DNA from: Halomicroarcula saliterrae
Lineage (GTDB): Archaea; Halobacteriota; Halobacteria; Halobacteriales; Haloarculaceae
Reading direction: 5' to 3'
DNA length: 64,000 nucleotides
Assembly: GCF_031624395.1 (NCBI RefSeq)
Contig: NZ_JAMQON010000002.1
Coordinates: 248,001 to 312,000 of the forward strand
Shown here: piece after piece, positions 1 to 64,000 of the stretch
Numbering within the stretch: position 1 is the stretch's first letter
Layout: every line of letters begins with the position of its first letter
Position numbers and translations under genes: made by a program
The notes under the pieces: generated by a model
Database searches by the model: none
Told to the model about the DNA's origin: nothing
Seen by the model: the letters and a program-made list of their open reading frames with translations, nothing else

Positions 1-259
1 CGCTGACGCCGACCTGCAGTTCGTCGCCCACGCCCACGCCTTCCGGCGCGAGCACGAGGCGGTGGTCGTCGTCCTCGAACTCGACGGCGGCGATGGGTGC
101 CGAGCGGGCCGGGTCGTGTTCGATGTCGACCACGGTGCCGGAGATGACGTCGCCGTCTTCGACTTTTCGGTGCTCCAGGTCTGCTTTGTAGCGGTGGGAG
201 GGCGCCCGGAACGTGGACGTCCCGCGACCGCGTCGTTGTCCCTGAATTCGTCGTCCCAT
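1..259 (-). CDS. rpl2: 50S ribosomal protein L2 (uL2), N-terminal part
   Basis: N-terminal 86 residues of ribosomal protein L2, a core large-subunit protein near the peptidyl transferase centre. The protein begins MGRRIQGQRRGRGT and continues through the SHRYKADLEHRK stretch typical of archaeal L2. The gene runs off the left edge of the window, so the C-terminal two thirds, including the RNA-binding part, are not seen. The ATG (257-259) lies 2 nt after the rpl23 stop, so the two are surely co-transcribed and probably translationally coupled. Confidence 0.95.
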   Translation of the reverse strand, partial: MGRRIQGQRRGRGTSTFRAPSHRYKADLEHRKVEDGDVISGTVVDIEHDPARSAPIAAVEFEDDDHRLVLAPEGVGVGDELQVGVS

Positions 260-261
260 CG

Positions 262-519
262 TTAGAACACCCCGATTCTGGAGGCGACTTCCTGGGCGTC
301 GTCGTCCTCGGAGAGGCGAACGACGGCCTTCTTTTCGCCGTCCATCGTGTTCTGCGTGTTCACGTTGATGACGGTCACGTCGTACTGGGTCTCGACGGCC
401 TCCGCGACCTCGGGCTTCCCAGCGTTGTCGTCGACGACGAACTGGAGCTTGTTCTGGAAGTCCATGTCGTTCATCGCCTTCTCGGTGACGTGTGGGTACT
501 TGATGACGTCCCAGCTCAT
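262..519 (-). CDS. rpl23: 50S ribosomal protein L23 (uL23)
   Basis: 85-residue L23, which binds 23S rRNA at the exit of the peptide tunnel, where nascent-chain factors such as SRP dock. It begins MSWDVIKYPHVTEKAM and ends ASRIGVF, the usual archaeal length and termini. It sits between rpl4 and rpl2 in the conserved S10-operon order. The 58-nt gap to rpl4 is unusual because it holds two hairpins, one of which covers the ribosome-binding sequence AGGTGA placed 6 nt before the ATG. Confidence 0.97.
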   Translation of the reverse strand: MSWDVIKYPHVTEKAMNDMDFQNKLQFVVDDNAGKPEVAEAVETQYDVTVINVNTQNTMDGEKKAVVRLSEDDDAQEVASRIGVF

Positions 520-522
520 TTG

Positions 523-572
523 TTCTCACCTCTGGTGAGACCAATGAGGTTGTTGCGCGCGAAGCGTGCAAC
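523..572 (-). promoter_or_regulatory. two hairpins in the rpl4-rpl23 gap, one over the rpl23 Shine-Dalgarno
   Basis: Read in the mRNA direction, the first hairpin (572-552) has a 9-bp stem with one G-U pair and a 3-nt loop. The second (540-524) is a perfect 7-bp stem, TCTCACC-AGA-GGTGAGA. Its 3' arm and loop contain AGGTGA, complementary to the usual 3' end of archaeal 16S rRNA, ending 6 nt before the rpl23 ATG. The pairing is seen directly; control of translation is inferred. Confidence 0.6.
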
Positions 573-577
573 AGAAC

Positions 578-1318
578 TCATCGGGAACCGACCTCCTCGA
601 TGGCGGACTCGGTGAAGACAGTGAGTCGACCGGGCGCGGCGCCGGGCGCGAGGTCTTCCGTGTTGACCTCCCGGGCCGTGGCCACGTCGACGCCCGCGAG
701 GTTGCGGGCGGCCTTCGAGGGCTCGTCGCTGGTCACGAACAGGATCGACGATGGGCGGCGGTACTTCCGGCCGCGCATCGAACCCTTGCCAGCTTTGATC
801 TTCGTGTCGTCGGCGCGCTCGATGTCGGCGTCGACGTCGAGCGCTTCGAGCAGTCCGAGCACCTCCTGCGTCTTGACCAGGTCCTCGAAGTCGTCGGAGA
901 CGACGACGGGGACCTCGTCGCGGTCGAACTCGTGGCCGCGCTCGGCGACGAGTTCGGCGTCCGTCGTGGCGGCGAGTGCCGACCGGACGGCCAGCTGGCG
1001 CTCCTTGTCGTTGATGTCGACGGAGCGGTCTTTCTCGGCTTTCGGCGGGTGGGCCGCGCGGCCCTTGACCGCCTGTGGGACGCGGCGGGCACGACCGTCC
1101 TGCTGTGGGACGTGTGCCTGACCGCGACCGCTACCGAACGACTCTGCGGGCGTTCGGAGGCCGGCGTACTCGTCGGCCCCGTAGTCCTGCTTTCGGTTTG
1201 CCTGGGCGGCGTGTACGGCCTTGGCGATGAGGTCCGAGCGCACCGGTGTCTCGAAGACATCGGGGAGCTCGACCTCGCCGTCGGCCTCGCCGTCCAGATT
1301 GTAGATAGTTGCCTGCAT
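578..1318 (-). CDS. rpl4: 50S ribosomal protein L4 (uL4)
   Basis: 246-residue archaeal L4 (L1e type), a 23S rRNA-binding protein whose long loop lines the peptide exit tunnel. The loop region FGSGRGQAHVPQQDGRARRVPQ (in parts) around residues 60-85 is rich in Gly and basic residues, as expected. The C-terminal domain includes RGRKYRRPSSILFV. The ATG lies 3 nt after the rpl3 stop, so the genes are tightly coupled. L4 is the autoregulator of the S10 operon in E. coli; whether it has that role here is unknown. Confidence 0.97.
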   Translation of the reverse strand: MQATIYNLDGEADGEVELPDVFETPVRSDLIAKAVHAAQANRKQDYGADEYAGLRTPAESFGSGRGQAHVPQQDGRARRVPQAVKGRAAHPPKAEKDRSVDINDKERQLAVRSALAATTDAELVAERGHEFDRDEVPVVVSDDFEDLVKTQEVLGLLEALDVDADIERADDTKIKAGKGSMRGRKYRRPSSILFVTSDEPSKAARNLAGVDVATAREVNTEDLAPGAAPGRLTVFTESAIEEVGSR

Positions 1319-1321
1319 GGA

Positions 1322-2338
1322 TTATCCCTGATTCGATTCCGTGGAGACGAAGCGCACCTCGGGGTCGAGGCGCGGCTGGTCGTTGGGCCGTACTGCGGGC
1401 CGGAACCGGACCAGACGCTTGTCCGGACCGGGCACCGAGCCCTTCACGAGCGTGTACGGACCGTCGACCTCGCCGTAGTTGACGAAGCCGCCGTCGACGG
1501 AGGCGTCGTCGCCCTCGCCGATGTCGATGAGGCGCTTGTTCAGTTCGGTGCGCTGGTGGTAGCCGGTCTGCCCCTGCTGGGGGACCGTCGAGCGCACGCG
1601 AGATGGGTTCCACGGGCCGAGGTTACCGATTCGGCGCCGCCAGCCCTGACGGGCGTGTTTCCCCTTCCGCTTCTGGACGCCCCAGCGCTTGACGGGACCC
1701 TGTGTCCCCTTGCCCTTGGTGACGCCCGCGATGTCGGTGTACTCACCGGCGCGGAAGACGTCGTTCATCGAGTGCTCGCCACCGTCGTCGACGAGTTCGA
1801 GGGCGTGACTGAGGCGGTCCTCGAGGGACCCACCGCCGACGCGAGTCTCCATCACGTCGGGCTTTTTCTTCGGGACGCTCGGGACGGCGTCAGGGACGGT
1901 GTGCGTAATCAGTCGCACGTCCCCGAGAGTGCCGGCTTCGAGAGCGTCTCGTACCTGTTCCTCAGCAGCGTCCGGGTCGTGGTCCTCCGGCAGGTTCAGG
2001 GTCCGGTCGAGATCCGAATGGAACTCGTCGGTCCAAACCTCCGTCAGCGGACGCTGACCGTACGGCGTGTCTTCGTACGCACGCAGGGCGACGGCGCGCA
2101 TCGGCGGCGTCTCGACGACTGTCACCGGGACAGTCTCCTCCATCCCTTCGCGGGGGGAGTTAGGTTCGTCGTTGACGAGCACGACGTGTGTCATGCCCGC
2201 CTTGTAGCCGGCGAACCCCTGGACGCCCGGCTGTCCGTCGTCGGACGGCCAGCTGTTGAAGCGAGGCGTCTCGCTCGTCGAGCGCTTGCGCGGGCCGAAG
2301 CCCAGCGAGCCTTTGCGTGGTCTGCTTGGTTGTGGCAT
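1322..2338 (-). CDS. rpl3: 50S ribosomal protein L3 (uL3)
   Basis: 338-residue L3, one of the first proteins to bind 23S rRNA and close to the peptidyl transferase centre. It opens with MPQPSRPRKGSLGFGPRKR, the classic archaeal L3 start, and contains GVTKGKGTQGPVKRWG around residue 200, the conserved loop that reaches the active site. It is 4 nt downstream of the SPOUT-like gene, and its stop is 3 nt before rpl4. Length and order match the archaeal S10 operon. Confidence 0.97.
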   Translation of the reverse strand: MPQPSRPRKGSLGFGPRKRSTSETPRFNSWPSDDGQPGVQGFAGYKAGMTHVVLVNDEPNSPREGMEETVPVTVVETPPMRAVALRAYEDTPYGQRPLTEVWTDEFHSDLDRTLNLPEDHDPDAAEEQVRDALEAGTLGDVRLITHTVPDAVPSVPKKKPDVMETRVGGGSLEDRLSHALELVDDGGEHSMNDVFRAGEYTDIAGVTKGKGTQGPVKRWGVQKRKGKHARQGWRRRIGNLGPWNPSRVRSTVPQQGQTGYHQRTELNKRLIDIGEGDDASVDGGFVNYGEVDGPYTLVKGSVPGPDKRLVRFRPAVRPNDQPRLDPEVRFVSTESNQG

Positions 2339-2342
2339 TCGT

Positions 2343-3188
2343 TTACTCCGTGAGGGTTAGACAGGCGAGAGAGGCGAACAGTGCTTCTTCCGTTCGCACG
2401 ACCTCGCTGCCCTGGTTCGGAACCGTATTCAGCCAGAGGTCGAACCCTGTGGATTCGTCATCTGCTTGGTCTCTGCCGACGGAGCCCGGGTCCACGTCGA
2501 GTATCGACGGTAACCCACGCTCGGGTGCCCCGAAGGCGACTGTCATGCCGCCCTCGCGGTCCCGCCGTTCGGCCAGACGGCCGAGCCGACGAGTCGTTGC
2601 CAGCTCACCGTATCGCGACGATGCGATGGTGAGTCCGGCGTCGTCACGCGAGAGTGCCGTATCGAGGTCCGCGGAAACGACGTCGAACCCCGGCGTGGGG
2701 TGGTCGACGAGTTTCGCCCGGACCGGCCGTCGCGAAGAGACCCTGACGGTCACGCGCTCCCCGGCTCCCACGTCCATATCCGCTGGAACGGGGAGGGAGA
2801 TCGGGTGTTGCATGCCGCAATTGACCCGGACGCGCCCATCAGCTCCGACCTCGGTCACGATTCCCTGTCTTAACGACCCCGAACCCTCGGATCCGGAGCC
2901 GGTCTGTGAACGCACGCGGAGCGGCGGCAGGACGCCGACGTACTCTAGTTCGTCCCGCTTGCCCCACATCTCCTTTCGGAGGTGCGGCGGCGTCGCGGCG
3001 TACCGCAGCACGGTTTCGACGAACCCGTCTTCCCATTTCCCCTGACCATCGGGGTCGGGGAACACCGTCAGCCGATCGACCCGGAACACGGTGGCCGCGC
3101 GGGCCACGTATCCCAGTTTGCGAGTCGCCTCGCGTCTGTCCTCGGCTTCCCGTGTGAGGGAGTCGGGCACGAGTACGCTGGTCGTCAT
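2343..3188 (-). CDS. putative SPOUT-type RNA methyltransferase family protein upstream of rpl3
   Basis: 281 residues starting MTTSVLVPDSLTREAEDRRE. Archaeal genomes commonly carry a COG2106-type protein (SPOUT fold with an inserted OB-like domain) just before rpl3, and this matches in place and style: an N-terminal VARAATVFRVDRLTVF strand-loop, an inserted basic beta domain (residues about 90-170), then VAFGAPERGLPSIL and FDLWLNTVPNQGSEVVRTEEA near the C terminus, which resembles the SAM-binding knot. The substrate is unknown. I chose the ATG at 3188; an in-frame GTG at 3209 is possible but would put the leader hairpin inside the coding sequence. First gene of the S10 operon here. Confidence 0.75.
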   Translation of the reverse strand: MTTSVLVPDSLTREAEDRREATRKLGYVARAATVFRVDRLTVFPDPDGQGKWEDGFVETVLRYAATPPHLRKEMWGKRDELEYVGVLPPLRVRSQTGSGSEGSGSLRQGIVTEVGADGRVRVNCGMQHPISLPVPADMDVGAGERVTVRVSSRRPVRAKLVDHPTPGFDVVSADLDTALSRDDAGLTIASSRYGELATTRRLGRLAERRDREGGMTVAFGAPERGLPSILDVDPGSVGRDQADDESTGFDLWLNTVPNQGSEVVRTEEALFASLACLTLTE

Positions 3189-3256
3189 GCCGTGACGCTT
3201 CCACGTCACGCCACTAGACTGTAGCGATACATCTCCGGTCCTACGGTAAAAAGACC
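3189..3256 (-). promoter_or_regulatory. leader and promoter of the S10 operon
   Basis: On the minus strand a TATA-like TTTTTACCGTA lies near 3244-3254, about 60 nt before the first ATG. The leader ends in a 7-bp inverted repeat, CGTGACG - 6 nt - CGTCACG (3210-3191), only 2 nt before the start codon. The element is visible; a role in control of the operon is inferred. Confidence 0.45.
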
Positions 3257-3430
3257 CCGCTTCGCGCACGCGTTGGCATGCGTTCACACGCACCCTCGAC
3301 GCCCGTGGCGTGCGAACGGCCCGCACGCCGATTGCCGCTTCCGAAAGCTGTCGGTGTGGGCCCAGTGTGCATACCAGTTGGCACCAGGATACCCACGCTG
3401 CCCCCCAATTTTCCCCGCGAAACGCAAGGC

Positions 3431-3439
3431 TTTTTACTA
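3431..3439 (+). promoter_or_regulatory. TATA-like box of tRNA-Gly
   Basis: TTTTTACTA about 50 nt before the mature 5' end of tRNA-Gly, in an otherwise G+C-rich stretch. This position suits an archaeal promoter with a short 5' precursor leader. Confidence 0.45.
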
Positions 3440-3487
3440 TCACCCTCGCCACATTGGAATGCAGAGAGGCGACGTGCGAGACGATGC

Positions 3488-3559
3488 GCGCTGGTAGTGT
3501 AGTTGGTATCACGTGACCTTGCCATGGTCACAACCTGGGTTCAAATCCCAGCCAGCGCA
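3488..3559 (+). tRNA. tRNA-Gly (anticodon GCC)
   Basis: 72-nt cloverleaf. The acceptor stem GCGCTGG pairs with CCAGCGC, the anticodon stem TGACC/GGTCA encloses the loop TTGCCAT, and the T arm contains GGTTCAAATCC. The discriminator base is A and CCA is not encoded. No intron. Its 3' end is copied twice just downstream. Confidence 0.95.
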
Positions 3560-3858
3560 TTTCTCGTCATCCAAAGTTTCAAGCGGCGCGTTTCATCGCG
3601 CTGCGTACTGGATGTTGTGAAATCGTTCTGGATTTGAGCCCTGCCAGACGCAGCGCCCGCAGCGAGTGAGGACGACCGTCTGGCTCCGGTTCAAATCCCA
3701 GCCAGCGCATTTCTGCCGAAGCAAACCGACGAGCGTAGTGAGTCGCGTTTCGAGGCGAAATCGCACTTGGATTTGAAGGAGAGAAGTCGCAGCCCGCACA
3801 GCGAACGAAGTGAGCGAGCAGGACCGTCTTCGCGCGGTTCAAATCCCAGTCGGCGCAT
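3537..3858. repeat. three copies of the tRNA-Gly 3' end
   Basis: The T-arm and acceptor tail of tRNA-Gly (GGTTCAAATCCCAGCCAGC plus GCAT) recurs at 3689-3710 without change and at 3836-3858 with two changes. Each tail ends a unit of about 150 bp. Both units also carry a GGATTTGA box (near 3633 and 3770) and an ACCGTCT box shortly before the tail. No integrase gene is present. This looks like residue of repeated integration or duplication at the tRNA 3' end. The stretch 3560-3892 has no convincing gene. Confidence 0.75.
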
Positions 3859-3892
3859 AGCCTGTAGACGTGGGGCCGCGTCGCTCACTGGG

Positions 3893-4459
3893 TCAGTCTC
3901 CCGGTCGCATCCCTCCGAGCGTCTCGACCTGCTCGTCTATCTCGGCCTCTAACCGCTCGATTTCGGTCTCCAGGCGTTCGATTTCGGTAGAGAGACGGTC
4001 GATTTCGGGGCTGTGTCGGAGCTCCGTCGACGCCTGTTCCCGGACCCTGACGCTCTTTTCGACGCGCTTCTGACTCAGTGTTCGGTAGGCGGCGTCGTAC
4101 TCGGCCAGCGAGAAGAGCCGGTCGACGGTGTCTCGCAACTGCTCGATGGTCAGGGGCCTGACGAGATAGTCGTCGACGCCCAGCCGGCTGATATCGAACG
4201 GCGGCGCCACGCCGGTCACCATGGCCACGTAGCAGTCGTGGTGTCTATTCTTGAGTTCGCTGACGAGCGTGTCGACAGTCACCGCCGGGAGCGGTCGGTC
4301 GAGGACGACGACGTCGGTGTCGTCAGTGATAGTCTCGACCGCGTCCGCCCCGCTCGCGGCCGTCGAGACGGCGCAGAACTCCGAGAGCACCCGGTGGTAC
4401 GCCTGCCGGAGCTCGGCGTTGTCCTCGACGACGAGGACGCAATCTCTCCCACCACCCAT
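3893..4459 (-). CDS. HalX-type response regulator with an altered conserved lysine
   Basis: 188 residues. The N-terminal receiver domain shows VLVVEDNAE (acidic pocket), VVVLDRPLP (phosphoacceptor Asp near residue 53) and VTG (Thr switch). The invariant receiver Lys, usually in a KP pair, is replaced: DDYLVRPLT. A HalX domain follows (about 120-165), then a heptad-like coiled coil, SPEIDRLSTEIERLETEIE. There is no DNA-binding domain. A cytoplasmic partner of a sensor kinase is likely. A TATA-like TTTATTATC lies about 27 nt before the ATG, so the mRNA is probably leaderless. Confidence 0.85.
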   Translation of the reverse strand: MGGGRDCVLVVEDNAELRQAYHRVLSEFCAVSTAASGADAVETITDDTDVVVLDRPLPAVTVDTLVSELKNRHHDCYVAMVTGVAPPFDISRLGVDDYLVRPLTIEQLRDTVDRLFSLAEYDAAYRTLSQKRVEKSVRVREQASTELRHSPEIDRLSTEIERLETEIERLEAEIDEQVETLGGMRPGD

Positions 4460-4558
4460 TTGATATATCGATTTGTCGCCTGATAATAAATGTTCGTGAT
4501 ATGGATATTATCCCGACGAACTGTCTACGTTCATACCGATACGGCCCGAACTGTGAGT

Positions 4559-4939
4559 ATGTCTATCGCAATCGGTCACTTCGTGGTGGGCGCGGCGCTG
4601 ACCACGGCGGCCGTCACGCTGTTCGTTCCGGACGTCAGCTATCCGCGGACCATCGTGCTCGCGGGCGGTGGGTGGGCGATGGTCCCCGACTTCCATCAGG
4701 TGAGTCCGGTGGCCCGCGAGGCGCTGTTCGAGTTCCACCAGTCGTCGCCGTGGGCCGACCTGTTCTGGTTCCATCGGACGCTGGACACGCTGGACGCGAC
4801 GGACTCGAACGCGATCGCGGCGGTGTTGCTTTCCGGGTTCATCCTGACCACCGCGGTCGCCGAGCGGCGGAGCTACCGGACGCCGACGGCCGTCGCCGAG
4901 AGCTACGAGACGTATCTCGACATCGAGACCGACGAGTGA
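4559..4939 (+). CDS. conserved haloarchaeal membrane protein
   Basis: 126 residues starting MSIAIGHFVVGAALTTAAV. It has an N-terminal membrane segment, a second weakly hydrophobic stretch (TIVLAGGGWAMVPDF), a soluble loop rich in aromatic residues (WADLFWFHRTLDTLD), and a membrane segment near residues 85-100 (AIAAVLLSGFILTTAVAE). The HVVG-type first helix followed by a PDF motif resembles small metal-dependent hydrolase-like membrane proteins, but this is weak. The upstream in-frame ATG at 4490 would add a poor 23-residue leader, so 4559 is preferred. Function unknown. Confidence 0.6.
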   Translation: MSIAIGHFVVGAALTTAAVTLFVPDVSYPRTIVLAGGGWAMVPDFHQVSPVAREALFEFHQSSPWADLFWFHRTLDTLDATDSNAIAAVLLSGFILTTAVAERRSYRTPTAVAESYETYLDIETDE

Positions 4940-5060
4940 GCGGACCGGTGTAGCGATTTGCCGGTAGAGGCTGACCGCGGGGTCGGCGCTATCCGGGGAT
5001 GATCTACAACGTCCCCTGCGAGTCACCACGCTTAGGACCGCGCCGGCCCCAGTTGTCGGT

Positions 5061-5390
5061 ATGACCTGCATCGGATTCCTGTCCGTCGCACCGGTCGTCG
5101 AGGAGAGCATGGCCCCGTACGTCGCCGACGCGGTGGCGGCGCTCGACGAGTTCGACGTGGCGTACGAGACGACGCCGATGGGCACAGTGATAGAAGCCGA
5201 CGACAGCGAGGAACTGTTCGCGGCCGCCCACGCGGCCCACGAGGCCGTCGGCGCCCGATCGGACCGCGTCGAGACGTTCCTGAAAATCGACGACAAGCGC
5301 GGGGTCGACCAGCGGGCCAGCGAGAAGGTCGACGCCGTCGAGCGGGAGCTGGGGCGTGACGCGAAAAGCGACGCCGAAGGCGGAGACTAA
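5061..5390 (+). CDS. MTH1187-family thiamine-binding protein
   Basis: 109 residues, the size of the MTH1187/YkoF-like (UPF0045) family, small ferredoxin-like-fold proteins that bind thiamine or related ligands. It begins MTCIGFLSVAPVVEESM and contains YETTPMGTVIEAD, the family's TPMGT hallmark, then AHEAVGA and VETFLKIDDK. It ends 24 nt before mch on the same strand and is likely co-transcribed. The physiological ligand here is inferred from the family only. Confidence 0.85.
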   Translation: MTCIGFLSVAPVVEESMAPYVADAVAALDEFDVAYETTPMGTVIEADDSEELFAAAHAAHEAVGARSDRVETFLKIDDKRGVDQRASEKVDAVERELGRDAKSDAEGGD

Positions 5391-5414
5391 AAGGCCGGCT
5401 GGCGAAGGCGGGGT

Positions 5415-6347
5415 ATGAACACGCTCAATCGGATGGCCACGGAGCTGGTCGACGAGGCCATCGACTTCGCCGACGAACTGACGATAGACGTCCACGCGCT
5501 GTCGGGCGACGCCGCCGTCCTCGACTTCGGCGTCGAGGTGCCCGGCGCCGTCGAGGCCGGACTGGTGCTCGCGGAGCTCCAGACCGCCGGGCTGGCGACG
5601 GTCCAGACCACGATGGACAGCGTGGCCGACGTGCCCCTGACCCACGTCGAGCTCTCGACTGATCATCCCGCGCTGGCACTGCTCTGCTCCCAGAAGGGCG
5701 GCTGGGAGCTGGCGACCGAGAGCTTCGAGGGGCTGGGCAGCGGCCCGGCCCGGGCGCTGGTCGCCGAAGAAGACATCTTCGGACGCATCGGCTACCAGGA
5801 AGACGAGCAGTTCGCGGTGCTGGCCGTCGAGACCGACCAGCTCCCGGACGAAGCCGTCGCCGCGCAGGTCGCCGAGCGCACCGGGGTCCCCGAGACGGGC
5901 GTGTTCCTGCCGGTGTTCGCGACGGCGAGTGTCACCGGGAGCGTCGTCGCCGCGGCGCGAGCCGCAGAGATCGCCGTCTTCAGGCTGGCCGAACTTGGCT
6001 TCGACCCGGCCGAAGTGCTCTCGGCGAACGGGCGCGCACCGGTCGCACCGGTCGCCGCCGACGAGGAGACGGCGATGGCCCGGACAACGGACGCGCTGGC
6101 CTACGGCGCCGAGGTACACCTCACCGTCGACGAGTCGTTCGACCGCTTCGACGAGGTGCCCTCCGTCGCCGGCACGGAGTACGGCCGGCCACTGGTCGAC
6201 GTCTTCGAGGACGCCGACTGGGACTTCGCCGAGCTACCCGTCGAGCTGTTCGGCCCGGCGAAGGTGACCATCGACGTGGTCGGCGGCGACACCCACGTCG
6301 TCGGCGAGACCCACGAGGACGTGCTGGCCGAGAGCTTCGGACTCTGA
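5415..6347 (+). CDS. mch: methenyl-tetrahydromethanopterin cyclohydrolase
   Basis: 310 residues. Mch interconverts 5-formyl and 5,10-methenyl tetrahydromethanopterin (or a related pterin) in C1 metabolism. It begins MNTLNRMATELVDEAIDFA and contains HPALALLCSQKGGWEL and a Gly-rich GLGSGPARAL segment typical of Mch, then NGRAPVAPVAADEETAMART in its C-terminal half. Haloarchaea are not methanogens; retained Mch is thought to serve tetrahydrofolate-like C1 carriers. Length and motifs are intact. The gene lies between the thiamine-binding gene and a winged-helix-like gene, all on the plus strand. Confidence 0.92.
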   Translation: MNTLNRMATELVDEAIDFADELTIDVHALSGDAAVLDFGVEVPGAVEAGLVLAELQTAGLATVQTTMDSVADVPLTHVELSTDHPALALLCSQKGGWELATESFEGLGSGPARALVAEEDIFGRIGYQEDEQFAVLAVETDQLPDEAVAAQVAERTGVPETGVFLPVFATASVTGSVVAAARAAEIAVFRLAELGFDPAEVLSANGRAPVAPVAADEETAMARTTDALAYGAEVHLTVDESFDRFDEVPSVAGTEYGRPLVDVFEDADWDFAELPVELFGPAKVTIDVVGGDTHVVGETHEDVLAESFGL

Positions 6348-6366
6348 GACGGGGGCGAGACTCGCG

Positions 6367-6849
6367 ATGACGCGCTACAAGGTGGCCCCGCCGGCCCGCT
6401 CGGTCGAGTTCCTCGAAACGGCGCGGGCCGCGATACCGCTCGTTCCGGACAGCGAGGCCGACTGCTGTGGGGCCATCCGGCGAGCGACCGGCGTGGCCGA
6501 CCGCGAGACGGCCCGTGAGTATCTGACCTTCCTGCGGGCGCTCGGGCTGGTCGCCGAGAGCGACCGCGGCTATCACCGGACCCGGGAGGACCTCGACCGG
6601 GACTCGGTCGCGGCGGCGTACCGCGAGCGCGTGTTCCTCGTCGCCGAACTGCTCGATGCCGTCGCGGTCCGGCCCCGGAGCGCCGAGTCGGCGTTCGAGG
6701 CGGTGCGCGACGAGATTCCGAACTGGGAGCGCCAGCGCGACCCCGACTGGGAACGCCACTGGCTGGAGCGGGTCGACCGCCTGCTCGCGTGGGCGGTGCT
6801 GTTCGACTGTCTGGCGGTCGAAAACGACCGTTTCGCGCCCGCTCAGTAG
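6367..6849 (+). CDS. conserved haloarchaeal protein, winged-helix-like
   Basis: 160 residues, 19 nt after mch and so probably in its operon. The N-terminal half (CCGAIRRATGVADRETAREYLTF in parts) looks like a helix-turn-helix/winged-helix unit, followed by LRALGLVAESDRGYHRTRED. The C-terminal half is helical with many Trp and Arg residues (NWERQRDPDWERHWLERVDR). There is no catalytic motif. I do not recognise a named family; a regulatory or nucleic-acid-related role is a guess. Confidence 0.65.
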   Translation: MTRYKVAPPARSVEFLETARAAIPLVPDSEADCCGAIRRATGVADRETAREYLTFLRALGLVAESDRGYHRTREDLDRDSVAAAYRERVFLVAELLDAVAVRPRSAESAFEAVRDEIPNWERQRDPDWERHWLERVDRLLAWAVLFDCLAVENDRFAPAQ

Positions 6850-6956
6850 CCGATACCGACGGGGTCGCGGCCGTAGCTACCTGTCACGGCCGCGTCGTCG
6901 ACGAGTAACTCCGTACGAACGGACGATGTGGCGACAGAAGCGAGGTACCGAACAGC

Positions 6957-8582
6957 TCAGTCGGTCCGGACCTCCGTGACCGTCCCCACGCCCTTCGAGC
7001 GGCCCTCGCGGAACACGAACTTCTGGCCCTCCTCGACGAGATACGACCGGAACTTGAACGCGACGGTCGTCGTGCCCGCGTCGCCGGGCAGGAGCTGGCC
7101 GTCGTCCGGGTAGAACCGAGCGGCCTCGCTGATTGTCTCCAGGTGGACGACCGGCTCGTAGCCGTCGCCGATACGCGTCGGGTGGTTCAACACCATCACC
7201 TCGGCCTCGAACTCCCGGACCGGCTCCGGCTCGGCGTCGCGCGGGAGCAGGACCATCCCCCGCTCGATGTCGGCCTCTCGCACCCCTTTGAGCGCGATAC
7301 CGACGATGCGGCCCGCCTTGGCCTCGTCCACGCGGTGGTAGTGCATCTCGATGGAGCGGACCTCCACCTCCCGGAACTGCCCGTCCTGCATCGGGCCCAA
7401 CAGCAGGTCGTCGCCGGCCTCGACTTCGCCCGATTTCACCGTCCCGGACGCGACCGCGCCGACGCCCTGGACGTTGTACGTCCGGTCGATGTACATCCGG
7501 AACTCGCCGACCTCGCCGCCGGTCTTGGGCAGGCGCTCGAACATCTCGTCGAGCGTATCGAGCCCCCGCTGTGTCACGGCACTGGTCGTCACGACGGGCA
7601 CCACGGTCTCGGAAATCTCCTCGATGGCCGCCTCGACGCCGTGGCGTTCGACCCGCAGCGGCGTCTTGTCGACCTCACGCAGCGCCCGCTCGACCTCGCG
7701 TTCGACCTCGCTGACGCGGTCGTCCGTGACGAGGTCCGTCTTCGTCAGCGCGACGATGGTCGGCAGTTCGGTCGCGAGCAGGATACCCAGATGCTCGCGG
7801 GTCGTCTCGGTGACGCCGTCGTCGGCGGCCACGGTCAGCAGGCCGTAGTCCAGTTTCTGCCCCACTAGCCCCCGAATCGTGGTCCGCAGCCACGGCTCGT
7901 GCCCGACGGTGTCGACGAAGCTCACGAGTCGGTCCGACTCCTCGACGATGCGGGCACGGTCGGTCTTGCGGTGGGGATTGTCCATCCGGACGGGCCCGTC
8001 CTCGTCGAAGCCGTAGACGCCGTAGGAGAGGTCCGCCGAGAGCCCCCGCTCGACTTCGTGGGGCTGGACGTCGAGGAACCCCCGGGTGCCGCCCTCGCCG
8101 TCGTCGGGCTCGCCCGTGACCAGCGACCCCACGAGCGTGGACTTGCCGTGGTCGACGTGGCCCGCTGTGCCGACGACGATGTGGTCGTCGTCCTCCAGCA
8201 CCGTCCCCTCGCGGACGGTGGCGACGCCGACGATTCCCTTGTTTTCCCCGTCAGCGTCGCTCCCGACGCCGTCGACACCCCACGTCTGTACCTCCTCGAT
8301 GTGAGCGCCCGCCTCCTCTGCGAGCAAGCTGAGTACGTCCATCGACTCGGAGAACTCGTCGGTGGAGATACCCGCGAGGCCGCCCTCGTCGGTCACGCCG
8401 ACCACGTAGGTCGCCTCGCCCTCCCCGGAGAGGACGCGGTGTCGCAACTGTGCGGCCAGTGACTCCAAGCGCCCCTCAGAGAGGTGCAGCTCCTCGGTGA
8501 GCCGTTCTTTGAACTCGACGCTCCCACCCTCCTCCTCGCCGCGGTCCAGCGCGCGCTGGAGGACGGCCCGGTCAGGGCTCAT
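6957..8582 (-). CDS. GTPBP1-type GTP-binding protein (EF-Tu-like)
   Basis: 541 residues. After an N-terminal extension of about 130 residues comes a translational GTPase domain: G1 GHVDHGKST, a Sw2/G3 variant DTVGHEPWL in place of DCPGH, and G4 TKTD in place of NKxD. Beta-barrel domains 2 and 3 follow (for example YIDRTYNVQGVGAVASGTV, GTTTVAFKFR). This matches the archaeal/eukaryotic GTPBP1 group, linked in eukaryotes to mRNA turnover and ribosome rescue. The archaeal role is not established. Monocistronic. Confidence 0.88.
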   Translation of the reverse strand: MSPDRAVLQRALDRGEEEGGSVEFKERLTEELHLSEGRLESLAAQLRHRVLSGEGEATYVVGVTDEGGLAGISTDEFSESMDVLSLLAEEAGAHIEEVQTWGVDGVGSDADGENKGIVGVATVREGTVLEDDDHIVVGTAGHVDHGKSTLVGSLVTGEPDDGEGGTRGFLDVQPHEVERGLSADLSYGVYGFDEDGPVRMDNPHRKTDRARIVEESDRLVSFVDTVGHEPWLRTTIRGLVGQKLDYGLLTVAADDGVTETTREHLGILLATELPTIVALTKTDLVTDDRVSEVEREVERALREVDKTPLRVERHGVEAAIEEISETVVPVVTTSAVTQRGLDTLDEMFERLPKTGGEVGEFRMYIDRTYNVQGVGAVASGTVKSGEVEAGDDLLLGPMQDGQFREVEVRSIEMHYHRVDEAKAGRIVGIALKGVREADIERGMVLLPRDAEPEPVREFEAEVMVLNHPTRIGDGYEPVVHLETISEAARFYPDDGQLLPGDAGTTTVAFKFRSYLVEEGQKFVFREGRSKGVGTVTEVRTD

Positions 8583-8802
8583 GGGATTCCGTAACGGAGG
8601 GTCAGATAAAAGCTTTCCCCGGGTATGGGGTCGCTTAACGCTGTTGAGTGCGATGAGTGTCTCTGTCTCTCACAGTAGGGTCTGCCGAGAATTTATCCGC
8701 CAAGCCGAGACCAGCACGACCCATGTAGGACCGTCGCCGACGGGAGCCAGCGGGCGCGCGATGTCACTCCCGTCGCCTCGGCCGGACATCGCCAGTTCGC
8801 CC
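8583..8802. other. intergenic, nothing recognised
   Basis: 220 bp between two minus-strand genes. No convincing gene, RNA or repeat was seen. Confidence 0.5.
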
Positions 8803-9480
8803 CTATCGGTACGGTTCGACCGCTTCCAGAAAGCCGTCGGCGTAGGGGGCCGTCGTCACGCGGTCGGCCCGTGACTTCGCCGTCTCGTCGGCGTTGGCCA
8901 CCGCCACCGACTCCCCGGCCACCTCGAACACCTCCGCGTCGTTCTCGGAGTCGCCGACCGCGAGGAACGACTCCGGCTCGCGGTCGAGTTCTGCACAGAC
9001 CGCGTGCAGGCCCGTCCCCTTGTCGATGCGTGCGTCGGTGACGTGGTAGGCGAACCCGGTGTCCAGAAATTCGAGTCCGTGCTCCTCGGCCAACCGCTGA
9101 AGCGGTTCCTCGGGCTGGGACAGGTTCACCACCACCTCGGTCTCGCGCCAGCGGTTCGCCAGGTCGACCTCGCCAAAGCCCATCTCGTAGCCCAGCTCCC
9201 GGTACGCCTCGGCGACCGCGAGACACGCCGCCTTGTCGCCCTCTATCTGGAGCGTGTCCGTGGCTTCGACGAACACCACGCCGCCGTTCTCCGCGATGAC
9301 GGTGTAGTCGATACCCAGGAACTCACACAGCGCGATGGGGTACGGCATGGCTTTCCCCGTCGCGATGACGACCTGCTCGGGCCACTCGGAGAGCACCGGG
9401 AACACGCGCGGGTCGACGGCCCGGGATTCGTCGGTGAGCGTCCCGTCGATATCTACCACCAGCGGCGGCGTCTCGGTCAT
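8803..9480 (-). CDS. pgp: phosphoglycolate phosphatase, HAD family
   Basis: 225 residues, the usual length of archaeal PGPase (HAD type IIB cap). Motif I is DIDGTLTDE (nucleophile Asp near residue 9), motif II is IATGKAMPY, and motif IV is VGDSENDAEVF. A conserved Lys before motif IV is in DARIDKGTG. It hydrolyses 2-phosphoglycolate or a similar small phosphate ester. The ATG at 9480 gives the family start just before the motif I strand; the longer open frame upstream is not coding. Confidence 0.9.
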   Translation of the reverse strand: MTETPPLVVDIDGTLTDESRAVDPRVFPVLSEWPEQVVIATGKAMPYPIALCEFLGIDYTVIAENGGVVFVEATDTLQIEGDKAACLAVAEAYRELGYEMGFGEVDLANRWRETEVVVNLSQPEEPLQRLAEEHGLEFLDTGFAYHVTDARIDKGTGLHAVCAELDREPESFLAVGDSENDAEVFEVAGESVAVANADETAKSRADRVTTAPYADGFLEAVEPYR

Positions 9481-9524
9481 ACAGGGAGTGACATCGGCAC
9501 GGATTTGACGGTTGCGGCCCGCCG

Positions 9525-10064
9525 TCAGTCGTCGCTCAGCCTCTCGTAGGCGGCTTTCACCCGCTTGAACTCCCGTTCGCTTCCGCTGTCCGTGTCCGGG
9601 TGCGTCTCCTTGACCCGCTCGCGGTAGGCCTGTTTCACCGCGCTCTCGTCGGCGCTGGGGTCCAGCCCGAGGCGGTCGTAGGCCTCCGCTGGACTGGGGC
9701 CCGTGGACTGCTGGACGCGGCGTCGCTGCTTGGTACCTTGCCGGGCCCGCTGACGACGGGTGCGCTCCTGACGGACTCGCTCTGCGGTGCGACGCGCCCG
9801 ACCGTCGCGCGGTGGCTCCCACTCCTCCCGTGGCCCCGCGCCGAAGCCGCCGCGGCCATCGGTCGCGGCCCGCTGCTCGACGCGCGCGTAGACGCTCGCC
9901 GCCATCTTCCCGCTCACATGGTAGTACATCAGATACGTCGAGGCGCCGAACATCAGCGCCAGGAAGAGCACGGACGGACTGGCTAGCAGCCCCACGACGG
10001 TCAGCACCGCTGTGAGGCCGGCGAAGACGACCGCGACACCTGTGATGAGCCGGTCGTACTGCAC
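9525..10064 (-). CDS. J-domain membrane protein
   Basis: 179 residues. Two membrane segments lie at about residues 6-28 and 30-50, then a basic linker (about 60-120, rich in Arg and Gln), and a C-terminal J domain (about 123-178) with the HPD motif in KETHPDTD and the helix I pattern AYDRLGLDPSADE. It probably recruits DnaK to the membrane surface. The J domain is C-terminal, unlike classic DnaJ, and there is no G/F or zinc region. Confidence 0.88.
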   Translation of the reverse strand: MQYDRLITGVAVVFAGLTAVLTVVGLLASPSVLFLALMFGASTYLMYYHVSGKMAASVYARVEQRAATDGRGGFGAGPREEWEPPRDGRARRTAERVRQERTRRQRARQGTKQRRRVQQSTGPSPAEAYDRLGLDPSADESAVKQAYRERVKETHPDTDSGSEREFKRVKAAYERLSDD

Positions 10065-10120
10065 GAGCCAGCTTTCGGTCCAGAGAACCGTAAGCGTCTC
10101 GGGTACTCAGCAAGTGAGCG

Positions 10121-10732
10121 TCAGGCGCGCTCGACAGTCACCCGGCCGTTATCGACTGCGAGGTCACATCCGGCGTCGTCGAGCCAGTCGGCGGCGGCGC
10201 CGTCGCTGTGGAGCATCACCTCCACGAGGTCGCCCGGCTCGTCGATATCGGTCGCCAGCCGACGGGAGTCGACCTCGGCGACGGTCGCGCCGGTCTCGCG
10301 GGCGATGCGTCGGTGGTCCCGGATCGACGCACCGTGGTAGTCGACACGGAAGCCCGGATGGCGACAGACGAACGCGTTGGTCCCGCCGCCCAGCCCGGGC
10401 GCCAGTACGACATCGGCGTCCGGTTCGAAGAGCCCCTCGACGGTCGGCGGCGTGAGCAGCGGGAGGTCGGCCATCACGACCGCCAGCTCGCCGTCAGTCT
10501 CCGCGAGCAGGCCGTTGACGAGCGGGTCGAGTCCGCGGTCGTCGACGGTCACCGGCGCGTCACAGGCCACGGGCGCCGTCGCGACCACTTCGGGACTGTG
10601 GCCGGCCGCGCCGACTGCGGCCAGCACGTCCGCGAGCATGGCTTCGGTGAACTCGCGGCGCTCGTCGGGCGTGAAAACGGAAGAGAGCCGCGTTTTCGGG
10701 TCAGACCCCGAGACGGGGACGACGAGTCGCAT
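10121..10732 (-). CDS. cofC: 2-phospho-L-lactate guanylyltransferase
   Basis: 203 residues. CofC activates 2-phospholactate (or phosphoenolpyruvate) with GTP in coenzyme F420 synthesis. The nucleotidyltransferase signature is MRLVVPVSGSDPKTRLSSVF, with VVMADLPLL at the metal site, then PGLGGGTNAF and TDIDEPGDL, which are characteristic of CofC. The ATG overlaps the stop of the upstream membrane-protein gene by 1 nt, so translation is likely coupled. Confidence 0.9.
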   Translation of the reverse strand: MRLVVPVSGSDPKTRLSSVFTPDERREFTEAMLADVLAAVGAAGHSPEVVATAPVACDAPVTVDDRGLDPLVNGLLAETDGELAVVMADLPLLTPPTVEGLFEPDADVVLAPGLGGGTNAFVCRHPGFRVDYHGASIRDHRRIARETGATVAEVDSRRLATDIDEPGDLVEVMLHSDGAAADWLDDAGCDLAVDNGRVTVERA

Positions 10733-11517
10733 TACAGCTTGCTGTAGTTGTCCTCTTGGGACTGGCTGTAGAGGTAGTAGCCGCCGCCACCGAGCAGGAG
10801 GAGCAGGACGACGGCGCCACCGGCAATCAGCAGCGTCTGCGTGGTCTGCTGGCTCTGCTGGGCCTGTTGGGCCGTGTTCTGGGCCTGGTTCCCGAGGTCG
10901 ATGGCGTTCTCGAAGTTGCCGTTCTCGTAGGCGGAGATAGCGTTGCCTCGCAGGTTCTCGGCCTCGCTGTTCCCGCCGGCTTCCTCGATGGCCGTCCCGG
11001 CGGCGTCGATCGCGTTCCGGGCTTCGCTGCTCTGGTTCGTGTAGTGATGCGCCGAGTCGCTACGGAACTCGTTTTCGTTGCTCCCGGTCACGCGAGCGAA
11101 CTCCGCGACCGTGTAGTTCTCCCGGGGCTCGTACGTGTAGTTCTCGACTGCCGGGACGGTCCCTTCGAGCGTGATACGTACCTCGTCACCGTTCTGCCCC
11201 CCGTCGCGGTCCATAGGGTGGCTGAAAGACTGCTCGCCGTACGTCTCTTGGTCGACGCCGTCGCCTTGGTCGAGCACCTCGACAGTCCAGCTCACGTTCT
11301 CCAGTGCGGTCTCACCCTGAAGCGTGTACTCGTTTGGCGGCCCGTCGTAGGGGTCGTCGATGACGTACGTGACCGATACCTCGCTACCGACGGCCGTTTC
11401 GTTGGGGACAGCACCGTCTGTGGAGACGCTGAAGGCACCCGCTGTGCCCGCAACGGCCAGCAGTCCCGCGACACAAAGCAGTGCTGCTGTCGCCCTAGAA
11501 TAACGGATCGAGTTCAT
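10732..11517 (-). CDS. exported, C-terminally anchored membrane protein
   Basis: About 261 residues. It has an N-terminal signal segment (ALLCVAGLLAVAGTAGA), an extracellular beta-rich region of about 110 residues with Asn-rich turns, a helical Gln/Asn-rich region with a TPR-like ENGNFENAIDLGNQAQN stretch, a single membrane helix near the C terminus (LLIAGGAVVLLLLLGGGGYY) and a short tail. No family name is certain. The start is uncertain (ATGs at 11517, 11523 and 11532); any of them overlaps the end of cetZ1. The stop overlaps cofC by 1 nt. The gene sits between a tubulin-like cytoskeletal gene and cofC. Confidence 0.75.
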   Translation of the reverse strand: MNSIRYSRATAALLCVAGLLAVAGTAGAFSVSTDGAVPNETAVGSEVSVTYVIDDPYDGPPNEYTLQGETALENVSWTVEVLDQGDGVDQETYGEQSFSHPMDRDGGQNGDEVRITLEGTVPAVENYTYEPRENYTVAEFARVTGSNENEFRSDSAHHYTNQSSEARNAIDAAGTAIEEAGGNSEAENLRGNAISAYENGNFENAIDLGNQAQNTAQQAQQSQQTTQTLLIAGGAVVLLLLLGGGGYYLYSQSQEDNYSKL

Positions 11518-12676
11518 CTTCATCGTCTTCAACCAAGTTCTCTAAGTTATCTTCGCTTTGCTGGCGGATGTCGTCGATGTTGTCCTGTGCCTCGATGGCG
11601 ACCTGCTGGAGCTCCTTGATTCGGGGGACGTTGTGGACGCCGGCCAGCAAGATAGAGGCGGCGACCTTGGGGGCGTTGGTCGGGTAGTCCCCGCCGCGGA
11701 CCTCCATGGAGCCGGTCTGCTCTTCGAGCCACTTGCGGCCGCGCTCGATACCCTTCCGGTTCAGGTGTTTCGGCGGCCCGGCCATCACGAGCAGGGCGCG
11801 TTCGGTGCCCTCGATCTCGCAGGGCAGCGTCAGCCGACCGAGTGCGGCCTTCCGGACCAGCGAAGTGATGCGGTTCGTCGTGTTGGCCGTATCGATGCCG
11901 TCGTCGCCGCCGTCGTCCCCCTTGAACCGCGAGAGCAGCCCGCCGCCGCCGGAGCTGACCTCCACGTCCTCGGAGGCGTAGCCGACGGTGGAGACGCCGC
12001 CGCCGTCGAGCGTGTTGATGATCTCCGAGGAGTCGACGACGCTCTCGGCGATGTTGTCGCCGGCCTCGACTTCGCCGGCACCGAAGAGGACGCCGAACCG
12101 ACGGACGATCTCCTCGTTGATGTGGTCGTAGCCGCCCTCGACGGACTCGCCGGTCTGTCGCCAGGCGTCGTTGTCGAACACCATGAGGTTGTCCACCTCA
12201 CGGACGAACGTCTGGAACGAGCGCGCGGCGTTGAGCGTGTAGATGCCACCCTCGTCGCTGCCCGGCAGGACACCGAGCCCGTAGACGGGTTCCGTGTAGA
12301 TGCGTTTGAGATGTTTCGCGACGACAGGGGAGCCGCCCGAGCCGGTCCCGCCCCCGAGCCCGGCCACCACGAGGAACGCGTCGACCTCGTGGACGGGGAT
12401 GTTGTCGATAGCGCCCTGGACCTCGTCGATGTCCTCCTCGGCGATTTCGGCGCCGAGTTCGTTGTCCGCGCCCACGCCGTGTCCCTTGACGCGAGCCTGG
12501 CCGATGAGTACCCGATTCTCCTCCGGAATGTGTTCTAGCCCCAGCAGGTCAGCTTTGGCCGTGTTGACCGCCACGGCCGAGCGAACAATCCCCGAGCCCG
12601 TCTGCTCGTCGTATTCGAGGAATTTGTCCACGATTTTGCCACCGGCCTGCCCGAAGCCGATCATCGCGAGTTTCAT
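11495..12676 (-). CDS. cetZ1: tubulin-like protein CetZ
   Basis: 393 residues. CetZ proteins are archaeal FtsZ/tubulin relatives; CetZ1 of Haloferax controls rod shape and motility. The GTP-binding features are KLAMIGFGQAGGKIVDKFLEY (in parts) at the N terminus, the tubulin signature GGGTGSGGSP near residue 105, and GSDEGGIYTLNAARSF. The segment VKGHGVGADNELGAEIAEED is the CetZ hallmark. A variable, Gly/Asp-rich insert (about 245-265) precedes the C-terminal domain, and the acidic tail EDDEDELDPLF resembles tubulin tails. The upstream ATG at 12736 would add a non-homologous leader, so 12676 was chosen. Confidence 0.92.
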   Translation of the reverse strand: MKLAMIGFGQAGGKIVDKFLEYDEQTGSGIVRSAVAVNTAKADLLGLEHIPEENRVLIGQARVKGHGVGADNELGAEIAEEDIDEVQGAIDNIPVHEVDAFLVVAGLGGGTGSGGSPVVAKHLKRIYTEPVYGLGVLPGSDEGGIYTLNAARSFQTFVREVDNLMVFDNDAWRQTGESVEGGYDHINEEIVRRFGVLFGAGEVEAGDNIAESVVDSSEIINTLDGGGVSTVGYASEDVEVSSGGGGLLSRFKGDDGGDDGIDTANTTNRITSLVRKAALGRLTLPCEIEGTERALLVMAGPPKHLNRKGIERGRKWLEEQTGSMEVRGGDYPTNAPKVAASILLAGVHNVPRIKELQQVAIEAQDNIDDIRQQSEDNLENLVEDDEDELDPLF

Positions 12677-12685
12677 TGATATGGT

Positions 12686-12724
12686 GCTCCAGTTAAAAGG
12701 GCTAAGTAGGAATATGCGTATAAG
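12686..12724 (-). promoter_or_regulatory. cetZ1 promoter region
   Basis: On the minus strand a TATA-like CTTATACGC is at 12724-12716 and a Shine-Dalgarno-like GGAG at 12690-12687, about 10 nt before the ATG. This suggests a short leader of about 18 nt rather than a leaderless mRNA. The stretch 12725-12918 holds no other recognised feature. Confidence 0.45.
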
Positions 12725-12918
12725 TTTTTTGCCCAAATCTCATCAATGAAAGCCCGACGGAGAAAGTAAAGTACGCTGACGTTCTCGGCTCGCGAAAATC
12801 GGGCAGTGGCTCCTGCGGGCGACAGCCGGCTGTTCACGGCAGTTGCGGAACCGGCAGGCCCGTTCCAGAATCTGTCAGGACAGCGATGGCCGATTATCTG
12901 CCCTGACAATACAGGGAT

Positions 12919-13821
12919 TTACGATACGCCGAGATACGAGCGGAACGTCCGCATCGAATCCGGGTCGCGCCCGAACGCTTCCGCGTCGTTGGTCGCGGGC
13001 GTGTTGTCGAAGTCTAGACCCTCGTACTGGTCGCTGCCCATCGGGAAGCCGAGCGACCCGAGCACGGGGAGCCCGATTTTCGCGAGCGGCATCGGGAGCG
13101 GCACGATGGTGATAGACTTGCCCTCGGCCGCGAAGACGAGCTCCGTGGCCTCCCGCAGACTGAGCGTCTCCGGCCCGCCGACCTCGTAGGTCTGGCCGAC
13201 GTGCTCGTCGCCCTCCAGAGCGTCGGCGAGCATCGGCACGAGGTCGTCGATCCAGATGAGCTGGAAATGAGCCTTCTTCCCGCCGCCGGGCAACGGGTAC
13301 AGCGGCACCGCGGGGGCGAATATCTGCTTGAGTCGCTTGGTGAAGTAGACGAACTCCCCGCCCTCGCCGAAGACCACCGAGGGCCGGAAGATGACCCAGT
13401 CGAGGTCGGAGTTTCTGACCACGTCTTCCGCCTTCCCCTTGGCACGGAGGTAGTGTGTCGCGCCGCCGGGGTCCGCACCCAGCGCGCTCATCTGGAGGAA
13501 CCGAGAGACCCCGTGTGTCTCGGCCGCGCGAACGCAGTTCTCGGTGCCGCCCAGATGGACCGTCTCGTGCATCTCGTCGCCGCCGTCGGGCTTGAACAGC
13601 GGCGAGAGCGCGGGCAGGAAGACGACGGCGTCTTGCCCCTCGAAGGCGTCCTCGATACTGTCGTAGTCGGTCACGTCGCCCGTCTTGCGGGTCACCCCGT
13701 CGGGAAGCTCCGCGTCGTGGGGGTCGCGCGACAGGGCGGTCACCTCGTGGCCCCGCTCGTCGAGTTCCCGGCACAGGTGCTGTCCAACGAAGCCAGTCCC
13801 GCCGGCTACAAGTACGTCCAT
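12919..13821 (-). CDS. NAD(P)-binding epimerase/NDUFA9-like protein
   Basis: 300 residues with a Rossmann start [16 protein letters not shown] (GGTGFVG fingerprint), acidic residues after beta2, and QMSALGADP and [12 protein letters not shown] in place of the usual YxxxK catalytic pair, giving a Y-L-R-A-K pattern. The later segment [10 protein letters not shown] is typical of atypical SDRs related to the complex I subunit NDUFA9. It probably binds NAD(P)H and handles sugar-nucleotide or quinone-linked substrates; the exact reaction is unknown. Monocistronic, divergent from tmk. Confidence 0.82.
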
Positions 13822-13920
13822 ATCGCTTCCTTTCCGCCGAGAGACTGTAAAGATAGGGAGAAACCAGTATGGGCCGCAGGTGTTCGGGGCGCTTACGTAC
13901 CCCGCTACCGAGGATCCGAT

Positions 13921-14508
13921 ATGCTCGTCACGCTCGAAGGACTCGACGGCAGCGGCAAGACGACGGTCTTGGAGCGGCTCCGGGCCGACGACGCCCTGCC
14001 GGCCGACACCGCCTTCACCCGCGAACCGACCGACAGCTGGTACGGTGAGACCGTCACGCGCTCAATCGAGGACGACGACGCCGACTCGCTGGCCGAACTC
14101 TTCCTGTACACCGCCGACCACGCCGCCCACCTGACCGACACCGTCCGCCCCGCCCTCGACGACGGCCGGCTGGTCGTCTCCGACCGCTACTCGGACTCCC
14201 GATACGCCTACCAGGGGGCGACACTCGCCGACAGCGAGTGGTTCGACGACCCCCTGGCCTACGTCAAACAGGTCCACGAACCGTGGACCCGCCCGCCCGA
14301 CAAGACCGTGTACCTCGACCTCGACCCGGAGACGGCCGCCACGCGGAGCGGCGCCACCAACAAGTTCGAGACCGCGGACTATCTCGCCGACGTCAGGGAG
14401 AACTACGAGCGGCTCGTCGACGCAGAGCCCGACCGGTTCGTCCGCGTCGACGCCACCGCGTCCCTCGACACCGTCTACGAGCGGGTCCGCGAGGCGGTTG
14501 TCGACTAG
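13921..14508 (+). CDS. tmk: dTMP kinase
   Basis: 195 residues. It phosphorylates dTMP to dTDP in DNA precursor synthesis. The P-loop is [11 protein letters not shown] (residues 5-15), the DR motif [15 protein letters not shown] binds nucleotide, and [12 protein letters not shown] is followed by a short lid. The length is normal. The ATG at 13921 is placed directly before the conserved first strand; the longer open frame starts far upstream in another gene's shadow. The stop codon overlaps the stop of the convergent gene (shared CTAG). Confidence 0.93.
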
Positions 14509-14825
14509 TTCGTCGACGTCGGCAGGTCGACCTCGTCGGGCGAGGGCATCCAGACGTAGTCGAAGGTCATCCCGAGCGCGAGCGGTATCAGTATCGTCAG
14601 CGCGACCGCAGCGACGTTGCTAAGTCCCAGCCCGGCGCCGAAACCCAGCACGGCAAACAGCATGAACACGACGAACATCGCGAACGGACAGAGCAGCACG
14701 GAGTAGACGAACCCGCCCCACCGAGTTTTCAGCCGTACCCGGAAAAAACGGGTCATGAGTGCCGTCAAAGCGCTGTTCAGCAGCACGATGACGAGCAGTC
14801 CGGCGAGTCCGACGACGCTGACCAT
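14505..14825 (-). CDS. small conserved membrane protein
   Basis: 106 residues with three hydrophobic segments (about 3-25, 40-63, 66-88). Basic residues between the first two ([11 protein letters not shown]) suggest an inside loop. The tail is hydrophilic. It is convergent with tmk, sharing the last 4 nt. Function unknown; similar small proteins are common in haloarchaea. Confidence 0.7.
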
Positions 14826-14869
14826 ACCGGGCCTAGCGAGTCGACGCCCTTTGCCGTATCGGAACGGCG

Positions 14870-15100
14870 CTACTCCAGACAGATGTACGTCCTGGTGTCC
14901 GCGACCCCGTCCAGGTCACGCACGCGAGTCGACACCGACTGCATCACGTCGTACACCTCGTCACCGCTGGCTTCGGCGATGATGTCGTACTGTCCCGCCA
15001 CGATATGCGCCTCGGTGATACCCTCGGAGTCCCGGACAGCGGCCAGCAGGTCCTCCGATTTGCCCGCGACAGTCTTGATCATGATGAACGCGGATGCCAT
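14870..15100 (-). CDS. RAM-domain (Lrp/AsnC ligand-binding) protein
   Basis: 76 residues, all of it a single RAM (ACT-like) domain: ASAFIMIKTVAGKSEDLL, GITEAHIVAGQYDIIAEA and a final TRTYICLE strand. There is no helix-turn-helix, so it cannot bind DNA alone in the usual way. It may co-assemble with full-length Lrp proteins or act as an effector sensor. A 27-bp near-palindrome lies across its start codon. A TTG at 15112 could add 4 residues, but the ATG at 15100 is the family start. Confidence 0.85.
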   Translation of the reverse strand: MASAFIMIKTVAGKSEDLLAAVRDSEGITEAHIVAGQYDIIAEASGDEVYDVMQSVSTRVRDLDGVADTRTYICLE

Positions 15101-15125
15101 ACTTTGGTACAACGTACCATAGTAT
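15099..15125. promoter_or_regulatory. near-perfect palindrome over the RAM-protein start codon
   Basis: Two 12-nt arms, ATACTTTGGTAC and GTACCATAGTAT, match at 11 of 12 positions around a 3-nt spacer. The left arm overlaps the ATG of the gene on the minus strand. The length and symmetry fit an operator for a dimeric Lrp-type regulator; binding is inferred. Confidence 0.6.
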
Positions 15126-15229
15126 CAAAAACTTTCGCGCGGCTGTCGGCTTCCGGTGTCAGGGAACCCGCCGGTGAGTGAGCCGGCGAGCGGGGTACTT
15201 TTATTCGTCCCGGTTACGTACTGCCGTCT

Positions 15230-15916
15230 ATGCTATACGTTATCGTGGGTGCAGGCCGTGTGGGACTCCGGACCGCACGGGTACTGCGGGAGAGTGGCCA
15301 CGACGTCACACTCATCGAACGCGACGAGGGCGCCGTCGAGCGGGCGGAGGCCGCGGGCTTCGACGTCATCTCCGGTGACGGGGCCCTCGAAGAGACGCTC
15401 GAGTCGGCCAACCTCGACGCGGCCGACGCGCTGGGCGCGCTGACCGGCGACCTGAACGACAACTTCGTCGCCTGCATGATCGGCAAGGAACACGGCTGTC
15501 GCACCGTCATGCGCATCGACGAGGACTACCGCGAGGAGATATACCGCCGCTACGCCTCCGAGGTCGACGAAGTCATCTACCCCGAACGACTCGGTGCCAT
15601 CGCCGCGAAGAACGCGCTGCTGGGCGGCAACATCCGCGCCATCGCCGACATCGCCCAGCACCTCCAGCTCGTGGAGTTCACCGTCACCGACTCGGCGCCG
15701 ATGAAGGGGTACACGCTGTCCGAACTCGAACTGCCGGCCGACACCCGACTGCTCGCCCACGGTAAGGGCGAAGCGCCGCTCGACATCCCCGACCCCGACG
15801 AGACGCTGGAGGCGGGCGACCACCTCGTCGTGCTCGCCGACTTCGATACGCTCGCGGACGTCCGGAGTATCGTCGTCGGTGAGAGCGGCCCCGCGAAGGC
15901 CCTTGGAGGTGCTTGA
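15230..15916 (+). CDS. trkA: TrkA-type potassium uptake regulator
   Basis: 228 residues: RCK_N (residues 1-130) with Rossmann MLYVIVGAGRVGLRTARVL and the acidic ERDEGAVE after strand 2, and RCK_C (about 145-225) ending GDHLVVLADFDTL. Such cytoplasmic proteins gate Trk/Ktr K+ transporters by binding NAD(H) or ATP. No TrkH membrane partner is adjacent. It is followed at once by a RAM-only gene whose ribosome-binding site lies inside the trkA end. Confidence 0.93.
   Translation: MLYVIVGAGRVGLRTARVLRESGHDVTLIERDEGAVERAEAAGFDVISGDGALEETLESANLDAADALGALTGDLNDNFVACMIGKEHGCRTVMRIDEDYREEIYRRYASEVDEVIYPERLGAIAAKNALLGGNIRAIADIAQHLQLVEFTVTDSAPMKGYTLSELELPADTRLLAHGKGEAPLDIPDPDETLEAGDHLVVLADFDTLADVRSIVVGESGPAKALGGA
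15905..15910 (+). promoter_or_regulatory. Shine-Dalgarno that sets the start of the second RAM gene
   Basis: GGAGGT, a full match to the anti-Shine-Dalgarno, ends 8 nt before the ATG at 15919 and lies within the last trkA codons. It decides for this ATG over the TTG at 15913. Confidence 0.75.
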
Positions 15917-15918
15917 GA

Positions 15919-16149
15919 ATGGTCACCGCCTACGTCATGGTCAAAGCCCACACCGGCGACGCCGACCGACTGAAACGGGAAATCGAGGGCATCGACGGCG
16001 TCACCGAGGCCCACATCGTCGCCGGCGACGTCGACCTCATCGCCAAGGTGAGCGTGGACACGCCGGCGGCGGTCAAGGACGTGGCCGCGACCCACGTGCA
16101 GGACATCCAGGGCGTCGAATCGACACAGACGTACATCGCGATGGACTGA
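15919..16149 (+). CDS. RAM-domain (Lrp/AsnC ligand-binding) protein in trkA operon
   Basis: 76 residues, a lone RAM domain: VTAYVMVKAHTGDADRL, GVTEAHIVAGDVDLIAKV and TQTYIAMD. It is the same length as the divergent RAM protein at 14870-15100 and shares the EAHIVAG core, so the two are paralogs. It starts 2 nt after the trkA stop with its own strong ribosome-binding site, which suggests it works with TrkA, perhaps sensing an amino acid or nucleotide that tunes K+ uptake. That link is inferred. Confidence 0.85.
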   Translation: MVTAYVMVKAHTGDADRLKREIEGIDGVTEAHIVAGDVDLIAKVSVDTPAAVKDVAATHVQDIQGVESTQTYIAMD

Positions 16150-16229
16150 AAGCCCACTTTTCGCACCGTCGCTACTATTCGAGGACAGCCACGAGGAGTC
16201 GACCGCTCGTCCGGCGACCGCCGTGCCCG

Positions 16230-16742
16230 CTACAGCGGCGTCCCGCCGCGGCTCCCCTCGCTCCCGCCCGTGCTCGCCGAGTTCATCAGCTCTGCGACGA
16301 CGCCGACGTAGTCGTAGCCGGGGATGATACCCTCGACGTAGGTCCCTTCGACGTACTCCACGAAGGTCTTGGCCACGTCGGCGGCTTCCCGTTCCCCGCC
16401 GAGGCTGTAGCGGTAGGTGACGACGACTTCCTCGTCGTCGCGCTCGACGGTGTATTCGTCCAGTTCGACCACGACGCGGGTCGATTTGGGGGCGTCTTCG
16501 AGGCGCCGTTCCAGTGTCTCGAACCAGCCGTCGCGCACCGCGGGCCCGACCTCGCCGGCCGTCGCGGCCTGCAGCGACGGCGCCCGGACCGTCACCTCGT
16601 ACTCGGTCCGCCACTTCTCGCCCTCGCTCGCGGTCACGCGGCCGTCGAAGCTCGTCGTCTCGACGACGAACCCCTCGCCGCTGGCCACGAAGGTGTCACG
16701 ACTGCCGAAGACGTCGGCGACGTCGTCTGGAACGTCCGTCAT
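16230..16742 (-). CDS. DUF5813-like haloarchaeal protein
   Basis: 170 residues, soluble, alpha/beta, no signal peptide. The features GEGFVVETTSFDGRV, EVTVRAPSLQAAT and DEYTVERDDEEVVVTYRYSL resemble the haloarchaeal DUF5813 family. The C-terminal region FVEYVEGTYVEGIIPGYDY is followed by a Ser/Gly-rich disordered tail. No catalytic motif is visible; the family has no known function. Confidence 0.7.
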   Translation of the reverse strand: MTDVPDDVADVFGSRDTFVASGEGFVVETTSFDGRVTASEGEKWRTEYEVTVRAPSLQAATAGEVGPAVRDGWFETLERRLEDAPKSTRVVVELDEYTVERDDEEVVVTYRYSLGGEREAADVAKTFVEYVEGTYVEGIIPGYDYVGVVAELMNSASTGGSEGSRGGTPL

Positions 16743-16791
16743 TGGGCTTCGATAGTGCGCTCACCAGCAAAAGCGCGTCGTCTCCGGACGG

Positions 16792-17073
16792 TCACTTCCA
16801 GGTGACGTAACTCAGCGCGGCGATACCGAACGTCTCGAGAATCTGGAGCACCATCATCACCTCGACGGCCAGGGCCGGCATGGCCGGCGCGTTGAAGTAG
16901 AAGTACAGCGCGACGACGTTCTCGGCCAGCAGGAAGGTCGCGAAGACGATGGTCCCGAGCGTCAGCGGCGCTCGAATCTCCCGGTAGGTCCGGACCCAGA
17001 TGGCGATAAGTCCGGCCAGCAACAGGATGTTGATCGCGGCGGCGATTCTCGCGGCGTCCAGTACGAGACTCAT
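16792..17073 (-). CDS. small membrane protein paired with a winged-helix regulator
   Basis: 93 residues with three hydrophobic helices (about 5-28, 38-60, 65-90) and short basic loops (RTYREIR). It lies 51 nt downstream of the winged-helix gene 17125-17403 on the same strand. Pairs of this kind are common in haloarchaea, but their role is unknown. A membrane-signal/regulator unit is a plausible inference. Confidence 0.7.
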   Translation of the reverse strand: MSLVLDAARIAAAINILLLAGLIAIWVRTYREIRAPLTLGTIVFATFLLAENVVALYFYFNAPAMPALAVEVMMVLQILETFGIAALSYVTWK

Positions 17074-17124
17074 AGCGCCTCCCGAGTCCCGCGGCCCTGC
17101 ATGGCCCGTGTTGTTGGAATCATG

Positions 17125-17403
17125 TCAGTCGTCCACCTGTGTGAGTATCTGCTCGACCGTGTCCCAGTTGTTGCGTGCGCGCTCGCTCGGGAGATAGATG
17201 ACGCCGTAGCTGGCATCGCTGCTAGTGATGACACCGTTGTCTTCGAGGACCTCGAGATGGTGCCGGATAGTGTTGTATGCCAGGTCGAGGTCATCGGCTA
17301 GCTGGTTCGCGTTCCGCGGCTGGTCGTCGAGCGCGCGAAGGACACGGGCACGGTTCGGTCCCCCACGTGTGCCAGCGAGAGTCTGCCAGAGGACCGTATC
17401 CAT
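17125..17403 (-). CDS. ArsR-like winged-helix transcriptional regulator
   Basis: 92 residues, nearly all of it one winged-helix domain: ARVLRALDDQPRNANQLADDL, LAYNTIRHHLEVLEDNGVI (recognition helix) and the wing SSDASYGVIYLPSERAR. There is no ligand domain or Cys motif. A TATA-like TTGATATCC about 27 nt before the ATG suggests a leaderless transcript. It probably controls the membrane gene next to it and perhaps the divergent DUF4397 lipoprotein gene. Confidence 0.85.
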   Translation of the reverse strand: MDTVLWQTLAGTRGGPNRARVLRALDDQPRNANQLADDLDLAYNTIRHHLEVLEDNGVITSSDASYGVIYLPSERARNNWDTVEQILTQVDD

Positions 17404-17708
17404 TCGGTATGGGGTTCCGGAGCGGATATCAAGAACCTACCGACATCGCGGGACAGAACGCCGCCGGTGCACCGTCGGTGTGGGTCGGGAACGGAGCGCG
17501 GGGGCGCCCGTGACGCCGACGCAGCAGTGTCTACGGGGACAGTGTGTTGCATATATTATATCTCGGAGAATAATCGGTAAATGCTTTTCGGGCAGTATGG
17601 GTTCAGGGGCCCCCAGAGGCCCTCTAGTTGGATTTTAGCCGAATTTGAGGGAGATTTTAGTCCGAGTTGCGAAATGTATTATATCCATAACACCCTTCGG
17701 GTCGTCTG
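17404..17708. other. intergenic region with two TATA-like sites and a short direct repeat
   Basis: 305 bp between the winged-helix gene (minus) and the DUF4397 gene (plus). AT-rich boxes occur at 17547-17560 (CATATATTATATC) and 17677-17684; the second fits the DUF4397 start. A repeated GATTTTAG(C/T)C motif occurs near 17631 and 17653. No gene was seen. Confidence 0.5.
17677..17684 (+). promoter_or_regulatory. TATA box of the DUF4397 lipoprotein gene
   Basis: TATTATAT lies 25-32 nt before the ATG at 17709, the distance expected for a leaderless haloarchaeal mRNA. Confidence 0.6.
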
Positions 17709-19157
17709 ATGTCAACGGACAAAAGTCGACGACGGGTCTTACTCGGAATCGGAACCGCAGCGACAGTCGGGCTCGCTGGCTGTGGGGGGAGCGACGGCGG
17801 TGGTACCCCGACGGGGACGGAAACGGGAACCGGAACTGAGACCGAGACCGGGACGGAGAGCGACGGCGGGGAGATGTCCGGCACGGCGATGGTCCGGGTC
17901 TCGCACATGTCGCCCGACGCTCCGAACGTCGACGTCTACCTCGACGGGAGCGCTGTCTTGGAAGACGTCGCGTTCGGCACGACGAGTGGCTATCTGGAGG
18001 TGGGTGCCGGGGAGCATCAGGTCGAGATTACCGCAGCGGGCGACCAGAGCGCGTCGGTCTTCGACGACACGATTACGGTCGAAGCGGACACGGCCTACAG
18101 CGTCGTCGCGGCGGGGGAAATCAGCGAGGGGGCCGACGAGGCGTTCGCCCCGCTCGTGCTCGAAGACGACAACAGTGACCCGGGGAGTGACACGGCGCGA
18201 CTCCGTCTCGTGCACGCCTCACCCGACGCGCCCGCGGTCGACGTCACCGCCGCCTCGTCCGGTGACGCGCTGTTCGACGGTATCGCCTACACCGAATCGA
18301 GCACCATCGAAGTGCCGGCCGGCGACTACACCGTCGAAGTTCGGGGTGACACCGGGAGCAACGACGGCGACGTCGTCGCCGACTTCGACGTGAGTCTCGG
18401 AGGAGGAGCAGTGTACACCGCCTTCGCCGCGGGGTATCTCTCGCCCGACGACGAGCCCGCCGACACCGCCTTCGACCTGTTCGTCGCGCAGGACAGCGGG
18501 GCGACGGAGATGGACGACGGGATGTCCGGCACGGCGATGGTCCGGGTCTCGCACATGTCACCCGACGCCCCGAACGTCGACGTCTACCTCGACGGGTCGG
18601 CGGTGCTCGAAGACGTGGAGTTCGGCACCACGAGTAGCTATCTGGAGGTCGGTGCCGGCGAACACGACGTGGAAATCACCGCCGCCGGCGACCAGAGCAC
18701 GTCGGTCTTCGACGACTCGATTACCGTCGAGGCGGACACGGCCTACAGCGTCGTCGCGGCGGGGGAAATCAGCGAGGGAGCAGACGAAGCGTTCGCCCCG
18801 CTCGTCCTCGAAGACGACACCAGCGCGCCGGGGAGCGACACGGCCCGACTCCGCCTCGTGCACGTCTCGCCCGACGCACCCGCGGTCGACGTCACCGCGA
18901 ACGCCTCCGGCGACGCGCTGTTCGACGGCGTCGGGTACACTGAGTCGGGGACCGTCGAGGTGCCGGCCAACGACTACACCGTAGAGGTTCGGGGCGACAC
19001 GGAGAGCAACGACGGCGACGTCGTCGCCGACTTCGACGTGAGCCTGAACGGCGCCACGGCGTACACCGCCTTCGCGGCCGGCTACCTCTCGGCCGACGAC
19101 GAGCCGAGCGACACGTCCTTCGACCTGTTCGTCGCGCAGGACTCGGGCGGGAACTAA
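17709..19157 (+). CDS. Tat-exported DUF4397 lipoprotein with duplicated halves
   Basis: 482 residues. A Tat signal (SRRRVLLG) leads to a lipobox LAGCGG with Cys25, so the protein is likely lipid-anchored outside the cell. A Thr/Glu/Gly-rich linker (about 28-55) follows. The rest is two near-identical units of 216 residues (starting at codons for MSGTAMVRVSHMSPDAPNVD, in parts), each holding two DUF4397 beta-sandwich repeats (VSHMSPDAPNVDVYLDG and LVH(A/V)SPDAPAVDV). The units are offset by exactly 648 bp and highly similar in DNA, so the duplication is young or kept alike by recombination. Function unknown; probably a surface adhesion or binding module. Confidence 0.9.
   Translation: MSTDKSRRRVLLGIGTAATVGLAGCGGSDGGGTPTGTETGTGTETETGTESDGGEMSGTAMVRVSHMSPDAPNVDVYLDGSAVLEDVAFGTTSGYLEVGAGEHQVEITAAGDQSASVFDDTITVEADTAYSVVAAGEISEGADEAFAPLVLEDDNSDPGSDTARLRLVHASPDAPAVDVTAASSGDALFDGIAYTESSTIEVPAGDYTVEVRGDTGSNDGDVVADFDVSLGGGAVYTAFAAGYLSPDDEPADTAFDLFVAQDSGATEMDDGMSGTAMVRVSHMSPDAPNVDVYLDGSAVLEDVEFGTTSSYLEVGAGEHDVEITAAGDQSTSVFDDSITVEADTAYSVVAAGEISEGADEAFAPLVLEDDTSAPGSDTARLRLVHVSPDAPAVDVTANASGDALFDGVGYTESGTVEVPANDYTVEVRGDTESNDGDVVADFDVSLNGATAYTAFAAGYLSADDEPSDTSFDLFVAQDSGGN
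17874..19154 (+). repeat. 648-bp tandem duplication inside the DUF4397 gene
   Basis: The first unit starts at 17874 and the second at 18522. Long stretches are identical, for example the segment beginning ATGTCCGGCACGGCGATGG in both. The reading frame is kept (216 codons per unit). Confidence 0.85.
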
Positions 19158-19258
19158 GCTCGGCGCAGAAACGGTACAGCGGCCTCTGAGACAGCCCTCT
19201 GCGAACTTTTTTGCGTATCCCGATAGCGGCGGCCGCCGATAGAATCGCTCGTCGCAGA

Positions 19259-19343
19259 TGCGAGGGATGGGATTCGAACCCATGGACCCCTACGGGAGCG
19301 GGTCTTAAGCCCACCGCCTTTGGCCAAGCTCGGCTACCCTCGC
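19259..19343 (-). tRNA. tRNA-Leu (anticodon TAA)
   Basis: 85-nt class II tRNA. The acceptor stem is GCGAGGG/CCCTCGC, the anticodon loop CTTAAGA is closed by GGG/CCC pairs, there is a long variable arm, and the T arm contains GGTTCGAATCC. The discriminator is A; CCA is not encoded and no intron is seen. Confidence 0.95.
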
Positions 19344-19383
19344 GCATCTGTCCCTGTACGCCGCGCGGGAAAACGGGTTTCGG

Positions 19384-19725
19384 TTACCAGTCGACCGAGA
19401 GGCTGCCGTCGCCCTCGGGGTCGGGCGCGATTTCCTCGTTCGTCCGGCGGTCGACGATGTGGATGACGCCGCGGTCCTTCTTCGCCGGGCAGATCTCGGC
19501 GGCTTCGATGTTGTGGTCCAGTTCGTCCTCGCCGAAGAAATATGCGTTGGGCTGGGCGATACCGGTGTCCAGCGAGAGCGACCAGTTCGTCGACACCTCG
19601 GCGCACTTGCCCGCGCCGAAGCACTTGTTGGCCTCGAAGATTATCTTGTAAGGCTGGTCCTCGACCGGCGGCGCGTTCTGCTCCCCGAACTCGCTGGGGT
19701 CGACAGGTTCGTCGGCCTCTGTCAT
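19384..19725 (-). CDS. 3Fe-4S-type ferredoxin
   Basis: 113 residues. The cysteines are KCFGAGKC (C-x5-C) near residue 34-40 and a later CP pair (EICPAKK) near residue 80. Only three ligand cysteines fit the cluster, the pattern of [3Fe-4S] or P450-type ferredoxins (compare C-x5-C...CP). A soluble electron carrier is inferred. The N-terminal 25 residues are acidic and probably flexible. The ATG at 19725 was chosen because the longer open frame runs through the MOSC gene's shadow. A P450 gene lies 12 kb away, but no direct link is shown. Confidence 0.8.
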   Translation of the reverse strand: MTEADEPVDPSEFGEQNAPPVEDQPYKIIFEANKCFGAGKCAEVSTNWSLSLDTGIAQPNAYFFGEDELDHNIEAAEICPAKKDRGVIHIVDRRTNEEIAPDPEGDGSLSVDW

Positions 19726-19775
19726 GGCCGACTGTAGCGGGCCGACCGTCTTTCCGCTGTCGGTTCCCGCAGCCG

Positions 19776-20561
19776 TCACTCGACGACGTCGACCGCGTCG
19801 CCGACGGCGAGCGTCTTCCCGCGGTCGGCCTCGGGGACGCTGGCGATGAGCATCAGCGTATAGAAGTGCTCGAAGGCGTCCCGGTCGGCCCAGTCGGGAA
19901 ACGTCTCGCCGCGGTTCGTGATGAACTGCGTGCGGAACTCGGGCGTCGGTTCGCCGGTGTCGGGGTCCCGCGAGGGGACGACACAGCGGCCACAGGGCGT
20001 AACGCCCTCGATTCGGACGTCGCCGGCCCGGAACGCCGGGGCCCCCTCGCCGACGAAGCGGTCCTCCCAGAACGCGGGGACGCCGCCCACCTCGATGTTT
20101 GCCCGAAGGCGGCGGCGCGCGCTCTCGACGGTCAGGTCGTCGAACCAGCCGGCGACGGCTTCGAGCGTCGCGGTGCTGACGACCGACGGGCCCATCGCCT
20201 GACGGTCGACGTGGCCGAGCTCCGTGCTCCGGTCGAGTCGCAGGTCGGCGTCGAGCGCGAGCGCGTCGGCGAGCCACGCCGCCGCCTCGGCCCGCCCGGC
20301 CTCGGTGTCGAGGGGGAACTCACGGCGTTCGGGCGAGGCGACGCGTAGCGTTTCGGTCTCCGGGTCGTAGGTCGTCTCCAGCGCGTGAAAGCGGTCGGAC
20401 TGTTTCGCGTTGATGCGCTCGCCGTCGTCGAGCAGCGCGAACTCCCGGTCGTGTTCGAGCGTGCCGCCCGGGAGCACCCGCGACCGGTCGACGTCGAGTC
20501 GGTCCAGTCCCTTCACCGGATAGACTGTGAGTCGGTCGATATGTGCCACTGAGCGGGGCAA
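19776..20561 (-). CDS. MOSC domain protein
   Basis: 261 residues. The N-terminal MOSC_N beta barrel begins VAHIDRLTVYPVKGLDRL; the MOSC domain (about 110-255) has the conserved Cys in GVTPCGRCVVPSRDPDTGEP. The family transfers sulfur to or binds molybdenum cofactor (as in mARC and YcbX), often reducing N-hydroxylated compounds with a ferredoxin partner. The ferredoxin gene starts 50 nt downstream on the same strand, which fits a reductase/electron-carrier pair. Confidence 0.88.
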   Translation of the reverse strand: MPRSVAHIDRLTVYPVKGLDRLDVDRSRVLPGGTLEHDREFALLDDGERINAKQSDRFHALETTYDPETETLRVASPERREFPLDTEAGRAEAAAWLADALALDADLRLDRSTELGHVDRQAMGPSVVSTATLEAVAGWFDDLTVESARRRLRANIEVGGVPAFWEDRFVGEGAPAFRAGDVRIEGVTPCGRCVVPSRDPDTGEPTPEFRTQFITNRGETFPDWADRDAFEHFYTLMLIASVPEADRGKTLAVGDAVDVVE

Positions 20562-20664
20562 GGCGCGCCGGCGTCATAGCTGTTGGCCACACGTCAGATA
20601 CTGTGCCTGACGTGGGGCAGCCGACAGAGTTACTTGTCAAACAACCAATATTACAGAGGCACTG

Positions 20665-22998
20665 ATGGTCGAACACACGCGGACCCTCGATTTCAAAATC
20701 GCCTTCGCCATCGGGCTGGGGACGATGATCGCCGCGGGCATCTTCTCCCTGTCGGGGACGGCCGTCGCGGCCGTCGGGTCGAGCGCCGTCATCGCGTTCG
20801 TCATCGCCGCCCTCGTCGCCAGCGTGACCGCTGGGGCCTACTCCGAGTTCGCCTCCATCTACTCGGAGAACGGCGGGGGCTACCTCTTCTGCTCGCAGAC
20901 CTTCGAGGACCGGGACCTGCTGACCTACGCCATCGGCATGTCGCTGTTCCTGGGGTACACCGGAACGACGGCGTTCTATCTGGCGACGATGGACGAGTGG
21001 TTCTTCCGGTTTATCGTTCCCGAGTCGCTGCAGTTCCTCCCCCACGGGACCACGGGCGTACTCGCTGCCCTCCTGTTGGGAGTCCTCAACGCCCGCGGCA
21101 CCGAGGAGAGCGGTGGGTTCCAGCTCGTCGTCACCGGCGCGAAGGTGGCGGTCCTGCTGGCCTTCGTCGCCGGGGCCTTCAGCTTCCGCGGCCCGTCGTC
21201 GGCCGTCGGCACGTTCGCCGGCGGGTTCGTCGTCGCGCCAGTCGACATCGTCACCATCTCCGCGCTGGCGTTCATCACGTTCTTCGGTTTCTCGGCCATC
21301 GCGGCCAGCGCCGGCGAGATAATCGACCCACAGCGGACGGTGCCACGGGCCATCGCAGCGAGTATCGTCACCGTCACCGTCCTCTACACGCTGGTCATCG
21401 TCGCGATGGTGAACTCGCCGGTGCCGGCCGAGATAATCGCACAGGAGGGCGAGACGGCGATGGGGCGAGTGGCCGAGGGGTTCCTGGGGAGTATCGGCGA
21501 GTCACTCATCGTCGCCGGGGCCGTCTTCTCGATGGTCTCGGCCTCGAACGCCTCGATTCTCGCGGCCAGTTCCATCGGCTCGCTGATGGGGCAACGCGGT
21601 CAGGCACCCCGTCGGTTCGCCCGCATCCACCGCGAGTACGGGACGCCGTTCTGGAGCGTGACCACGGCGACAGCCACCATCGTCTCGCTCATCGTGGCGT
21701 TTATCGCCGTCTTCCCCTCGGAAGGGGGGCTCTTCGGACTCGACCTCGGGCTGACGGCACTGACCGGGTTCGCCACGCTCAATCTCCTGCTCCCGCTGGC
21801 CGTGGTCAACGTCGCCCTCGTCTTCTCCCGTCGGCGCTATCCCGACATCGAGCGAGGGTTCAGTGTCCCCGGCGTCCCGCTCGTCCCGGTCGTCGGCGTC
21901 CTCGCCAACCTCGGCCTCGTCTACAATCTGCCCCAGTCGGGCGTCGTCACCGGCGTCGTCCTGACGGCGGCGCTCGTCGGCGCGTATCTCCTGTGGGGCG
22001 GCCGGCCGGCGACGACCGACATGTTCCGGGAGATCGTCCCGCGGTCGACACCGGCCGAAGCGTCCGAAGGGACGCCCGCCGAGGCCGAGGCGGCGGAGCG
22101 GTTCCGTGTCCTCGTCCCGGTCGCGCGGCCCGACCGGGCGCTTCGGTACGTCCGGCTCGCGGCAGCGCTGGCCCGGGCCTCCGAGGCCGAACCCGTGGTC
22201 AACGTCCTCAACGTCACGCACGTTCCGGACCAGACGCCGTGGGAGACGGTCCAGGACACGGCCCGCGCCCGCACCGAGCGCCTCCAGGCGGAACTCGAAC
22301 ACGCCGACGTCGGCGTCGACTACACAGTCGAGGGCCACACCTGCCGCGATATCGCCTTCGACATCGTCCGGACGGCCCGCGAGGACGACGCAGACCTGCT
22401 CCTGCTCGGGTACCCCGAGCGCCACCGGGACGTGACCGAGACCGTCGAACGCGAAGCCCCGTGTGACCTCTTTTTCGCCGACAGAACCGTGGCCGCCGAC
22501 GACCTCTCGACCATCAACATCGGCGCGGGCGGTGGGCCCCACCACGAAGCGTTGCTTCCGCTGGTCGACGAGCTCGGCAAACTCGGCAGTGAACTCCATC
22601 TCATCAACGTCTCCTCGACCGAGCAGGGGACCGACGAGACGCCGGGGACGACACTCGACGCGTTGGCCGGCGCCGAGCGGACGGCAGTCACTAACGTCTT
22701 CGCCGAGTCCGTCGCCGAGGGGCTCGTCGAGACGGCCGCGGACAACGGCGGTGTCCTCGTCGTCGGGGCCTCGCGGGACCGGTGGCTCAAGCAGGCGCTG
22801 TTCGGCAGCACGCCCGACGAGGTGGTGCGGCTGTCGGCCGAGCGTGACGTACCCGTCCTCGTCTACGCCAGCGAGACGGGCGTCCGAGGGCAGCTGAGCG
22901 AGCGGCTCTTCCCCCTCCTGCGATACCTCAGAAAGCGCCTTCCGCGCCGGGGGTCACCGTCCGGCGGGACTCCGAGCGATCCGAGTGACTACCGGTGA
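20665..22998 (+). CDS. APC-family amino acid permease fused to two UspA domains
   Basis: 777 residues. The first about 455 hold some 12 membrane helices, starting with the APC signature [18 protein letters not shown], and include [14 protein letters not shown]. The C-terminal part carries two universal-stress-protein domains (about 485-605, [14 protein letters not shown]; about 610-740, [15 protein letters not shown] ... [19 protein letters not shown]). Such fusions are frequent in haloarchaea; the Usp part may bind ATP and gate transport. The substrate is unknown, probably a cationic or neutral amino acid. Its end overlaps the convergent cyclophilin gene by 10 nt. Confidence 0.9.
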
Positions 22999-23537
22999 AT
23001 CTCGACGGATTCGAGATGAATCGGCGTCGTCGGCGCGTCGTTTGGGTCCGTATCGGTGTCGCCGATGGCCTCGACGACGTCCATCCCGTCGGTGACCTCA
23101 CCGAAGACGGCGTGTTTGCCGTTGAGGTGGTGCTGGGCGCCCAGCGTGATGAAAAACTGCGAGCCGTTCGTATCGGGACCGCGGTTGGCCATGCTGAGGA
23201 GGCCGGCCTCGTCGTGGGTCAGGTCGTCGTGGAACTCGTCTTCGAACGTGTAGCCGGGGCCGCCGCGACCGGTGCCGGTCGGGTCGCCCATCTGAATCAT
23301 GAAGTCGTCGATGACGCGGTGGACCTCGATATCCGAGTAGAGCGGGTCGATACGCTTCTCGCCGGACTCCGGGTCCTCCCAGGCACCGGTGCCGGGACCG
23401 ACCTCGGCGGCGTCGTAGTCGTCGGCGCCCTCGGCCAGCCCGACGAAGTTCTCGACGGTGTTGGGGACGCGGTCGTCGTACAGTTCGACTTCGATGTCGC
23501 CCTCTGTCGTGTGGAGCGTCGCTGTCAGGTCGCTCAT
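22989..23537 (-). CDS. cyclophilin-type peptidyl-prolyl isomerase
   Basis: 182 residues, cytoplasmic (no signal). The cyclophilin core includes [18 protein letters not shown] (catalytic Arg in the HRV motif; QMGD), [26 protein letters not shown] and [12 protein letters not shown]. It has an insertion (about 35-65, [19 protein letters not shown]) typical of haloarchaeal members. It catalyses Xaa-Pro cis-trans isomerisation during folding. The ATG at 23537 fits the family start. Confidence 0.93.
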
Positions 23538-23697
23538 ACACTGGCCGAGGGCATCACGGGCCAAAAGCTTGCCCACTGGGACCGAAGCTTCATCAACGGG
23601 GACGGAACCACAGCCGCTATGTCCTGACCTGTCACCGCGAGGCGGGTCGCGATTGTCCGACACGTCGCCTCGCGGCCGTGTGTGTCGGCTGTCCGCC

Positions 23698-24612
23698 CTA
23701 GTCGAGATGGTCCAGCAGTAGCGCCGCCACCCGCTCGGGCGCGTCGAACTGCACCCAGTGGCTCGCGTCGGGGAGCCGTTCCACGCGGATATCCGGGACC
23801 CACTCGTCGAGTCCCTCTGTCAGCGAGATATCCAGCGCCGCGTCCTGTTCGCCCCAGACGAGCAGCGTCGGCGCCCGCACCGGGAGCGCGCCCACGCCGC
23901 CGCCCGTCAGCGTGAGTCGCGCGTTCCGTCGAGCGAGCGACCGATAGTAGTTGAGCGCCGCCGTGCGCGCCCCCGGTTGTCCGAACGCCTCCTTGTAGCG
24001 CTCGATATCGGTCCGGGTGAACGCGTCGCTCCGGACCGTCCCCTCGCCGAGCATCCGGTCCAGCGCCTCGAAACCGTTCGCGCCGAGGGCCCACTCCGGC
24101 ACGACCGGGAGCTGGAAGAAGCCGACGTACCACGATTTGCGGAGCTGAGTCGGATTCGAGCGCAGCGTCCGCTCGTACTTGCTCGGGTGGGGTGCGTTGA
24201 GTACCGCCAGCCGATCGACGACGCCGGGGCGGTCGGTGGCAGTCTGCCAGGCGACCAGTCCGCCCCAGTCGTGGCCGACGATATGGGCCGACTCGCGGTC
24301 GAACGCCCGGACCAGCCCGGCCACGTCGCTGACGAGTTCGTCGATGTGGTAGGCGTCGACTCCCGAGGGCTTCTCGGAACGGTTGTAGCCGCGCATGTCC
24401 GGGGCGACGACGCGGTAGCCCGCATCGGCCAGCGCCGGAATCTGGTGGCGCCACGAGTACCAGAACTCCGGGAAACCGTGCAAGAGGACCACGAGCTGGC
24501 CGTCCTCGGGACCGGCCGTCACGACGTGGAGCAACACGCCGTTGGTCTCGACGGTGTCGTGGCTCCAGGGTTCGCCCTCGGCAGGGACCGTCCAGTCGTC
24601 GGTCGGGACCAT
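23698..24612 (-). CDS. alpha/beta hydrolase, epoxide-hydrolase-like
   Basis: 304 residues. The oxyanion motif [10 protein letters not shown] (HGxP) and nucleophile elbow GHDWGG (Asp nucleophile) match the epoxide hydrolase/haloalkane dehalogenase group. A cap domain spans about 130-210. The acid GEQDAALD and the catalytic His in DASHWVQFD complete the triad. Likely hydrolyses an epoxide or ester; the substrate is unknown. It lies 37 nt downstream of the TrpD-like gene on the same strand. Confidence 0.88.
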
Positions 24613-24649
24613 AGCGAACCCTGGGTCGCCGCGAAAAAGCCGCTTTCGC

Positions 24650-25735
24650 TCAGAACGCCCGGAGTGCGTCGAGCGCCTCGGCCGCGCTGCCGTCCTCGAT
24701 GGCCTCGCGGGCCTGTTCGAGCCCGGCGTCGATGCTGTCGGCGTCCTCGCGGGCGTAGATGCGCAGAGCGGCGTTGAGCGCGACGGCGTCGGCGAACCCG
24801 TCGGTTCGGTCGCCGGTCAGGACGGCCTCGGTGATGGCCGCGGACTCGCCGGCCACGTCGTCGACCTGCAGGTCGTCGCTGGTGACGTCCATGCCGTATT
24901 CGCTCGTGCGAATCTCGAAGTCCGCGATGTCCTCGTCGTCGCTCTCCTCGCCCTCGACGGGCCACTCGGCGACGACGGTCTCGCCGGGACGCACGTCGTC
25001 GTACCCCTCCATCCCCTGGAAGAACAGCGCCCGTTCGACCGTGCTGGAGTCGGCGTTGGTCAGGGTTCGAACCATCTTCTTCGCGAACGGGAGATGGTAG
25101 AAACTACCCAGGTGGACGCTCGCACCGGCGGGGTTGGCCAGCGTCTCGACCGTGTTGACGAACGAGCGGACGCCCATGTTGTCGCGGCGGTCGAACAGGT
25201 CGTCGATGCCGGGGTTGAACGCGGGCTGATAGTAGAAGCCAAAGCCCACGTCGTCGACCATGTCGGCGCTCTCCTGTGGGTCGAGTTCGGTTCGGACGCC
25301 GAGTTCGTCGAGCACGTGCTTGTAGGCGTCCTGCTTCTGGGTGGGGACGCGGTCGCCCGAGTGGACGACGACGGGAGTCCCCGCAGCGGCGGCCACGAGC
25401 CCGGCGGCGACACCGAGGATGGCCGAGCGGCCCTTCCCGTCGTAGTTCGCACCGCAGTCGACCGGCTCAGCGTCGGGTTCGGCCGTGACGACGGACTCCT
25501 CGGCCATGACGTCGACGTACGCGCCCAGTTCCTCGGGGGTGTTGCGCTTCCAGCGGTTGGCCAGCCAGAACGCGCCCAGCGTCGTCTGGTCCGGTTCGCC
25601 GTCCAGAATTCGCTGGAAGGCTTCGCGGGCCTGCTCGCGGGTCATGTCGTCGGCGGACTTGTGGCCCGAGCCGACGACCTCGGTCATCAGCCGTTTCAGC
25701 GGCCAGTCACCGTACTCACGGGTCGCTTGTGCCAT
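24650..25735 (-). CDS. anthranilate phosphoribosyltransferase-like protein (TrpD2 type)
   Basis: 361 residues of the glycosyltransferase family 3 fold: an N-terminal helical domain (KRLMTEVVGSGHKSADD), then an alpha/beta domain with CGANYDGKGRSA replacing the GTGGDG loop of true TrpD, and VVHSGDRVPTQKQDAYKHVL (HG-type loop). The altered loop is seen in TrpD2/YbiB-like proteins, some of which bind DNA and lack TrpD activity. It is not next to other trp genes, so a tryptophan-pathway role is doubtful. Expected length. Confidence 0.82.
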   Translation of the reverse strand: MAQATREYGDWPLKRLMTEVVGSGHKSADDMTREQAREAFQRILDGEPDQTTLGAFWLANRWKRNTPEELGAYVDVMAEESVVTAEPDAEPVDCGANYDGKGRSAILGVAAGLVAAAAGTPVVVHSGDRVPTQKQDAYKHVLDELGVRTELDPQESADMVDDVGFGFYYQPAFNPGIDDLFDRRDNMGVRSFVNTVETLANPAGASVHLGSFYHLPFAKKMVRTLTNADSSTVERALFFQGMEGYDDVRPGETVVAEWPVEGEESDDEDIADFEIRTSEYGMDVTSDDLQVDDVAGESAAITEAVLTGDRTDGFADAVALNAALRIYAREDADSIDAGLEQAREAIEDGSAAEALDALRAF

Positions 25736-25844
25736 GCGGGGGCGTTGGGATGGGAGTTTGAAAGCCCCTCCGTTTCGTTCTCATATTGCGGGAACGCCGG
25801 CAGTTCCCGAAAGGGATACACCGGTCGACTCCTAAGCCGGACCA

Positions 25845-26882
25845 ATGAGTCTCGGGGCGAGTGACTGGCAGGAGCGTATCGACGACGTGGACGCCGCACT
25901 CATCGACGAGTTCCAGAGCGACTTCCCGGTGTGTGAACGGCCCTTCGACGCGGTCGGCGAACAGCTGGAGATTCCGGCCGGAGAGGCCCTGAAACGAGTC
26001 GAACGGCTCCGCGAGGACGGTATCTTCCGACGCTTTGGCGCCGTGTTGAACCCGCCGGTCATCGGCTCCTCGACGCTCGCGGCCGTCTCGGCCCCGGCGG
26101 ACCGCTTCGACGAGGTCGCCGCCGTCATCAACGACTACCGGCAGGTGAACCACAACTACGCCCGCGACCACGAGTGGAACATGTGGTTCGTCGTCACCGC
26201 CGGCTCCCGCGAGAAACGCGACGACATCCTCGCTGACATCGAGGCCCGAACCGGCTGTTCGGTGCTCGTCCTCCCGATGCTGACGGACTACTACATCGAC
26301 CTCGAGTTTCCGGTCGTCAACAGCGACAGGTTCGCCCGTGAGAGCATCGAAGGGACGGACGCGAGCGCCACGCGAATCAGCGAGGAGGCCGCGGCGGACT
26401 TCTCGGAGCTGGACCGCCGACTCCTGCTCGAGATACAGACCGGCTTCCCGCTGTCGGCGACGCCCTACGGAGACATCGCCGCCGCCGTCGGTGCCGACGT
26501 GGGCGAGGTGCTCGCAGCCATCGAACGGCTGCGTGCCGAGGGCTGCATCAAACGCATCGGCTGCGTGGTGAACCACATCACCACCGGGTTCGACAACAAT
26601 TGCATGGTCGTCTGGAACGTCCCGGACGACGAACTGGACGAGCTGGGCGAGCGCGTGGGCGAACTGCCCTACGTCACGCTGTGCTATCACCGCCCGCGCC
26701 GACCCGAGCAGGACTGGCCCTACAACCTCTTTACGATGATTCACGGCCGCGACGCCGACGCCGTCGACGAGAAGATAGACGAACTCTCGGGGGCGTATCT
26801 GCCCGTCGACCACGACCGGCTGTACTCGACGAAGACGCTGAAACAGACGGGAGCTCGGTACGACGACATCGTCGGGGAGTAG
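25845..26882 (+). CDS. ahbAB: siroheme decarboxylase, AhbA-AhbB fusion
   Basis: 345 residues made of two Lrp/AsnC-like halves. Each half has a winged-helix unit (first: DVDAALIDEFQSDFPVCERPF; second: ELDRRLLLEIQTGFPLSATPY, each cited in part) and a RAM-like unit. The first ligand unit has NHNYARDHEWNMWFV, the second LCYHRPRRPEQDWPYNLF; the conserved His and Arg residues are those of AhbA and AhbB. The pair decarboxylates siroheme to didecarboxysiroheme in the alternative heme pathway. Often annotated only as Lrp regulators. The last about 58 bp are duplicated downstream. Confidence 0.88.
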   Translation: MSLGASDWQERIDDVDAALIDEFQSDFPVCERPFDAVGEQLEIPAGEALKRVERLREDGIFRRFGAVLNPPVIGSSTLAAVSAPADRFDEVAAVINDYRQVNHNYARDHEWNMWFVVTAGSREKRDDILADIEARTGCSVLVLPMLTDYYIDLEFPVVNSDRFARESIEGTDASATRISEEAAADFSELDRRLLLEIQTGFPLSATPYGDIAAAVGADVGEVLAAIERLRAEGCIKRIGCVVNHITTGFDNNCMVVWNVPDDELDELGERVGELPYVTLCYHRPRRPEQDWPYNLFTMIHGRDADAVDEKIDELSGAYLPVDHDRLYSTKTLKQTGARYDDIVGE

Positions 26883-27045
26883 TCCCGCGAGGGCCGTGGC
26901 CCGAGCGGCCTTTTTCATCGACGTTTTTCGAGGAGCGGTGCCCGCAGCGCCGCAAGCGCGAGGACACCCGACGACGAAAAAGGTCGGCTGAAACAGACGG
27001 AGCTCGGTACGACGACATCGTCGGGGAGTAGTCCCGCGAGGGCCG
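26838..27045 (+). repeat. duplicated 3' end of ahbAB
   Basis: The last about 45 nt of ahbAB plus about 14 nt beyond its stop (26838-26896) recur at 26986-27045 with one base deleted after ACAGACGG, so the copy is out of frame. The copy has no start and is not a gene. The offset is 148 bp. The segment between holds only a short AT-poor stretch. Confidence 0.8.
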
Positions 27046-27114
27046 GGGTAGTTTCACGCTGTGTTAATTGCCACAACCCTTTTGTTGTCTTTGTACCTCC
27101 TGTTACCCGAGACA

Positions 27115-27705
27115 ATGACAGAACGTGGGGGGACTCAGATACTCGTCGTCGACGACGACGTCGACGTGGCGGAGACGTACGCGTCGCATCTGGGCGGACA
27201 GTACGCTGTCGAGACGGTGTACAGCGGCGAGGCCGCACTCGAAGCGCTCTCGCCGGCCGTCGACATCGTGTTGCTCGACCGCCGGATGCCGAAGCTCTCC
27301 GGGGGCGAAGTGCTCGCGGCGGTCCGCGAACGCGGGCTGGAGACGCGCGTGGCGATGGTGACGGGCGAGAAAGCGGACTTCGACATCATCGATATGCCGT
27401 TCGACGACTATGTCCAAAAGCCCGTGACGCCGGCGGCGCTACTGGGAACGGTCAGACACCTCGAACGGTGTCTGAACTACGAGGAACAGATGCAGGAGTA
27501 CTACGCGCTGACGGCGAAACGGGCGGCGCTCGTCGAGAGCAAGACGCCCGGAGAGCTCGAAGCCAGCGAGCAGTTCAGTGACCTCGAAGCGGACATCGAA
27601 GCAGCCGAAGCGGCCCTGTCGGAGCTCGTCTCCGGCTTCGAGCCGACGGACTTCGACCGGGCGTTCCGGGATATCGACCGTCCCGAACCGCCGGCCGCGG
27701 ACTGA
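27115..27705 (+). CDS. HalX-type response regulator
   Basis: 196 residues. Receiver: ILVVDDDVDVAETY, phosphoacceptor in IVLLDRRMP (near residue 54), MVTG switch Thr, and the canonical Lys in DDYVQKPVTPA. A HalX domain (about 125-190) follows, with YEEQMQEYYALTAKRAALVES. There is no output DNA-binding domain. A paralog of the regulator at 3893-4459, but with all receiver key residues kept. The ATG at 27115 sets the family start; the longer frame upstream is only leader. Confidence 0.88.
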   Translation: MTERGGTQILVVDDDVDVAETYASHLGGQYAVETVYSGEAALEALSPAVDIVLLDRRMPKLSGGEVLAAVRERGLETRVAMVTGEKADFDIIDMPFDDYVQKPVTPAALLGTVRHLERCLNYEEQMQEYYALTAKRAALVESKTPGELEASEQFSDLEADIEAAEAALSELVSGFEPTDFDRAFRDIDRPEPPAAD

Positions 27706-27816
27706 GACGCCCCCCCAACGACCCGCGGCGCACTCGTTCTCTGCCCCCAAGAGACCTGCGGCAGCCGACCTGTGGGTTCCGAAAGCACTAACCGAGCCTC
27801 GTCCTAAGCGAGGCCA

Positions 27817-28761
27817 ATGAGTCAGCAACTCCCGGACGTGCAGGCGTCGAGTCCGGACGTGACGGTCGGTCTCAACCGCGTCGGTGTCACCGGTGTCGAG
27901 AAGCTCGTCAAACTGGGCCGGCGCGACCGGGACCCGATAGTGCTCATGGCCGAGTTCGAGGTGTTCGTCGACCTCCCCTCCTGGCGGAAGGGCGCGGACA
28001 TGTCCCGGAACATGGAAGTCATCGACGAGACGCTGGAGACCGCGGTCTCCGAACAGGCCTACCGGGTCGAGGACGTCTGTGGCGACGCCGCAGAGCTCCT
28101 GCTCGAGAAACACGACTACACGACGAAAGCGGAGGTCCGGATGGAGGCCGACTACGTCACCCACGAGCTGACCCCCGAAAGCGAGATGGCCACCCAGTCG
28201 ACGGCGACTATCATCGCCTCGGCGACGGCCACCGAGGACGGCACCAGCGAGGAGATCGGCGCACAGGTCACCGGGATGACGGTCTGTCCCTGCTCGCAGG
28301 GGATGTCCGCGGCCCGTGCCCGCGAGACCCTCCGCAGCATGGCCGTCGAGGACGAGGTCATCGACGACTTCCTCGAACAGATGCCCCAGGCCGGTCACTC
28401 CCAGCGGGGCCACGCCACGCTCACGGTGGAAAGCGACGGCGCGCCGGAGGTCGACCTCAACGAGCTCATCGAGGTAGCCCGGGACTCGATGAGCGCTCGC
28501 ATCTACAACCTCGCGAAGCGGCCAGACGAGGACCACATGACCTTCGAGGCCCACAAGGACGCGAAGTTCGTCGAGGACTGCGTGCGGGCCCTCGCCGAGG
28601 GCGTCGTCGACCGGTTCCCGGACCTGCCCGACGAGGCCATCGTCTACATGGAGCAGTCCAACGACGAGTCCATCCACCAGCACAACGCCCACGCCGAGCG
28701 CGTGGCGAAGCTGGGCGACCTGCGGGGCGAAGTGGCCACAGAATCGACTGGCGACGACTAA
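27817..28761 (+). CDS. mptA: GTP cyclohydrolase MptA
   Basis: 314 residues of the FolE2/MptA family (COG1469). In archaea MptA converts GTP to 7,8-dihydroneopterin 2',3'-cyclic phosphate, the first step to pterin cofactors; in Haloferax volcanii it feeds folate synthesis. Key metal/active-site motifs are [11 protein letters not shown] (Cys) and [12 protein letters not shown] (His). N-terminal [15 protein letters not shown] matches the family. A 6-bp hairpin (27796-27814) lies just before the ATG. Length normal. Confidence 0.93.
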
Positions 28762-28781
28762 GCGGTCCGAGGCGACGGTCG

Positions 28782-29588
28782 CTACGGCGGCCCGACCGGC
28801 GTGGCCTCGGCCCAGTGGTCGGCGAACGCCTCGCTGACGTCGGCGGTGAAGTCGGGGTCCGTGAGGTCGATGACGCCGAACGTCTCCTCGCGACCCAGCG
28901 GGTGTGGCACCTCGATGCACACCTCCACGTCGTCGATGAGCTCGAACGTGGTCGAGACGTTCTCGCTGTAGCGGGCGCTGTAGTTCTCGTAGGCCGAGAG
29001 GCGCTCGTAGTACGCGCGGTTGGCGGCCTCGGGCAGCTGCTCGAAGAGGTCCCGTTCGACGAGCAGCGACACGTCCACGCCGCGTTCCAGGGCTTCGACC
29101 AGTTCGTCGACGGTCCGCTCGGTCGCCTCGACGAGGTCCACCTGCTGGGCCGGCGGGGAGCCGACCACGACGATGCGGTCGTCGGCAGCGGCCAGTCGCT
29201 CCAGCAGGAGGTCGAGCGTCTCTTCCGGTCCGACCGCCGCCGTCCAGAACGGCTCCTCGACGTGGTCGCCGGCCTCCAGTTGCTCGCCCAGCTCCGAGAC
29301 GATGTCCTCGTACTGTTCGGCCTTCGCCTGGAGGTCGGCCTTCTTGTCGTCCAGCAGTCGGTCCAGCGCGGTGTCGGGCTCGACGGCGACGTACTTCTTC
29401 GGTCGGCTCGCCGTCTGACTCCGCACCAGACTGTAGGTCTCTAAACTGTTGAGCACGTCGTAGATGCGCCCCATCGGGACATCACTGGCTCGTGACAGTT
29501 CCTTCGCCGTCGTCGGTCCCGTCTCGAGCAGCGACCGGAACGCGCGGGCCTCGTACTCCGAGAGCCCCAGGTCTCGCAGACTCGCCAT
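28782..29588 (-). CDS. TrmB-family transcriptional regulator
   Basis: 268 residues. An N-terminal winged helix (LRDLGLSEYEARAFRSLLETG, in parts; ASDVPMGRIYDVLNSLETY) is followed by a coiled-coil stretch (DRLLDDKKADLQAKAEQYED) and a C-terminal TrmB-regulator domain with a PLD-like fold (DRIVVVGSPPAQQVDLVEATERT). It lacks the extra sugar-binding domain of long TrmB proteins. It likely responds to a small metabolite and is convergent with mptA; targets unknown. Confidence 0.88.
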   Translation of the reverse strand: MASLRDLGLSEYEARAFRSLLETGPTTAKELSRASDVPMGRIYDVLNSLETYSLVRSQTASRPKKYVAVEPDTALDRLLDDKKADLQAKAEQYEDIVSELGEQLEAGDHVEEPFWTAAVGPEETLDLLLERLAAADDRIVVVGSPPAQQVDLVEATERTVDELVEALERGVDVSLLVERDLFEQLPEAANRAYYERLSAYENYSARYSENVSTTFELIDDVEVCIEVPHPLGREETFGVIDLTDPDFTADVSEAFADHWAEATPVGPP

Positions 29589-29629
29589 ACGCCATCCTCT
29601 CGTCGGGAGAACAAAAACTCGTCGGTGGT

Positions 29630-31249
29630 TTACTGTTTCGAGTCGCCGGTCAGCGCCGCTTCGAGCTCCCCGGGCGTCGCGCCCTCGGCCGTGACGGTGT
29701 CGCCCTCGAACCGACGGGCGACGCCGTCGCCGTCGGGGTCGGGTACCACCGTCGTCTCGTGGTCGGCCATGCGGAGCGCCGCGCGGTGGAGGTCCGTCCC
29801 GGCCTCGGTGCCGACGACGAGTCGCTGGGGGTCCTGCAGGCGGGCGGCGACGCTCGCGTAGCCGGCGACTTCGACGCCCATCCGCTCGGCGGCGCCGGCG
29901 AAGGACTCGACGGCCTCGGTGGCGACCGCCCGGTACCGGTCCTCACCGGTGAGGGCCGCCAGGTCCACCAGCGCGTCGGCGAGTTCGACCGTCGAGTCCA
30001 GCGGGTGCAGCGAGCGGCCACACAGCCCCGCCCCGCTCGCCGGCCCGTCGCGGAAGGCGCCGGAGTCCTGCCGGCGCTGCTCGATGGTCCAGTCGGCGAC
30101 GGCCTCGGCCGGCCCGCCCTCGCCCAGCACCTGCCAGCTCGTCGTCAGCCCCTGGAGCACCCCCGCCTGGTCGACGAGGAGGCCGCGGTGGCTGTCCGCG
30201 GCGTCGTCGTGAATCACCACCCCGTCGCCCACGAGCTCCGTACAGACGTAGTCGCGCGCCCGCTCGGCGTAGCGCCGGGCAGTAGCGTCGCCCGTGTAGG
30301 CGTGAGTCCACAGCAGCCCGTCGACGGCCAGCCCGTTCCGGTCGGCGAACACAGTCGTATCGACGTGGGGCGCGTCGGCGTCCTCCCGGTCCGTCGGGCT
30401 CGCCTGATAGTAGTCGTCGTCGCCGGCCTGACTGCCGGCGAAGGCGTCGCCGGTCCACAGCTCCGTGGTCAGGTATTCGACGGTCCGCATGGCGGTGTCC
30501 CGGTAGGCCTCCGTCCCAGTGTAGCGGTAGCCGTGGGCGAACGCCCGGACCAGCGCCGCGTTCTCGTCTAACAGCTTCTCCCGGCGCGGGTTCGACCAGT
30601 CCCGGCCCGTGGCATAGCGGTAGAAGCCGCCGTCGTACGTGTCGAGCAGATGCGTCTGGACGGCTTCGAGGGTGCGGGTGGCCTGGTCGCGCGCCCTGAC
30701 GAGCGCGAACTCGATAGTGCGGGCCAGCGGGAACTTCACGTCCGACCCCCACCCCCCGAACTCCTCGTCGAACGAGCCCAGCAGCTGCTCTACCATGTGT
30801 TCCTCGATTCGGGGGCGGAGCTCGCCCGCGGGCGGGGCCTCGTCCTGCAGCTGGCGCGGCACCGAGCCGGCCGTGGCCCCCTTCGCGTCCCACGATTCAC
30901 GCACCGAGTCGAGAATCCCCCTGAAGCCGTCGGGCCCCAGAAAGGTCGCCCCGCTGATGACCTCGCCCTCGGGCGTCAGGAACACCGTCGACGGGAACCC
31001 GCCCATCGTGTAGCGTTCCCGGACCAGCGGGTTCCGGTCGGCGTCCACTCGAACGGGGACGAACCCGTCGTTGATGTTGGCCGCGATGCGTGGCTCGCCG
31101 AAGACGCCCCGGTCCATCGCCCGACACTCCGGACTCCAGGGCACCGTCAGCGAGAGCAACAGCGGCTTGCCGCTACCGGCGGCCCGCTCGAACGCCTCGG
31201 GCCCCCACTCGCGCCACTCCACTTTCGTCTCCGCTGCGAATTCGTCCAT
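29630..31249 (-). CDS. DUF255 thioredoxin-like protein with six-hairpin domain
   Basis: 539 residues: an N-terminal thioredoxin-fold domain (about 1-115; YTMGGFPSTVFLTPEGE holds the cis-Pro) and a C-terminal alpha/alpha barrel (about 130-530; EEFGGWGSDVKFP, DTYDGGFYRYATGRDWSNPRREKLL in parts). The family is YyaL/spermatogenesis-associated 20. The redox site reads VPWSPECRAMDR, so only one Cys of the usual CxxC remains. This argues against a dithiol oxidoreductase. The ATG at 31249 fits the family; the open frame that runs further to 33040 is antisense to the P450 gene. Confidence 0.85.
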   Translation of the reverse strand: MDEFAAETKVEWREWGPEAFERAAGSGKPLLLSLTVPWSPECRAMDRGVFGEPRIAANINDGFVPVRVDADRNPLVRERYTMGGFPSTVFLTPEGEVISGATFLGPDGFRGILDSVRESWDAKGATAGSVPRQLQDEAPPAGELRPRIEEHMVEQLLGSFDEEFGGWGSDVKFPLARTIEFALVRARDQATRTLEAVQTHLLDTYDGGFYRYATGRDWSNPRREKLLDENAALVRAFAHGYRYTGTEAYRDTAMRTVEYLTTELWTGDAFAGSQAGDDDYYQASPTDREDADAPHVDTTVFADRNGLAVDGLLWTHAYTGDATARRYAERARDYVCTELVGDGVVIHDDAADSHRGLLVDQAGVLQGLTTSWQVLGEGGPAEAVADWTIEQRRQDSGAFRDGPASGAGLCGRSLHPLDSTVELADALVDLAALTGEDRYRAVATEAVESFAGAAERMGVEVAGYASVAARLQDPQRLVVGTEAGTDLHRAALRMADHETTVVPDPDGDGVARRFEGDTVTAEGATPGELEAALTGDSKQ

Positions 31250-31421
31250 ACCGGGTGTCGGTGATGGGCACACATAGGGGCTGTCACTCCGGGTAAACAT
31301 GGGTCGATGCGAGCGATGTCGACAGACCTGCACCATGATAGACGGAGTCACCGCTGCGAGAGCGACAGTAAGAACAACCAGAAAGTCCCACCCATGCCGG
31401 CTGACCAACCAGCTACGGGTG

Positions 31422-31618
31422 GACTGAAAGGGGCGAACCGTTCGACGACGGCGGACGACGCAAGCACTGGACCGAGCGAAGTCGTTCGAAAGGCGCGAAG
31501 CGCCTTTCGTGATGACGAGAGAGCTACGCTCTCTCGAACCAGGGAAGCGCACAGCGAGTCCCCCGAATCGAACGGTTCGGGGCTTTCTAGCTGTCAGTAT
31601 CGGGCTGCTATCAGCCAA
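31422..31618. ncRNA. hairpin-rich segment, possible structured RNA
   Basis: Within the 429-bp gap before the P450 gene there are several exact hairpins: CGAAAGGCGC-GAA-GCGCCTTTCG (31487-31509), CGAGAGAGC-TAC-GCTCTCTCG (31516-31536), CCCCGAA-8 nt-TTCGGGG (31561-31582) and GGCTG-CTAT-CAGCC. A 12-nt arm CGAACCGTTCGA (31434-31445) is also complementary to 31568-31579 and would enclose the first two hairpins. No coding frame explains this. Strand and function are unknown. Confidence 0.4.
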
Positions 31619-31678
31619 GAACCGTAGCCAAACCTGCTGGGACGAAAGACCGAACTGTCCGCCCTCCAAAGCCCGAGC

Positions 31679-33052
31679 ATGGCAACTCAGGAGGTGGACC
31701 GTCCGGGACCGGTCACGCCGGGGTCGAAACCACCCCGACCCGGTCGCGTGCCGCTGGTGGACAACACGCTCTCGATGCTGCGGGACCCGCTGGGGTTTTA
31801 CGACCGCGTGGGCGAGATGGACGCCGACGTGGTCGGCTACAACGTGGCCGGGACGACGGGCTACTTCGTCACGCATCCGGACCTCGTCGAACGGATACTG
31901 GTGACAGACGAGGGCGACTACGAGAAGGGCGCGCTCCTCCAGCGCACGCTCGGGGAGTACATCGGCGAGGGGCTGTTCCTGCTGGAGGGCGACGAGTGGA
32001 AAGCGCAACGAACCGCGCTCCAGCCGGCGTTCTACCGCGAGCGAATCGCGGCCTACGGGGCGACGATGACCGACTTCGCCGCCGAAATCGGCGACGGCTG
32101 GACCGACGGCGAGCGCTTCGACGTGCTCCCCGAGATGCGCGAGTACACCCTGCGAGTGCTCGGGAAGACGCTGCTGGACGTGGACATCGACCGGACCGCC
32201 GGCGCGCTGGAGCCGCTGCTGGCCGCGCTCCGGGAGCGACTCGACCCCCGCTCGCTGTCGGCCTACGTCCCGCTCGCCGTGCCGACGCCGACCAACCGCC
32301 GCGTCCGGTCGGCTCGGGCGACCTTCGAGGCGACGCTCGACGACATCATCGCCGAGCGACAGGCCGAGACCGCCGAGGACAGGGCGGCCCGCGACGACGT
32401 GCTCTCCCTGCTGCTGTCGCTGGACGAAGCGACGATGACCCGCGAGCGGCTGGGCCACCAGCTCCTGACCTTTCTGGTGGCGGGCCACGACACGACGGCG
32501 CTGACGCTCACCTACACGTGGTACCTGCTGGGCCGCCACCCCGAGGTCCAGGCGACCCTCCACGACGAACTCGATTCTGCGCTGGGCGGCGCCGACCCGA
32601 CGGCCGAGGACCTCTTCGAGCTGCCGTATCTCGACGACGTACTGACCGAGGTGCTGCGGCTCTACCCGCCGGCGTTTACCACCTTCCGCCAGCCGACGCG
32701 GCCTGTCGAACTCGGCGGCTACGACATCGCGCCCGACGCCCAGCTCACGATTCCCCAGTGGCTGGTCCACCGCGACGAGCGCTGGTACGACGACCCCGAC
32801 AGCTTCCGCCCCGAACGCTGGACCGACGCCTTCGACGAGTCGCTGCCCGACTACGCCTACTACCCCTTCGGCGGCGGCCCACGGCACTGCATCGGCATGC
32901 GCTTTGCGCGCATGGAGGCGAAACTCGCCATCGCCACGCTCGCCCAGCGCTACCGCTTCGAGACCGTCACCGAACCCCCGCTGGAGCTGGCAATGCGGAT
33001 TACGCTCTCGCCGACCGAACCGGTCGACGTTCGGGTTCACGAGCGGGCGTGA
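31679..33052 (+). CDS. cytochrome P450
   Basis: 457 residues, soluble. I-helix AGHDTTALTLTYTWYLL (oxygen-binding AGxDTT), ExxR in DVLTEVLRLYPP, the PERW region DSFRPERWTDAF and the heme loop FGGGPRHCIGMRFARME with the Cys thiolate. No signal or membrane anchor. It oxidises an unknown, probably hydrophobic substrate and needs a ferredoxin/reductase. A 3Fe-4S-type ferredoxin is encoded at 19384-19725, but not adjacent. Length is normal for CYP174-like haloarchaeal enzymes; that sub-family is a guess. Confidence 0.93.
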   Translation: MATQEVDRPGPVTPGSKPPRPGRVPLVDNTLSMLRDPLGFYDRVGEMDADVVGYNVAGTTGYFVTHPDLVERILVTDEGDYEKGALLQRTLGEYIGEGLFLLEGDEWKAQRTALQPAFYRERIAAYGATMTDFAAEIGDGWTDGERFDVLPEMREYTLRVLGKTLLDVDIDRTAGALEPLLAALRERLDPRSLSAYVPLAVPTPTNRRVRSARATFEATLDDIIAERQAETAEDRAARDDVLSLLLSLDEATMTRERLGHQLLTFLVAGHDTTALTLTYTWYLLGRHPEVQATLHDELDSALGGADPTAEDLFELPYLDDVLTEVLRLYPPAFTTFRQPTRPVELGGYDIAPDAQLTIPQWLVHRDERWYDDPDSFRPERWTDAFDESLPDYAYYPFGGGPRHCIGMRFARMEAKLAIATLAQRYRFETVTEPPLELAMRITLSPTEPVDVRVHERA

Positions 33053-33080
33053 CTGCTCGGTCGCTATCGCTCACGACGCC

Positions 33081-33402
33081 GCTTCGAGGTGTCTCCCTTC
33101 GGTCACGCCTCGCTACTCCACGGCTCCACGGGTCGCTCACGGCTTCGCCGTTCGCCTTCGAGGCGTTCCCTTCGGTCACGCCTCGCTACTCCCCGTTCCG
33201 CTTCGAGGCGTTCCCTTCGGTCACGCCTCGCTACTCCCCGTTCCGCTTCGAGGTGTCTCCCTTCGGTCACGCCTCGCTACTCCCCGTTCCGCTTCGAGGC
33301 GTTCCCTTCGGTCACGCCTCGCTACTCCACGGCTCCACGGGTCGCTTCGCTCCCCGTTCCGCTTCGAGGCGTTCCCTTCGGTCACGCCTCGCTATCTCTC
33401 GA
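33081..33402 (+). repeat. six-copy degenerate tandem repeat between P450 and fxsA
   Basis: A 39-45-bp unit containing CTTCGAGG...CCCTTCGGTCACGCCTCGC occurs six times, starting near 33081, 33155, 33200, 33245, 33291 and 33361. Four neighbours are spaced 45-46 bp; the outer two pairs carry an extra CACGGCTCCACGGGTCGCT insert (70-74 bp). Two variants (GGTGTCTCCC and GGCGTTCCC) alternate. Open frames through it are by-products. Function unknown. Confidence 0.8.
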
Positions 33403-33435
33403 AAAGCGTTTGAGTCCAGCCCTGCAAGCCGGGGT

Positions 33436-33999
33436 ATGCTCCGGGCTATCGCGCTGCTGTTGCTTATCCCGCTGTTCGACGCCGTGTTACTGGTGGCGCT
33501 CGCGACGGGAGTCATCTATCAGGTCCCGCCGCTGGTCATCGTCGCGCTCGTCGTCCTCACTGCCCTCGTCGGCATGTTGCTCGTCCGCGCCGAGGGCCGG
33601 GCGACGCTCCAGAAGATCCAACAGAAGCTGGCGACCGGCGAGGTGCCGACGAACGAACTCATCGACGGCGGGCTGCTCATCGCCGCCGGCGCGTTCTTCC
33701 TCACGCCCGGCCTCGTGACGGACTTCGTCGGCCTGCTGCTGGCGTTGCCGCCGACCCGCTACCCGGTCCGTGCGGCCCTGCGACGCTGGGTCGTCCGCCC
33801 CTACATCGACGCCAAGACCGGCGGCTTCGCGAGCGGGCAGGTGTACATCGGCGGCTTTCCCAACGAAGAAGGTGCCGCCGGCCCCAGCGGTGCGGGCCCG
33901 AGCGGACCCGGCGGCGCGGGTGGCGGCGACGCGAACGGGAGCGGCTTCGACCCCGACAACGCCACCGACGTCGACTTCGAGGAACGCGACGACAACTGA
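33436..33999 (+). CDS. fxsA: FxsA-family membrane protein
   Basis: 187 residues. It has an N-terminal hydrophobic hairpin (LRAIALLLLIPLFDAVLLVAL; PPLVIVALVVLTALVGMLLV, each in part), a basic amphipathic stretch (GRATLQKIQQKLATGEVP), and a hydrophobic segment GGLLIAAGAFFLTPGLVTDF, the FxsA hallmark. The tail is Gly/Ser/Asp-rich. E. coli FxsA is named for suppressing T7 exclusion; its normal role is unknown. The ATG at 33436 starts after the repeat array. Confidence 0.88.
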   Translation: MLRAIALLLLIPLFDAVLLVALATGVIYQVPPLVIVALVVLTALVGMLLVRAEGRATLQKIQQKLATGEVPTNELIDGGLLIAAGAFFLTPGLVTDFVGLLLALPPTRYPVRAALRRWVVRPYIDAKTGGFASGQVYIGGFPNEEGAAGPSGAGPSGPGGAGGGDANGSGFDPDNATDVDFEERDDN

Positions 34000-34148
34000 A
34001 ACTGCCGGCGTTCTCGACGGCGGGACTCTCCCGGTGGGTCTCGACTGACACTCTCCCGACAGTATACCGCCCTGTGGCGGTTTCACACCGCGGTGGCGAA
34101 ACGTCACCCTTTTCTATACCCCTCGGGTACACTCTGATGCGCTCACTT

Positions 34149-34222
34149 GGGCCAATAGCTCAATCAGGTTGAGCGCTCGGCTGATAACCGGGAGGCTCTC
34201 GGTTCAAATCCGAGTTGGCCCA
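34149..34222 (+). tRNA. tRNA-Ile (anticodon GAT)
   Basis: 74 nt. Acceptor stem GGGCCAA/TTGGCCC, anticodon loop CTGATAA, T arm GGTTCAAATCC, discriminator A, no encoded CCA, no intron. Decayed gene fragments follow, as is common next to tRNA integration sites. Confidence 0.95.
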
Positions 34223-34478
34223 CTCCAACCGACGGTCGTTTCGGCCGTCATTGGGGTCAAAACTCCCCAGCCAATTCATCTTCAGGTCACACAGTTCTGA
34301 GCGGTTGGTCTGCGTTACGTACCGAGAGCGACGCGCAGGCTGAACGTCGCAACGAACGGCAGCGACGACTCGACAGAGCGTCGCGAGCGACTCCGACGAC
34401 GAGCCGCCGATGTCTAACGTGCTGGACGCCGCACTGACGCACCGTGGAGAGCGAGGGGGACATCGACGACGAGCGTGA

Positions 34479-34700
34479 GGACTTGACCCCGAACGATGCA
34501 GCAGTCCAATCACGCTAAACGACATCGTCTCGTCGGAGTGGCGCGAGCCCGACGAGTTCCTCGAACCACTGACGAACTCCCCGTTCCAGAAGTTGCGTGT
34601 CGGCGGCTACCGTCTCGGGTGTCGATTACACCGCGAGTCGACGATACTCCGTGTCGAGAGCGTTCGGAAGCGAGAGGGTGCGTACAAAGGCGACGACTAG
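34479..34700 (+). pseudogene. RelE/ParE-type toxin, N-terminally lost
   Basis: The frame 34479-34700 has no start codon but encodes about 73 residues that read like the C-terminal two thirds of a haloarchaeal RelE toxin: LNDIVSSEWREPDEFLEP, then PFQKLRVGGYRLGCRL, and a final VESVRKREGAYKGDD. These are the family's conserved core strand and C-terminal basic strand. A stop codon (34476-34478) and lack of the N-terminal helices show decay. No intact antitoxin is adjacent. Confidence 0.7.
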
Positions 34701-34973
34701 TCTGGTTGTGGTGAGCGAGCCGCACGAGGACCCACCGATACAGGTCGCGCTGGGTCGGCAAGACGTTCGCTTCACCGGTGACTTCGTGGGTGTCGGCTCC
34801 AGCAAGCCGTCACATAAATCGTCCGACCGGGTTCGGGACGGCCCCTAGACCCCGCAGATAGGACGTGTGCGGTCGTTTCTCTATGAGACACCGACAGTCC
34901 TGGAGAGCGAAACCCCCGAGAGTGAGGCCCTGAAAGCGGCCGTGGCCCGATTCGCGTCTCCGACAGTCACAAG

Positions 34974-34982
34974 CTACTTACA
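34974..34982 (+). promoter_or_regulatory. TATA-like box of the DUF4013 gene
   Basis: CTACTTACA lies 26-34 nt before the ATG at 35008, the position for a leaderless transcript, and supports this start over the upstream GTG at 34867. Confidence 0.5.
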
Positions 34983-35007
34983 CAGCTCCCCGAATTGGTA
35001 CCATGAT

Positions 35008-35949
35008 ATGATCGAAGCAGCGGTTCGCTACCAGACAGCGGGAGACGGCTGGATCAAGCGGGTAGTTATCGGCGGTGGCCTGGCGTTTCTCGCGTTCTTC
35101 GTTTTCCTGCCTATTTTCACCGTGTACGGTTACGTGCTCGAAGTGATACGGAACGTCCTCAGGGGCGAGGACGAGGTGCCGCCGTCGTGGAGCGAGTACG
35201 ACATCGTCGACCTCAGCGTCAACGGGGCCAAGGCGTTCGTCATCCTGTTCGCCTATGGAATCGTCGTCGGGCTCGTCTCGTTCGTTCCGCTGGCCGTGGT
35301 GTCCGGGCTCGGCCTCCTGCTCGGGAGCTGGAGTATCACCGTGCTGGGGACGCTGCTGGGCGGGGCCATATACGTCGTCGGGGCCCTCGTCCTCGGCGTG
35401 GTAACGCCCGTCGCGGTCGGGAACTTCGTCGTCGAGGACGACATCGGCGCCGGCTTCGACGTCGAAGTGTTGCGGCGCGTCGGGACGAACCGTGCGATGC
35501 TGAAGGCCGCGGCGTTCGCCATCCTCGTCAACATCGGCGTGAGTATCGTCTCGTTCGTGCTGTCCGTCACTGTCGTCGGCGCACCGGTGGCGTTCGTGGT
35601 CTCGTTCATCGGGCTGTCGGCCGTCGCCTACATCTGGGCGAAGGGGTTTGCCGACGCCTACGAACAGGTCTACGGCGAGCTCCCGTCGATTCCGGACGGG
35701 CCGACCAAGGCGGGTGCTGTCGGTGCGTCGGCCGACACGTCGGCGGGCGAGAGCACGGCCGCCAACGGTGGCACCGCGACGACCGACCTCTGGGACGACG
35801 ACGCGACGACCGCGGCCGGTACCCCCGAAGAGACGGCCCGGAGCAGTGCGGAGATGGACGACGCGGATGGGGACACCGGTGACGCCGACAGCGACAGTTC
35901 GACCGACGCGGAGAGCGCCGACGGGGACGCCGAGAACCGCTGGGACTGA
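35008..35949 (+). CDS. DUF4013 membrane protein
   Basis: 313 residues starting MIEAAVRYQTAGDGWIKRVV. About six membrane segments (residues 20-235) with the DUF4013 features GGGLAFLAFFVFLPIFTVYGY, YVLEVIRNVLRGEDEVPPSW and the amphipathic loop before NGAKAFVILF. The cytosolic or external tail (about 240-313) is highly acidic and Ser/Thr/Asp-rich. Family function is unknown. Confidence 0.85.
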   Translation: MIEAAVRYQTAGDGWIKRVVIGGGLAFLAFFVFLPIFTVYGYVLEVIRNVLRGEDEVPPSWSEYDIVDLSVNGAKAFVILFAYGIVVGLVSFVPLAVVSGLGLLLGSWSITVLGTLLGGAIYVVGALVLGVVTPVAVGNFVVEDDIGAGFDVEVLRRVGTNRAMLKAAAFAILVNIGVSIVSFVLSVTVVGAPVAFVVSFIGLSAVAYIWAKGFADAYEQVYGELPSIPDGPTKAGAVGASADTSAGESTAANGGTATTDLWDDDATTAAGTPEETARSSAEMDDADGDTGDADSDSSTDAESADGDAENRWD

Positions 35950-36107
35950 CTCCGGCGTCCGTCTTCGAACCACCGGAACCGCGTTCGTGGCTCCGTCTCA
36001 CCCGCTGTAGCGGCGGGACCGTGACGCGAAGCGGGGCGCTCATTTCCCGAGCCAGCCGCCGGTAGAAAGTCGAAGCGCGTAAGACACAGGCGTGTATCAT
36101 AGGAAAC

Positions 36108-36668
36108 ATGACTTCCGACGCGGCCGAGACTCACGAGAACGCCGAGCAAGACGTCATCGCCGTCGACGCCGACGACAACGAGCAGGGACTCGTCAACAGA
36201 CTCGACGCCCACACCGGTGACGGCATCCGCCACCGCGCCTTTACCGCTCTGCTGTTCGACGAGGACGGGCGGATTCTGCTCGCCCAGCGGGCCGCCGACA
36301 AGCGGCTGTGGGACACCTGCTGGGACGGCACCGTCGCCTCCCACCCCGTCGAGGGCCAGACACAGGAGGAAGCGACCGAGGAGCGCCTCGAAGAGGAGCT
36401 GGGCATCACGCCGGACCAGTACGATGACCTCCGCGTGACCGACCGCTTCGAGTACAAGCGCTACTACGAGAACGCCGGTCTGGAGTGGGAGGTCTGTGCG
36501 GTGTTGCAGGCGACGCTGACCGACACGTCGCTCGACCCGAACCCCGAAGAGGTCGACGGTCTCATGTGGGTCCCCTACGAACGGCTCGACGAGCATCCGG
36601 AGTACTACCGCCAGCTGCGCCTCTGCCCGTGGTTCGAGATTGCGATGCGCCGCGACGAGGAGCGCTAG
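36108..36668 (+). CDS. idi: isopentenyl-diphosphate isomerase, type I
   Basis: 186 residues of the Nudix-fold type I IDI, which interconverts IPP and DMAPP for the isoprenoid lipids and carotenoids of haloarchaea. Key residues: the catalytic Cys in DTCWDGTVASHP, the metal-binding EEATEERLEEELG Nudix box, and the catalytic Glu in GLEWEVCAVL. N-terminal QGLVNRLDAHTGDGIRHRAF matches the family. Length normal; monocistronic. Confidence 0.93.
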   Translation: MTSDAAETHENAEQDVIAVDADDNEQGLVNRLDAHTGDGIRHRAFTALLFDEDGRILLAQRAADKRLWDTCWDGTVASHPVEGQTQEEATEERLEEELGITPDQYDDLRVTDRFEYKRYYENAGLEWEVCAVLQATLTDTSLDPNPEEVDGLMWVPYERLDEHPEYYRQLRLCPWFEIAMRRDEER

Positions 36669-36897
36669 CGCGGGGACGCCGTCGCGGTCCGGTCGGACTG
36701 GCCGACGGACGGCCCGAATCCGGATAGCTGTGGATTTTGGTGGACACGAGCGACGAGTACAGACACGCGAACTCGGACCGGGGGAGCGATGAGATACGAG
36801 CTGCTGTCAGTTTAATTTTAAATCTGACCGTCACTTTTACAAAATCCGTCGAAGTATCGCTCGGTGGACAGGCTTGGTCCCTGTTCGCAAGACAACG
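36669..36897. promoter_or_regulatory. intergenic with AT-rich inverted repeat before the CARDB gene
   Basis: GTCAG (36806-36810) and CTGAC (36824-36828) enclose an AT-only stretch TTTAATTTTAAAT, followed by CACTTTTACAAA. These are the only AT-rich sequences in the gap and probably form the promoter/operator of the CARDB repeat protein. No gene was seen. Confidence 0.4.
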
Positions 36898-39096
36898 ATG
36901 ACACGATTGCCACCCTTGCAGGCCGATCGGGGAATCGCCCTCCTGCTCGCGGCTTTGATGCTCATATCGCTCCCGGTGGTGGGGGCGTCTGTAGGCACTG
37001 CCGCGACAGCAGAGAGAACAGAACAGTCAGCGGACGGCTTCCAGATAAATATCACCGGAACGAACGGTCCCGTCGAGGCCGGTGACCGGCTCACGGTCAC
37101 GGCGACCGTGACCAACGACGGACAGAGCAGCAAGTGGGAACAGCTAACGCTGCGAGCCGACAACGGCACTGTCGTGGACCGACAGTGGGTGTGGCTCTGG
37201 TCGGACGAAGAACGGAACGTCACCCTCTCGTGGGACACGGGTAGTGCCGCCGTCGACAGCGATTCGATCAGCGTCTCCGGCGCAGTCGACGAAGCGACGA
37301 CAGACGTGACTATCTACGAGCCGGGCGACGGGCCGGAGTTCGCGGTGTCGGTCGACGATGCCGCCCTCGAATCGACCAGTGAGGGACGGGAACTCAACGT
37401 CACCGCCACCGTCAGCAACGACGGCAACGTGACCGGCACACAGACAATCCAGCTGCGCAAGGACGAGGGCACCCTCCTCGCGGTGAGTGAGGAGAGCCTC
37501 GAACCCGGCGAAGAGCGGGCAGTTACGTTCAGCGTGACACTGGACGAATCAGAGGAAATCGACACGGCAGTCGTCAAGAGCGACGACGACTCCGACAGCG
37601 CGGCGGTGACCCAGGCAGCGCCCGACCCCAGCGAGCTGGACCTACGTATCGACGAGGCGACCCTCAACTCCACCAGCAACGACGCCCGTCTTGATATCAC
37701 CGCGACCATCAGCAACGATGGACCGGAGAACGTGACAGAGGAGATCCAGATTCGCGACGAGGACGAGCGGCTCATCCGGCTACGACAGGAAACGGTCGGT
37801 GGCGGAGAACAGAAGACGGTGACCTACACTGTGGCGCCTGTCGACGAGTCCGACCTGAGCACGGTCACACTCAGAACCGCGAACGCCTCCGATACCGCCG
37901 ATGTGGAGTTTGACGTGCCCACTGATGATGCGGCGTTCGACCTGAGTATCGACGAAGCAGTCCTCAGCTCCACCAACAACACCGACCAGCTCACCGTCAC
38001 CGCAACCATCAGCAACGATGGACCGGAGAACGTGACGGAGGAGATTCAGATTCGCAACGAGGACGAGCGCCTCATCCGGCTACGACAGGAAACAGTCGGT
38101 GCCGGAGAACAGAAGACGGTGACCTACACAGTGACACCTGTCTATGAGTCGGACTTAGACACGGTCACACTCAGAACCCCAGACGCCTCCGACACCGCCG
38201 ATGTGGAGCTTGAGCAGCCCACCAGTGGGCCTGAGTTCGAGGTGGCTATCGAAGACGCCGTCGTCAACGCGACCGACGAGGGCGACCAGATCGACGTTAC
38301 TGCCACTGTCAGTAACGACGGCGACGAAACCGACACTCAGAGTATCACGCTCCGCAAGGACGACGGCACGCTGCTGGCGGTGAGTGACGAAACGCTCGAA
38401 CCCGGCGAAGAGCAGATGGTTGCGTTCAGCGTGACGCTGGACGAGTCGGAGGAAATCGACACGGCAGTGGTCGAGAGCCGGAACGACTCCGATAGCGCGG
38501 CGGTGACGCAGAAAGAGCCAGCTTCGTTCTCGGTGACGGTCGACAATGCAACGCTCGACACCGCCGGTGAGGGGAAGAACCTCACCGTCACTACGACTGT
38601 CGCTAACGACGGCGGCGAGACCGACACTCAGGACATCCAACTCCGCAAGGACGAGGGGACGTTGCTAGCAGTGAGTGACGAAACGCTCGAACGCGGCGAA
38701 GAGCGGACGATTACGTTCAGCGTGACACTGGACGAGTCGGAGGAAATCGACACGGCAATCGTCGAGAGCCGGAACGACTCCGATAGCGCTGCAGTGACGC
38801 AGAAAGAACCCGCGGAGTTCTCGGTGACGGTCGACGACGCGGTTCTCGAATCGACCAGTGATGGGAGAGAACTCAATGTCACGGCCACCATCGCTAACGA
38901 CGGCGACGAACCGGACACCCAGAATGTCAGGCTCCGCAAGGACGACGGCACGCTCCTCGCAGTGAGCGACGATACCCTCGACCCCGGCGAAGAGCGGACG
39001 ATTACGTTCAGCGTGACACTGGACGAGTCAGAGGAAATCGATACCGCCATCGTCGAGAGCGACGACGACTCCGACAGCGCCGCTGTCGAAGAGTAG
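36898..39096 (+). CDS. secreted protein with seven CARDB-like repeats
   Basis: 732 residues. A signal peptide (GIALLLAALMLISLPVVGAS) leads to seven tandem beta-sandwich repeats of about 95-100 residues, each with the pattern 'D-A-x-L-x-S ... VTATVSNDG ... LR(K)D(D/E)GTLLAVSDE ... PGEERT(I/V)TFSVTLDES'. The repeats fall into two sub-types (1, 2, 5-7 and 3-4) with long shared DNA. Such CARDB/NEW3-like modules bind carbohydrate or cell-wall partners. There is no C-terminal membrane anchor or PGF-CTERM; the protein ends directly after the seventh repeat (SDSAAVEE). The ATG at 36898 precedes the signal peptide; a GTG at 36874 is possible. Confidence 0.85.
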   Translation: MTRLPPLQADRGIALLLAALMLISLPVVGASVGTAATAERTEQSADGFQINITGTNGPVEAGDRLTVTATVTNDGQSSKWEQLTLRADNGTVVDRQWVWLWSDEERNVTLSWDTGSAAVDSDSISVSGAVDEATTDVTIYEPGDGPEFAVSVDDAALESTSEGRELNVTATVSNDGNVTGTQTIQLRKDEGTLLAVSEESLEPGEERAVTFSVTLDESEEIDTAVVKSDDDSDSAAVTQAAPDPSELDLRIDEATLNSTSNDARLDITATISNDGPENVTEEIQIRDEDERLIRLRQETVGGGEQKTVTYTVAPVDESDLSTVTLRTANASDTADVEFDVPTDDAAFDLSIDEAVLSSTNNTDQLTVTATISNDGPENVTEEIQIRNEDERLIRLRQETVGAGEQKTVTYTVTPVYESDLDTVTLRTPDASDTADVELEQPTSGPEFEVAIEDAVVNATDEGDQIDVTATVSNDGDETDTQSITLRKDDGTLLAVSDETLEPGEEQMVAFSVTLDESEEIDTAVVESRNDSDSAAVTQKEPASFSVTVDNATLDTAGEGKNLTVTTTVANDGGETDTQDIQLRKDEGTLLAVSDETLERGEERTITFSVTLDESEEIDTAIVESRNDSDSAAVTQKEPAEFSVTVDDAVLESTSDGRELNVTATIANDGDEPDTQNVRLRKDDGTLLAVSDDTLDPGEERTITFSVTLDESEEIDTAIVESDDDSDSAAVEE

Positions 39097-39174
39097 ACGC
39101 CAGCACGTGGCGACCGCGAGCCCGCTCGGGTGAACGCGGGCGGGCTCGCTGTCGAACGGCCCGACTGCAGCGGG

Positions 39175-40896
39175 CTACTCGGAGCCTGACAGGAGATTCT
39201 GTTGTGCCGACGTGCGAGAAACGCTCCCGGTGCGACTCGCCAGCGGGAGCTCTATCTCGACTGTCGTCCCGTCGCCCTCGGCAAAGGAGAGCGTCCCGCC
39301 GACGTTACGGACGACCCACTTCACCAGCCAGAGCCCGACGCCGGACCCGTGCTGTAGGGGGGTCTCCTCGCCGGCGAGGATGACGGTCCGCTCGTGGGGC
39401 GCGATACCCGGCCCGTCGTCGCTGACGCGGACGACGACGCCGCTCTCTCGAACGGTGACGGTGATATCCACGACCGGCGCCCGCTCGCTGTGTTCGACCG
39501 CGTTGTCGACGAGCTCCTCGACGGCGAGCGTCAGCGACGGCGCCCCCTCGACCAGACACTCCTCTGGGCAGGTGAGCGCGATGTCGGCGTCGGGGTGGCG
39601 AGCGCGGGCCTCCTCGACGACGGTTTCGAGCAGCTGGGGCAGGCGGATGGGGCGCGCACGCTCGCTCTCGAGGGCCTCGGAGACGCGACCGATCTTGTTG
39701 CTCCGGTCGACGATGTCGTCGACGGTCCGGACGATGCGGTCGATGCGGCCCCGTTCCTCGGGGTCGACGCTGTCGGAAAGCAGGTCGGCGTTGCCCCGGA
39801 CGACGTTCATCTCGTTGCGGATGTTGTGTCTGAGCAAGCGGTTGAGCACGTCGATACGCTGGCCGCGCTGGCGGCGCCGGGTCACGTCACGCAGGCTGAT
39901 GAGGTGGCCGGAGACGACGCCGTAGGAGCGGTATAGCGGCGTGATTCGCACGTCGTAGTACCGGACCGCGCCGTCCCGTTCCAGCCGGGTCTCCGTCTGG
40001 GCCCGCTCGCCGGCCTCGGGGACGGTCGCGGCGAGGTCGGGCAGCTCGGCGGCGAGTTCCCGCCCGGAGATGTCACGGGGAGACCCGGTGAAGAACGTCG
40101 TGGCAGCGGCGTTGATATCGACGAGCCGGCCCGCGCCGTCGACGATGATGACGGCGTCGTCCATCTCGGCAAAGACGGCTTCCCGCCCCAGTTCGCGCGT
40201 GACGGGGGCGACGTCGAGCAGCTGGCCCCGGAGCAGTGCCCCGGAGAGGACGACGCCCGAAATCACGTAGCCGAGACTGGTCGGGTCGAACTGCGCGGGA
40301 ACCAGGTCGAAGGCGTGGACCGAGTGGCCGACCGTCGGAATCGTGATCGCGACCAGCAGGGCGAGCACCTGCCCCTGAAACCGGTCGGTCGTCCGGAGCA
40401 TCATCCGGATGAGGAGGACGCCGCCGGCCAGAATCAACACGAGCATGTACGCGAGGTGACCCCACCGGGCCAGCCCCCAGACCGGCGCCAGCGTGCTGGT
40501 CTCTACACTGGTAGCGACCGTCGCACTGCGCCAGACGAGCCCGTGGGCGCCGTTTGACCACACCAGCGTGACGAAGACGGCGGGTTCGACCAGCAGGAGG
40601 GCGACCCGTCGGCGCGTGAGCCAGTGGGGGTGGCCGGTGTACTCGAGTACCGTCACGAGCCACGCGACGGGGATGATGACAGAGAGCGTGAGCTGTGTCT
40701 GCAGGAGTCGTTCCATCAGCGCCACGCCGGGGACGGCCAGTTCGAGCCCGTGTGCGACGGCCCAGAGACTCGCGGCGATGACGAAGGTCGCGAGCGGGCC
40801 GGCGCCCGGCCGGTCGCGGTGGAGCCAGACCAGAACGGCCACGCCCATCCCGACGACGGCGGCCAGCAGGACCACCGACAGGGGCGACGGGAACAT
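39175..40896 (-). CDS. membrane sensor histidine kinase, 7TM-PAS-HATPase
   Basis: 573 residues. Seven membrane helices form an N-terminal sensor (about 1-225; HGLELAVPGVALMERLL in the 16TM/7TM-type family), then a PAS domain (about 240-350, AVIIVDGAGRLVDINAAAT), an H-box LNRLLRHNIRNEMNVVRGNADLL (in parts, phospho-His), and a HATPase domain with N box EELVDNAVEHS, G1 SDDGPGIAP and GSGVGLWLVKW. It lacks a receiver domain, so it may signal to stand-alone regulators such as the HalX proteins. That pairing is inferred. Confidence 0.9.
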   Translation of the reverse strand: MFPSPLSVVLLAAVVGMGVAVLVWLHRDRPGAGPLATFVIAASLWAVAHGLELAVPGVALMERLLQTQLTLSVIIPVAWLVTVLEYTGHPHWLTRRRVALLLVEPAVFVTLVWSNGAHGLVWRSATVATSVETSTLAPVWGLARWGHLAYMLVLILAGGVLLIRMMLRTTDRFQGQVLALLVAITIPTVGHSVHAFDLVPAQFDPTSLGYVISGVVLSGALLRGQLLDVAPVTRELGREAVFAEMDDAVIIVDGAGRLVDINAAATTFFTGSPRDISGRELAAELPDLAATVPEAGERAQTETRLERDGAVRYYDVRITPLYRSYGVVSGHLISLRDVTRRRQRGQRIDVLNRLLRHNIRNEMNVVRGNADLLSDSVDPEERGRIDRIVRTVDDIVDRSNKIGRVSEALESERARPIRLPQLLETVVEEARARHPDADIALTCPEECLVEGAPSLTLAVEELVDNAVEHSERAPVVDITVTVRESGVVVRVSDDGPGIAPHERTVILAGEETPLQHGSGVGLWLVKWVVRNVGGTLSFAEGDGTTVEIELPLASRTGSVSRTSAQQNLLSGSE

Positions 40897-40956
40897 TTGT
40901 ATCGACGGTGGGTAGACGGTAATATAAACGTTCGCGGCCGAGTATCGACTCCGATA

Positions 40957-41274
40957 CTACGACCGGCGCGAGCGCAGCGCCGACCACACCGCGACGGCCC
41001 CGAGCAGGAACGCCGGGACCAGCGGCAACGCGAGGTACGCGGCCCGGAGTGTCAGCCCGAGCGAGCGCACGAGGTCCTGAGCGGCCGGGAGCAGGAGGAT
41101 AGCGATCGGGATGACCAGAAAGCCCAGCACGATCATCCCGACGAGCACCCACCCCTCCCGGCCGAACGCCTCGCTGGTTTCGGCCTGACGGGGCGGTTCG
41201 CCGCTGGGCCGGTGGACGTACCCACCGTCGTCGGGCTCGGCTGTCTCCGCGTCGTCGCGACCGTCGCTACCCAT
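40957..41274 (-). CDS. small membrane protein
   Basis: 105 residues. A hydrophilic N-terminal 45 residues precede two membrane helices (VLVGMIVLGFLVIPIAILLL; YLALPLVPAFLLGAVAVW, each in part) and a basic tail RSRRS. The ATG at 41274 was chosen over 41283. Function unknown. Confidence 0.6.
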   Translation of the reverse strand: MGSDGRDDAETAEPDDGGYVHRPSGEPPRQAETSEAFGREGWVLVGMIVLGFLVIPIAILLLPAAQDLVRSLGLTLRAAYLALPLVPAFLLGAVAVWSALRSRRS

Positions 41275-41458
41275 CGAACGCACCGGCCGTGACGACCGAT
41301 TGCTGGGCCGCGCGTCCCGCGGAACGCCCGATACTGGGGCCGGCGGTCTGAACTGCCTGCATGGCTCACCGTCGGGTCAGCGGCCGCAAAACACTGGCGG
41401 TCGGCCGGGAGAATCACTCGACCGGCTCGGGTCGGCCTGTCCGGACGACCGAGCCCGG

Positions 41459-41620
41459 TCAGGCTTCGGTTAGCGGCTTCGGCCGATTGATTTCGAGGTG
41501 GCTGACGCGATGGCCGTGCTCGTGTTCGTGGTCCTCGAGCTCCCCGGTTGCGGTGGTGGCCGACGTGTACAGCCCCTCGAACGGGCACTCGTGACACACC
41601 ACGTGGTACACCCCTTCCAT
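41459..41620 (-). CDS. small His/Cys protein, possible metal binder
   Basis: 53 residues starting MEGVYHVVCHECPFEGLYT. It has a CHEC pair near residues 9-12 and a His-rich run ELEDHEHEHGHRVSH near residues 30-44, so a zinc-binding mini-domain is likely. A TATA-like AATTTATG about 28-35 nt upstream supports this start. Similar tiny zinc-finger proteins are common in haloarchaea. Exact role unknown. Confidence 0.65.
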   Translation of the reverse strand: MEGVYHVVCHECPFEGLYTSATTATGELEDHEHEHGHRVSHLEINRPKPLTEA

Positions 41621-41740
41621 AGCTGATTTCTCTCGGGACCGTAACATAAATTTTCTCATGGCTTGAGTACAACTATCACACCCAGCGTCGCAACTTACAG
41701 CAGGGGGAACCGTTTAGCGGGCGTGGGCCGATGTGGCGAC

Positions 41741-42577
41741 ATGGTCGATTTCCAGTCCCGCGATACGCGCCGTGGACCCGTAAGCGACGAGGAGACGGCG
41801 GAGTCCGACACCGAATCGTCGACGTCCGGGGACGGCTCGACCGGTGGGACGGACGAAGCGAGCGACACAGAGACCGTGGACGAGACAGCCGAGGGCGACG
41901 AGCCGGTCCCGGCGGCGACTGACACCGGCACGGACGAGCCGGCGGAGACCGGGACCACAGAGGTCGACGAACCGGCGGAGGCCGAGACCACAGAGGTCGA
42001 CGAACCGGCGGAGGCCGAGACCACAGAGGTCGACGAACCGGCGGAGGCCGACGCGACCGGTGACCGACAGTCGGTCTTCGGCACGGCGCCCGCCGCGTCG
42101 ACGGCAGCCACACCGACGCTTTCTATCGACGTGGCCGTGGTCGTCGTCGGGACGGAGACCGGGCACGTCACAGACACCGTGACGACGGCTGTCAGGTCGG
42201 CCGGCCACGACGTCGCCGCGTGCGAGCGCCTGCGTGGCGGGTACGACGCCGTCCAGCAGATGGTCGAGTCGCTCGTCGGGCGCGAAGACGTGGACGCGGT
42301 CGTCACCGTCGGCGGCGTCGGGGTCGCGCCGGACGAGTCGACCATCGAGGCGGTCCACCCGCTGCTCTCGAAGGCGCTGCCCGGCTTCGGCGAGGCGTTC
42401 CGGTCGTTACTGTCCGAGCGTCTCGGCACCGGTATCGTCGCCGTCCGGTCGACGGCCGGCGTCACCGACGGGACGCTCGTGTTCTGTCTGCCCGGCGACG
42501 AGGCGGCAGCGGAGCTGGCCGTCTCGGAGATTCTGGCCAGCGAAGCGCCCGAACTCGTCGCGCAGCTCCGGGACTGA
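41741..42577 (+). CDS. MoaB/MogA-family molybdopterin protein with acidic N-terminal insert
   Basis: 278 residues. The C-terminal about 160 residues form the MogA/MoaB fold (IDVAVVVVGTETGHVTDTV, VVTVGGVGVAPDESTIEAV, FCLPGDEAAAEL). These adenylyltransferase-type proteins act in molybdopterin biosynthesis. The N terminus starts MVDFQSRDTRRGP, as in haloarchaeal MoaB, but is then expanded by about 85 acidic residues including a threefold EVDEPAEAETT repeat coded by 33-bp units (near 41962-42045). The catalytic fold appears intact. Confidence 0.85.
   Translation: MVDFQSRDTRRGPVSDEETAESDTESSTSGDGSTGGTDEASDTETVDETAEGDEPVPAATDTGTDEPAETGTTEVDEPAEAETTEVDEPAEAETTEVDEPAEADATGDRQSVFGTAPAASTAATPTLSIDVAVVVVGTETGHVTDTVTTAVRSAGHDVAACERLRGGYDAVQQMVESLVGREDVDAVVTVGGVGVAPDESTIEAVHPLLSKALPGFGEAFRSLLSERLGTGIVAVRSTAGVTDGTLVFCLPGDEAAAELAVSEILASEAPELVAQLRD
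41962..42045 (+). repeat. 33-bp in-frame repeats in the MoaB-family gene
   Basis: GAGGTCGACGAACCGGCGG begins each unit, repeated about three times with near identity, encoding the acidic EVDEPAEAETT run. Confidence 0.75.
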
Positions 42578-42667
42578 CCGCGCCCAGAGCCGCCACCCGG
42601 GGGGAACCGACCGCGCCGGCGACCCGCTCGACACCGCCGTTTTCCCGCTGGCGTGCCAACCAACGGT

Positions 42668-43492
42668 ATGGAAAACATCGATGTTCAGGGAGCGTCGGTC
42701 CCCGCACTCGGCCTCGGAACCTGGCAGCTCACCGGGCCGACCTGTCGCGAGACGGTCAGGGACGCCGTCGAGATGGGGTATCGCCACGTCGACACCGCAC
42801 AGGCCTACGGCAACGAGCGCCAGGTCGGGCTGGGTATCGAGGCCGCCGAGGTGGACCGCGAGGACGTGTTCCTCGTGACGAAACTCGACGGGAGCAACCG
42901 CGACGCCGCGAGCGTCCGGCGGTCGACCCGCGAGAGCCTGCACAAGCTGGGTACCGACTACCTCGACTGCCTGCTCATCCACTGGCCCAACAAGCCCTGG
43001 ACGGCGCCCCTCGAAGAGACGCTGGGGGCGATGAACGACCTCGTGGACGAGGGACTTGTCGAGCATATCGGTGTGAGCAACTTCTCGCCGTCGCGTCTCG
43101 ACCGGGCCCGCGAACACTCCGCGGCCCCTATCCTCACCGACCAGGTCCAGTACCACCCCTACTGGGACCAGCGGAAGCTGCTCGACTACTGCCGTATCCA
43201 CGACGTCCTGCTGACGGCCTACAGCCCGCTGGCCCGCGGCGGCGTGCTCGACGACCCCGCGCTGGTCACCATCGGGAACCGCTACGGCAAGTCCCCCGCA
43301 CAGGTCGCCCTGCGCTGGCTCGTCCAGCAGGACGGCGTCGCGGCCATCCCGAAAGCCTCCAGTCGGGAGCATCTGGAAGCGAACATGGCTGTCTTCGACT
43401 TCGAGCTGACCGACGACGAGATGGCGTGGATTCGCGACCCCTCGAAGGTCAAGACCGGCGTCCAGTTCGTGCGGTCCCAGCTCCCGTTCTGA
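42668..43492 (+). CDS. aldo/keto reductase
   Basis: 274 residues, TIM barrel, NADP-dependent carbonyl reduction. The catalytic tetrad is seen: Asp in DTAQAYGNE (with the Tyr), Lys in LVTKLDG and His in LIHWPN. The substrate-side motif GVSNFSPSRL and the NADP-binding IPKASSREHLEANMAVFDF (in parts) near the end are normal. The ATG at 42668 is the family start. The substrate is unknown. Confidence 0.92.
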   Translation: MENIDVQGASVPALGLGTWQLTGPTCRETVRDAVEMGYRHVDTAQAYGNERQVGLGIEAAEVDREDVFLVTKLDGSNRDAASVRRSTRESLHKLGTDYLDCLLIHWPNKPWTAPLEETLGAMNDLVDEGLVEHIGVSNFSPSRLDRAREHSAAPILTDQVQYHPYWDQRKLLDYCRIHDVLLTAYSPLARGGVLDDPALVTIGNRYGKSPAQVALRWLVQQDGVAAIPKASSREHLEANMAVFDFELTDDEMAWIRDPSKVKTGVQFVRSQLPF

Positions 43493-43547
43493 GCGGCTCG
43501 GACCCCCCTATCGAGTGAATTTTGCACGCGGGAACCCAACAGCCGGT

Positions 43548-44222
43548 ATGGTGACCCCGCTTGCCGACGGCGTGTGGTGGTACGACCTCCGTGGAACCAA
43601 CGCCTATCTCGTCGACGACGACGGGACGCTGACGCTGGTCGACACCGGGATGCGCTTTCACGCCAGTGCACTCATCGGCGGCCTCCGTGAGGCAGGGTTC
43701 GAGCTGCGTGACCTCGACCGGATTCTCCTGACGCACTACGATATGGACCACGTCGGCGGGCTCGGGGCCTTCGACGGCGTTGACCTGACTATCCACGTCG
43801 GCGCGGCGGACGCCCCCCTCGTCACCGGCGAGCAGAAACCGCCGCTGTCGAACCACAAGGGGCTGATACAGCGCGTCGGCCGGCTGCTGACTTCGGTCCC
43901 GGACAACCCGGTCGAGCCGGTCGAGGACGGCGATTCCGTGGGCACGTTCACCGTCTACGGGACGCCGGGCCACACGCCGGGTCACGTCTGTTACGTCAGC
44001 GAAGCGCTGTCGACGGCCCTCCTCGGCGACCTCGTCCTCGAACGGGGCGGCACCGTCTATCCGTCGCCGTGGCTGTTGAGCTACGACGCCGACGCCGTCG
44101 AAGCGAGCGTCCGGTCGCTGGCCGAGCGGGCCCCGGCGTTCGAGGTGGCCGCGATGGGCCACGGCGTCCCGTTCGAGGAGGGCGGAAGCCGGCGGCTGGC
44201 CAGTGTCGTCGAGACGCTGTGA
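43548..44222 (+). CDS. metallo-beta-lactamase-fold hydrolase
   Basis: 224 residues. The metal site reads LLTHYDMDHVGG (HxDxDH rather than HxHxDH), then TPGHTPGHVCY and LLGDLVLERGG with the bridging Asp, and a late AMGHGVPF. The variant second metal ligand (Asp instead of His) is seen in some glyoxalase-II-like archaeal enzymes. It probably hydrolyses a thioester or phosphodiester. The ATG at 43548 precedes the typical VTPLADGVWWYD strand. The aldo/keto reductase gene lies 55 nt upstream on the same strand. Confidence 0.85.
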   Translation: MVTPLADGVWWYDLRGTNAYLVDDDGTLTLVDTGMRFHASALIGGLREAGFELRDLDRILLTHYDMDHVGGLGAFDGVDLTIHVGAADAPLVTGEQKPPLSNHKGLIQRVGRLLTSVPDNPVEPVEDGDSVGTFTVYGTPGHTPGHVCYVSEALSTALLGDLVLERGGTVYPSPWLLSYDADAVEASVRSLAERAPAFEVAAMGHGVPFEEGGSRRLASVVETL

Positions 44223-44236
44223 AAAGCCGCCGGACG

Positions 44237-44548
44237 CTACAGTTCCTCGGCGACCGCGTCGGGCCCCAGCAGGTTCGGGTCGACGACGAGGTCGGTCTGT
44301 CGGCTGGCGAAGTCGGGCAGGGACCCCTCCGCGTAGACGACGACGCGCAGGTCGGGGTTGAGGTCCTTCGCGACGGAGATAGAGGTCGCCTGGGCCATCT
44401 CCGTCAGCAGGTACACCTCGGCGTCGTGGATACCGGCCTCTTCGAGCCCCGGTCGGTTGCCGACGTCGGCGACGGTGACCGCGTGACCCTCGGCCGCCAG
44501 TGCCTCGCGCATCCGTTCGGGGTCGTCCCCGACGACGATGACGTCCAT
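44237..44548 (-). CDS. DUF7126-like Rossmann protein
   Basis: 103 residues with a TrkA_N-like Rossmann start MDVIVVGDDPERMREAL. It starts 2 nt after the guaA(B) stop, in a pyrG - guaA(B) - DUF7126 run that is conserved in haloarchaea, where this gene is sometimes labelled CTP synthetase by position only. It has no CTP synthase motif. A nucleotide-sensing or regulatory role is plausible but unproven. Confidence 0.75.
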   Translation of the reverse strand: MDVIVVGDDPERMREALAAEGHAVTVADVGNRPGLEEAGIHDAEVYLLTEMAQATSISVAKDLNPDLRVVVYAEGSLPDFASRQTDLVVDPNLLGPDAVAEEL

Positions 44549-44550
44549 CG

Positions 44551-45468
44551 TCACTCGTACTCGATGGTCGCGGGCGGTTTGTGGGTCACGTCGTAGACCA
44601 CGCGTGCGACGTTCTCGTGGGCACCCGTGATACGGCTCTGCATCCGCTGGAGCGTGTCCCAGTCGAGTTCCTGAGCGCGGGCGGTCATCCCGTCGCGGGA
44701 CTCGACGGAGCGGACGGCGACGACCCAGCCGTGGACGCGGTTGTCGCCCTTGACGCCGGTGGCCTTGCCGATGACGGCGGCCAGCGCCTGCCACGGCTCG
44801 TACTCTTCGAGTTCTTCCTCGACGACGTGGTTGGCCTCCCGAGCGACGTCCAGCTTCTCCTCGGTGACTTCGCCGATGATCCGGACGGCGAGCCCGGGAC
44901 CGGGGAACGGCATGCGCTCGGAGATTATCTCTTCGAGGTCGAGCGCGCGAGCGACCTCGCGGACCTCGTCCTTGTACAGATCGCGCATCGGTTCGACGAT
45001 GCCGTCGAAGTCGATGCGTTCGGGGAGCCCGCCGACGTTGTGGTGGGACTTGATGGTCCCCTCGCTCTCGATGCGGTCCGGGTAGATGGTCCCCTGGACG
45101 AGGTAGTCCGCGTCGACCTCGCGGGCGACCGTCTCGAACTCCCGGATGAACTGCTCGCCGATGATGTGGCGTTTCTCCTCGGGGTCGGTCTCGCCACCGA
45201 GCTCTTCGAGGAATCGGTCCTTCGCGTCGACGATTCGGAGGCTCTCCATGTAGTCGAACGTCTCGCGGATCTCGTCGGTCTCGCCTTTCCGCATGAGCCC
45301 GGTGTCGACGTACACCGCGGTCAGCTGGTCGCCGATGGCCTCGTAGGCGAGCGCGGCCGCCGTGGACGAGTCGACGCCGCCGGAGAGGCCGATGACGGCG
45401 TTCTTATCGCCCACTTCGTCGGCTATCTCCGCGACCTTCTCGTCGATGAACTCCTCGACGTCGACCAT
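44551..45468 (-). CDS. guaAB: GMP synthase, ATP-pyrophosphatase subunit
   Basis: 305 residues. It carries the PP-loop [12 protein letters not shown], the N-type pyrophosphatase core, and the C-terminal dimer domain with [11 protein letters not shown] and a final KPPATIEYE. It adenylates XMP; ammonia comes from a separate glutamine amidotransferase subunit not in this window. The ATG overlaps the pyrG stop by 1-3 nt, so the genes are coupled. Confidence 0.93.
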
Positions 45469-47138
45469 CAGTGGCTCACCTCCTTGGTCCCCGCACCGTC
45501 AGGGGCGTGCGGTTCGTCGCTGACGACGGCATCCAGCAGGCCGACGAACGGCGGGCTGGCGCGGGTGGGACGGGAGCGAAACTCCGGGTGGAACTGCGTC
45601 CCGATGAAGTAGGGGTGCTCCTCGGCTGCGAGTTCGAGTATCTCCATACGGTTGCCAGAGCGCCCGGAGAACTTGAGGCCGGCGTCTTCCAGTTCCTCGA
45701 AGTACTCGGGGTTGACCTCGTAGCGGTGGCGGTGTCGCTCCGTACAGGAGTCGCCGCCGTACAGCTCGGCCGCCAGCGTCCCCGGGTCGATGTCGGTCTC
45801 GTGGGCGCCCAGCCGCATCGTCCCGCCCATGTCCTCGATCTCGTACTGCTCGGGGAGGATGTCGATGACTGGGTGTGGCGTGTCCTCGTCGAGTTCCGCG
45901 GAGTGAGCGCCCTCGAGTCCGAGGACGTTCCGGGCGTACTCGATGACCGCGAGCTGAAAGCCCAGACAGAGCCCCAGATACGGGACGTCGTTCTCGCGGG
46001 CGTACCGGATGGCGTCGATTTTGCCCTGTGTCCCGCGGTTGCCGAAGCCGCCGGGGACGACGATGGCGTCGGCCTCGCGCATCCGGTCGGCGTGGTGGTC
46101 CGGCATCTTCTCGGAGTTGACCCAGTGGACGTTGACGTCGACGTTCTTCTCCAGCCCGGCGTGTTTCAGCGCCTCGTGGACGGACATGTAGGCGTCTTCG
46201 AGGTCGTACTTGCCCACGAGCGCGACGTCGACCTCGCCCTGGGTCTGCTGGGTGACGAGTTCGCGCCAGCGGTTCTCGCGTTCGTCCTCGGGGAGGGCCT
46301 CTTCTTTGATGTCCAGCCGCTCCATGACGTACTCGTCGAGCCCCTCTTCCTCGACCATCAGCGGGACGTGGTAGATGTCGTCCACGTCGGGGTTCGAGAA
46401 CACCGCGTCCGTGGGGACGTCACAGAACAGGGCGATTTTCTCCTTGGTGTCGATGTCGAGCTTGTCCGAACAGCGCCCGACCAGCACGTCCGGCTGGAGG
46501 CCGATAGAGCGCAGTTCCTTGACCGAGTGTTGGGTCGGTTTGGTCTTCTGTTCGCCGTTTTTCGAGTACGGGACGAGCGTGACGTGGGTGAAGAGAATGT
46601 CGTCCTCGTCTTCCTCGTGAGCGAACTGGCGAAGGGCTTCCAGAAACGGCATCCCCTCGATGTCACCGACGGTCCCCCCGACCTCGATGATACAGACGTC
46701 GTTGCCCTCGGCGGCCTCCCGTATCCGTCGCTTGATGTCGTCGGTGATGTGCGGGATAATCTGTACGGTGCGGCCGAGGTAGTCGCCGGCGCGCTCCTTC
46801 TCGATGACGTGCTGGTAGGTCTTCCCCGTGGTGACGTTGTGGTCGAACGTCATGTCGATGTCGAGGAAGCGCTCGTAGTTCCCCAGGTCGAGGTCGACCT
46901 CACCGCCGTCCTTGAGGACGTACACCTCGCCGTGCTGGAAGGGGTTCATCGTACCGGCGTCGACGTTGAGATACGGGTCGATCTTGACCGCGGTCACGTC
47001 GAACCCGGCGTTCTTGAGAAGGCGGCCCGTGCTGGCGGCGGTGATGCCCTTTCCCAGACCTGACATCACGCCACCGGTGACGAAGATGAACTTGCGACCC
47101 AGTTCCGGGTCGTAGTCCGTTTCGGGTTCGGTCGGCAT
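45468..47138 (-). CDS. pyrG: CTP synthase
   Basis: 556 residues. The synthetase domain (about 1-280) opens [17 protein letters not shown] (P-loop) and contains [12 protein letters not shown]; the glutaminase domain (about 300-540) has the catalytic Cys in [17 protein letters not shown] and the His/Glu in TQFHPEF. It converts UTP to CTP. The start at 47138 ([14 protein letters not shown]) is the archaeal one. First gene of the run with guaA(B) and the DUF7126 gene. Confidence 0.95.
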
Positions 47139-47226
47139 ACTGTCGGTGAATCCCGTGCCCTCAAAACGGTTTCGGAGCACGCCATCTTCGCCACTCGCTC
47201 GCACTGTCGGCCGTGGTGTCGCCTAG

Positions 47227-47631
47227 CTACTGCGCCCGCTTGCGGCCGCCCGGTCGCAACACCCGCGAGAGCAGCCCCGGTTGCTTCGCCGTCGGGTCGT
47301 ATCGGAGATACGCCAGCAACACCTCCCCACGATCGGTCAGGCGCACCAGTTTCGTGTCCTCGTCGTGGACCAGCACCCCGGCTTCCACCAGTCGGGGAAT
47401 GTGTGTCTGGTACAGCGAGACGTACACCGTCTTTCGTTCCTTCACGCCGGCGTCGTCCCCGTGCTCTCCGCCGGCGAGCTCGTTCGTGATGTCGCCGACG
47501 GTCGCTTCCCCGCCGGCCCGGTCGAGCGTGCGGAGCAGTTCCCGCCGCCGGTGCATCGCGAGGAGCGTGAAGATCTCGTCTTCGGACAGTCCTGACCCGC
47601 TCGTGTCTGCGATTTTGGCTTTTTTGTCCAC
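47227..47631 (-). CDS. DUF7344-like winged-helix protein
   Basis: 134 residues. The winged helix EDEIFTLLAMHRRRELLRTL, VGDITNELAG and VYVSLYQTHIPRLVEAGVL is the pattern of the haloarchaeal DUF7344 regulators; the wing is LVHDEDTKLVRLTDRG. The C terminus is short and basic. Probably a transcription factor; target unknown. Confidence 0.78.
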   Translation of the reverse strand: MDKKAKIADTSGSGLSEDEIFTLLAMHRRRELLRTLDRAGGEATVGDITNELAGGEHGDDAGVKERKTVYVSLYQTHIPRLVEAGVLVHDEDTKLVRLTDRGEVLLAYLRYDPTAKQPGLLSRVLRPGGRKRAQ

Positions 47632-47726
47632 TACGACTCCTCATTTGTTATATCAAGCCACCGATTATCAGTGTTCTTTCCATGTACTGGTCGTTTGGAG
47701 CTCACAGGTCCGGACCGCCGGCGCAC

Positions 47727-47915
47727 TCAAGCGCTCTGGGCCAGGGTACGGGTGACCGCGACCAGCGCCGCGAGCGCCAGCGCCGAGAACACGGCATCGC
47801 CGGTCGCCGCACCGATGGCGAGAAACAGGACGAGCCCGGCGAGAAAGCCGGCGACGAGCGAGAGCGCCCCGTGGCTGGCGCGCCGGACGACCGGTCCGGG
47901 ACTTGCCGTGGACAT
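47727..47915 (-). CDS. tiny membrane protein
   Basis: 62 residues with two hydrophobic helices (LSLVAGFLAGLVLFLAIG; AVFSALALAALVAV). No motif. A TATA-like site at about 47935-47945 is in the right place. Reported with reserve. Confidence 0.45.
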   Translation of the reverse strand: MSTASPGPVVRRASHGALSLVAGFLAGLVLFLAIGAATGDAVFSALALAALVAVTRTLAQSA

Positions 47916-47971
47916 GTATCGCTATTGTGCGCTATAGAGAATAAATATACGCCCGGCAGCTGCCGGCCGGT

Positions 47972-49342
47972 TCAGTTCGCCAGCGGCTGGGAGATAATCC
48001 ACAGCGAACAGACGGTGTAGCCGACCATGACGACGGCGAGGGGCGCGTGCGCTCGACGGCCGGCGGAGACGCCATACCGGCGAACGGCGGCGGCGTGGGC
48101 GGCCGCGACGGCGACGAGGTGGCCGCCGACGACTAGCAGTACCTGTGAGCCCCAGAACACGGACACCGAGAGCCCGGCGACGGGGTCGACAGCGAGCAGG
48201 CCGGCGGTCGACAGTTCGAGGAGTCGGCCGAGGTTCCGGAGGACGAACGGGTAGGTGTGGGCCACCTCGTAGGCCGCGGCGATGGGGAGCAACGAGGCGG
48301 CAAAGGCCGTCGGCCCGGCTTCGTCGCCGGCGCGGCCCGCGAGCGCCACGGCGAGCCAGTACCCGCCCAGAAACAGGCCAAAGCCGACGAGATACAGCGC
48401 GACTGCGGCGGGGACCGGTCCGGCGAGCCCCCGCGTCGCGGCCAGCAGGCTCTGGAACGCGGTGGTTTCCGCCAGCCCGTCGAAGCTCACGGTGTACAGC
48501 GCCAACACGACGAACGCGGCGGTCGAGACGCTCCGGACCGAACGGGTACAGCTCCGCCACGGGGCCCGTAACGCGACGCGGTAGCCGCCGGCCTCGCGGC
48601 CGACCGACAGCGGCGCGACCAGTCCGAGCAGGCGGTACAGCACTGCCAGCGCGTCGGCCCGGCGGAGCCACGCCGGCCCGAACGCGAGCGCCCCGAGCAG
48701 CATCACCAGGGCGTACCCGGCGACCAGCACCGCCGTGAGTCGCGGCGAGCGCGGGAGCGTCGTGAGGTTCTCGGCGACGCCGACCACGAGGGCAAAACCC
48801 GCGACTGCGGGCCACTCCCCCAGCCACTCGGGGTACGTCCCGAGGAGTCGCGGCGGTGCCCCCTCCAGTCGAGTGAGGCCCCGATAGACGGTCTCCCAGG
48901 GCGAGACGACGGGCCACGGGCTCCCGACGACGACGGCGAGCAGCCCGATTCCCTTCAGCCAGACCGGCCAGAAGAGGACCGTCGCGACGTTCGCCGACCG
49001 TATCTGGGGGCCGACCACTCCGAAGGCGAGCACGGCGACGAGCGCCACCAGTCCGAGGGCCCTCCCGACGTTTTCGAGCGCCCGGGCGAGCCAGACCGGG
49101 ACCGTCACCGAGGGCGGGGCGGCGGTCCCTTCGCCGGCGTCGCCCGTCCGGTCGCCGACGGCCAGCCAGACGGCCGTGAGCGCGACCGTCCCGCCGGCCC
49201 CGGTGTACAGCAGCCACAGCGGAATCGGGGCCGCGGCGGCGCTGCCGACTGCCCCGTGTGCGCTCGCGACGCCGGCAGACGCCGACAGCCACAGCGCCGT
49301 CACGGCGACTCCGAGCGGGCGCAGCCAGCGACGGTCGTCCAT
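47972..49342 (-). CDS. polytopic membrane protein
   Basis: 456 residues with about 10-12 membrane helices. An N-terminal signal-like helix ends in VASAHGAVGSAAAAP. A conserved loop SPWPVVSPWETVYRGL and GAPPRLLGTYPEWLGEWP is followed by membrane helices; similar loops occur in proteins that databases sometimes call fenitrothion hydrolase, with no evidence for that activity. Function unknown. Divergent from the beta-propeller gene. Confidence 0.75.
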   Translation of the reverse strand: MDDRRWLRPLGVAVTALWLSASAGVASAHGAVGSAAAAPIPLWLLYTGAGGTVALTAVWLAVGDRTGDAGEGTAAPPSVTVPVWLARALENVGRALGLVALVAVLAFGVVGPQIRSANVATVLFWPVWLKGIGLLAVVVGSPWPVVSPWETVYRGLTRLEGAPPRLLGTYPEWLGEWPAVAGFALVVGVAENLTTLPRSPRLTAVLVAGYALVMLLGALAFGPAWLRRADALAVLYRLLGLVAPLSVGREAGGYRVALRAPWRSCTRSVRSVSTAAFVVLALYTVSFDGLAETTAFQSLLAATRGLAGPVPAAVALYLVGFGLFLGGYWLAVALAGRAGDEAGPTAFAASLLPIAAAYEVAHTYPFVLRNLGRLLELSTAGLLAVDPVAGLSVSVFWGSQVLLVVGGHLVAVAAAHAAAVRRYGVSAGRRAHAPLAVVMVGYTVCSLWIISQPLAN

Positions 49343-49423
49343 ACCGGAACTGACGCCCCGGCCCGAAAGTACGTTCCGCTCTCTGTCCACGGGCTTATGG
49401 TCGCTGACGACCGAGCACCGGCA

Positions 49424-50653
49424 ATGCGAGGCCGAACGGCGCTCGTGGCACTGCTGTGTTGCGGGGCGCTCGCCGGAGTCGTGGTCGCCGGGCTCGCGGC
49501 CGAAAGCGGCGCGCTCACGCAGACGTGGGTCAGTGACACCCCCCGCGACAACGAGGTGAACCACCACGCCGTCGGGGTCGGGCCGCGCGGCGAGGTCGTC
49601 GTCGCGCCCGTCACCGCCGTGCCGGCGGACGGGAAAACCCTCGGCCCCACGGACTGTTCGCTCGTCCGGCTCCGGCCCAGCGACGGCGCGGTCCAGTGGC
49701 GCTGGAGCGTCCCCGGCGAGGACTGTTTCTCCCACGCGCTCACCCAGCCGGCCGTCGCCGACATCGACGCCGACCCCGGACTGGAGCTCGCCGTCGGCAC
49801 GACGCAGGACGCGCTGGTCGTCCTCGACGCGGCGTCGGGCCGAGAGGAGTGGCGGCTCCCGCTGTCGACGTACGGCTACGGCCAGCCCGCGGTCGGGAAC
49901 CTCACCGGCGACGCCCGCCCGGAAATCGTCGTCAGCGACATCGACGGCGGGCTCCTCGTCGCTCACGGCGACGGGACGGTGGCGTGGCGAGCCGAGACGA
50001 ACACCACGGTGTGGGCCCGGCCGCGCCTGGCCGACACCGACGGCGACGGCGAGAGCGAGGTCGTGGTAGGTGGCAACAACAACGTCAGCGTCTACGGGAG
50101 CGCTGGGAGCAAACAGTGGGACACCGAGGTCTCGGCGAAGACGCTCGCCGTCGGTGACGGCACCGTCCTCACGGGCGATACGCGCCAGCTCGTGGCGCTC
50201 GACGGCGCGACCGGCGAGCGGGTCTGGGAGCGACGCCTCGACGGCACGCCGCGCATCCACGACGTGGGCGACGCCGACGGCGATGGCCGCACGGAGGTGT
50301 ACGCGACCGTCTCCGGGCAGGTGCTCGCCATCGAGACGGCCGACGGCGATATCGACTGGCGTACCGACCTCGGGGGGGCCGAGCGCCAGTCTTCGTTCGC
50401 GCCCGTCCTCGGGGACGTCGACGGCGACGGCACCGAGGACGTAGTCGCCGTCGCGAACGACGGCACCGTCGCGGTGCTCGCCCCCGACACCGGCGAGGAG
50501 CGGGCCGCCTACGAGCGGGCGGTCCCCATCTGGACGTTCGCCACGACGGCGGACACCGACGGCGACGGCGACGACGAGGTGTTCGTCAGGTACGGCGACG
50601 GACGCGTCGTCGCCCTCGACTGGGTCGACGGCGAGTTCACGGTCGCCGGCTGA
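49424..50653 (+). CDS. secreted PQQ/FG-GAP-type beta-propeller protein
   Basis: 409 residues. A signal segment RTALVALLCCGALAGVVVAG precedes repeated propeller blades with Ca-binding loops such as DTDGDGESE, DADGDGRTE, DVDGDGTED and DTDGDGDDE and blades of the type LVALDGATGERVWERRL. It probably binds calcium and acts as a surface binding scaffold. A TATA-like CTTATGG lies about 27 nt before the ATG at 49424, which supports this start over the ATG at 49397. Its end overlaps the convergent hydrolase gene. Confidence 0.85.
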   Translation: MRGRTALVALLCCGALAGVVVAGLAAESGALTQTWVSDTPRDNEVNHHAVGVGPRGEVVVAPVTAVPADGKTLGPTDCSLVRLRPSDGAVQWRWSVPGEDCFSHALTQPAVADIDADPGLELAVGTTQDALVVLDAASGREEWRLPLSTYGYGQPAVGNLTGDARPEIVVSDIDGGLLVAHGDGTVAWRAETNTTVWARPRLADTDGDGESEVVVGGNNNVSVYGSAGSKQWDTEVSAKTLAVGDGTVLTGDTRQLVALDGATGERVWERRLDGTPRIHDVGDADGDGRTEVYATVSGQVLAIETADGDIDWRTDLGGAERQSSFAPVLGDVDGDGTEDVVAVANDGTVAVLAPDTGEERAAYERAVPIWTFATTADTDGDGDDEVFVRYGDGRVVALDWVDGEFTVAG

Positions 50654-51212
50654 GAAACGCGGCGACCAGTCGCCCCATCCGGTCGCGGGCCAGCCGGAAC
50701 TGGTGGGTCGCGGGGAGTGTCTCGACCGGGTGGTCCAGCGCGCCGGCGCGGTCGACCACCGGCGTGGGGTCCACGGCGGTGTCCCGGTCGCCGACGACGA
50801 CCTGTACCGGGCAGTCGACGGCCCCGAGCGCGTCGGCCGCGTCGGCCGGCGGCGCGAGAACCGAACACGCGGCGGGCCCGGCCTCGGCGGCGGTCCGGAG
50901 CGCCACGACGGCCCCGAAGCTGTAGCCGAACAGCCCGACGCGGTCGAACCGGTCGTTGGCCCACGAGAGCGCGTTCTCGGCGTCAGTGGTACACAGCGCC
51001 GGCCCGCGGGCGTCGTCCCAGGGGCCGTAGTCGAACCGGAGACAGGCCACCTCGCGGCCCAGCGCGTCGCTCACCGCCCGGAGTCTGGGGTCCGACCGGG
51101 AGCCACCCGCCCGGGGGTCCGGCGGGCAGGCGACGACGACGCTGTCGGCATCGGCTCGGTCGAGTCGCCCCGCCACGTCCCGCCCGCCGGGGATTAGCAC
51201 CGGCTCGCTCAT
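50637..51212 (-). CDS. alpha/beta hydrolase, dienelactone-hydrolase-like
   Basis: 191 residues, a compact alpha/beta hydrolase. The nucleophile elbow is GLFGYSFGAVVAL (Ser in GYSFG), the acid VVGDRDTAVD and the late His PATHQFRLAR. No cap domain. Likely an esterase on a small substrate. The last 17 nt overlap the beta-propeller gene, tail to tail. Confidence 0.82.
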   Translation of the reverse strand: MSEPVLIPGGRDVAGRLDRADADSVVVACPPDPRAGGSRSDPRLRAVSDALGREVACLRFDYGPWDDARGPALCTTDAENALSWANDRFDRVGLFGYSFGAVVALRTAAEAGPAACSVLAPPADAADALGAVDCPVQVVVGDRDTAVDPTPVVDRAGALDHPVETLPATHQFRLARDRMGRLVAAFLSRRP

Positions 51213-51386
51213 GACTGGACTGTCGGCGACGGAGGGCCTGTATCTGTCGCCGGAGTCGCCGACGGTCTCCGGCTCGGACCGTCGCCGCCGACGGGCCCTC
51301 GTCGATGGCTCTGGCTCCACCTGCTCGGCGGGAGATGAGCGCACACCCTGAAAGAAGTTTAAGGTCAGGGAACCGAACTGTGGGGT

Positions 51387-52226
51387 ATGGGAATCCTCTC
51401 GCGTGCGTCGTACGTCATCCGGTCGAAGGTGAACGCGGTGCTGAACCGGTCGGAAGACCCGACCGAGACGCTTGACTACAGCTACGAGCAGCTCCGCGAC
51501 GAGCTTCAGGACGTGAAACAGGGTATCGCCGACCTGACGACCCAGAAGAAACGCCTGCAGATACAGAAACGCAGGCTGGAGGAGAACGTCGAGAAGCACA
51601 ACGACCAGGCCCGCCAGGCCGTCGAGCAGGACCGCGACGACCTCGCGCGGCAGGCCCTGGAGAAGAAAAAACAGAAGATGAGCCAGATAGAGGAGCTCGA
51701 GGGCCAGATAAGCCAGCTCCAGCGCCAGCAGGACCAGCTCGTAGAGCAGAAAGACGAGCTCCAGCGCCAGATAGAGCAGTTCCGCACCAAAAAGGAGACG
51801 ATGAAGGCCCGTCACGAGGCCGCCAAGGCCTCCGCGCGGGTCAACGAGGCCATGACCGGTGCCGGCGACGAGATGGAGGACGTGAGCCGGGCCATCGAGC
51901 GCGCCGAGGAGCGGACCGAGGATATGGAGGCCCGTGCACAGGCCATGGACGAGCTCCGCGAGAACGGCGCACTGGAGAACCAGCTCGACGACCGGAGCTC
52001 GCTGGAGAAGGAGCTCGACGCGGTCCAGCAGGACGGCGAGGTCGACGCCGAGCTGGATACGCTGAAATCGGAGATGGGGAAAGAAGAGGAGCCGACGGCC
52101 AACGGCGGCGACGAGGCCGCCGAGACCGAACTGGAACAGGAACTGGAGGACGACACCGTCAGCGACGTCGAGGTCGACGACAGCGAGGTCGAGGCCGAGC
52201 TGGACGAGCTGAAAGACGAGGAGTAG
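51387..52226 (+). CDS. pspA: PspA/IM30-family membrane stress protein
   Basis: 279 residues, almost wholly a long helical coiled coil (about 5-225) beginning GILSRASYVIRSKVNAVLNR, the PspA/Vipp1 N-terminal amphipathic helix, with the family segment DPTETLDYSYEQL. ESCRT-III-like PspA forms scaffolds on damaged membranes. The acidic C-terminal tail (about 230-279) is typical of haloarchaea. No PspB/C partner is nearby. Confidence 0.9.
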   Translation: MGILSRASYVIRSKVNAVLNRSEDPTETLDYSYEQLRDELQDVKQGIADLTTQKKRLQIQKRRLEENVEKHNDQARQAVEQDRDDLARQALEKKKQKMSQIEELEGQISQLQRQQDQLVEQKDELQRQIEQFRTKKETMKARHEAAKASARVNEAMTGAGDEMEDVSRAIERAEERTEDMEARAQAMDELRENGALENQLDDRSSLEKELDAVQQDGEVDAELDTLKSEMGKEEEPTANGGDEAAETELEQELEDDTVSDVEVDDSEVEAELDELKDEE

Positions 52227-52340
52227 CGAGGTCGCGAACGGAGTGAGCGACCTCGGACGGCGAGCGGGGAACGGAGTGAGGCCCCGTCCCGGAACGGGGA
52301 GCAGTAGCGTAACGGGAACAGGGAGACAGTCACCGCTGTG
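52227..52340. terminator. hairpins between convergent pspA and SLC13 genes
   Basis: CGAGGTCGC - 11 nt - GCGACCTCG (52227-52255) is a 9-bp stem directly after the pspA stop. CCCCGT - 6 nt - ACGGGG follows near 52280. The loop GAACGGAGTGA recurs in other intergenic hairpins here. A bidirectional terminator or processing element is plausible. Confidence 0.4.
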
Positions 52341-52357
52341 GCGACGCCGGGTCGCAC

Positions 52358-54244
52358 TCAGAGCGGCCAGATGGCGGCGACCGACAGCGTCGTGACGGCA
52401 CAGAGCAGCAGTTGCAGCGGTGCGCCGACGCGGGCGTAGTCAGTAAAGCGGTAGCCGCCCGGGCCGTACACCATGAGGTTGGTCTGGTAGCCGATAGGAG
52501 TGATGAACGCGGTGGCGACAGCGAAGGTCACCATCACGAGCACCGGGAAGCCGGCGACGCCGGCGCTCTCGGCCGTGGCGACGGAAACGGGTGCCATCAG
52601 GACGACGGTGGCGACCGGCGTGATGATACTCGCAAGCAGCGCGGTCAACAGGTACAACACCGCGAGCAGCGCCAGCGGCGGGAGGACGCCGGCCACACCC
52701 GCCAGCAGGTCGCCCACGAACGCCGACCCCCCGGTGGCCTGCATCGCCGTCCCGAGCGGCAACAGGCCGGCGAGAAGGAAGACGACGTTCCAGCTGACGG
52801 CGTCGTAGGCGCGAGTGGCCGTGAGCGTGCCGGCGGCGACCATCGCGACGACGCCGCCCAGCGCGGCGATGTAGATATCGACCAGCCCGGCCGCGGCCAG
52901 TGCGATGACCGCCGCGAGGACGCCGAGTGGCACGAACGCACTCGGGTCGAGCGACGGCGTGCCGTCGTCGGTGCCGACGCCGAACAGCTCCGGTGGGCCA
53001 TCGGTCAACAGGAGATACCCCTCGTCTTCCAGGTGACTGAACTTGTCCGCGGGCGTCTGGAGCAAGAGCGTGTCCCCGGCGGTCAGTTCCACGCCGTCCA
53101 GTCGCTCCCGGATGACCGTCTCGCCGCGGCGGACGGCAAGCACCGTCGTGTCGAACCGCGAGCGCAGGTCCACCGCACCGAGCGTCCGTCCGAGCAGCCG
53201 CGACTCGCGGTGGACGACGGCCTCCGCGAGCACGCCGTCGTGGTCCGGGTCGACCAGTACCGACTCGGTCACCGGCTCGCGGGGGAGCTGCCGGAGGTCG
53301 AACCGGTCGCCGAACCGGTTGACGGCCTGTCGGTTGCCCCGGACGGTGAGCACGTCGCCCGGCGCGAGCGGGCGGTCGGTCGCCGTCGCGAACAGCGACT
53401 CGCCGTCCCGGTCTATCTGGAGGACATCGACGTCGATGGCGGCGGGGTCGCCGTCCGCGATGAGCTGTCCGTCGTCGACGGGCGCGAGCGGCCCGCCGTC
53501 GTCCAGCGCCTCGTCGACGGTGTGTCCCACCAGCGGCGACCCCTCGCGGACCGACAGCCTGGCCAAGTGCCGTCCCATCCCGAACTCCTCGGTGAAGTCC
53601 TGTGTCGGGGGGACGCGGGCGGGGACCAGCGCCCGGCCGACGGTGAGGAGGTAGCCGACCCCGACCAGCAGGACGGGGACGCCGACCGGTGTGAGCGTGA
53701 ACATCGAGAACGGCCGTCCGAGCAGCTCGCGGGAGACGTCGCTGGCCAGGAGGTTCGTCGAGGTGCCCACGAGGGTCAGCGTCCCGCCGAGCATCGCGGC
53801 GAAAGAGAGCGGCATGAGGAGTTTCGAGGGGGAGATGCCGTACCGGTCAGAGAGCCCCGTCACGAGCGGGATGAACACGGCGACGACCGGCGTGTTGTTG
53901 ACGAAGCCGGCGCTGACGCCGGTCGTCCCGACGACGGCGCCGAGCAGGCGGCGCTCGTCGCCGCCGGTCAGCGCCGCCAGCCGACCGCCGAGCCAGTCGA
54001 CCAGCCCGGTCGCCTCGACGCCGGCGCTGAGGATGTACATCGCGACGATGGTGACGACGGCGGGACTGGCGAACCCGGCGATGGCCTCGCGGGCCGGGAC
54101 GCCGGTGTACGGTTCGAGCACGGCCAGCGAGACCAGCACCGCGATGGCGGTCATGTCGGGCGGGAGCCACTCCGTGACGAACAGGGTCAGCGCGACCGCG
54201 ATGAGTCCGAAGACGACGAGCGCGCCCGTCGAGAGTGCAGCCAT
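52358..54244 (-). CDS. SLC13-family permease with two RCK_C domains
   Basis: 628 residues. Membrane parts flank a central soluble section: helices about 1-200, two TrkA_C/RCK_C domains (about 215-410; LSVREGSPLVGHTVDEAL and VVHRESRLLGRTLGAVDLR in parts), then helices to the end. The transport motif TNTPVVAVFIPLV-like FVNNTPVVAVFIPLV is present. Such proteins move anions such as sulfate or dicarboxylates with Na+. The substrate is unknown. Confidence 0.9.
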   Translation of the reverse strand: MAALSTGALVVFGLIAVALTLFVTEWLPPDMTAIAVLVSLAVLEPYTGVPAREAIAGFASPAVVTIVAMYILSAGVEATGLVDWLGGRLAALTGGDERRLLGAVVGTTGVSAGFVNNTPVVAVFIPLVTGLSDRYGISPSKLLMPLSFAAMLGGTLTLVGTSTNLLASDVSRELLGRPFSMFTLTPVGVPVLLVGVGYLLTVGRALVPARVPPTQDFTEEFGMGRHLARLSVREGSPLVGHTVDEALDDGGPLAPVDDGQLIADGDPAAIDVDVLQIDRDGESLFATATDRPLAPGDVLTVRGNRQAVNRFGDRFDLRQLPREPVTESVLVDPDHDGVLAEAVVHRESRLLGRTLGAVDLRSRFDTTVLAVRRGETVIRERLDGVELTAGDTLLLQTPADKFSHLEDEGYLLLTDGPPELFGVGTDDGTPSLDPSAFVPLGVLAAVIALAAAGLVDIYIAALGGVVAMVAAGTLTATRAYDAVSWNVVFLLAGLLPLGTAMQATGGSAFVGDLLAGVAGVLPPLALLAVLYLLTALLASIITPVATVVLMAPVSVATAESAGVAGFPVLVMVTFAVATAFITPIGYQTNLMVYGPGGYRFTDYARVGAPLQLLLCAVTTLSVAAIWPL

Positions 54245-54340
54245 CGTGGCGACTCAACGGGAGACGGTGGGATAAATCCCAGTGAGGGGTGGAAATAATG
54301 TTACGCGGACAGGAGACGTAGTGAAACGCGGGAAGTGAGG

Positions 54341-56269
54341 TTATCGCGTGGCGAGGAAGGTGACAGCGGACCGCTGCTGTTCGACCTCGGTTTCGAGGTG
54401 GTCACGGAACTCGTCCAGCTCGACGTCTTTTTCCTCGTCTTCCTGGCGATCCCGGACCGAGATGGTGCCGGCTTCCTCCTCGTTGTCGCCGATGATGAGC
54501 ATGTAGGGCACGCGGTCGTCGTGGGCCACCTGAATCTTCTTGCCGACGGTCCACGAGCGGTCCTCGATTTCGACGCGGTAGTCGCCCAGTGCCGCTTTGA
54601 GCTCCTCGCAGTAGGGGATGTTGTCGTCGGAGACGGGGAGGATGCGGACCTGCTCCGGCGCGAGCCACGGCGGGAAGTTCCCGTTGTAGTGCTCGGTCAG
54701 CACCATGAAGAACCGCTCGTAGCTCCCGTAGAGCGCGCGGTGTATCATCACGGGGCGGTGGTCCTCGTTGTCCTCGCCCGTGTAGGTCAGGTCGAACCGC
54801 TCGGGCATGTTGAAGTCCAGCTGGACCGTCGGGCCGTCCCAGTTCCGACCGAGGGCGTCCTCGAAGGCGAAGTCTATCTTCGGGCCGTAGAAGGCGCCGT
54901 CGCCCTCTTCGACGACGTAGTCGATGTCCTGCTCGTCGAGGACGGATGCGAGCTGGTTCTCGGCTTTCTCCCAGATCTCGTCGCCGCCGACGCTCTTCTC
55001 GGGTCGGGTGGCGAACTGGACCGTGTAATCGAGGTTGAACGTGTCCAGCGTATCGAGGATGATGTCGACGGTCGCCAGCACTTCCTGTTCTATCTGGTCG
55101 GGCCGGACGAACAGGTGGCCGTCGTCGATGGTAAAGGCCCACGTCCGGGAGAGCCCGGAGAGTTCGCCGCGCTGCTCTTTCCGGTAGACCTTCCCGTCCT
55201 CGAAGTACCGCACCGGGAGGTCGCGGTAGGACCACGACTTCTGGTCGAAGATGGTCGCGTGGCCCGGGCAGTTCATCGGCTTCAGGCCGTACTCCTCGTC
55301 GTTGACCTCCAGCAGGAACATGTCGTCGACGTAGTTCTCGTAGTGGCCCGACTTCTTCCAGAGCTCGGTGCGGAAGACGTGGGGCGTCTCTATCTCGTCG
55401 TAGCCTGCCGCGCGATTCAGCTGGCCGACGTAGTCGGAGAGTTCGTTGAGGATCTTCTTGCCGTTTGGCTCGTACAGCGGGAGCCCCGGCCCCGTCGTGT
55501 CGTCGATGGAGAAGAGGTCCATCTCCTGGCCGATCTTCCGGTGGTCCCGCTCCTGGGCCTGCTGTCGCATCTCGAGGTACTCGTCGAGCCCCTCTTCGGT
55601 CGGGAACGCGGTGCCGTACACCCGCGTGAGCGTCTCGTTGTCCTCGTCGCCGCGCCAGAACGACGCCGAGATTTCGAGCAGCGCGAAGCCGCCGATTTCG
55701 CCGGTCGACTCGACGTGGGGACCCTGACAGAGGTCGTAGAAGTCGTCCTGCTGGTAGAACGAGACCGGGTCCTCGTCGGCGGCCTCGGTCTCCAGGATGT
55801 CCTGCTTGAACGGGTTGTCCTCGTAGCGCTCGAAGGCCGCCTCGCGGGAGACCTCCTCGCGGACGATGTCGTAGTCGGCCGCGATTATCTCCTCGGCCTC
55901 GGCCTCGATGTCTTCGAGGTCGTCCTCGTCGAGGTCGACGCCGGTGATATCGTAGTAGAAGCCGTCGTCGGTCCACGGTCCGATGGTCAGTGTCGCCTCG
56001 GGGAACTCCCGCTGGAGCGCCTGCGCGAAGACGTGGGCGGCCGAGTGGCGGAGCACGTCGACGTACTCGTCGCTGCTCGGTGTGACGATGACCAGTTCGA
56101 CGTCCTCCGTGAGCGGCGTGTGCTTGTCGACCAGGTCTCCGTCCACGACGCCCGCGACGGTGTCCGAACCGAGTCCCGGTCCGATTTCGTAGGCGACATC
56201 CTCGACCGTGCTGCCTTCGTCCATCGAGAGCGTGGACCCGTCCGGCAGTGTGACCGTGACCGTACTCAT
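54341..56269 (-). CDS. thrS: threonyl-tRNA synthetase, bacterial type
   Basis: 642 residues. N-terminal TGS domain (about 1-62), editing N2 domain ([12 protein letters not shown] with HxxxH; LCQGPHVE with CxxxH), class II core with the zinc Cys in [10 protein letters not shown], motif 2 [19 protein letters not shown], motif 3 [12 protein letters not shown], and the anticodon-binding domain. Both the HxxxH and CxxxH editing residues mark the bacterial/eukaryotic type, not the archaeal editing domain. Bacterial-type ThrRS is known in haloarchaea and points to old transfer. Confidence 0.93.
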
Positions 56270-56319
56270 ACCCGTGGTACGAGAGCGGCCGGGGATAAGT
56301 GTATTGAGATTGGGGCGGT

Positions 56320-56344
56320 CCCGCGTGAACGAAGTGAACGCGGG
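56320..56344. other. hairpin upstream of thrS
   Basis: CCCGCGT - 11 nt - ACGCGGG between thrS and the next gene; its loop reads GAACGAAGTGA. Role unknown. Confidence 0.35.
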
Positions 56345-56395
56345 AGCACGGAGACGACCTCGGAGTCTCCGGCGGTCCGATGGTCGCGAGGCGCG

Positions 56396-56956
56396 TCAGC
56401 GCTGGGCGAGGAGCGCCCGCTCGTCGGTGTCGTCGTCCTCGGCGTCGATATCGGCCGGCAACGTCGAGGGCGACCGCGGTGGCAGGGGCTCGAACACGGT
56501 CGGCTCGCCGGCCTCCAGTTCCGCGAGGCGGTCTTCGACCGTGCGGACGGTGTCGCCGGCACAGTGTGGCGTCACACAGCGGAGGGCCCCGTCGCGGTAC
56601 TCAGCGAGCAGGAGCGTTGGGAGGCGAACGGCCCGGTAGTGAGTGTCAGAGAGCGAGTCGTCCACGTCGCGAAGCTCCATCGCGGGGCCGAGCGTGCAGT
56701 CGTTTCGCTGCGCCCACGCCTGAAAGGCAGACAGCCGGCTGACGATGCGCTCGCCGACCCCGGTCCGCGTCGCCGTGACCGACGCGGGAACCTGGCAGCC
56801 ACACACCTCTACGTGGCGTTCTCCGACGACACCGCGGTCGACGAGCTCGCTGACGCGGTCCAGTGTGCTGGCCTGTTGCCGGCTGTACCCCTCCGGTAAC
56901 AGCGACCGGAGGTACAGCTCCGCGCGGTCTGCCACCGGCTGGTGCTCCCCCTGCAT
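56396..56956 (-). CDS. haloarchaeal HTH-type protein, unknown function
   Basis: 186 residues starting MQGEHQPVADRAELYLRSLL. The N-terminal part ends in a helix-turn-helix-like LLPEGYSRQQASTLDRVSELVDR (in parts). Single Cys pairs occur in VCGCQVP and RCVTPHC. It has an acidic C-terminal tail. An ATG at 56971 would add 5 residues; a TATA-like TATATG near 56993 fits either start. No named function recognised. Confidence 0.7.
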   Translation of the reverse strand: MQGEHQPVADRAELYLRSLLPEGYSRQQASTLDRVSELVDRGVVGERHVEVCGCQVPASVTATRTGVGERIVSRLSAFQAWAQRNDCTLGPAMELRDVDDSLSDTHYRAVRLPTLLLAEYRDGALRCVTPHCAGDTVRTVEDRLAELEAGEPTVFEPLPPRSPSTLPADIDAEDDDTDERALLAQR

Positions 56957-57095
56957 GGTAGTATATAGCATGGTTTGCCGAGACCAAAAACATATACCAT
57001 GAGTGGCGAGGTGTGAGCGAGGCGACCGCCGCGACCCACGTCGTGTGATGTGCCAACAGGGGTGATTATGTACCGCGAGGACGCATAGCCACCAG

Positions 57096-57527
57096 ATGTA
57101 CGACAACGTACTGGTCGCGACCGACGGCAGTTCCGGGACGACCGAGACGCTCGCCCACGCCGTCTCTATCGCCCGCGACAACGACGCCCTGCTGCACGGA
57201 CTCTACGTCGTCGACCGGCGGCTGGTGCTGGCCGCCGAAAAAGAGACCCAGGACGACGTGCGCCACTCCCTTCAGGAAGAGGGAGAGGTCGCGCTCGACG
57301 ACATCGCTGTCGGCGGGGAGGAGGCCGGTCTGGAGGTGGAGACGCGCATGGAAGAGGGCATCCCACACAAGCTCATCGTGGACTACGCCGAGTCGGCCGA
57401 TATCGACCTCGTCGTGATGGGGACACACGGCCGGACCGGCCGCGACCGGGTGGCGAACCTCGGCAGCGTCACCGAGCGCGTCGTCGAGAGCTCGCCCGTC
57501 CCGGTGCTGGTCGTCCACATCGACTAG
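57096..57527 (+). CDS. universal stress protein UspA
   Basis: 143 residues, a single Usp domain: MYDNVLVATDGSSGTTETL, VVMGTHGRTGRDRVANLGSVTERVV (in parts; the ATP-binding G-2x-G-9x-G(S/T) run) and the final VPVLVVHID. Stand-alone, cytoplasmic. A TATA-like TTATGTACC about 30 nt upstream supports this start. Confidence 0.93.
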   Translation: MYDNVLVATDGSSGTTETLAHAVSIARDNDALLHGLYVVDRRLVLAAEKETQDDVRHSLQEEGEVALDDIAVGGEEAGLEVETRMEEGIPHKLIVDYAESADIDLVVMGTHGRTGRDRVANLGSVTERVVESSPVPVLVVHID

Positions 57528-57606
57528 CTGCTACGCGAGTTTCAGCGCTGATACTGTCGGCATCACTGATTTACGCCGGGGTCGCAAACTCGCGGCAGAT
57601 ACCCAT

Positions 57607-59136
57607 ATGTCCGTTCCGACCGGCAGCGAGACCCTAGACAGCATCCTCGACGGAGGGCTCCCCGAGGACCGGACGGTGCTGGTCACCGGCGGTCCGGGAA
57701 CGGGGAAGTCCACCCTGGCCATGCAGTTCCTCGCCGAGGGGCTGGACCGCGGCGAGGACTGCCTGTTTATCAGCACCGAACAGACCTTCGACGAACTCGA
57801 CGACGCCTTCGAGGCGTTCGCGTTCGACCTGCGCCACGACGACCTCACGGTCACGTCGGTCCACGCGACGCCGGGCCAGACCGTCGAGGGCGGTGACGAG
57901 CGCGAACTCACGCTGGAAACGCTCGACGGCGGGAAGATGCTCGGCGGGGACTACTCCGCGCCCTTCGAGTCCGAGTACATCACCCAGTATCTCGAACGGT
58001 TCGCACCGGCCGACCGGGTCGTGCTGGATTCGGTCTCGGGACTGTCGGTCATCGGCGACGATCAGGACGTGTTCCGGCGGACGCTGCTGGATTTCATCCG
58101 CCTGCTCAACGACGAGTTCGGGGCGACCGCGCTCTTTACCGCCGAGGAGTCCCAGCCCGACCTCACACAGAACGACGTCAAGACGGTCGCCGCGAGCGAC
58201 GCCGTCCAGTTCAACACCCACGGCGTCCTCCGGCTCTGGCGGGAGAACGTCGGCGGCGACTACCACCGATTCCTCGAAGTCGTGAAGATGCGCGGCGTCG
58301 ACCACGACACCCGCGTCCACGAGGTGAGTTTCACCCACGAGGGGTTGCGCATCTCGCCGCGGCTCCGGACCCACCCCGGGGAGTTCGTCCCCTCGGACCA
58401 CATGTCGACCGGCATCCCCGGCCTCGACCGACTCATGGGCGGCGGCATCGTCAACGGCGGGACGCTCCTGCTGGAACACGACGGACAGGCCAGCCCCCAC
58501 TCCATCCTGACGAACCTCATGGTGCAGGCTCGCGAGGCGGGGATGCCCATCACCATCATCCCGCCCGTCGAACTGCCGCCAAAGCGCCTGCGGACCATCA
58601 TCGACGAGCGCATCGGCGATATGGAGGCGCTGCTGGCGAACGACGACCTGTTTCTCGTGGACTTTGCCAACATCTGGGAGAACACCAAGCGCAACGTGTT
58701 CAAACCGCAGGAACACGACACGGACAACCCAGCTGCCGTCTTCCGGACCATCGACGACCGCCGGGGGGACCGGCCCATGTTCAGCGTCCTCAACGTCGAG
58801 GCCCAGCTCCCGGTGCTCTCCGACGACGAGCTCAGGCAGATACGCTTCTGGGAGGAGGAGAACCTCTACCGGCCCGGCGACACGTCGATGTACATGTTCA
58901 ACCCGGCCACGCTGGACGACGAGCTCGCCGCCTTCTACGAGAACGGGGCCTGGCAGACCCTGGAGACGTGGGTGACGGACAAAGGGCTCCAGTATATCGA
59001 GCTCCAGAAGTCACCGAGTGGGTTTATGGGGTCGACCCGCCTCGTGGAGTACATCGAACGAGAGCCATACATGCGAATCCAGCGACCGCCGGGCGCGGGA
59101 AGCACCGAATCGACCCTCGACGGGGGAGCGGAGTAG
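57607..59136 (+). CDS. KaiC/RAD55-like ATPase with two RecA-like halves
   Basis: 509 residues. The first half has Walker A GGPGTGKST and Walker B VVLDSVSGL, and the RecA-type start VPTGSETLDSILDGGLPED. The second half repeats the fold (STGIPGLDRLMGGGIVNGG) but its loop reads LLLEHDGQASPH, with no Walker A. So one active and one inactive or regulatory RecA domain are likely. Such HTR-like proteins are linked to signal transduction in haloarchaea. The next gene starts directly at the stop (TAG then ATG). Confidence 0.82.
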   Translation: MSVPTGSETLDSILDGGLPEDRTVLVTGGPGTGKSTLAMQFLAEGLDRGEDCLFISTEQTFDELDDAFEAFAFDLRHDDLTVTSVHATPGQTVEGGDERELTLETLDGGKMLGGDYSAPFESEYITQYLERFAPADRVVLDSVSGLSVIGDDQDVFRRTLLDFIRLLNDEFGATALFTAEESQPDLTQNDVKTVAASDAVQFNTHGVLRLWRENVGGDYHRFLEVVKMRGVDHDTRVHEVSFTHEGLRISPRLRTHPGEFVPSDHMSTGIPGLDRLMGGGIVNGGTLLLEHDGQASPHSILTNLMVQAREAGMPITIIPPVELPPKRLRTIIDERIGDMEALLANDDLFLVDFANIWENTKRNVFKPQEHDTDNPAAVFRTIDDRRGDRPMFSVLNVEAQLPVLSDDELRQIRFWEEENLYRPGDTSMYMFNPATLDDELAAFYENGAWQTLETWVTDKGLQYIELQKSPSGFMGSTRLVEYIEREPYMRIQRPPGAGSTESTLDGGAE

Positions 59137-59694
59137 ATGGGGTCACAGACGCCAGCCCCCGGCAGGAACGTCGTCGTCATGGCGCCGTCGCTCAGCGACG
59201 AAAAGCGGGCGACCTGTCTCGACCTCCAGCACGCCGGCCCGCCGGACCAGCTCGACGTGTTGCGCGTCGCCTACTCGGCCTCGCCGACGGAACTGGTCGC
59301 GGAGTGGCGCGACCACGGCGGGGAGCTGCCCGGCCGGATGGGTATCATCGTCGTCGGCGACCAGCCCGGCCACCGGACCAGCGACGACGACCTCCCCGAG
59401 AACGTCTTCGTCACGACGGCCAACCCGAACGACATTACGGGACTGGGGATGCGGCTGAACAACTACCTCAACGACCACGACGAGGACGCCCAGCTCGTGG
59501 TCTGTTTCGACTCGATGACGGAGATGCTGCAGTTCTCGGCGCTCCAGCCGGTGTTCAAGTTCCTCCACATGTTCACCGGGCAGCTCCGCGACGTGGACGC
59601 CGTCGGCCACTTCCATCTGGACCCCGGCGCTCACGACGACCAGACCATCAGCCGCCTGAAACCGCTGTTCGACGGGGCCGTCGACCTGACGTAG
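59137..59694 (+). CDS. DUF7504-like RecA-fold protein, KaiC-like partner
   Basis: 185 residues, starting with the base after the upstream stop, so translationally coupled. It has a RecA-like strand order (NVVVMAPSLSDEKRATC, IIVVGDQPGHRTSDD, LVVCFDSMTEMLQFSALQPV) but no Walker A. It resembles the haloarchaeal DUF7504 group. A non-hydrolysing partner of the KaiC-like ATPase is a reasonable inference. Confidence 0.75.
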   Translation: MGSQTPAPGRNVVVMAPSLSDEKRATCLDLQHAGPPDQLDVLRVAYSASPTELVAEWRDHGGELPGRMGIIVVGDQPGHRTSDDDLPENVFVTTANPNDITGLGMRLNNYLNDHDEDAQLVVCFDSMTEMLQFSALQPVFKFLHMFTGQLRDVDAVGHFHLDPGAHDDQTISRLKPLFDGAVDLT

Positions 59695-59796
59695 CGGCCA
59701 CTTTCAGTTCCGCTCCGCCCATGGCCGCCGCTTATTCCCCGCCGGTCGGTAGGGACACGGTGCGTCCGACGGGCAGTCCCCGCGGGCGCGTCCACC

Positions 59797-59919
59797 ATGT
59801 TCCCCGAACGCCCCGATTCGACAGTAGCGTCCGCTCGGCGTCTCCTCGCGCTGGTCAAACAGGTCGTGACGATTCTCGTCGCGCTGGCCACCTTCGCGGA
59901 GATACTCGGCTGGGTGTGA
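59797..59919 (+). CDS. 40-residue membrane protein
   Basis: A small open frame: MFPERPDSTVASARRLL then a single hydrophobic helix ALVKQVVTILVALATFAEIL ending GWV. Composition and position (no overlap with other genes, codon use G+C-rich at third positions) make a real gene likely, and tiny one-helix proteins are frequent in haloarchaea. Confidence 0.45.
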   Translation: MFPERPDSTVASARRLLALVKQVVTILVALATFAEILGWV

Positions 59920-59975
59920 CAGTCGGCGAGACCGCGGCGACGAGTCCCAGTCGCCGGCGCGCGTTGCGAGCGTCG

Positions 59976-60320
59976 CTACCGGGCCTGACTCGCCAGAAAC
60001 CCGACCCCGGCGACCAGCACGACGACGCCGGCCAGCAACAGGTCACCCGAGCCAAACAGCGGTCCCGCCACCAGCAGCGCCCACGCGACGGCGAACACCC
60101 CGTGGGCCGTCGCGAACAGCCGCCGGCCCCGGAGCGCGAACACGACGGTCCCCAGCGCGAACGCGGCGGTGAGCGTGACCGCCGACAGCGCGACGGGACT
60201 GACGGCCAGCCCGCCGACCGGGACCGGGTCGACGACCGGCGTGACCAGAAAGAGCAGCCCCGCGAGCCCGACGAGCGTCCCGACCGCGACCGGCCCCGGT
60301 TCGAGGTCCAGCGCGGTCAT
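59976..60320 (-). CDS. small polytopic membrane protein
   Basis: 114 residues with four hydrophobic segments. The ATG overlaps the stop of the upstream DUF5817-like gene by 4 nt (ATGA), so it is translationally coupled with it. No catalytic motif. Function unknown. Confidence 0.7.
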   Translation of the reverse strand: MTALDLEPGPVAVGTLVGLAGLLFLVTPVVDPVPVGGLAVSPVALSAVTLTAAFALGTVVFALRGRRLFATAHGVFAVAWALLVAGPLFGSGDLLLAGVVVLVAGVGFLASQAR

Positions 60321-60841
60321 ACCAGCCGGTAGCGTCCGCGCGATTCCGAGGCCTCGCCGGCCCGGACCAGCTTCCGGAGGGTCTTGCGCGTGTAGTCGGC
60401 GGCGACGCCTCGCTCCGCTGCGTAGGCGACCACGTCGGCTTCCGCCGGTTCGTCGAGCTCACGCAGCGCCCCCAGTACGGTCTCCTTGCGGCTGGTCCCG
60501 CCGCCGGTCCCCCGTTCGACGCGGTCGCCGGCGGCCGCGACGGAGTCGCTGTCGATGCCGGAGGCTTCGAGGTATGTCTCGTCGTCGATGCCCGACTCCT
60601 CGACCTGACGGTCCATCTCGGCGAAGGAGTCGAGTTCGGCGAAGGCCTCGCCGTGGCCCTGCCGGTTGGCGAGCATGGAGCCCCGGACCTCCCGGGCGTG
60701 GTCCTCGTCGTCGGTCTCGACGAACTTCCGCCGTTTCGCGTGCTGGCGGCGCTGTCCGCAGCGGGGACACTGGCTCGTCTCGGGGCGCCCGGAGACGACC
60801 CAGAGGGCGCTGCACTCGCTACAGCCGACGACCGCGTACAT
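60317..60841 (-). CDS. DUF5817-like zinc-ribbon protein with winged helix
   Basis: 174 residues. The N-terminal zinc ribbon has two Cys pairs, VGCSECSALW (CxxC) and SQCPRCGQRR (CxxC). The C-terminal region (about 110-174; KETVLGALRELDEPAEADVV, DYTRKTLRKLVRAGEA) is winged-helix-like. It resembles the haloarchaeal DUF5817 family and may act on nucleic acid. The ATG at 60841 starts directly at the ribbon. Followed by an overlapping membrane gene. Confidence 0.78.
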   Translation of the reverse strand: MYAVVGCSECSALWVVSGRPETSQCPRCGQRRQHAKRRKFVETDDEDHAREVRGSMLANRQGHGEAFAELDSFAEMDRQVEESGIDDETYLEASGIDSDSVAAAGDRVERGTGGGTSRKETVLGALRELDEPAEADVVAYAAERGVAADYTRKTLRKLVRAGEASESRGRYRLV

Positions 60842-60947
60842 GGTCAGGCGTTGGGTGCGTTCAGGGTTGAACGTTCGGGTCGTAGCGACGACCACGCCGC
60901 TCGCCGGCGGACAGTACATTTACACCCGACGATGGTGACGGGGAGGT

Positions 60948-62117
60948 ATGGACTGGTCGCGGGAGTGGCTCAGCGCGCGGGCGACGATTCTGCTGCCGAC
61001 GGTCGTCGCCGTGCTGTCGTTCGTCACCGGCGTCACCAACATCACCGCCCCTGTCGGCGGAGCACTGGGGAGTGTTATCCCCGAGAGCTTCCAGCTCGCA
61101 GTCGGCTTCACCGGGGCGCTGACGGGCTTTACGCTGCTCGTGAGCGTCGCGGGACTGCGCCGCCGGCTGCGTGTCGCCTGGTATCTGACCGTCGTCCTGC
61201 TGCCGATGTCGGCGGTCCAGGGCGTTGTCCAGACCTCGCGGCTCTCCGTGCTCTCCTTGCCGCTGGTCGCGCTCTCGCTGGTCGCGCTACCGACGCTGCT
61301 GGTCAACCGCCGGCGCTTCGACCGGGCGCTCGACCTCTCGACGGCACAGCTGGCCGCCGGCGCGGCCCTGCTGGGCGCGCAGGTGTACGGCACCGTCGGG
61401 ACGTGGGCGCTGCGCGAGGAGTTCACCAACGTCGCGACGCTCACCGACGCGTTCTACTACACGCTCGTCACGGCGAGTACGGTCGGCTACGGCGACGTGA
61501 CCCCGGCGAGCGAACGCGCGACGCTGTTTGGCATGTCGGTGGTCCTGCTCGGGACCGCGAGTTTCGCCATCGCGCTGGGGACGCTGCTGGGGCCGGCCAT
61601 CGAAAAACGCCTCTCGGAGGCACTCGGGAACATGACTGAGGAACAACTTGAGCTGCTCGAGGACCACGTCGTGGTTCTTGGCTTTGGCGACCTGACGGAA
61701 CCGATAATCGACGAACTCGCGGCCGCGACGGACTTCGTCGTCGTGACGCCGGACACGGAGAAAGCGACGCGGTTGCAACAGCGGGACATCGCGGTCTTGA
61801 CCGACGACCCGAGCGACGAAGGGCCCCTCCTTCGGGCCGGTATCCACGACGCGGCGGCCGTCGTCGCCGCCACGAACGACGACGCACAGGACGCGCTATC
61901 GATTCTGACTGCCCGCGCGCTCAACCCCGAGCTGAACATCGTCGCGGCCGCGACCGACCGGGAGAACGTCGAGAAGCTCCGCCGGGCTGGTGCAGACACC
62001 GTCATCAGCCCCGCGGTCATCGGTGGCCACCTGCTCGTCCAGTCGGCGCTGGGTCGCGAGGGGATGGAGAGCGTCGCCGACCACCTCCTCGACGTCAAGG
62101 ACGAGGGCGACCTGTAG
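60948..62117 (+). CDS. potassium channel with RCK domain
   Basis: 389 residues. Several hydrophobic segments fill the first 215 residues. A two-helix pore with the selectivity filter TVGYGDVTP near residue 180 is followed by a linker (FAIALGTLLGPAIEKRL) and a C-terminal RCK_N domain (about 235-385; VVVLGFGDLTEPIIDELA) that binds a nucleotide. It conducts K+ with ligand gating. No TrkH gene is adjacent. The stop is followed by an intergenic gap before the lipoprotein. Confidence 0.92.
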   Translation: MDWSREWLSARATILLPTVVAVLSFVTGVTNITAPVGGALGSVIPESFQLAVGFTGALTGFTLLVSVAGLRRRLRVAWYLTVVLLPMSAVQGVVQTSRLSVLSLPLVALSLVALPTLLVNRRRFDRALDLSTAQLAAGAALLGAQVYGTVGTWALREEFTNVATLTDAFYYTLVTASTVGYGDVTPASERATLFGMSVVLLGTASFAIALGTLLGPAIEKRLSEALGNMTEEQLELLEDHVVVLGFGDLTEPIIDELAAATDFVVVTPDTEKATRLQQRDIAVLTDDPSDEGPLLRAGIHDAAAVVAATNDDAQDALSILTARALNPELNIVAAATDRENVEKLRRAGADTVISPAVIGGHLLVQSALGREGMESVADHLLDVKDEGDL

Positions 62118-62177
62118 CACAACCGCTACCGGACCTCGCCGCGTCGAAAAAAGGACCCTGTTCGGAGGCGACTCGCT

Positions 62178-62774
62178 CTAGAACGACTGGGAGAACGTCG
62201 TCCCGCCGGACTGTGGGTTCACCGTGACCTCGACGGTGTAGCTCCCCATGCCGGAGACGCCCGACAGTTCGACGGCCATCTCGTCACCGCTCCCGATCTG
62301 GTAGTTCCCGCCGAAGTCGAGCGTCAGCGTTTCCCCGTTGTTCGACGTCGAGGAACCGTCGAGGTCGTCGGAGATGTCGGTCCCGCCCAGCGTGGCGCTG
62401 GCGACCGACGCGTCACTCACGGCCCCGGAGCCGTCCGGGTAGTCGAACGTCGTCCCCGTCAGCGAACTCCCGACGACGTCGTCGCTGTCACTGAACGTGT
62501 AGCTGTACGCGTCAGTGGACCCGCTGTCGTCGCCCGCGTTCGAGTCGGAGTCGTCCGTGCCCGAATCGGTGCTGGATTCGGTCATGTCCGAACTGTCCGT
62601 GTTCGAATCGGTGTCGGAGTCGTCCATCTCCGAATCGTCCATCTCCGAATCGTCACCGCCGGCAGCCGGGGATTCGGTGGCTTCGCTTCCGCCGCCACCG
62701 CAGCCAGCTAGTCCGACCGTTCCTGCGACGCCAATACCTTTCACAACGTCTCGCCGCGACAGATTTCTCGTCAC
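62178..62774 (-). CDS. Tat-exported lipoprotein with Asp/Ser-rich linker
   Basis: 198 residues from a GTG start (62774; GTG at 62783 is an alternative). The Tat signal SRRDVVKGI leads to the lipobox LAGCGG with Cys25. A long Asp/Ser/Thr linker (about 30-85) precedes a beta-rich domain (about 88-198) with YSYTFSDSDDVVGSSLTG. No named family; likely a surface-anchored binding domain. Confidence 0.75.
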   Translation of the reverse strand: MTRNLSRRDVVKGIGVAGTVGLAGCGGGGSEATESPAAGGDDSEMDDSEMDDSDTDSNTDSSDMTESSTDSGTDDSDSNAGDDSGSTDAYSYTFSDSDDVVGSSLTGTTFDYPDGSGAVSDASVASATLGGTDISDDLDGSSTSNNGETLTLDFGGNYQIGSGDEMAVELSGVSGMGSYTVEVTVNPQSGGTTFSQSF

Positions 62775-62913
62775 GCGACGACCCACACAATCACTACTAA
62801 TAATAGTGTATACCTCCGCTGGGCCCGTACGTATCGTTTCAGCTACTCTATTCTCATATTTGGTATTGGTTTTATCCGTGGTCCCGGGGTGACCGTGGGG
62901 GAGACGAGACCGG

Positions 62914-64000
62914 CTAGTGGTTGCGGTCGACGATGGCCACGTCGGCCTCGACGTCCTCCAGTCGCTCGAAGGTCGGGGGCGCGATGAACCGCGAAGCCGC
63001 GCTTCGGTCCTGACTCGCCCCGATGATAACGAGGTCGTACTCGCCGCTGGTCCCGGTGAGAAACGACTGGATGTCGGTCTCACTGACCCGCGTCTCGATC
63101 GGACCCTCGAACGGCTCGGCGAGGTCGGCCAGCATCGACTCCGCGCGCCGGCGGTCCCCCCGCTTCCCGATACAGGTCGCGACCGCCACGCGTCCGCTGT
63201 GGGTGCTGAGACGTACGGCGAAATCGATCATGTGGTGTGCCACGTCGCTGGCCCGCCTGACGGGGACGAGCACGCGCTGCCAGCGCGTGCGGCCGTCGCG
63301 CGAGCGGTGGACGAGCACGTCCGTCTCCCCGCGGAACAGCTGGCGCAGATACGTCGTCAACGCGCCGTGTCTGCTCTCGTAGGGGGCGACGACGAGGTCG
63401 CAGTTCGTGGCGGCGGCGGCCTCGAGCGTCGTCGCGGCCGCCGACTCCTCGCCCGTGGCGACGACCACCTGACAGGGGACGCCGACGCGCGTCTCGATGG
63501 TGGCTGCGCGGCCTTCGAGCCGGTCGACTCGCTCGCGCAGCGCACCGCTCGTGTCCGCGGGCGCCTCGACCCCGGCGGCCTCGACGCCGCCGTTCAGCAT
63601 CGCTCGCTCGGCCTCCGCGGCGTCGGTGTCCGCCACGATGTCCAGCAGGACGACCTTCCCGGCCTCGTGGGCCGCGGCCAGCCGAGCGGCCAGCATCGCC
63701 GTCGCGTCGGCGCGGTCGCCCCGCATCGGCACGAGGACGTGGTCGTCACCCGTCGTCGACTCGTACAGCACCGTCGCCCGCCGGTCGTAGAACCGGTTGC
63801 GCCAGACGACGAAGACGACGGCCACGATGGCGCTCGCGAGGAAGATGCTGCCGAGGAACGTCCATCGCTGATCCGGCTGGACCAGCAGCGCCAGCAGGGC
63901 CGTCGAGTACGCCGACGGCTCCTCGATGTCGAACGGCCAGGTGACGAGCCCGGTCGCGAGCGTCGCCAGGACCGCCGCCCCGGCGGCCACCCGGAACTGG
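62914..64000 (-). CDS. C-terminal part of a transporter with UspA domains
   Basis: About 362 residues; the gene runs off the right edge, so its N-terminal membrane part is missing. The visible start is the end of a membrane region (AAVLATLATGLVTWPF; TFLGSIFLASAIVAVVFVVW), followed by two Usp domains (about 75-225, HVLVPMRGDRADATAML; about 230-358, RVLVPVRRASDVAHHMID). The layout matches the APC-UspA protein at 20665-22998. The substrate cannot be inferred. Confidence 0.8.
   Translation of the reverse strand, partial: QFRVAAGAAVLATLATGLVTWPFDIEEPSAYSTALLALLVQPDQRWTFLGSIFLASAIVAVVFVVWRNRFYDRRATVLYESTTGDDHVLVPMRGDRADATAMLAARLAAAHEAGKVVLLDIVADTDAAEAERAMLNGGVEAAGVEAPADTSGALRERVDRLEGRAATIETRVGVPCQVVVATGEESAAATTLEAAAATNCDLVVAPYESRHGALTTYLRQLFRGETDVLVHRSRDGRTRWQRVLVPVRRASDVAHHMIDFAVRLSTHSGRVAVATCIGKRGDRRRAESMLADLAEPFEGPIETRVSETDIQSFLTGTSGEYDLVIIGASQDRSAASRFIAPPTFERLEDVEADVAIVDRNH

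Follow-up and report, generated by a model that had tools for sequence, protein, structure and literature searches.

Small palindromic mobile elements with no gene of their own have been described in the haloarchaeon Haloquadratum walsbyi, where the small mobile repeats (SMRs) comprise SMR-A of about 110 bp and one SMR-B of 80 bp, with copies that are more than 95% identical (PMC3119063). SMR-A inserts, without target duplications, into palindromes close to the termini of PATEs and IS605-type elements, and its mobilisation was called "enigmatic"; terminal-only PATEs of 52 bp were reported in the same study (PMC3119063). Strong expression of a PATE in the reverse direction was reported in a paper that also cites a functional PATE ncRNA in Halobacterium (PMC10544981).

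We analysed a segment of Halomicroarcula saliterrae DNA that lies between two divergent genes in the window (the whole stretch of 64,000 nucleotides under analysis). It is repetitive in its own genome, and its copies split into an outer and an inner part, each of which is also found separately; these are called B and A, respectively, below. The closest known relatives of A are the SMRs. Like SMR-A and SMR-B it is short and non-coding, has inverted ends, makes no target duplication and has no known enzyme; it also appears to share their liking for palindromes that belong to other mobile elements, IS605-type ends among them, although most of its sites lie elsewhere. It differs from SMR-A in its length of 60 bp, in stems that are highly variable between copies and in its order-wide distribution, and we regard it as a variant of the SMR kind rather than as SMR-A itself, the comparison with HqIRS40-43/55 being one of descriptions. 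With the REP/BIME repeats and their RAYT proteins A shares two inverted hairpins, conserved foot sequences and an extragenic position, but its foot sequences are different, it forms exact 60-bp insertions into other repeats, and the Y1-type transposase family is absent from the window's genome. B resembles MITEs and foldback elements in having terminal inverted repeats and no gene (a two-armed B is nearly one large palindrome); however, no parent transposon was found for B, and its long, copy-specific paired stems contain G-A internal loops. A in turn differs from MITEs by the lack of a target duplication at its empty site in genome G378 (below).

The hairpins upstream of the P450 gene

A preliminary description of this locus placed stems of 10, 9 and 7 bp and a pair of 12-nt arms between positions 31422 and 31618 and noted that the arms could close them into one multibranch fold. 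All of these pairings are present, and the distal arm of the 12-bp pair is indeed shared by the long-range stem and the local 7-bp stem (Table 1); the long-range pair is prolonged by GAAAG (31426-31430) and CTTTC (31583-31587). The hairpins lie inside those limits, but the outer repeat begins further to the left, so that its stretch 31374-31423 is missed, and the single multibranch fold must be given up for this site, as the 10- and 9-bp hairpins are a separate 60-bp insertion, A, within repeat B. Of the other two stems, both in the B arm, the 12-bp pair corresponds to X and the 7-bp one offers a local alternative. The region 31418-31600 folds at -85.3 kcal/mol on the + strand (z -4.3) and at -88.5 kcal/mol on the - strand (z -6.5), in both cases better than 200 of 200 dinucleotide shuffles. 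A search for homology and covariation, proposed as the check on these hairpins, found the structure conserved and covarying, with matches across Halobacteriales.

Plasmid matches of the segment lie in stretches without listed genes, except for one under a transposase. Viral sequence searches gave no match that would indicate a phage or viral origin, Rfam 15 gave no match above its curated thresholds for the window segment or for intact copies (sub-threshold hits only), and literature searches with the sequence motifs of the repeats returned nothing relevant among the open-licence papers listed. The hammerhead core is CUGAUGA...GAAA, and this core is not present in the A/B segment.

Table 1. 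Positions of the repeats, their parts and the neighbouring genes in the window
Feature	Position	Strand	Sequence or structure	Basis or remark
DUF255/Thioredox_DsbH protein gene (PF03190)	29630..31249	-		divergent neighbour, outside the repeats
Outer repeat B, one-armed copy	31374..31594	.		about 25 own-genome loci, order-wide, orthologous site in relatives
Terminal inverted repeat of B	31374-31385 / 31583-31594		ACAACCAGAAAG / CTTTCTAGCTGT	
Central palindrome of B	31386..31423	.	TCCCACCC...GGGTGGA	read from sequence, common to B copies
B hairpin arm	31424..31587	+	CTGAAAGGGGC-X ... X'-GGGGCTTTC, about 107 nt without A	covariation
X, 5' arm of copy-specific B stem	31434..31445	+	12 bp	X:X' complementarity
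Element A, double-hairpin insertion in B arm	31482..31541	+	TCGTTCG...CGAACCA, 60 bp	sharp ends, empty site of another own-genome copy, order-wide
Hairpin 1 of A	31487..31509	+	10 bp (31487-31496/31500-31509), 3-nt loop GAA	sequence and covariation
Conserved linker of A	31510..31515	+	TGATGA (in CGTGATGACG)	copies compared
Hairpin 2 of A	31516..31536	+	9 bp (31516-31524/31528-31536), 3-nt loop TAC	sequence and covariation
Local alternative stem in B arm	31561-31567/31576-31582		7 bp, CCCCGAA/TTCGGGG	
X', 3' arm of B stem	31568..31579	+	12 bp	overlaps the local alternative stem
Cytochrome P450 gene (PF00067)	31679..33052	+		neighbour, outside the repeats

Element A, a 60-bp double hairpin

The frame of A is GTCGTTCG-stem-CGTGATGACG-stem-CGAACCA. 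Family members are about 54-75 bp long, too small for a transposase gene, and in aligned copies from many genomes their ends are sharp against unrelated flanks; the terminal inverted repeats (GTCGTTCG ... CGAACCAC / CGGACGAC) are short and imperfect. An empty site is available for the own-genome copy G000:C4:341194, where the related genome G378 reads "...ccctcccacag^cggcgcgaagcgccg..." against "...tcctctcacag(60 bp)cggcgcgaagcgccg...". In this one clean case 60 bp have been inserted at cacag^cggcg with no target duplication and no loss, so the element is the 60 bp TCGTTCG...CGRACCA, which corresponds to 31482-31541 in the window. The base directly 3' of A is C in 151 of 168 sites, while the G directly 5' of it was fixed by the search pattern. 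A is thus a self-contained unit whose insertion point lies exactly between a G and (usually) a C, with the target left unduplicated.

Both hairpins of A, like the arms of B (below), keep their pairing while the sequences of their stems vary. Among 25 copies of equal length 98.7% of the cells are paired and nine pairs are doubly changed, a result that none of 500 shuffles equalled, and control structures slid along the same copies reach at most 59% pairing. The 153 distinct copies carry 46 and 43 distinct stems in the two hairpins, with a Watson-Crick share of about 97%. Mismatches in the stems are G-T rather than A-C in a ratio of 29:14 (p 0.03, uncorrected for relatedness), a slight G-T excess that could equally reflect a function as RNA or on one strand. 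The GNA/TNC triloops at first seemed strongly asymmetric between the strands, but this faded to p 0.09 once redundancy had been removed and was not used. The feet of the stems were searched for with four S positions left free (GTS...GTSATSAC...SAC), and by manual count the 75 listed sites have just two arrangements, GTC-GTGATGAC-CAC in 64 and GTC-GTGATCAC-GAC in 11. In both of them the four trinucleotides form two complementary pairs, which suggests that base pairing between the feet matters, perhaps in the manner proposed below.

With the stems left free, the exact frame was found in 223 of 392 Halobacteriales genomes and in 70 of 95 genera, and the reversed pattern gave no hit in the same 392 genomes. 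In a phylum-wide draw A was found in none of 242 genomes outside Halobacteriales, all 38 positives lying within the order. The copies are mostly intergenic, and by heuristic gene calls the four orientations of the flanking genes are nearly equally frequent (33, 33, 29 and 24), with convergent neighbours at 33 of 119 copies; this absence of orientation bias speaks against a terminator or a leader.

A prefers palindromes and often enters them at the junction of stem and loop. It lies inside B arms at 51 of 168 flanked sites (30%) as against 9 of 613 control positions, and the insertion point is bridged by a hairpin with 7 bp or more at 11.9% of its sites as against 2.3% of the control positions. 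About 16 of the 168 sites lie in GCCTCGGGG^CTTGACCCCGAGGC-like palindromes, the clearest cases, with A at the junction of stem and loop, and at two loci (L076 and L082) a TnpB gene (PF07282, PF01385) directly upstream ends beside A, which there adjoins the right end of an IS605-type element. About 70% of the sites do not fall within a recognisable B arm, and at most sites the junction lacks a long hairpin. In its own genome A is present in three B copies (the window, L010 and L009) at three different positions and is thus independent of B. We note that five loci (L282, L088, L115, L132 and L170) have A at the same site, GGTCTTGCTGAGCGGAG^CGAAGCAAGGCTCG, within another palindromic insert, and that the loop of hairpin 1 there appears inverted between relatives, AA versus TT. 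The region upstream of the flanking gene in the G000/G378 empty-site comparison (L265-L294) carries different hairpin blocks in almost every species of the genus; the flanking gene itself is about 90% identical, and the intergenic region is a hotspot for palindromic inserts.

Outer repeat B and the history of the P450 site

The ends of B were set by comparing copies. In a complete copy the central palindrome, CCCACCC...GGGTGGG, is flanked on both sides by a hairpin arm of the form CTGAAAGGGGC-X ... X'-GGGGCTTTC, and terminal inverted repeats near ACAGCCAGAAAG/CTTTCTGGCTGT bound the whole; of the two arms, one has been lost from the copy in the window. Beyond its own genome (Table 1), B-type matches are present in 114 of 146 sampled Halobacteriales genomes. 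No precise empty site was found for B, and the relatives that lack it are too divergent for a target duplication to be read. Among 63 arms there are 58 distinct versions of the first ten bases of X, and X and X' are nevertheless complementary over at least 8 bp in 83% of them, compared with 1.7% when arms are mixed. The 19 intact arms form one long hairpin with invariant GA/GA internal loops, in which 97.2% of the cells are paired and 23 of 34 pairs are doubly compensated (none of 500 shuffles as good; 140 doubly changed cells versus 45 in shuffles). At alignment columns 34-35/76-77 and 51-52/60-61 GA stands (nearly) invariantly opposite GA and the neighbouring pairs vary freely, an arrangement that resembles tandem sheared G-A pairs. 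B arms lie between divergent genes in 22 of 48 cases, an excess that we do not interpret because the sample counts the P450 locus several times.

Tandem arrays were also seen at two places. Downstream of the P450 gene, at window positions 33060-33400, near-identical CTTCGAGGCGTTCCCTTCGGTCACGCCTCGCTACTCC-type units form a tandem array of palindromic pieces. At locus L316 of G378, orthologous to G000:C2:545086, four units of about 48 bp (ACGGCCAGAAAGCCCCGCTAGCAATCTGACACACGAATGCTGCAGTGT) lie to the left of a B copy, so the ends of B can give rise to such arrays.

In most of the genus the P450 orthologues have a short upstream region of about 85-170 nt without B or A. Four relatives (L211, L212, L213 and L215) carry B at the orthologous site and a fifth (L214) retains a fragment of it, and A is absent from every one of these copies, so A most likely arrived later; the insertion of B is dated by presence and absence alone. 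Stem X is identical at this site in three species and differs from that of the paralogues, and in L211 and L212 the X of the left arm, GAACCGTTCGA, equals the window X in the opposite direction. A plausible history would be that B first flipped between its inverted ends and then lost an arm. Other B arms have been swapped between species at this same site, and across the locus (L211-L215 and the window) the stems differ by species, as if arms were replaced or converted as units.

Nature and possible movement of the repeats

We interpret the segment as two mobile palindromic repeats of haloarchaea, one nested in the other and both non-coding and non-autonomous, with a probability of roughly 0.78; of the natures initially suggested for it, "transposon relic" thus pointed in the right direction. 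The riboswitch-like leader suggested beside it, an RNA regulator of the P450 gene with two exclusive folds, is very improbable. The hairpins lie 85 nt before the P450 start and two of the stems are mutually exclusive, but the structure is not conserved upstream of P450 orthologues (in its conserved form this idea is already refuted), the same elements stand beside unrelated genes in all orientations, and the alternative stem is made of CCCC/GGGG parts common to many B arms and is no feature of the P450 gene. With orthologues that lack A and mostly lack B, and with no orientation bias of A, such a leader is unsupported, and A and B are most likely passengers near this gene. A role of A as a transcription terminator or box C/D guide RNA has just as slight a chance: its hairpins are stable, GTGATGA resembles box C and one weak Rfam hit was to sR-tMet (20 bits against a threshold of 50 bits), yet A has no T run and no preference for convergent genes, it contains no box D (CTGA), its second form has GTGATCAC in place of box C, and its target sites are clean insertions.

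Two readings deserve more weight, though each is unlikely. The arms of B could constitute a genuine family of non-coding RNAs, each a long hairpin interrupted by tandem G-A internal loops; the window copy would then have been broken by A. The strong one-strand covariation, the invariant GA/GA internal loops between varying pairs, the identity of X in three species at the orthologous P450 site but not in paralogues, and the PATE transcripts mentioned at the outset are in keeping with this, but a hairpin acting as DNA predicts equal covariation, the arms occur as inverted pairs within an inverted-repeat element, they have been replaced between species at one and the same site, and Rfam has no match above threshold. 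It is also rather improbable that A represents the terminal-only PATE form of an IS605-type transposon, with a Y1 TnpA as the mobilising enzyme. A shares with PATEs and the IS200-IS605 elements its near-terminal hairpins (two in A), the lack of target duplication and a single-strand logic; its size is near that of the 52-bp terminal-only PATEs (PMC3119063), and it has inserted beside TnpB right ends. Unlike them A has inverted terminal sequences and, as far as seen, enters stem-loop junctions and does not follow a fixed tetranucleotide. Furthermore, no longer element with the ends of A was found, and the IMG/VR viral contigs contain no A. The Y1 transposase (PF01797) is missing from the window's genome and from several A-rich genomes (such as G104, G033, G034 and G044), so an IS200-like mechanism is unsupported there, although the enzyme may have been present in the past.

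Under the preferred reading, a nest of two mobile repeats, B, a repeat with terminal inverted repeats, a palindrome at its centre and either one or two long hairpin arms, would have entered the space between the DUF255 and P450 genes in an ancestor of part of the genus, and later, in the window lineage only, the 60-bp A would have inserted into the B arm. A may move as folded (single-stranded) DNA: a host-wide enzyme acting in trans would recognise its hairpins and the conserved, mutually complementary feet and would join it into the loops of hairpins that are exposed in single-stranded form, much as seems to happen with SMR-A in Haloquadratum. The copy-specific paired stems might be kept by selection for structure, by templated repair within palindromes, or by both. 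We suggest tentatively, as a possibility with the odds against it, that A is the product of an undescribed DNA-mobilisation system of Halobacteria, whose structure-recognising enzyme, neither Y1 nor DDE, would carry a double hairpin of 60 bp from one stem-loop junction to another, leave the target unduplicated and join the ends of the hairpin element by way of base-paired feet, two complementary pairs in each copy.

SMRs were named in one species (PMC3119063), and A, which behaves in the same way, is much shorter and spread over the whole order; its exact empty site, recognisable target preference and testable foot code make a search for the enzyme practical. Strong hairpin covariation in haloarchaeal intergenic DNA can stem from mobile DNA palindromes, and by itself it is no ground for calling such a sequence a regulatory RNA.
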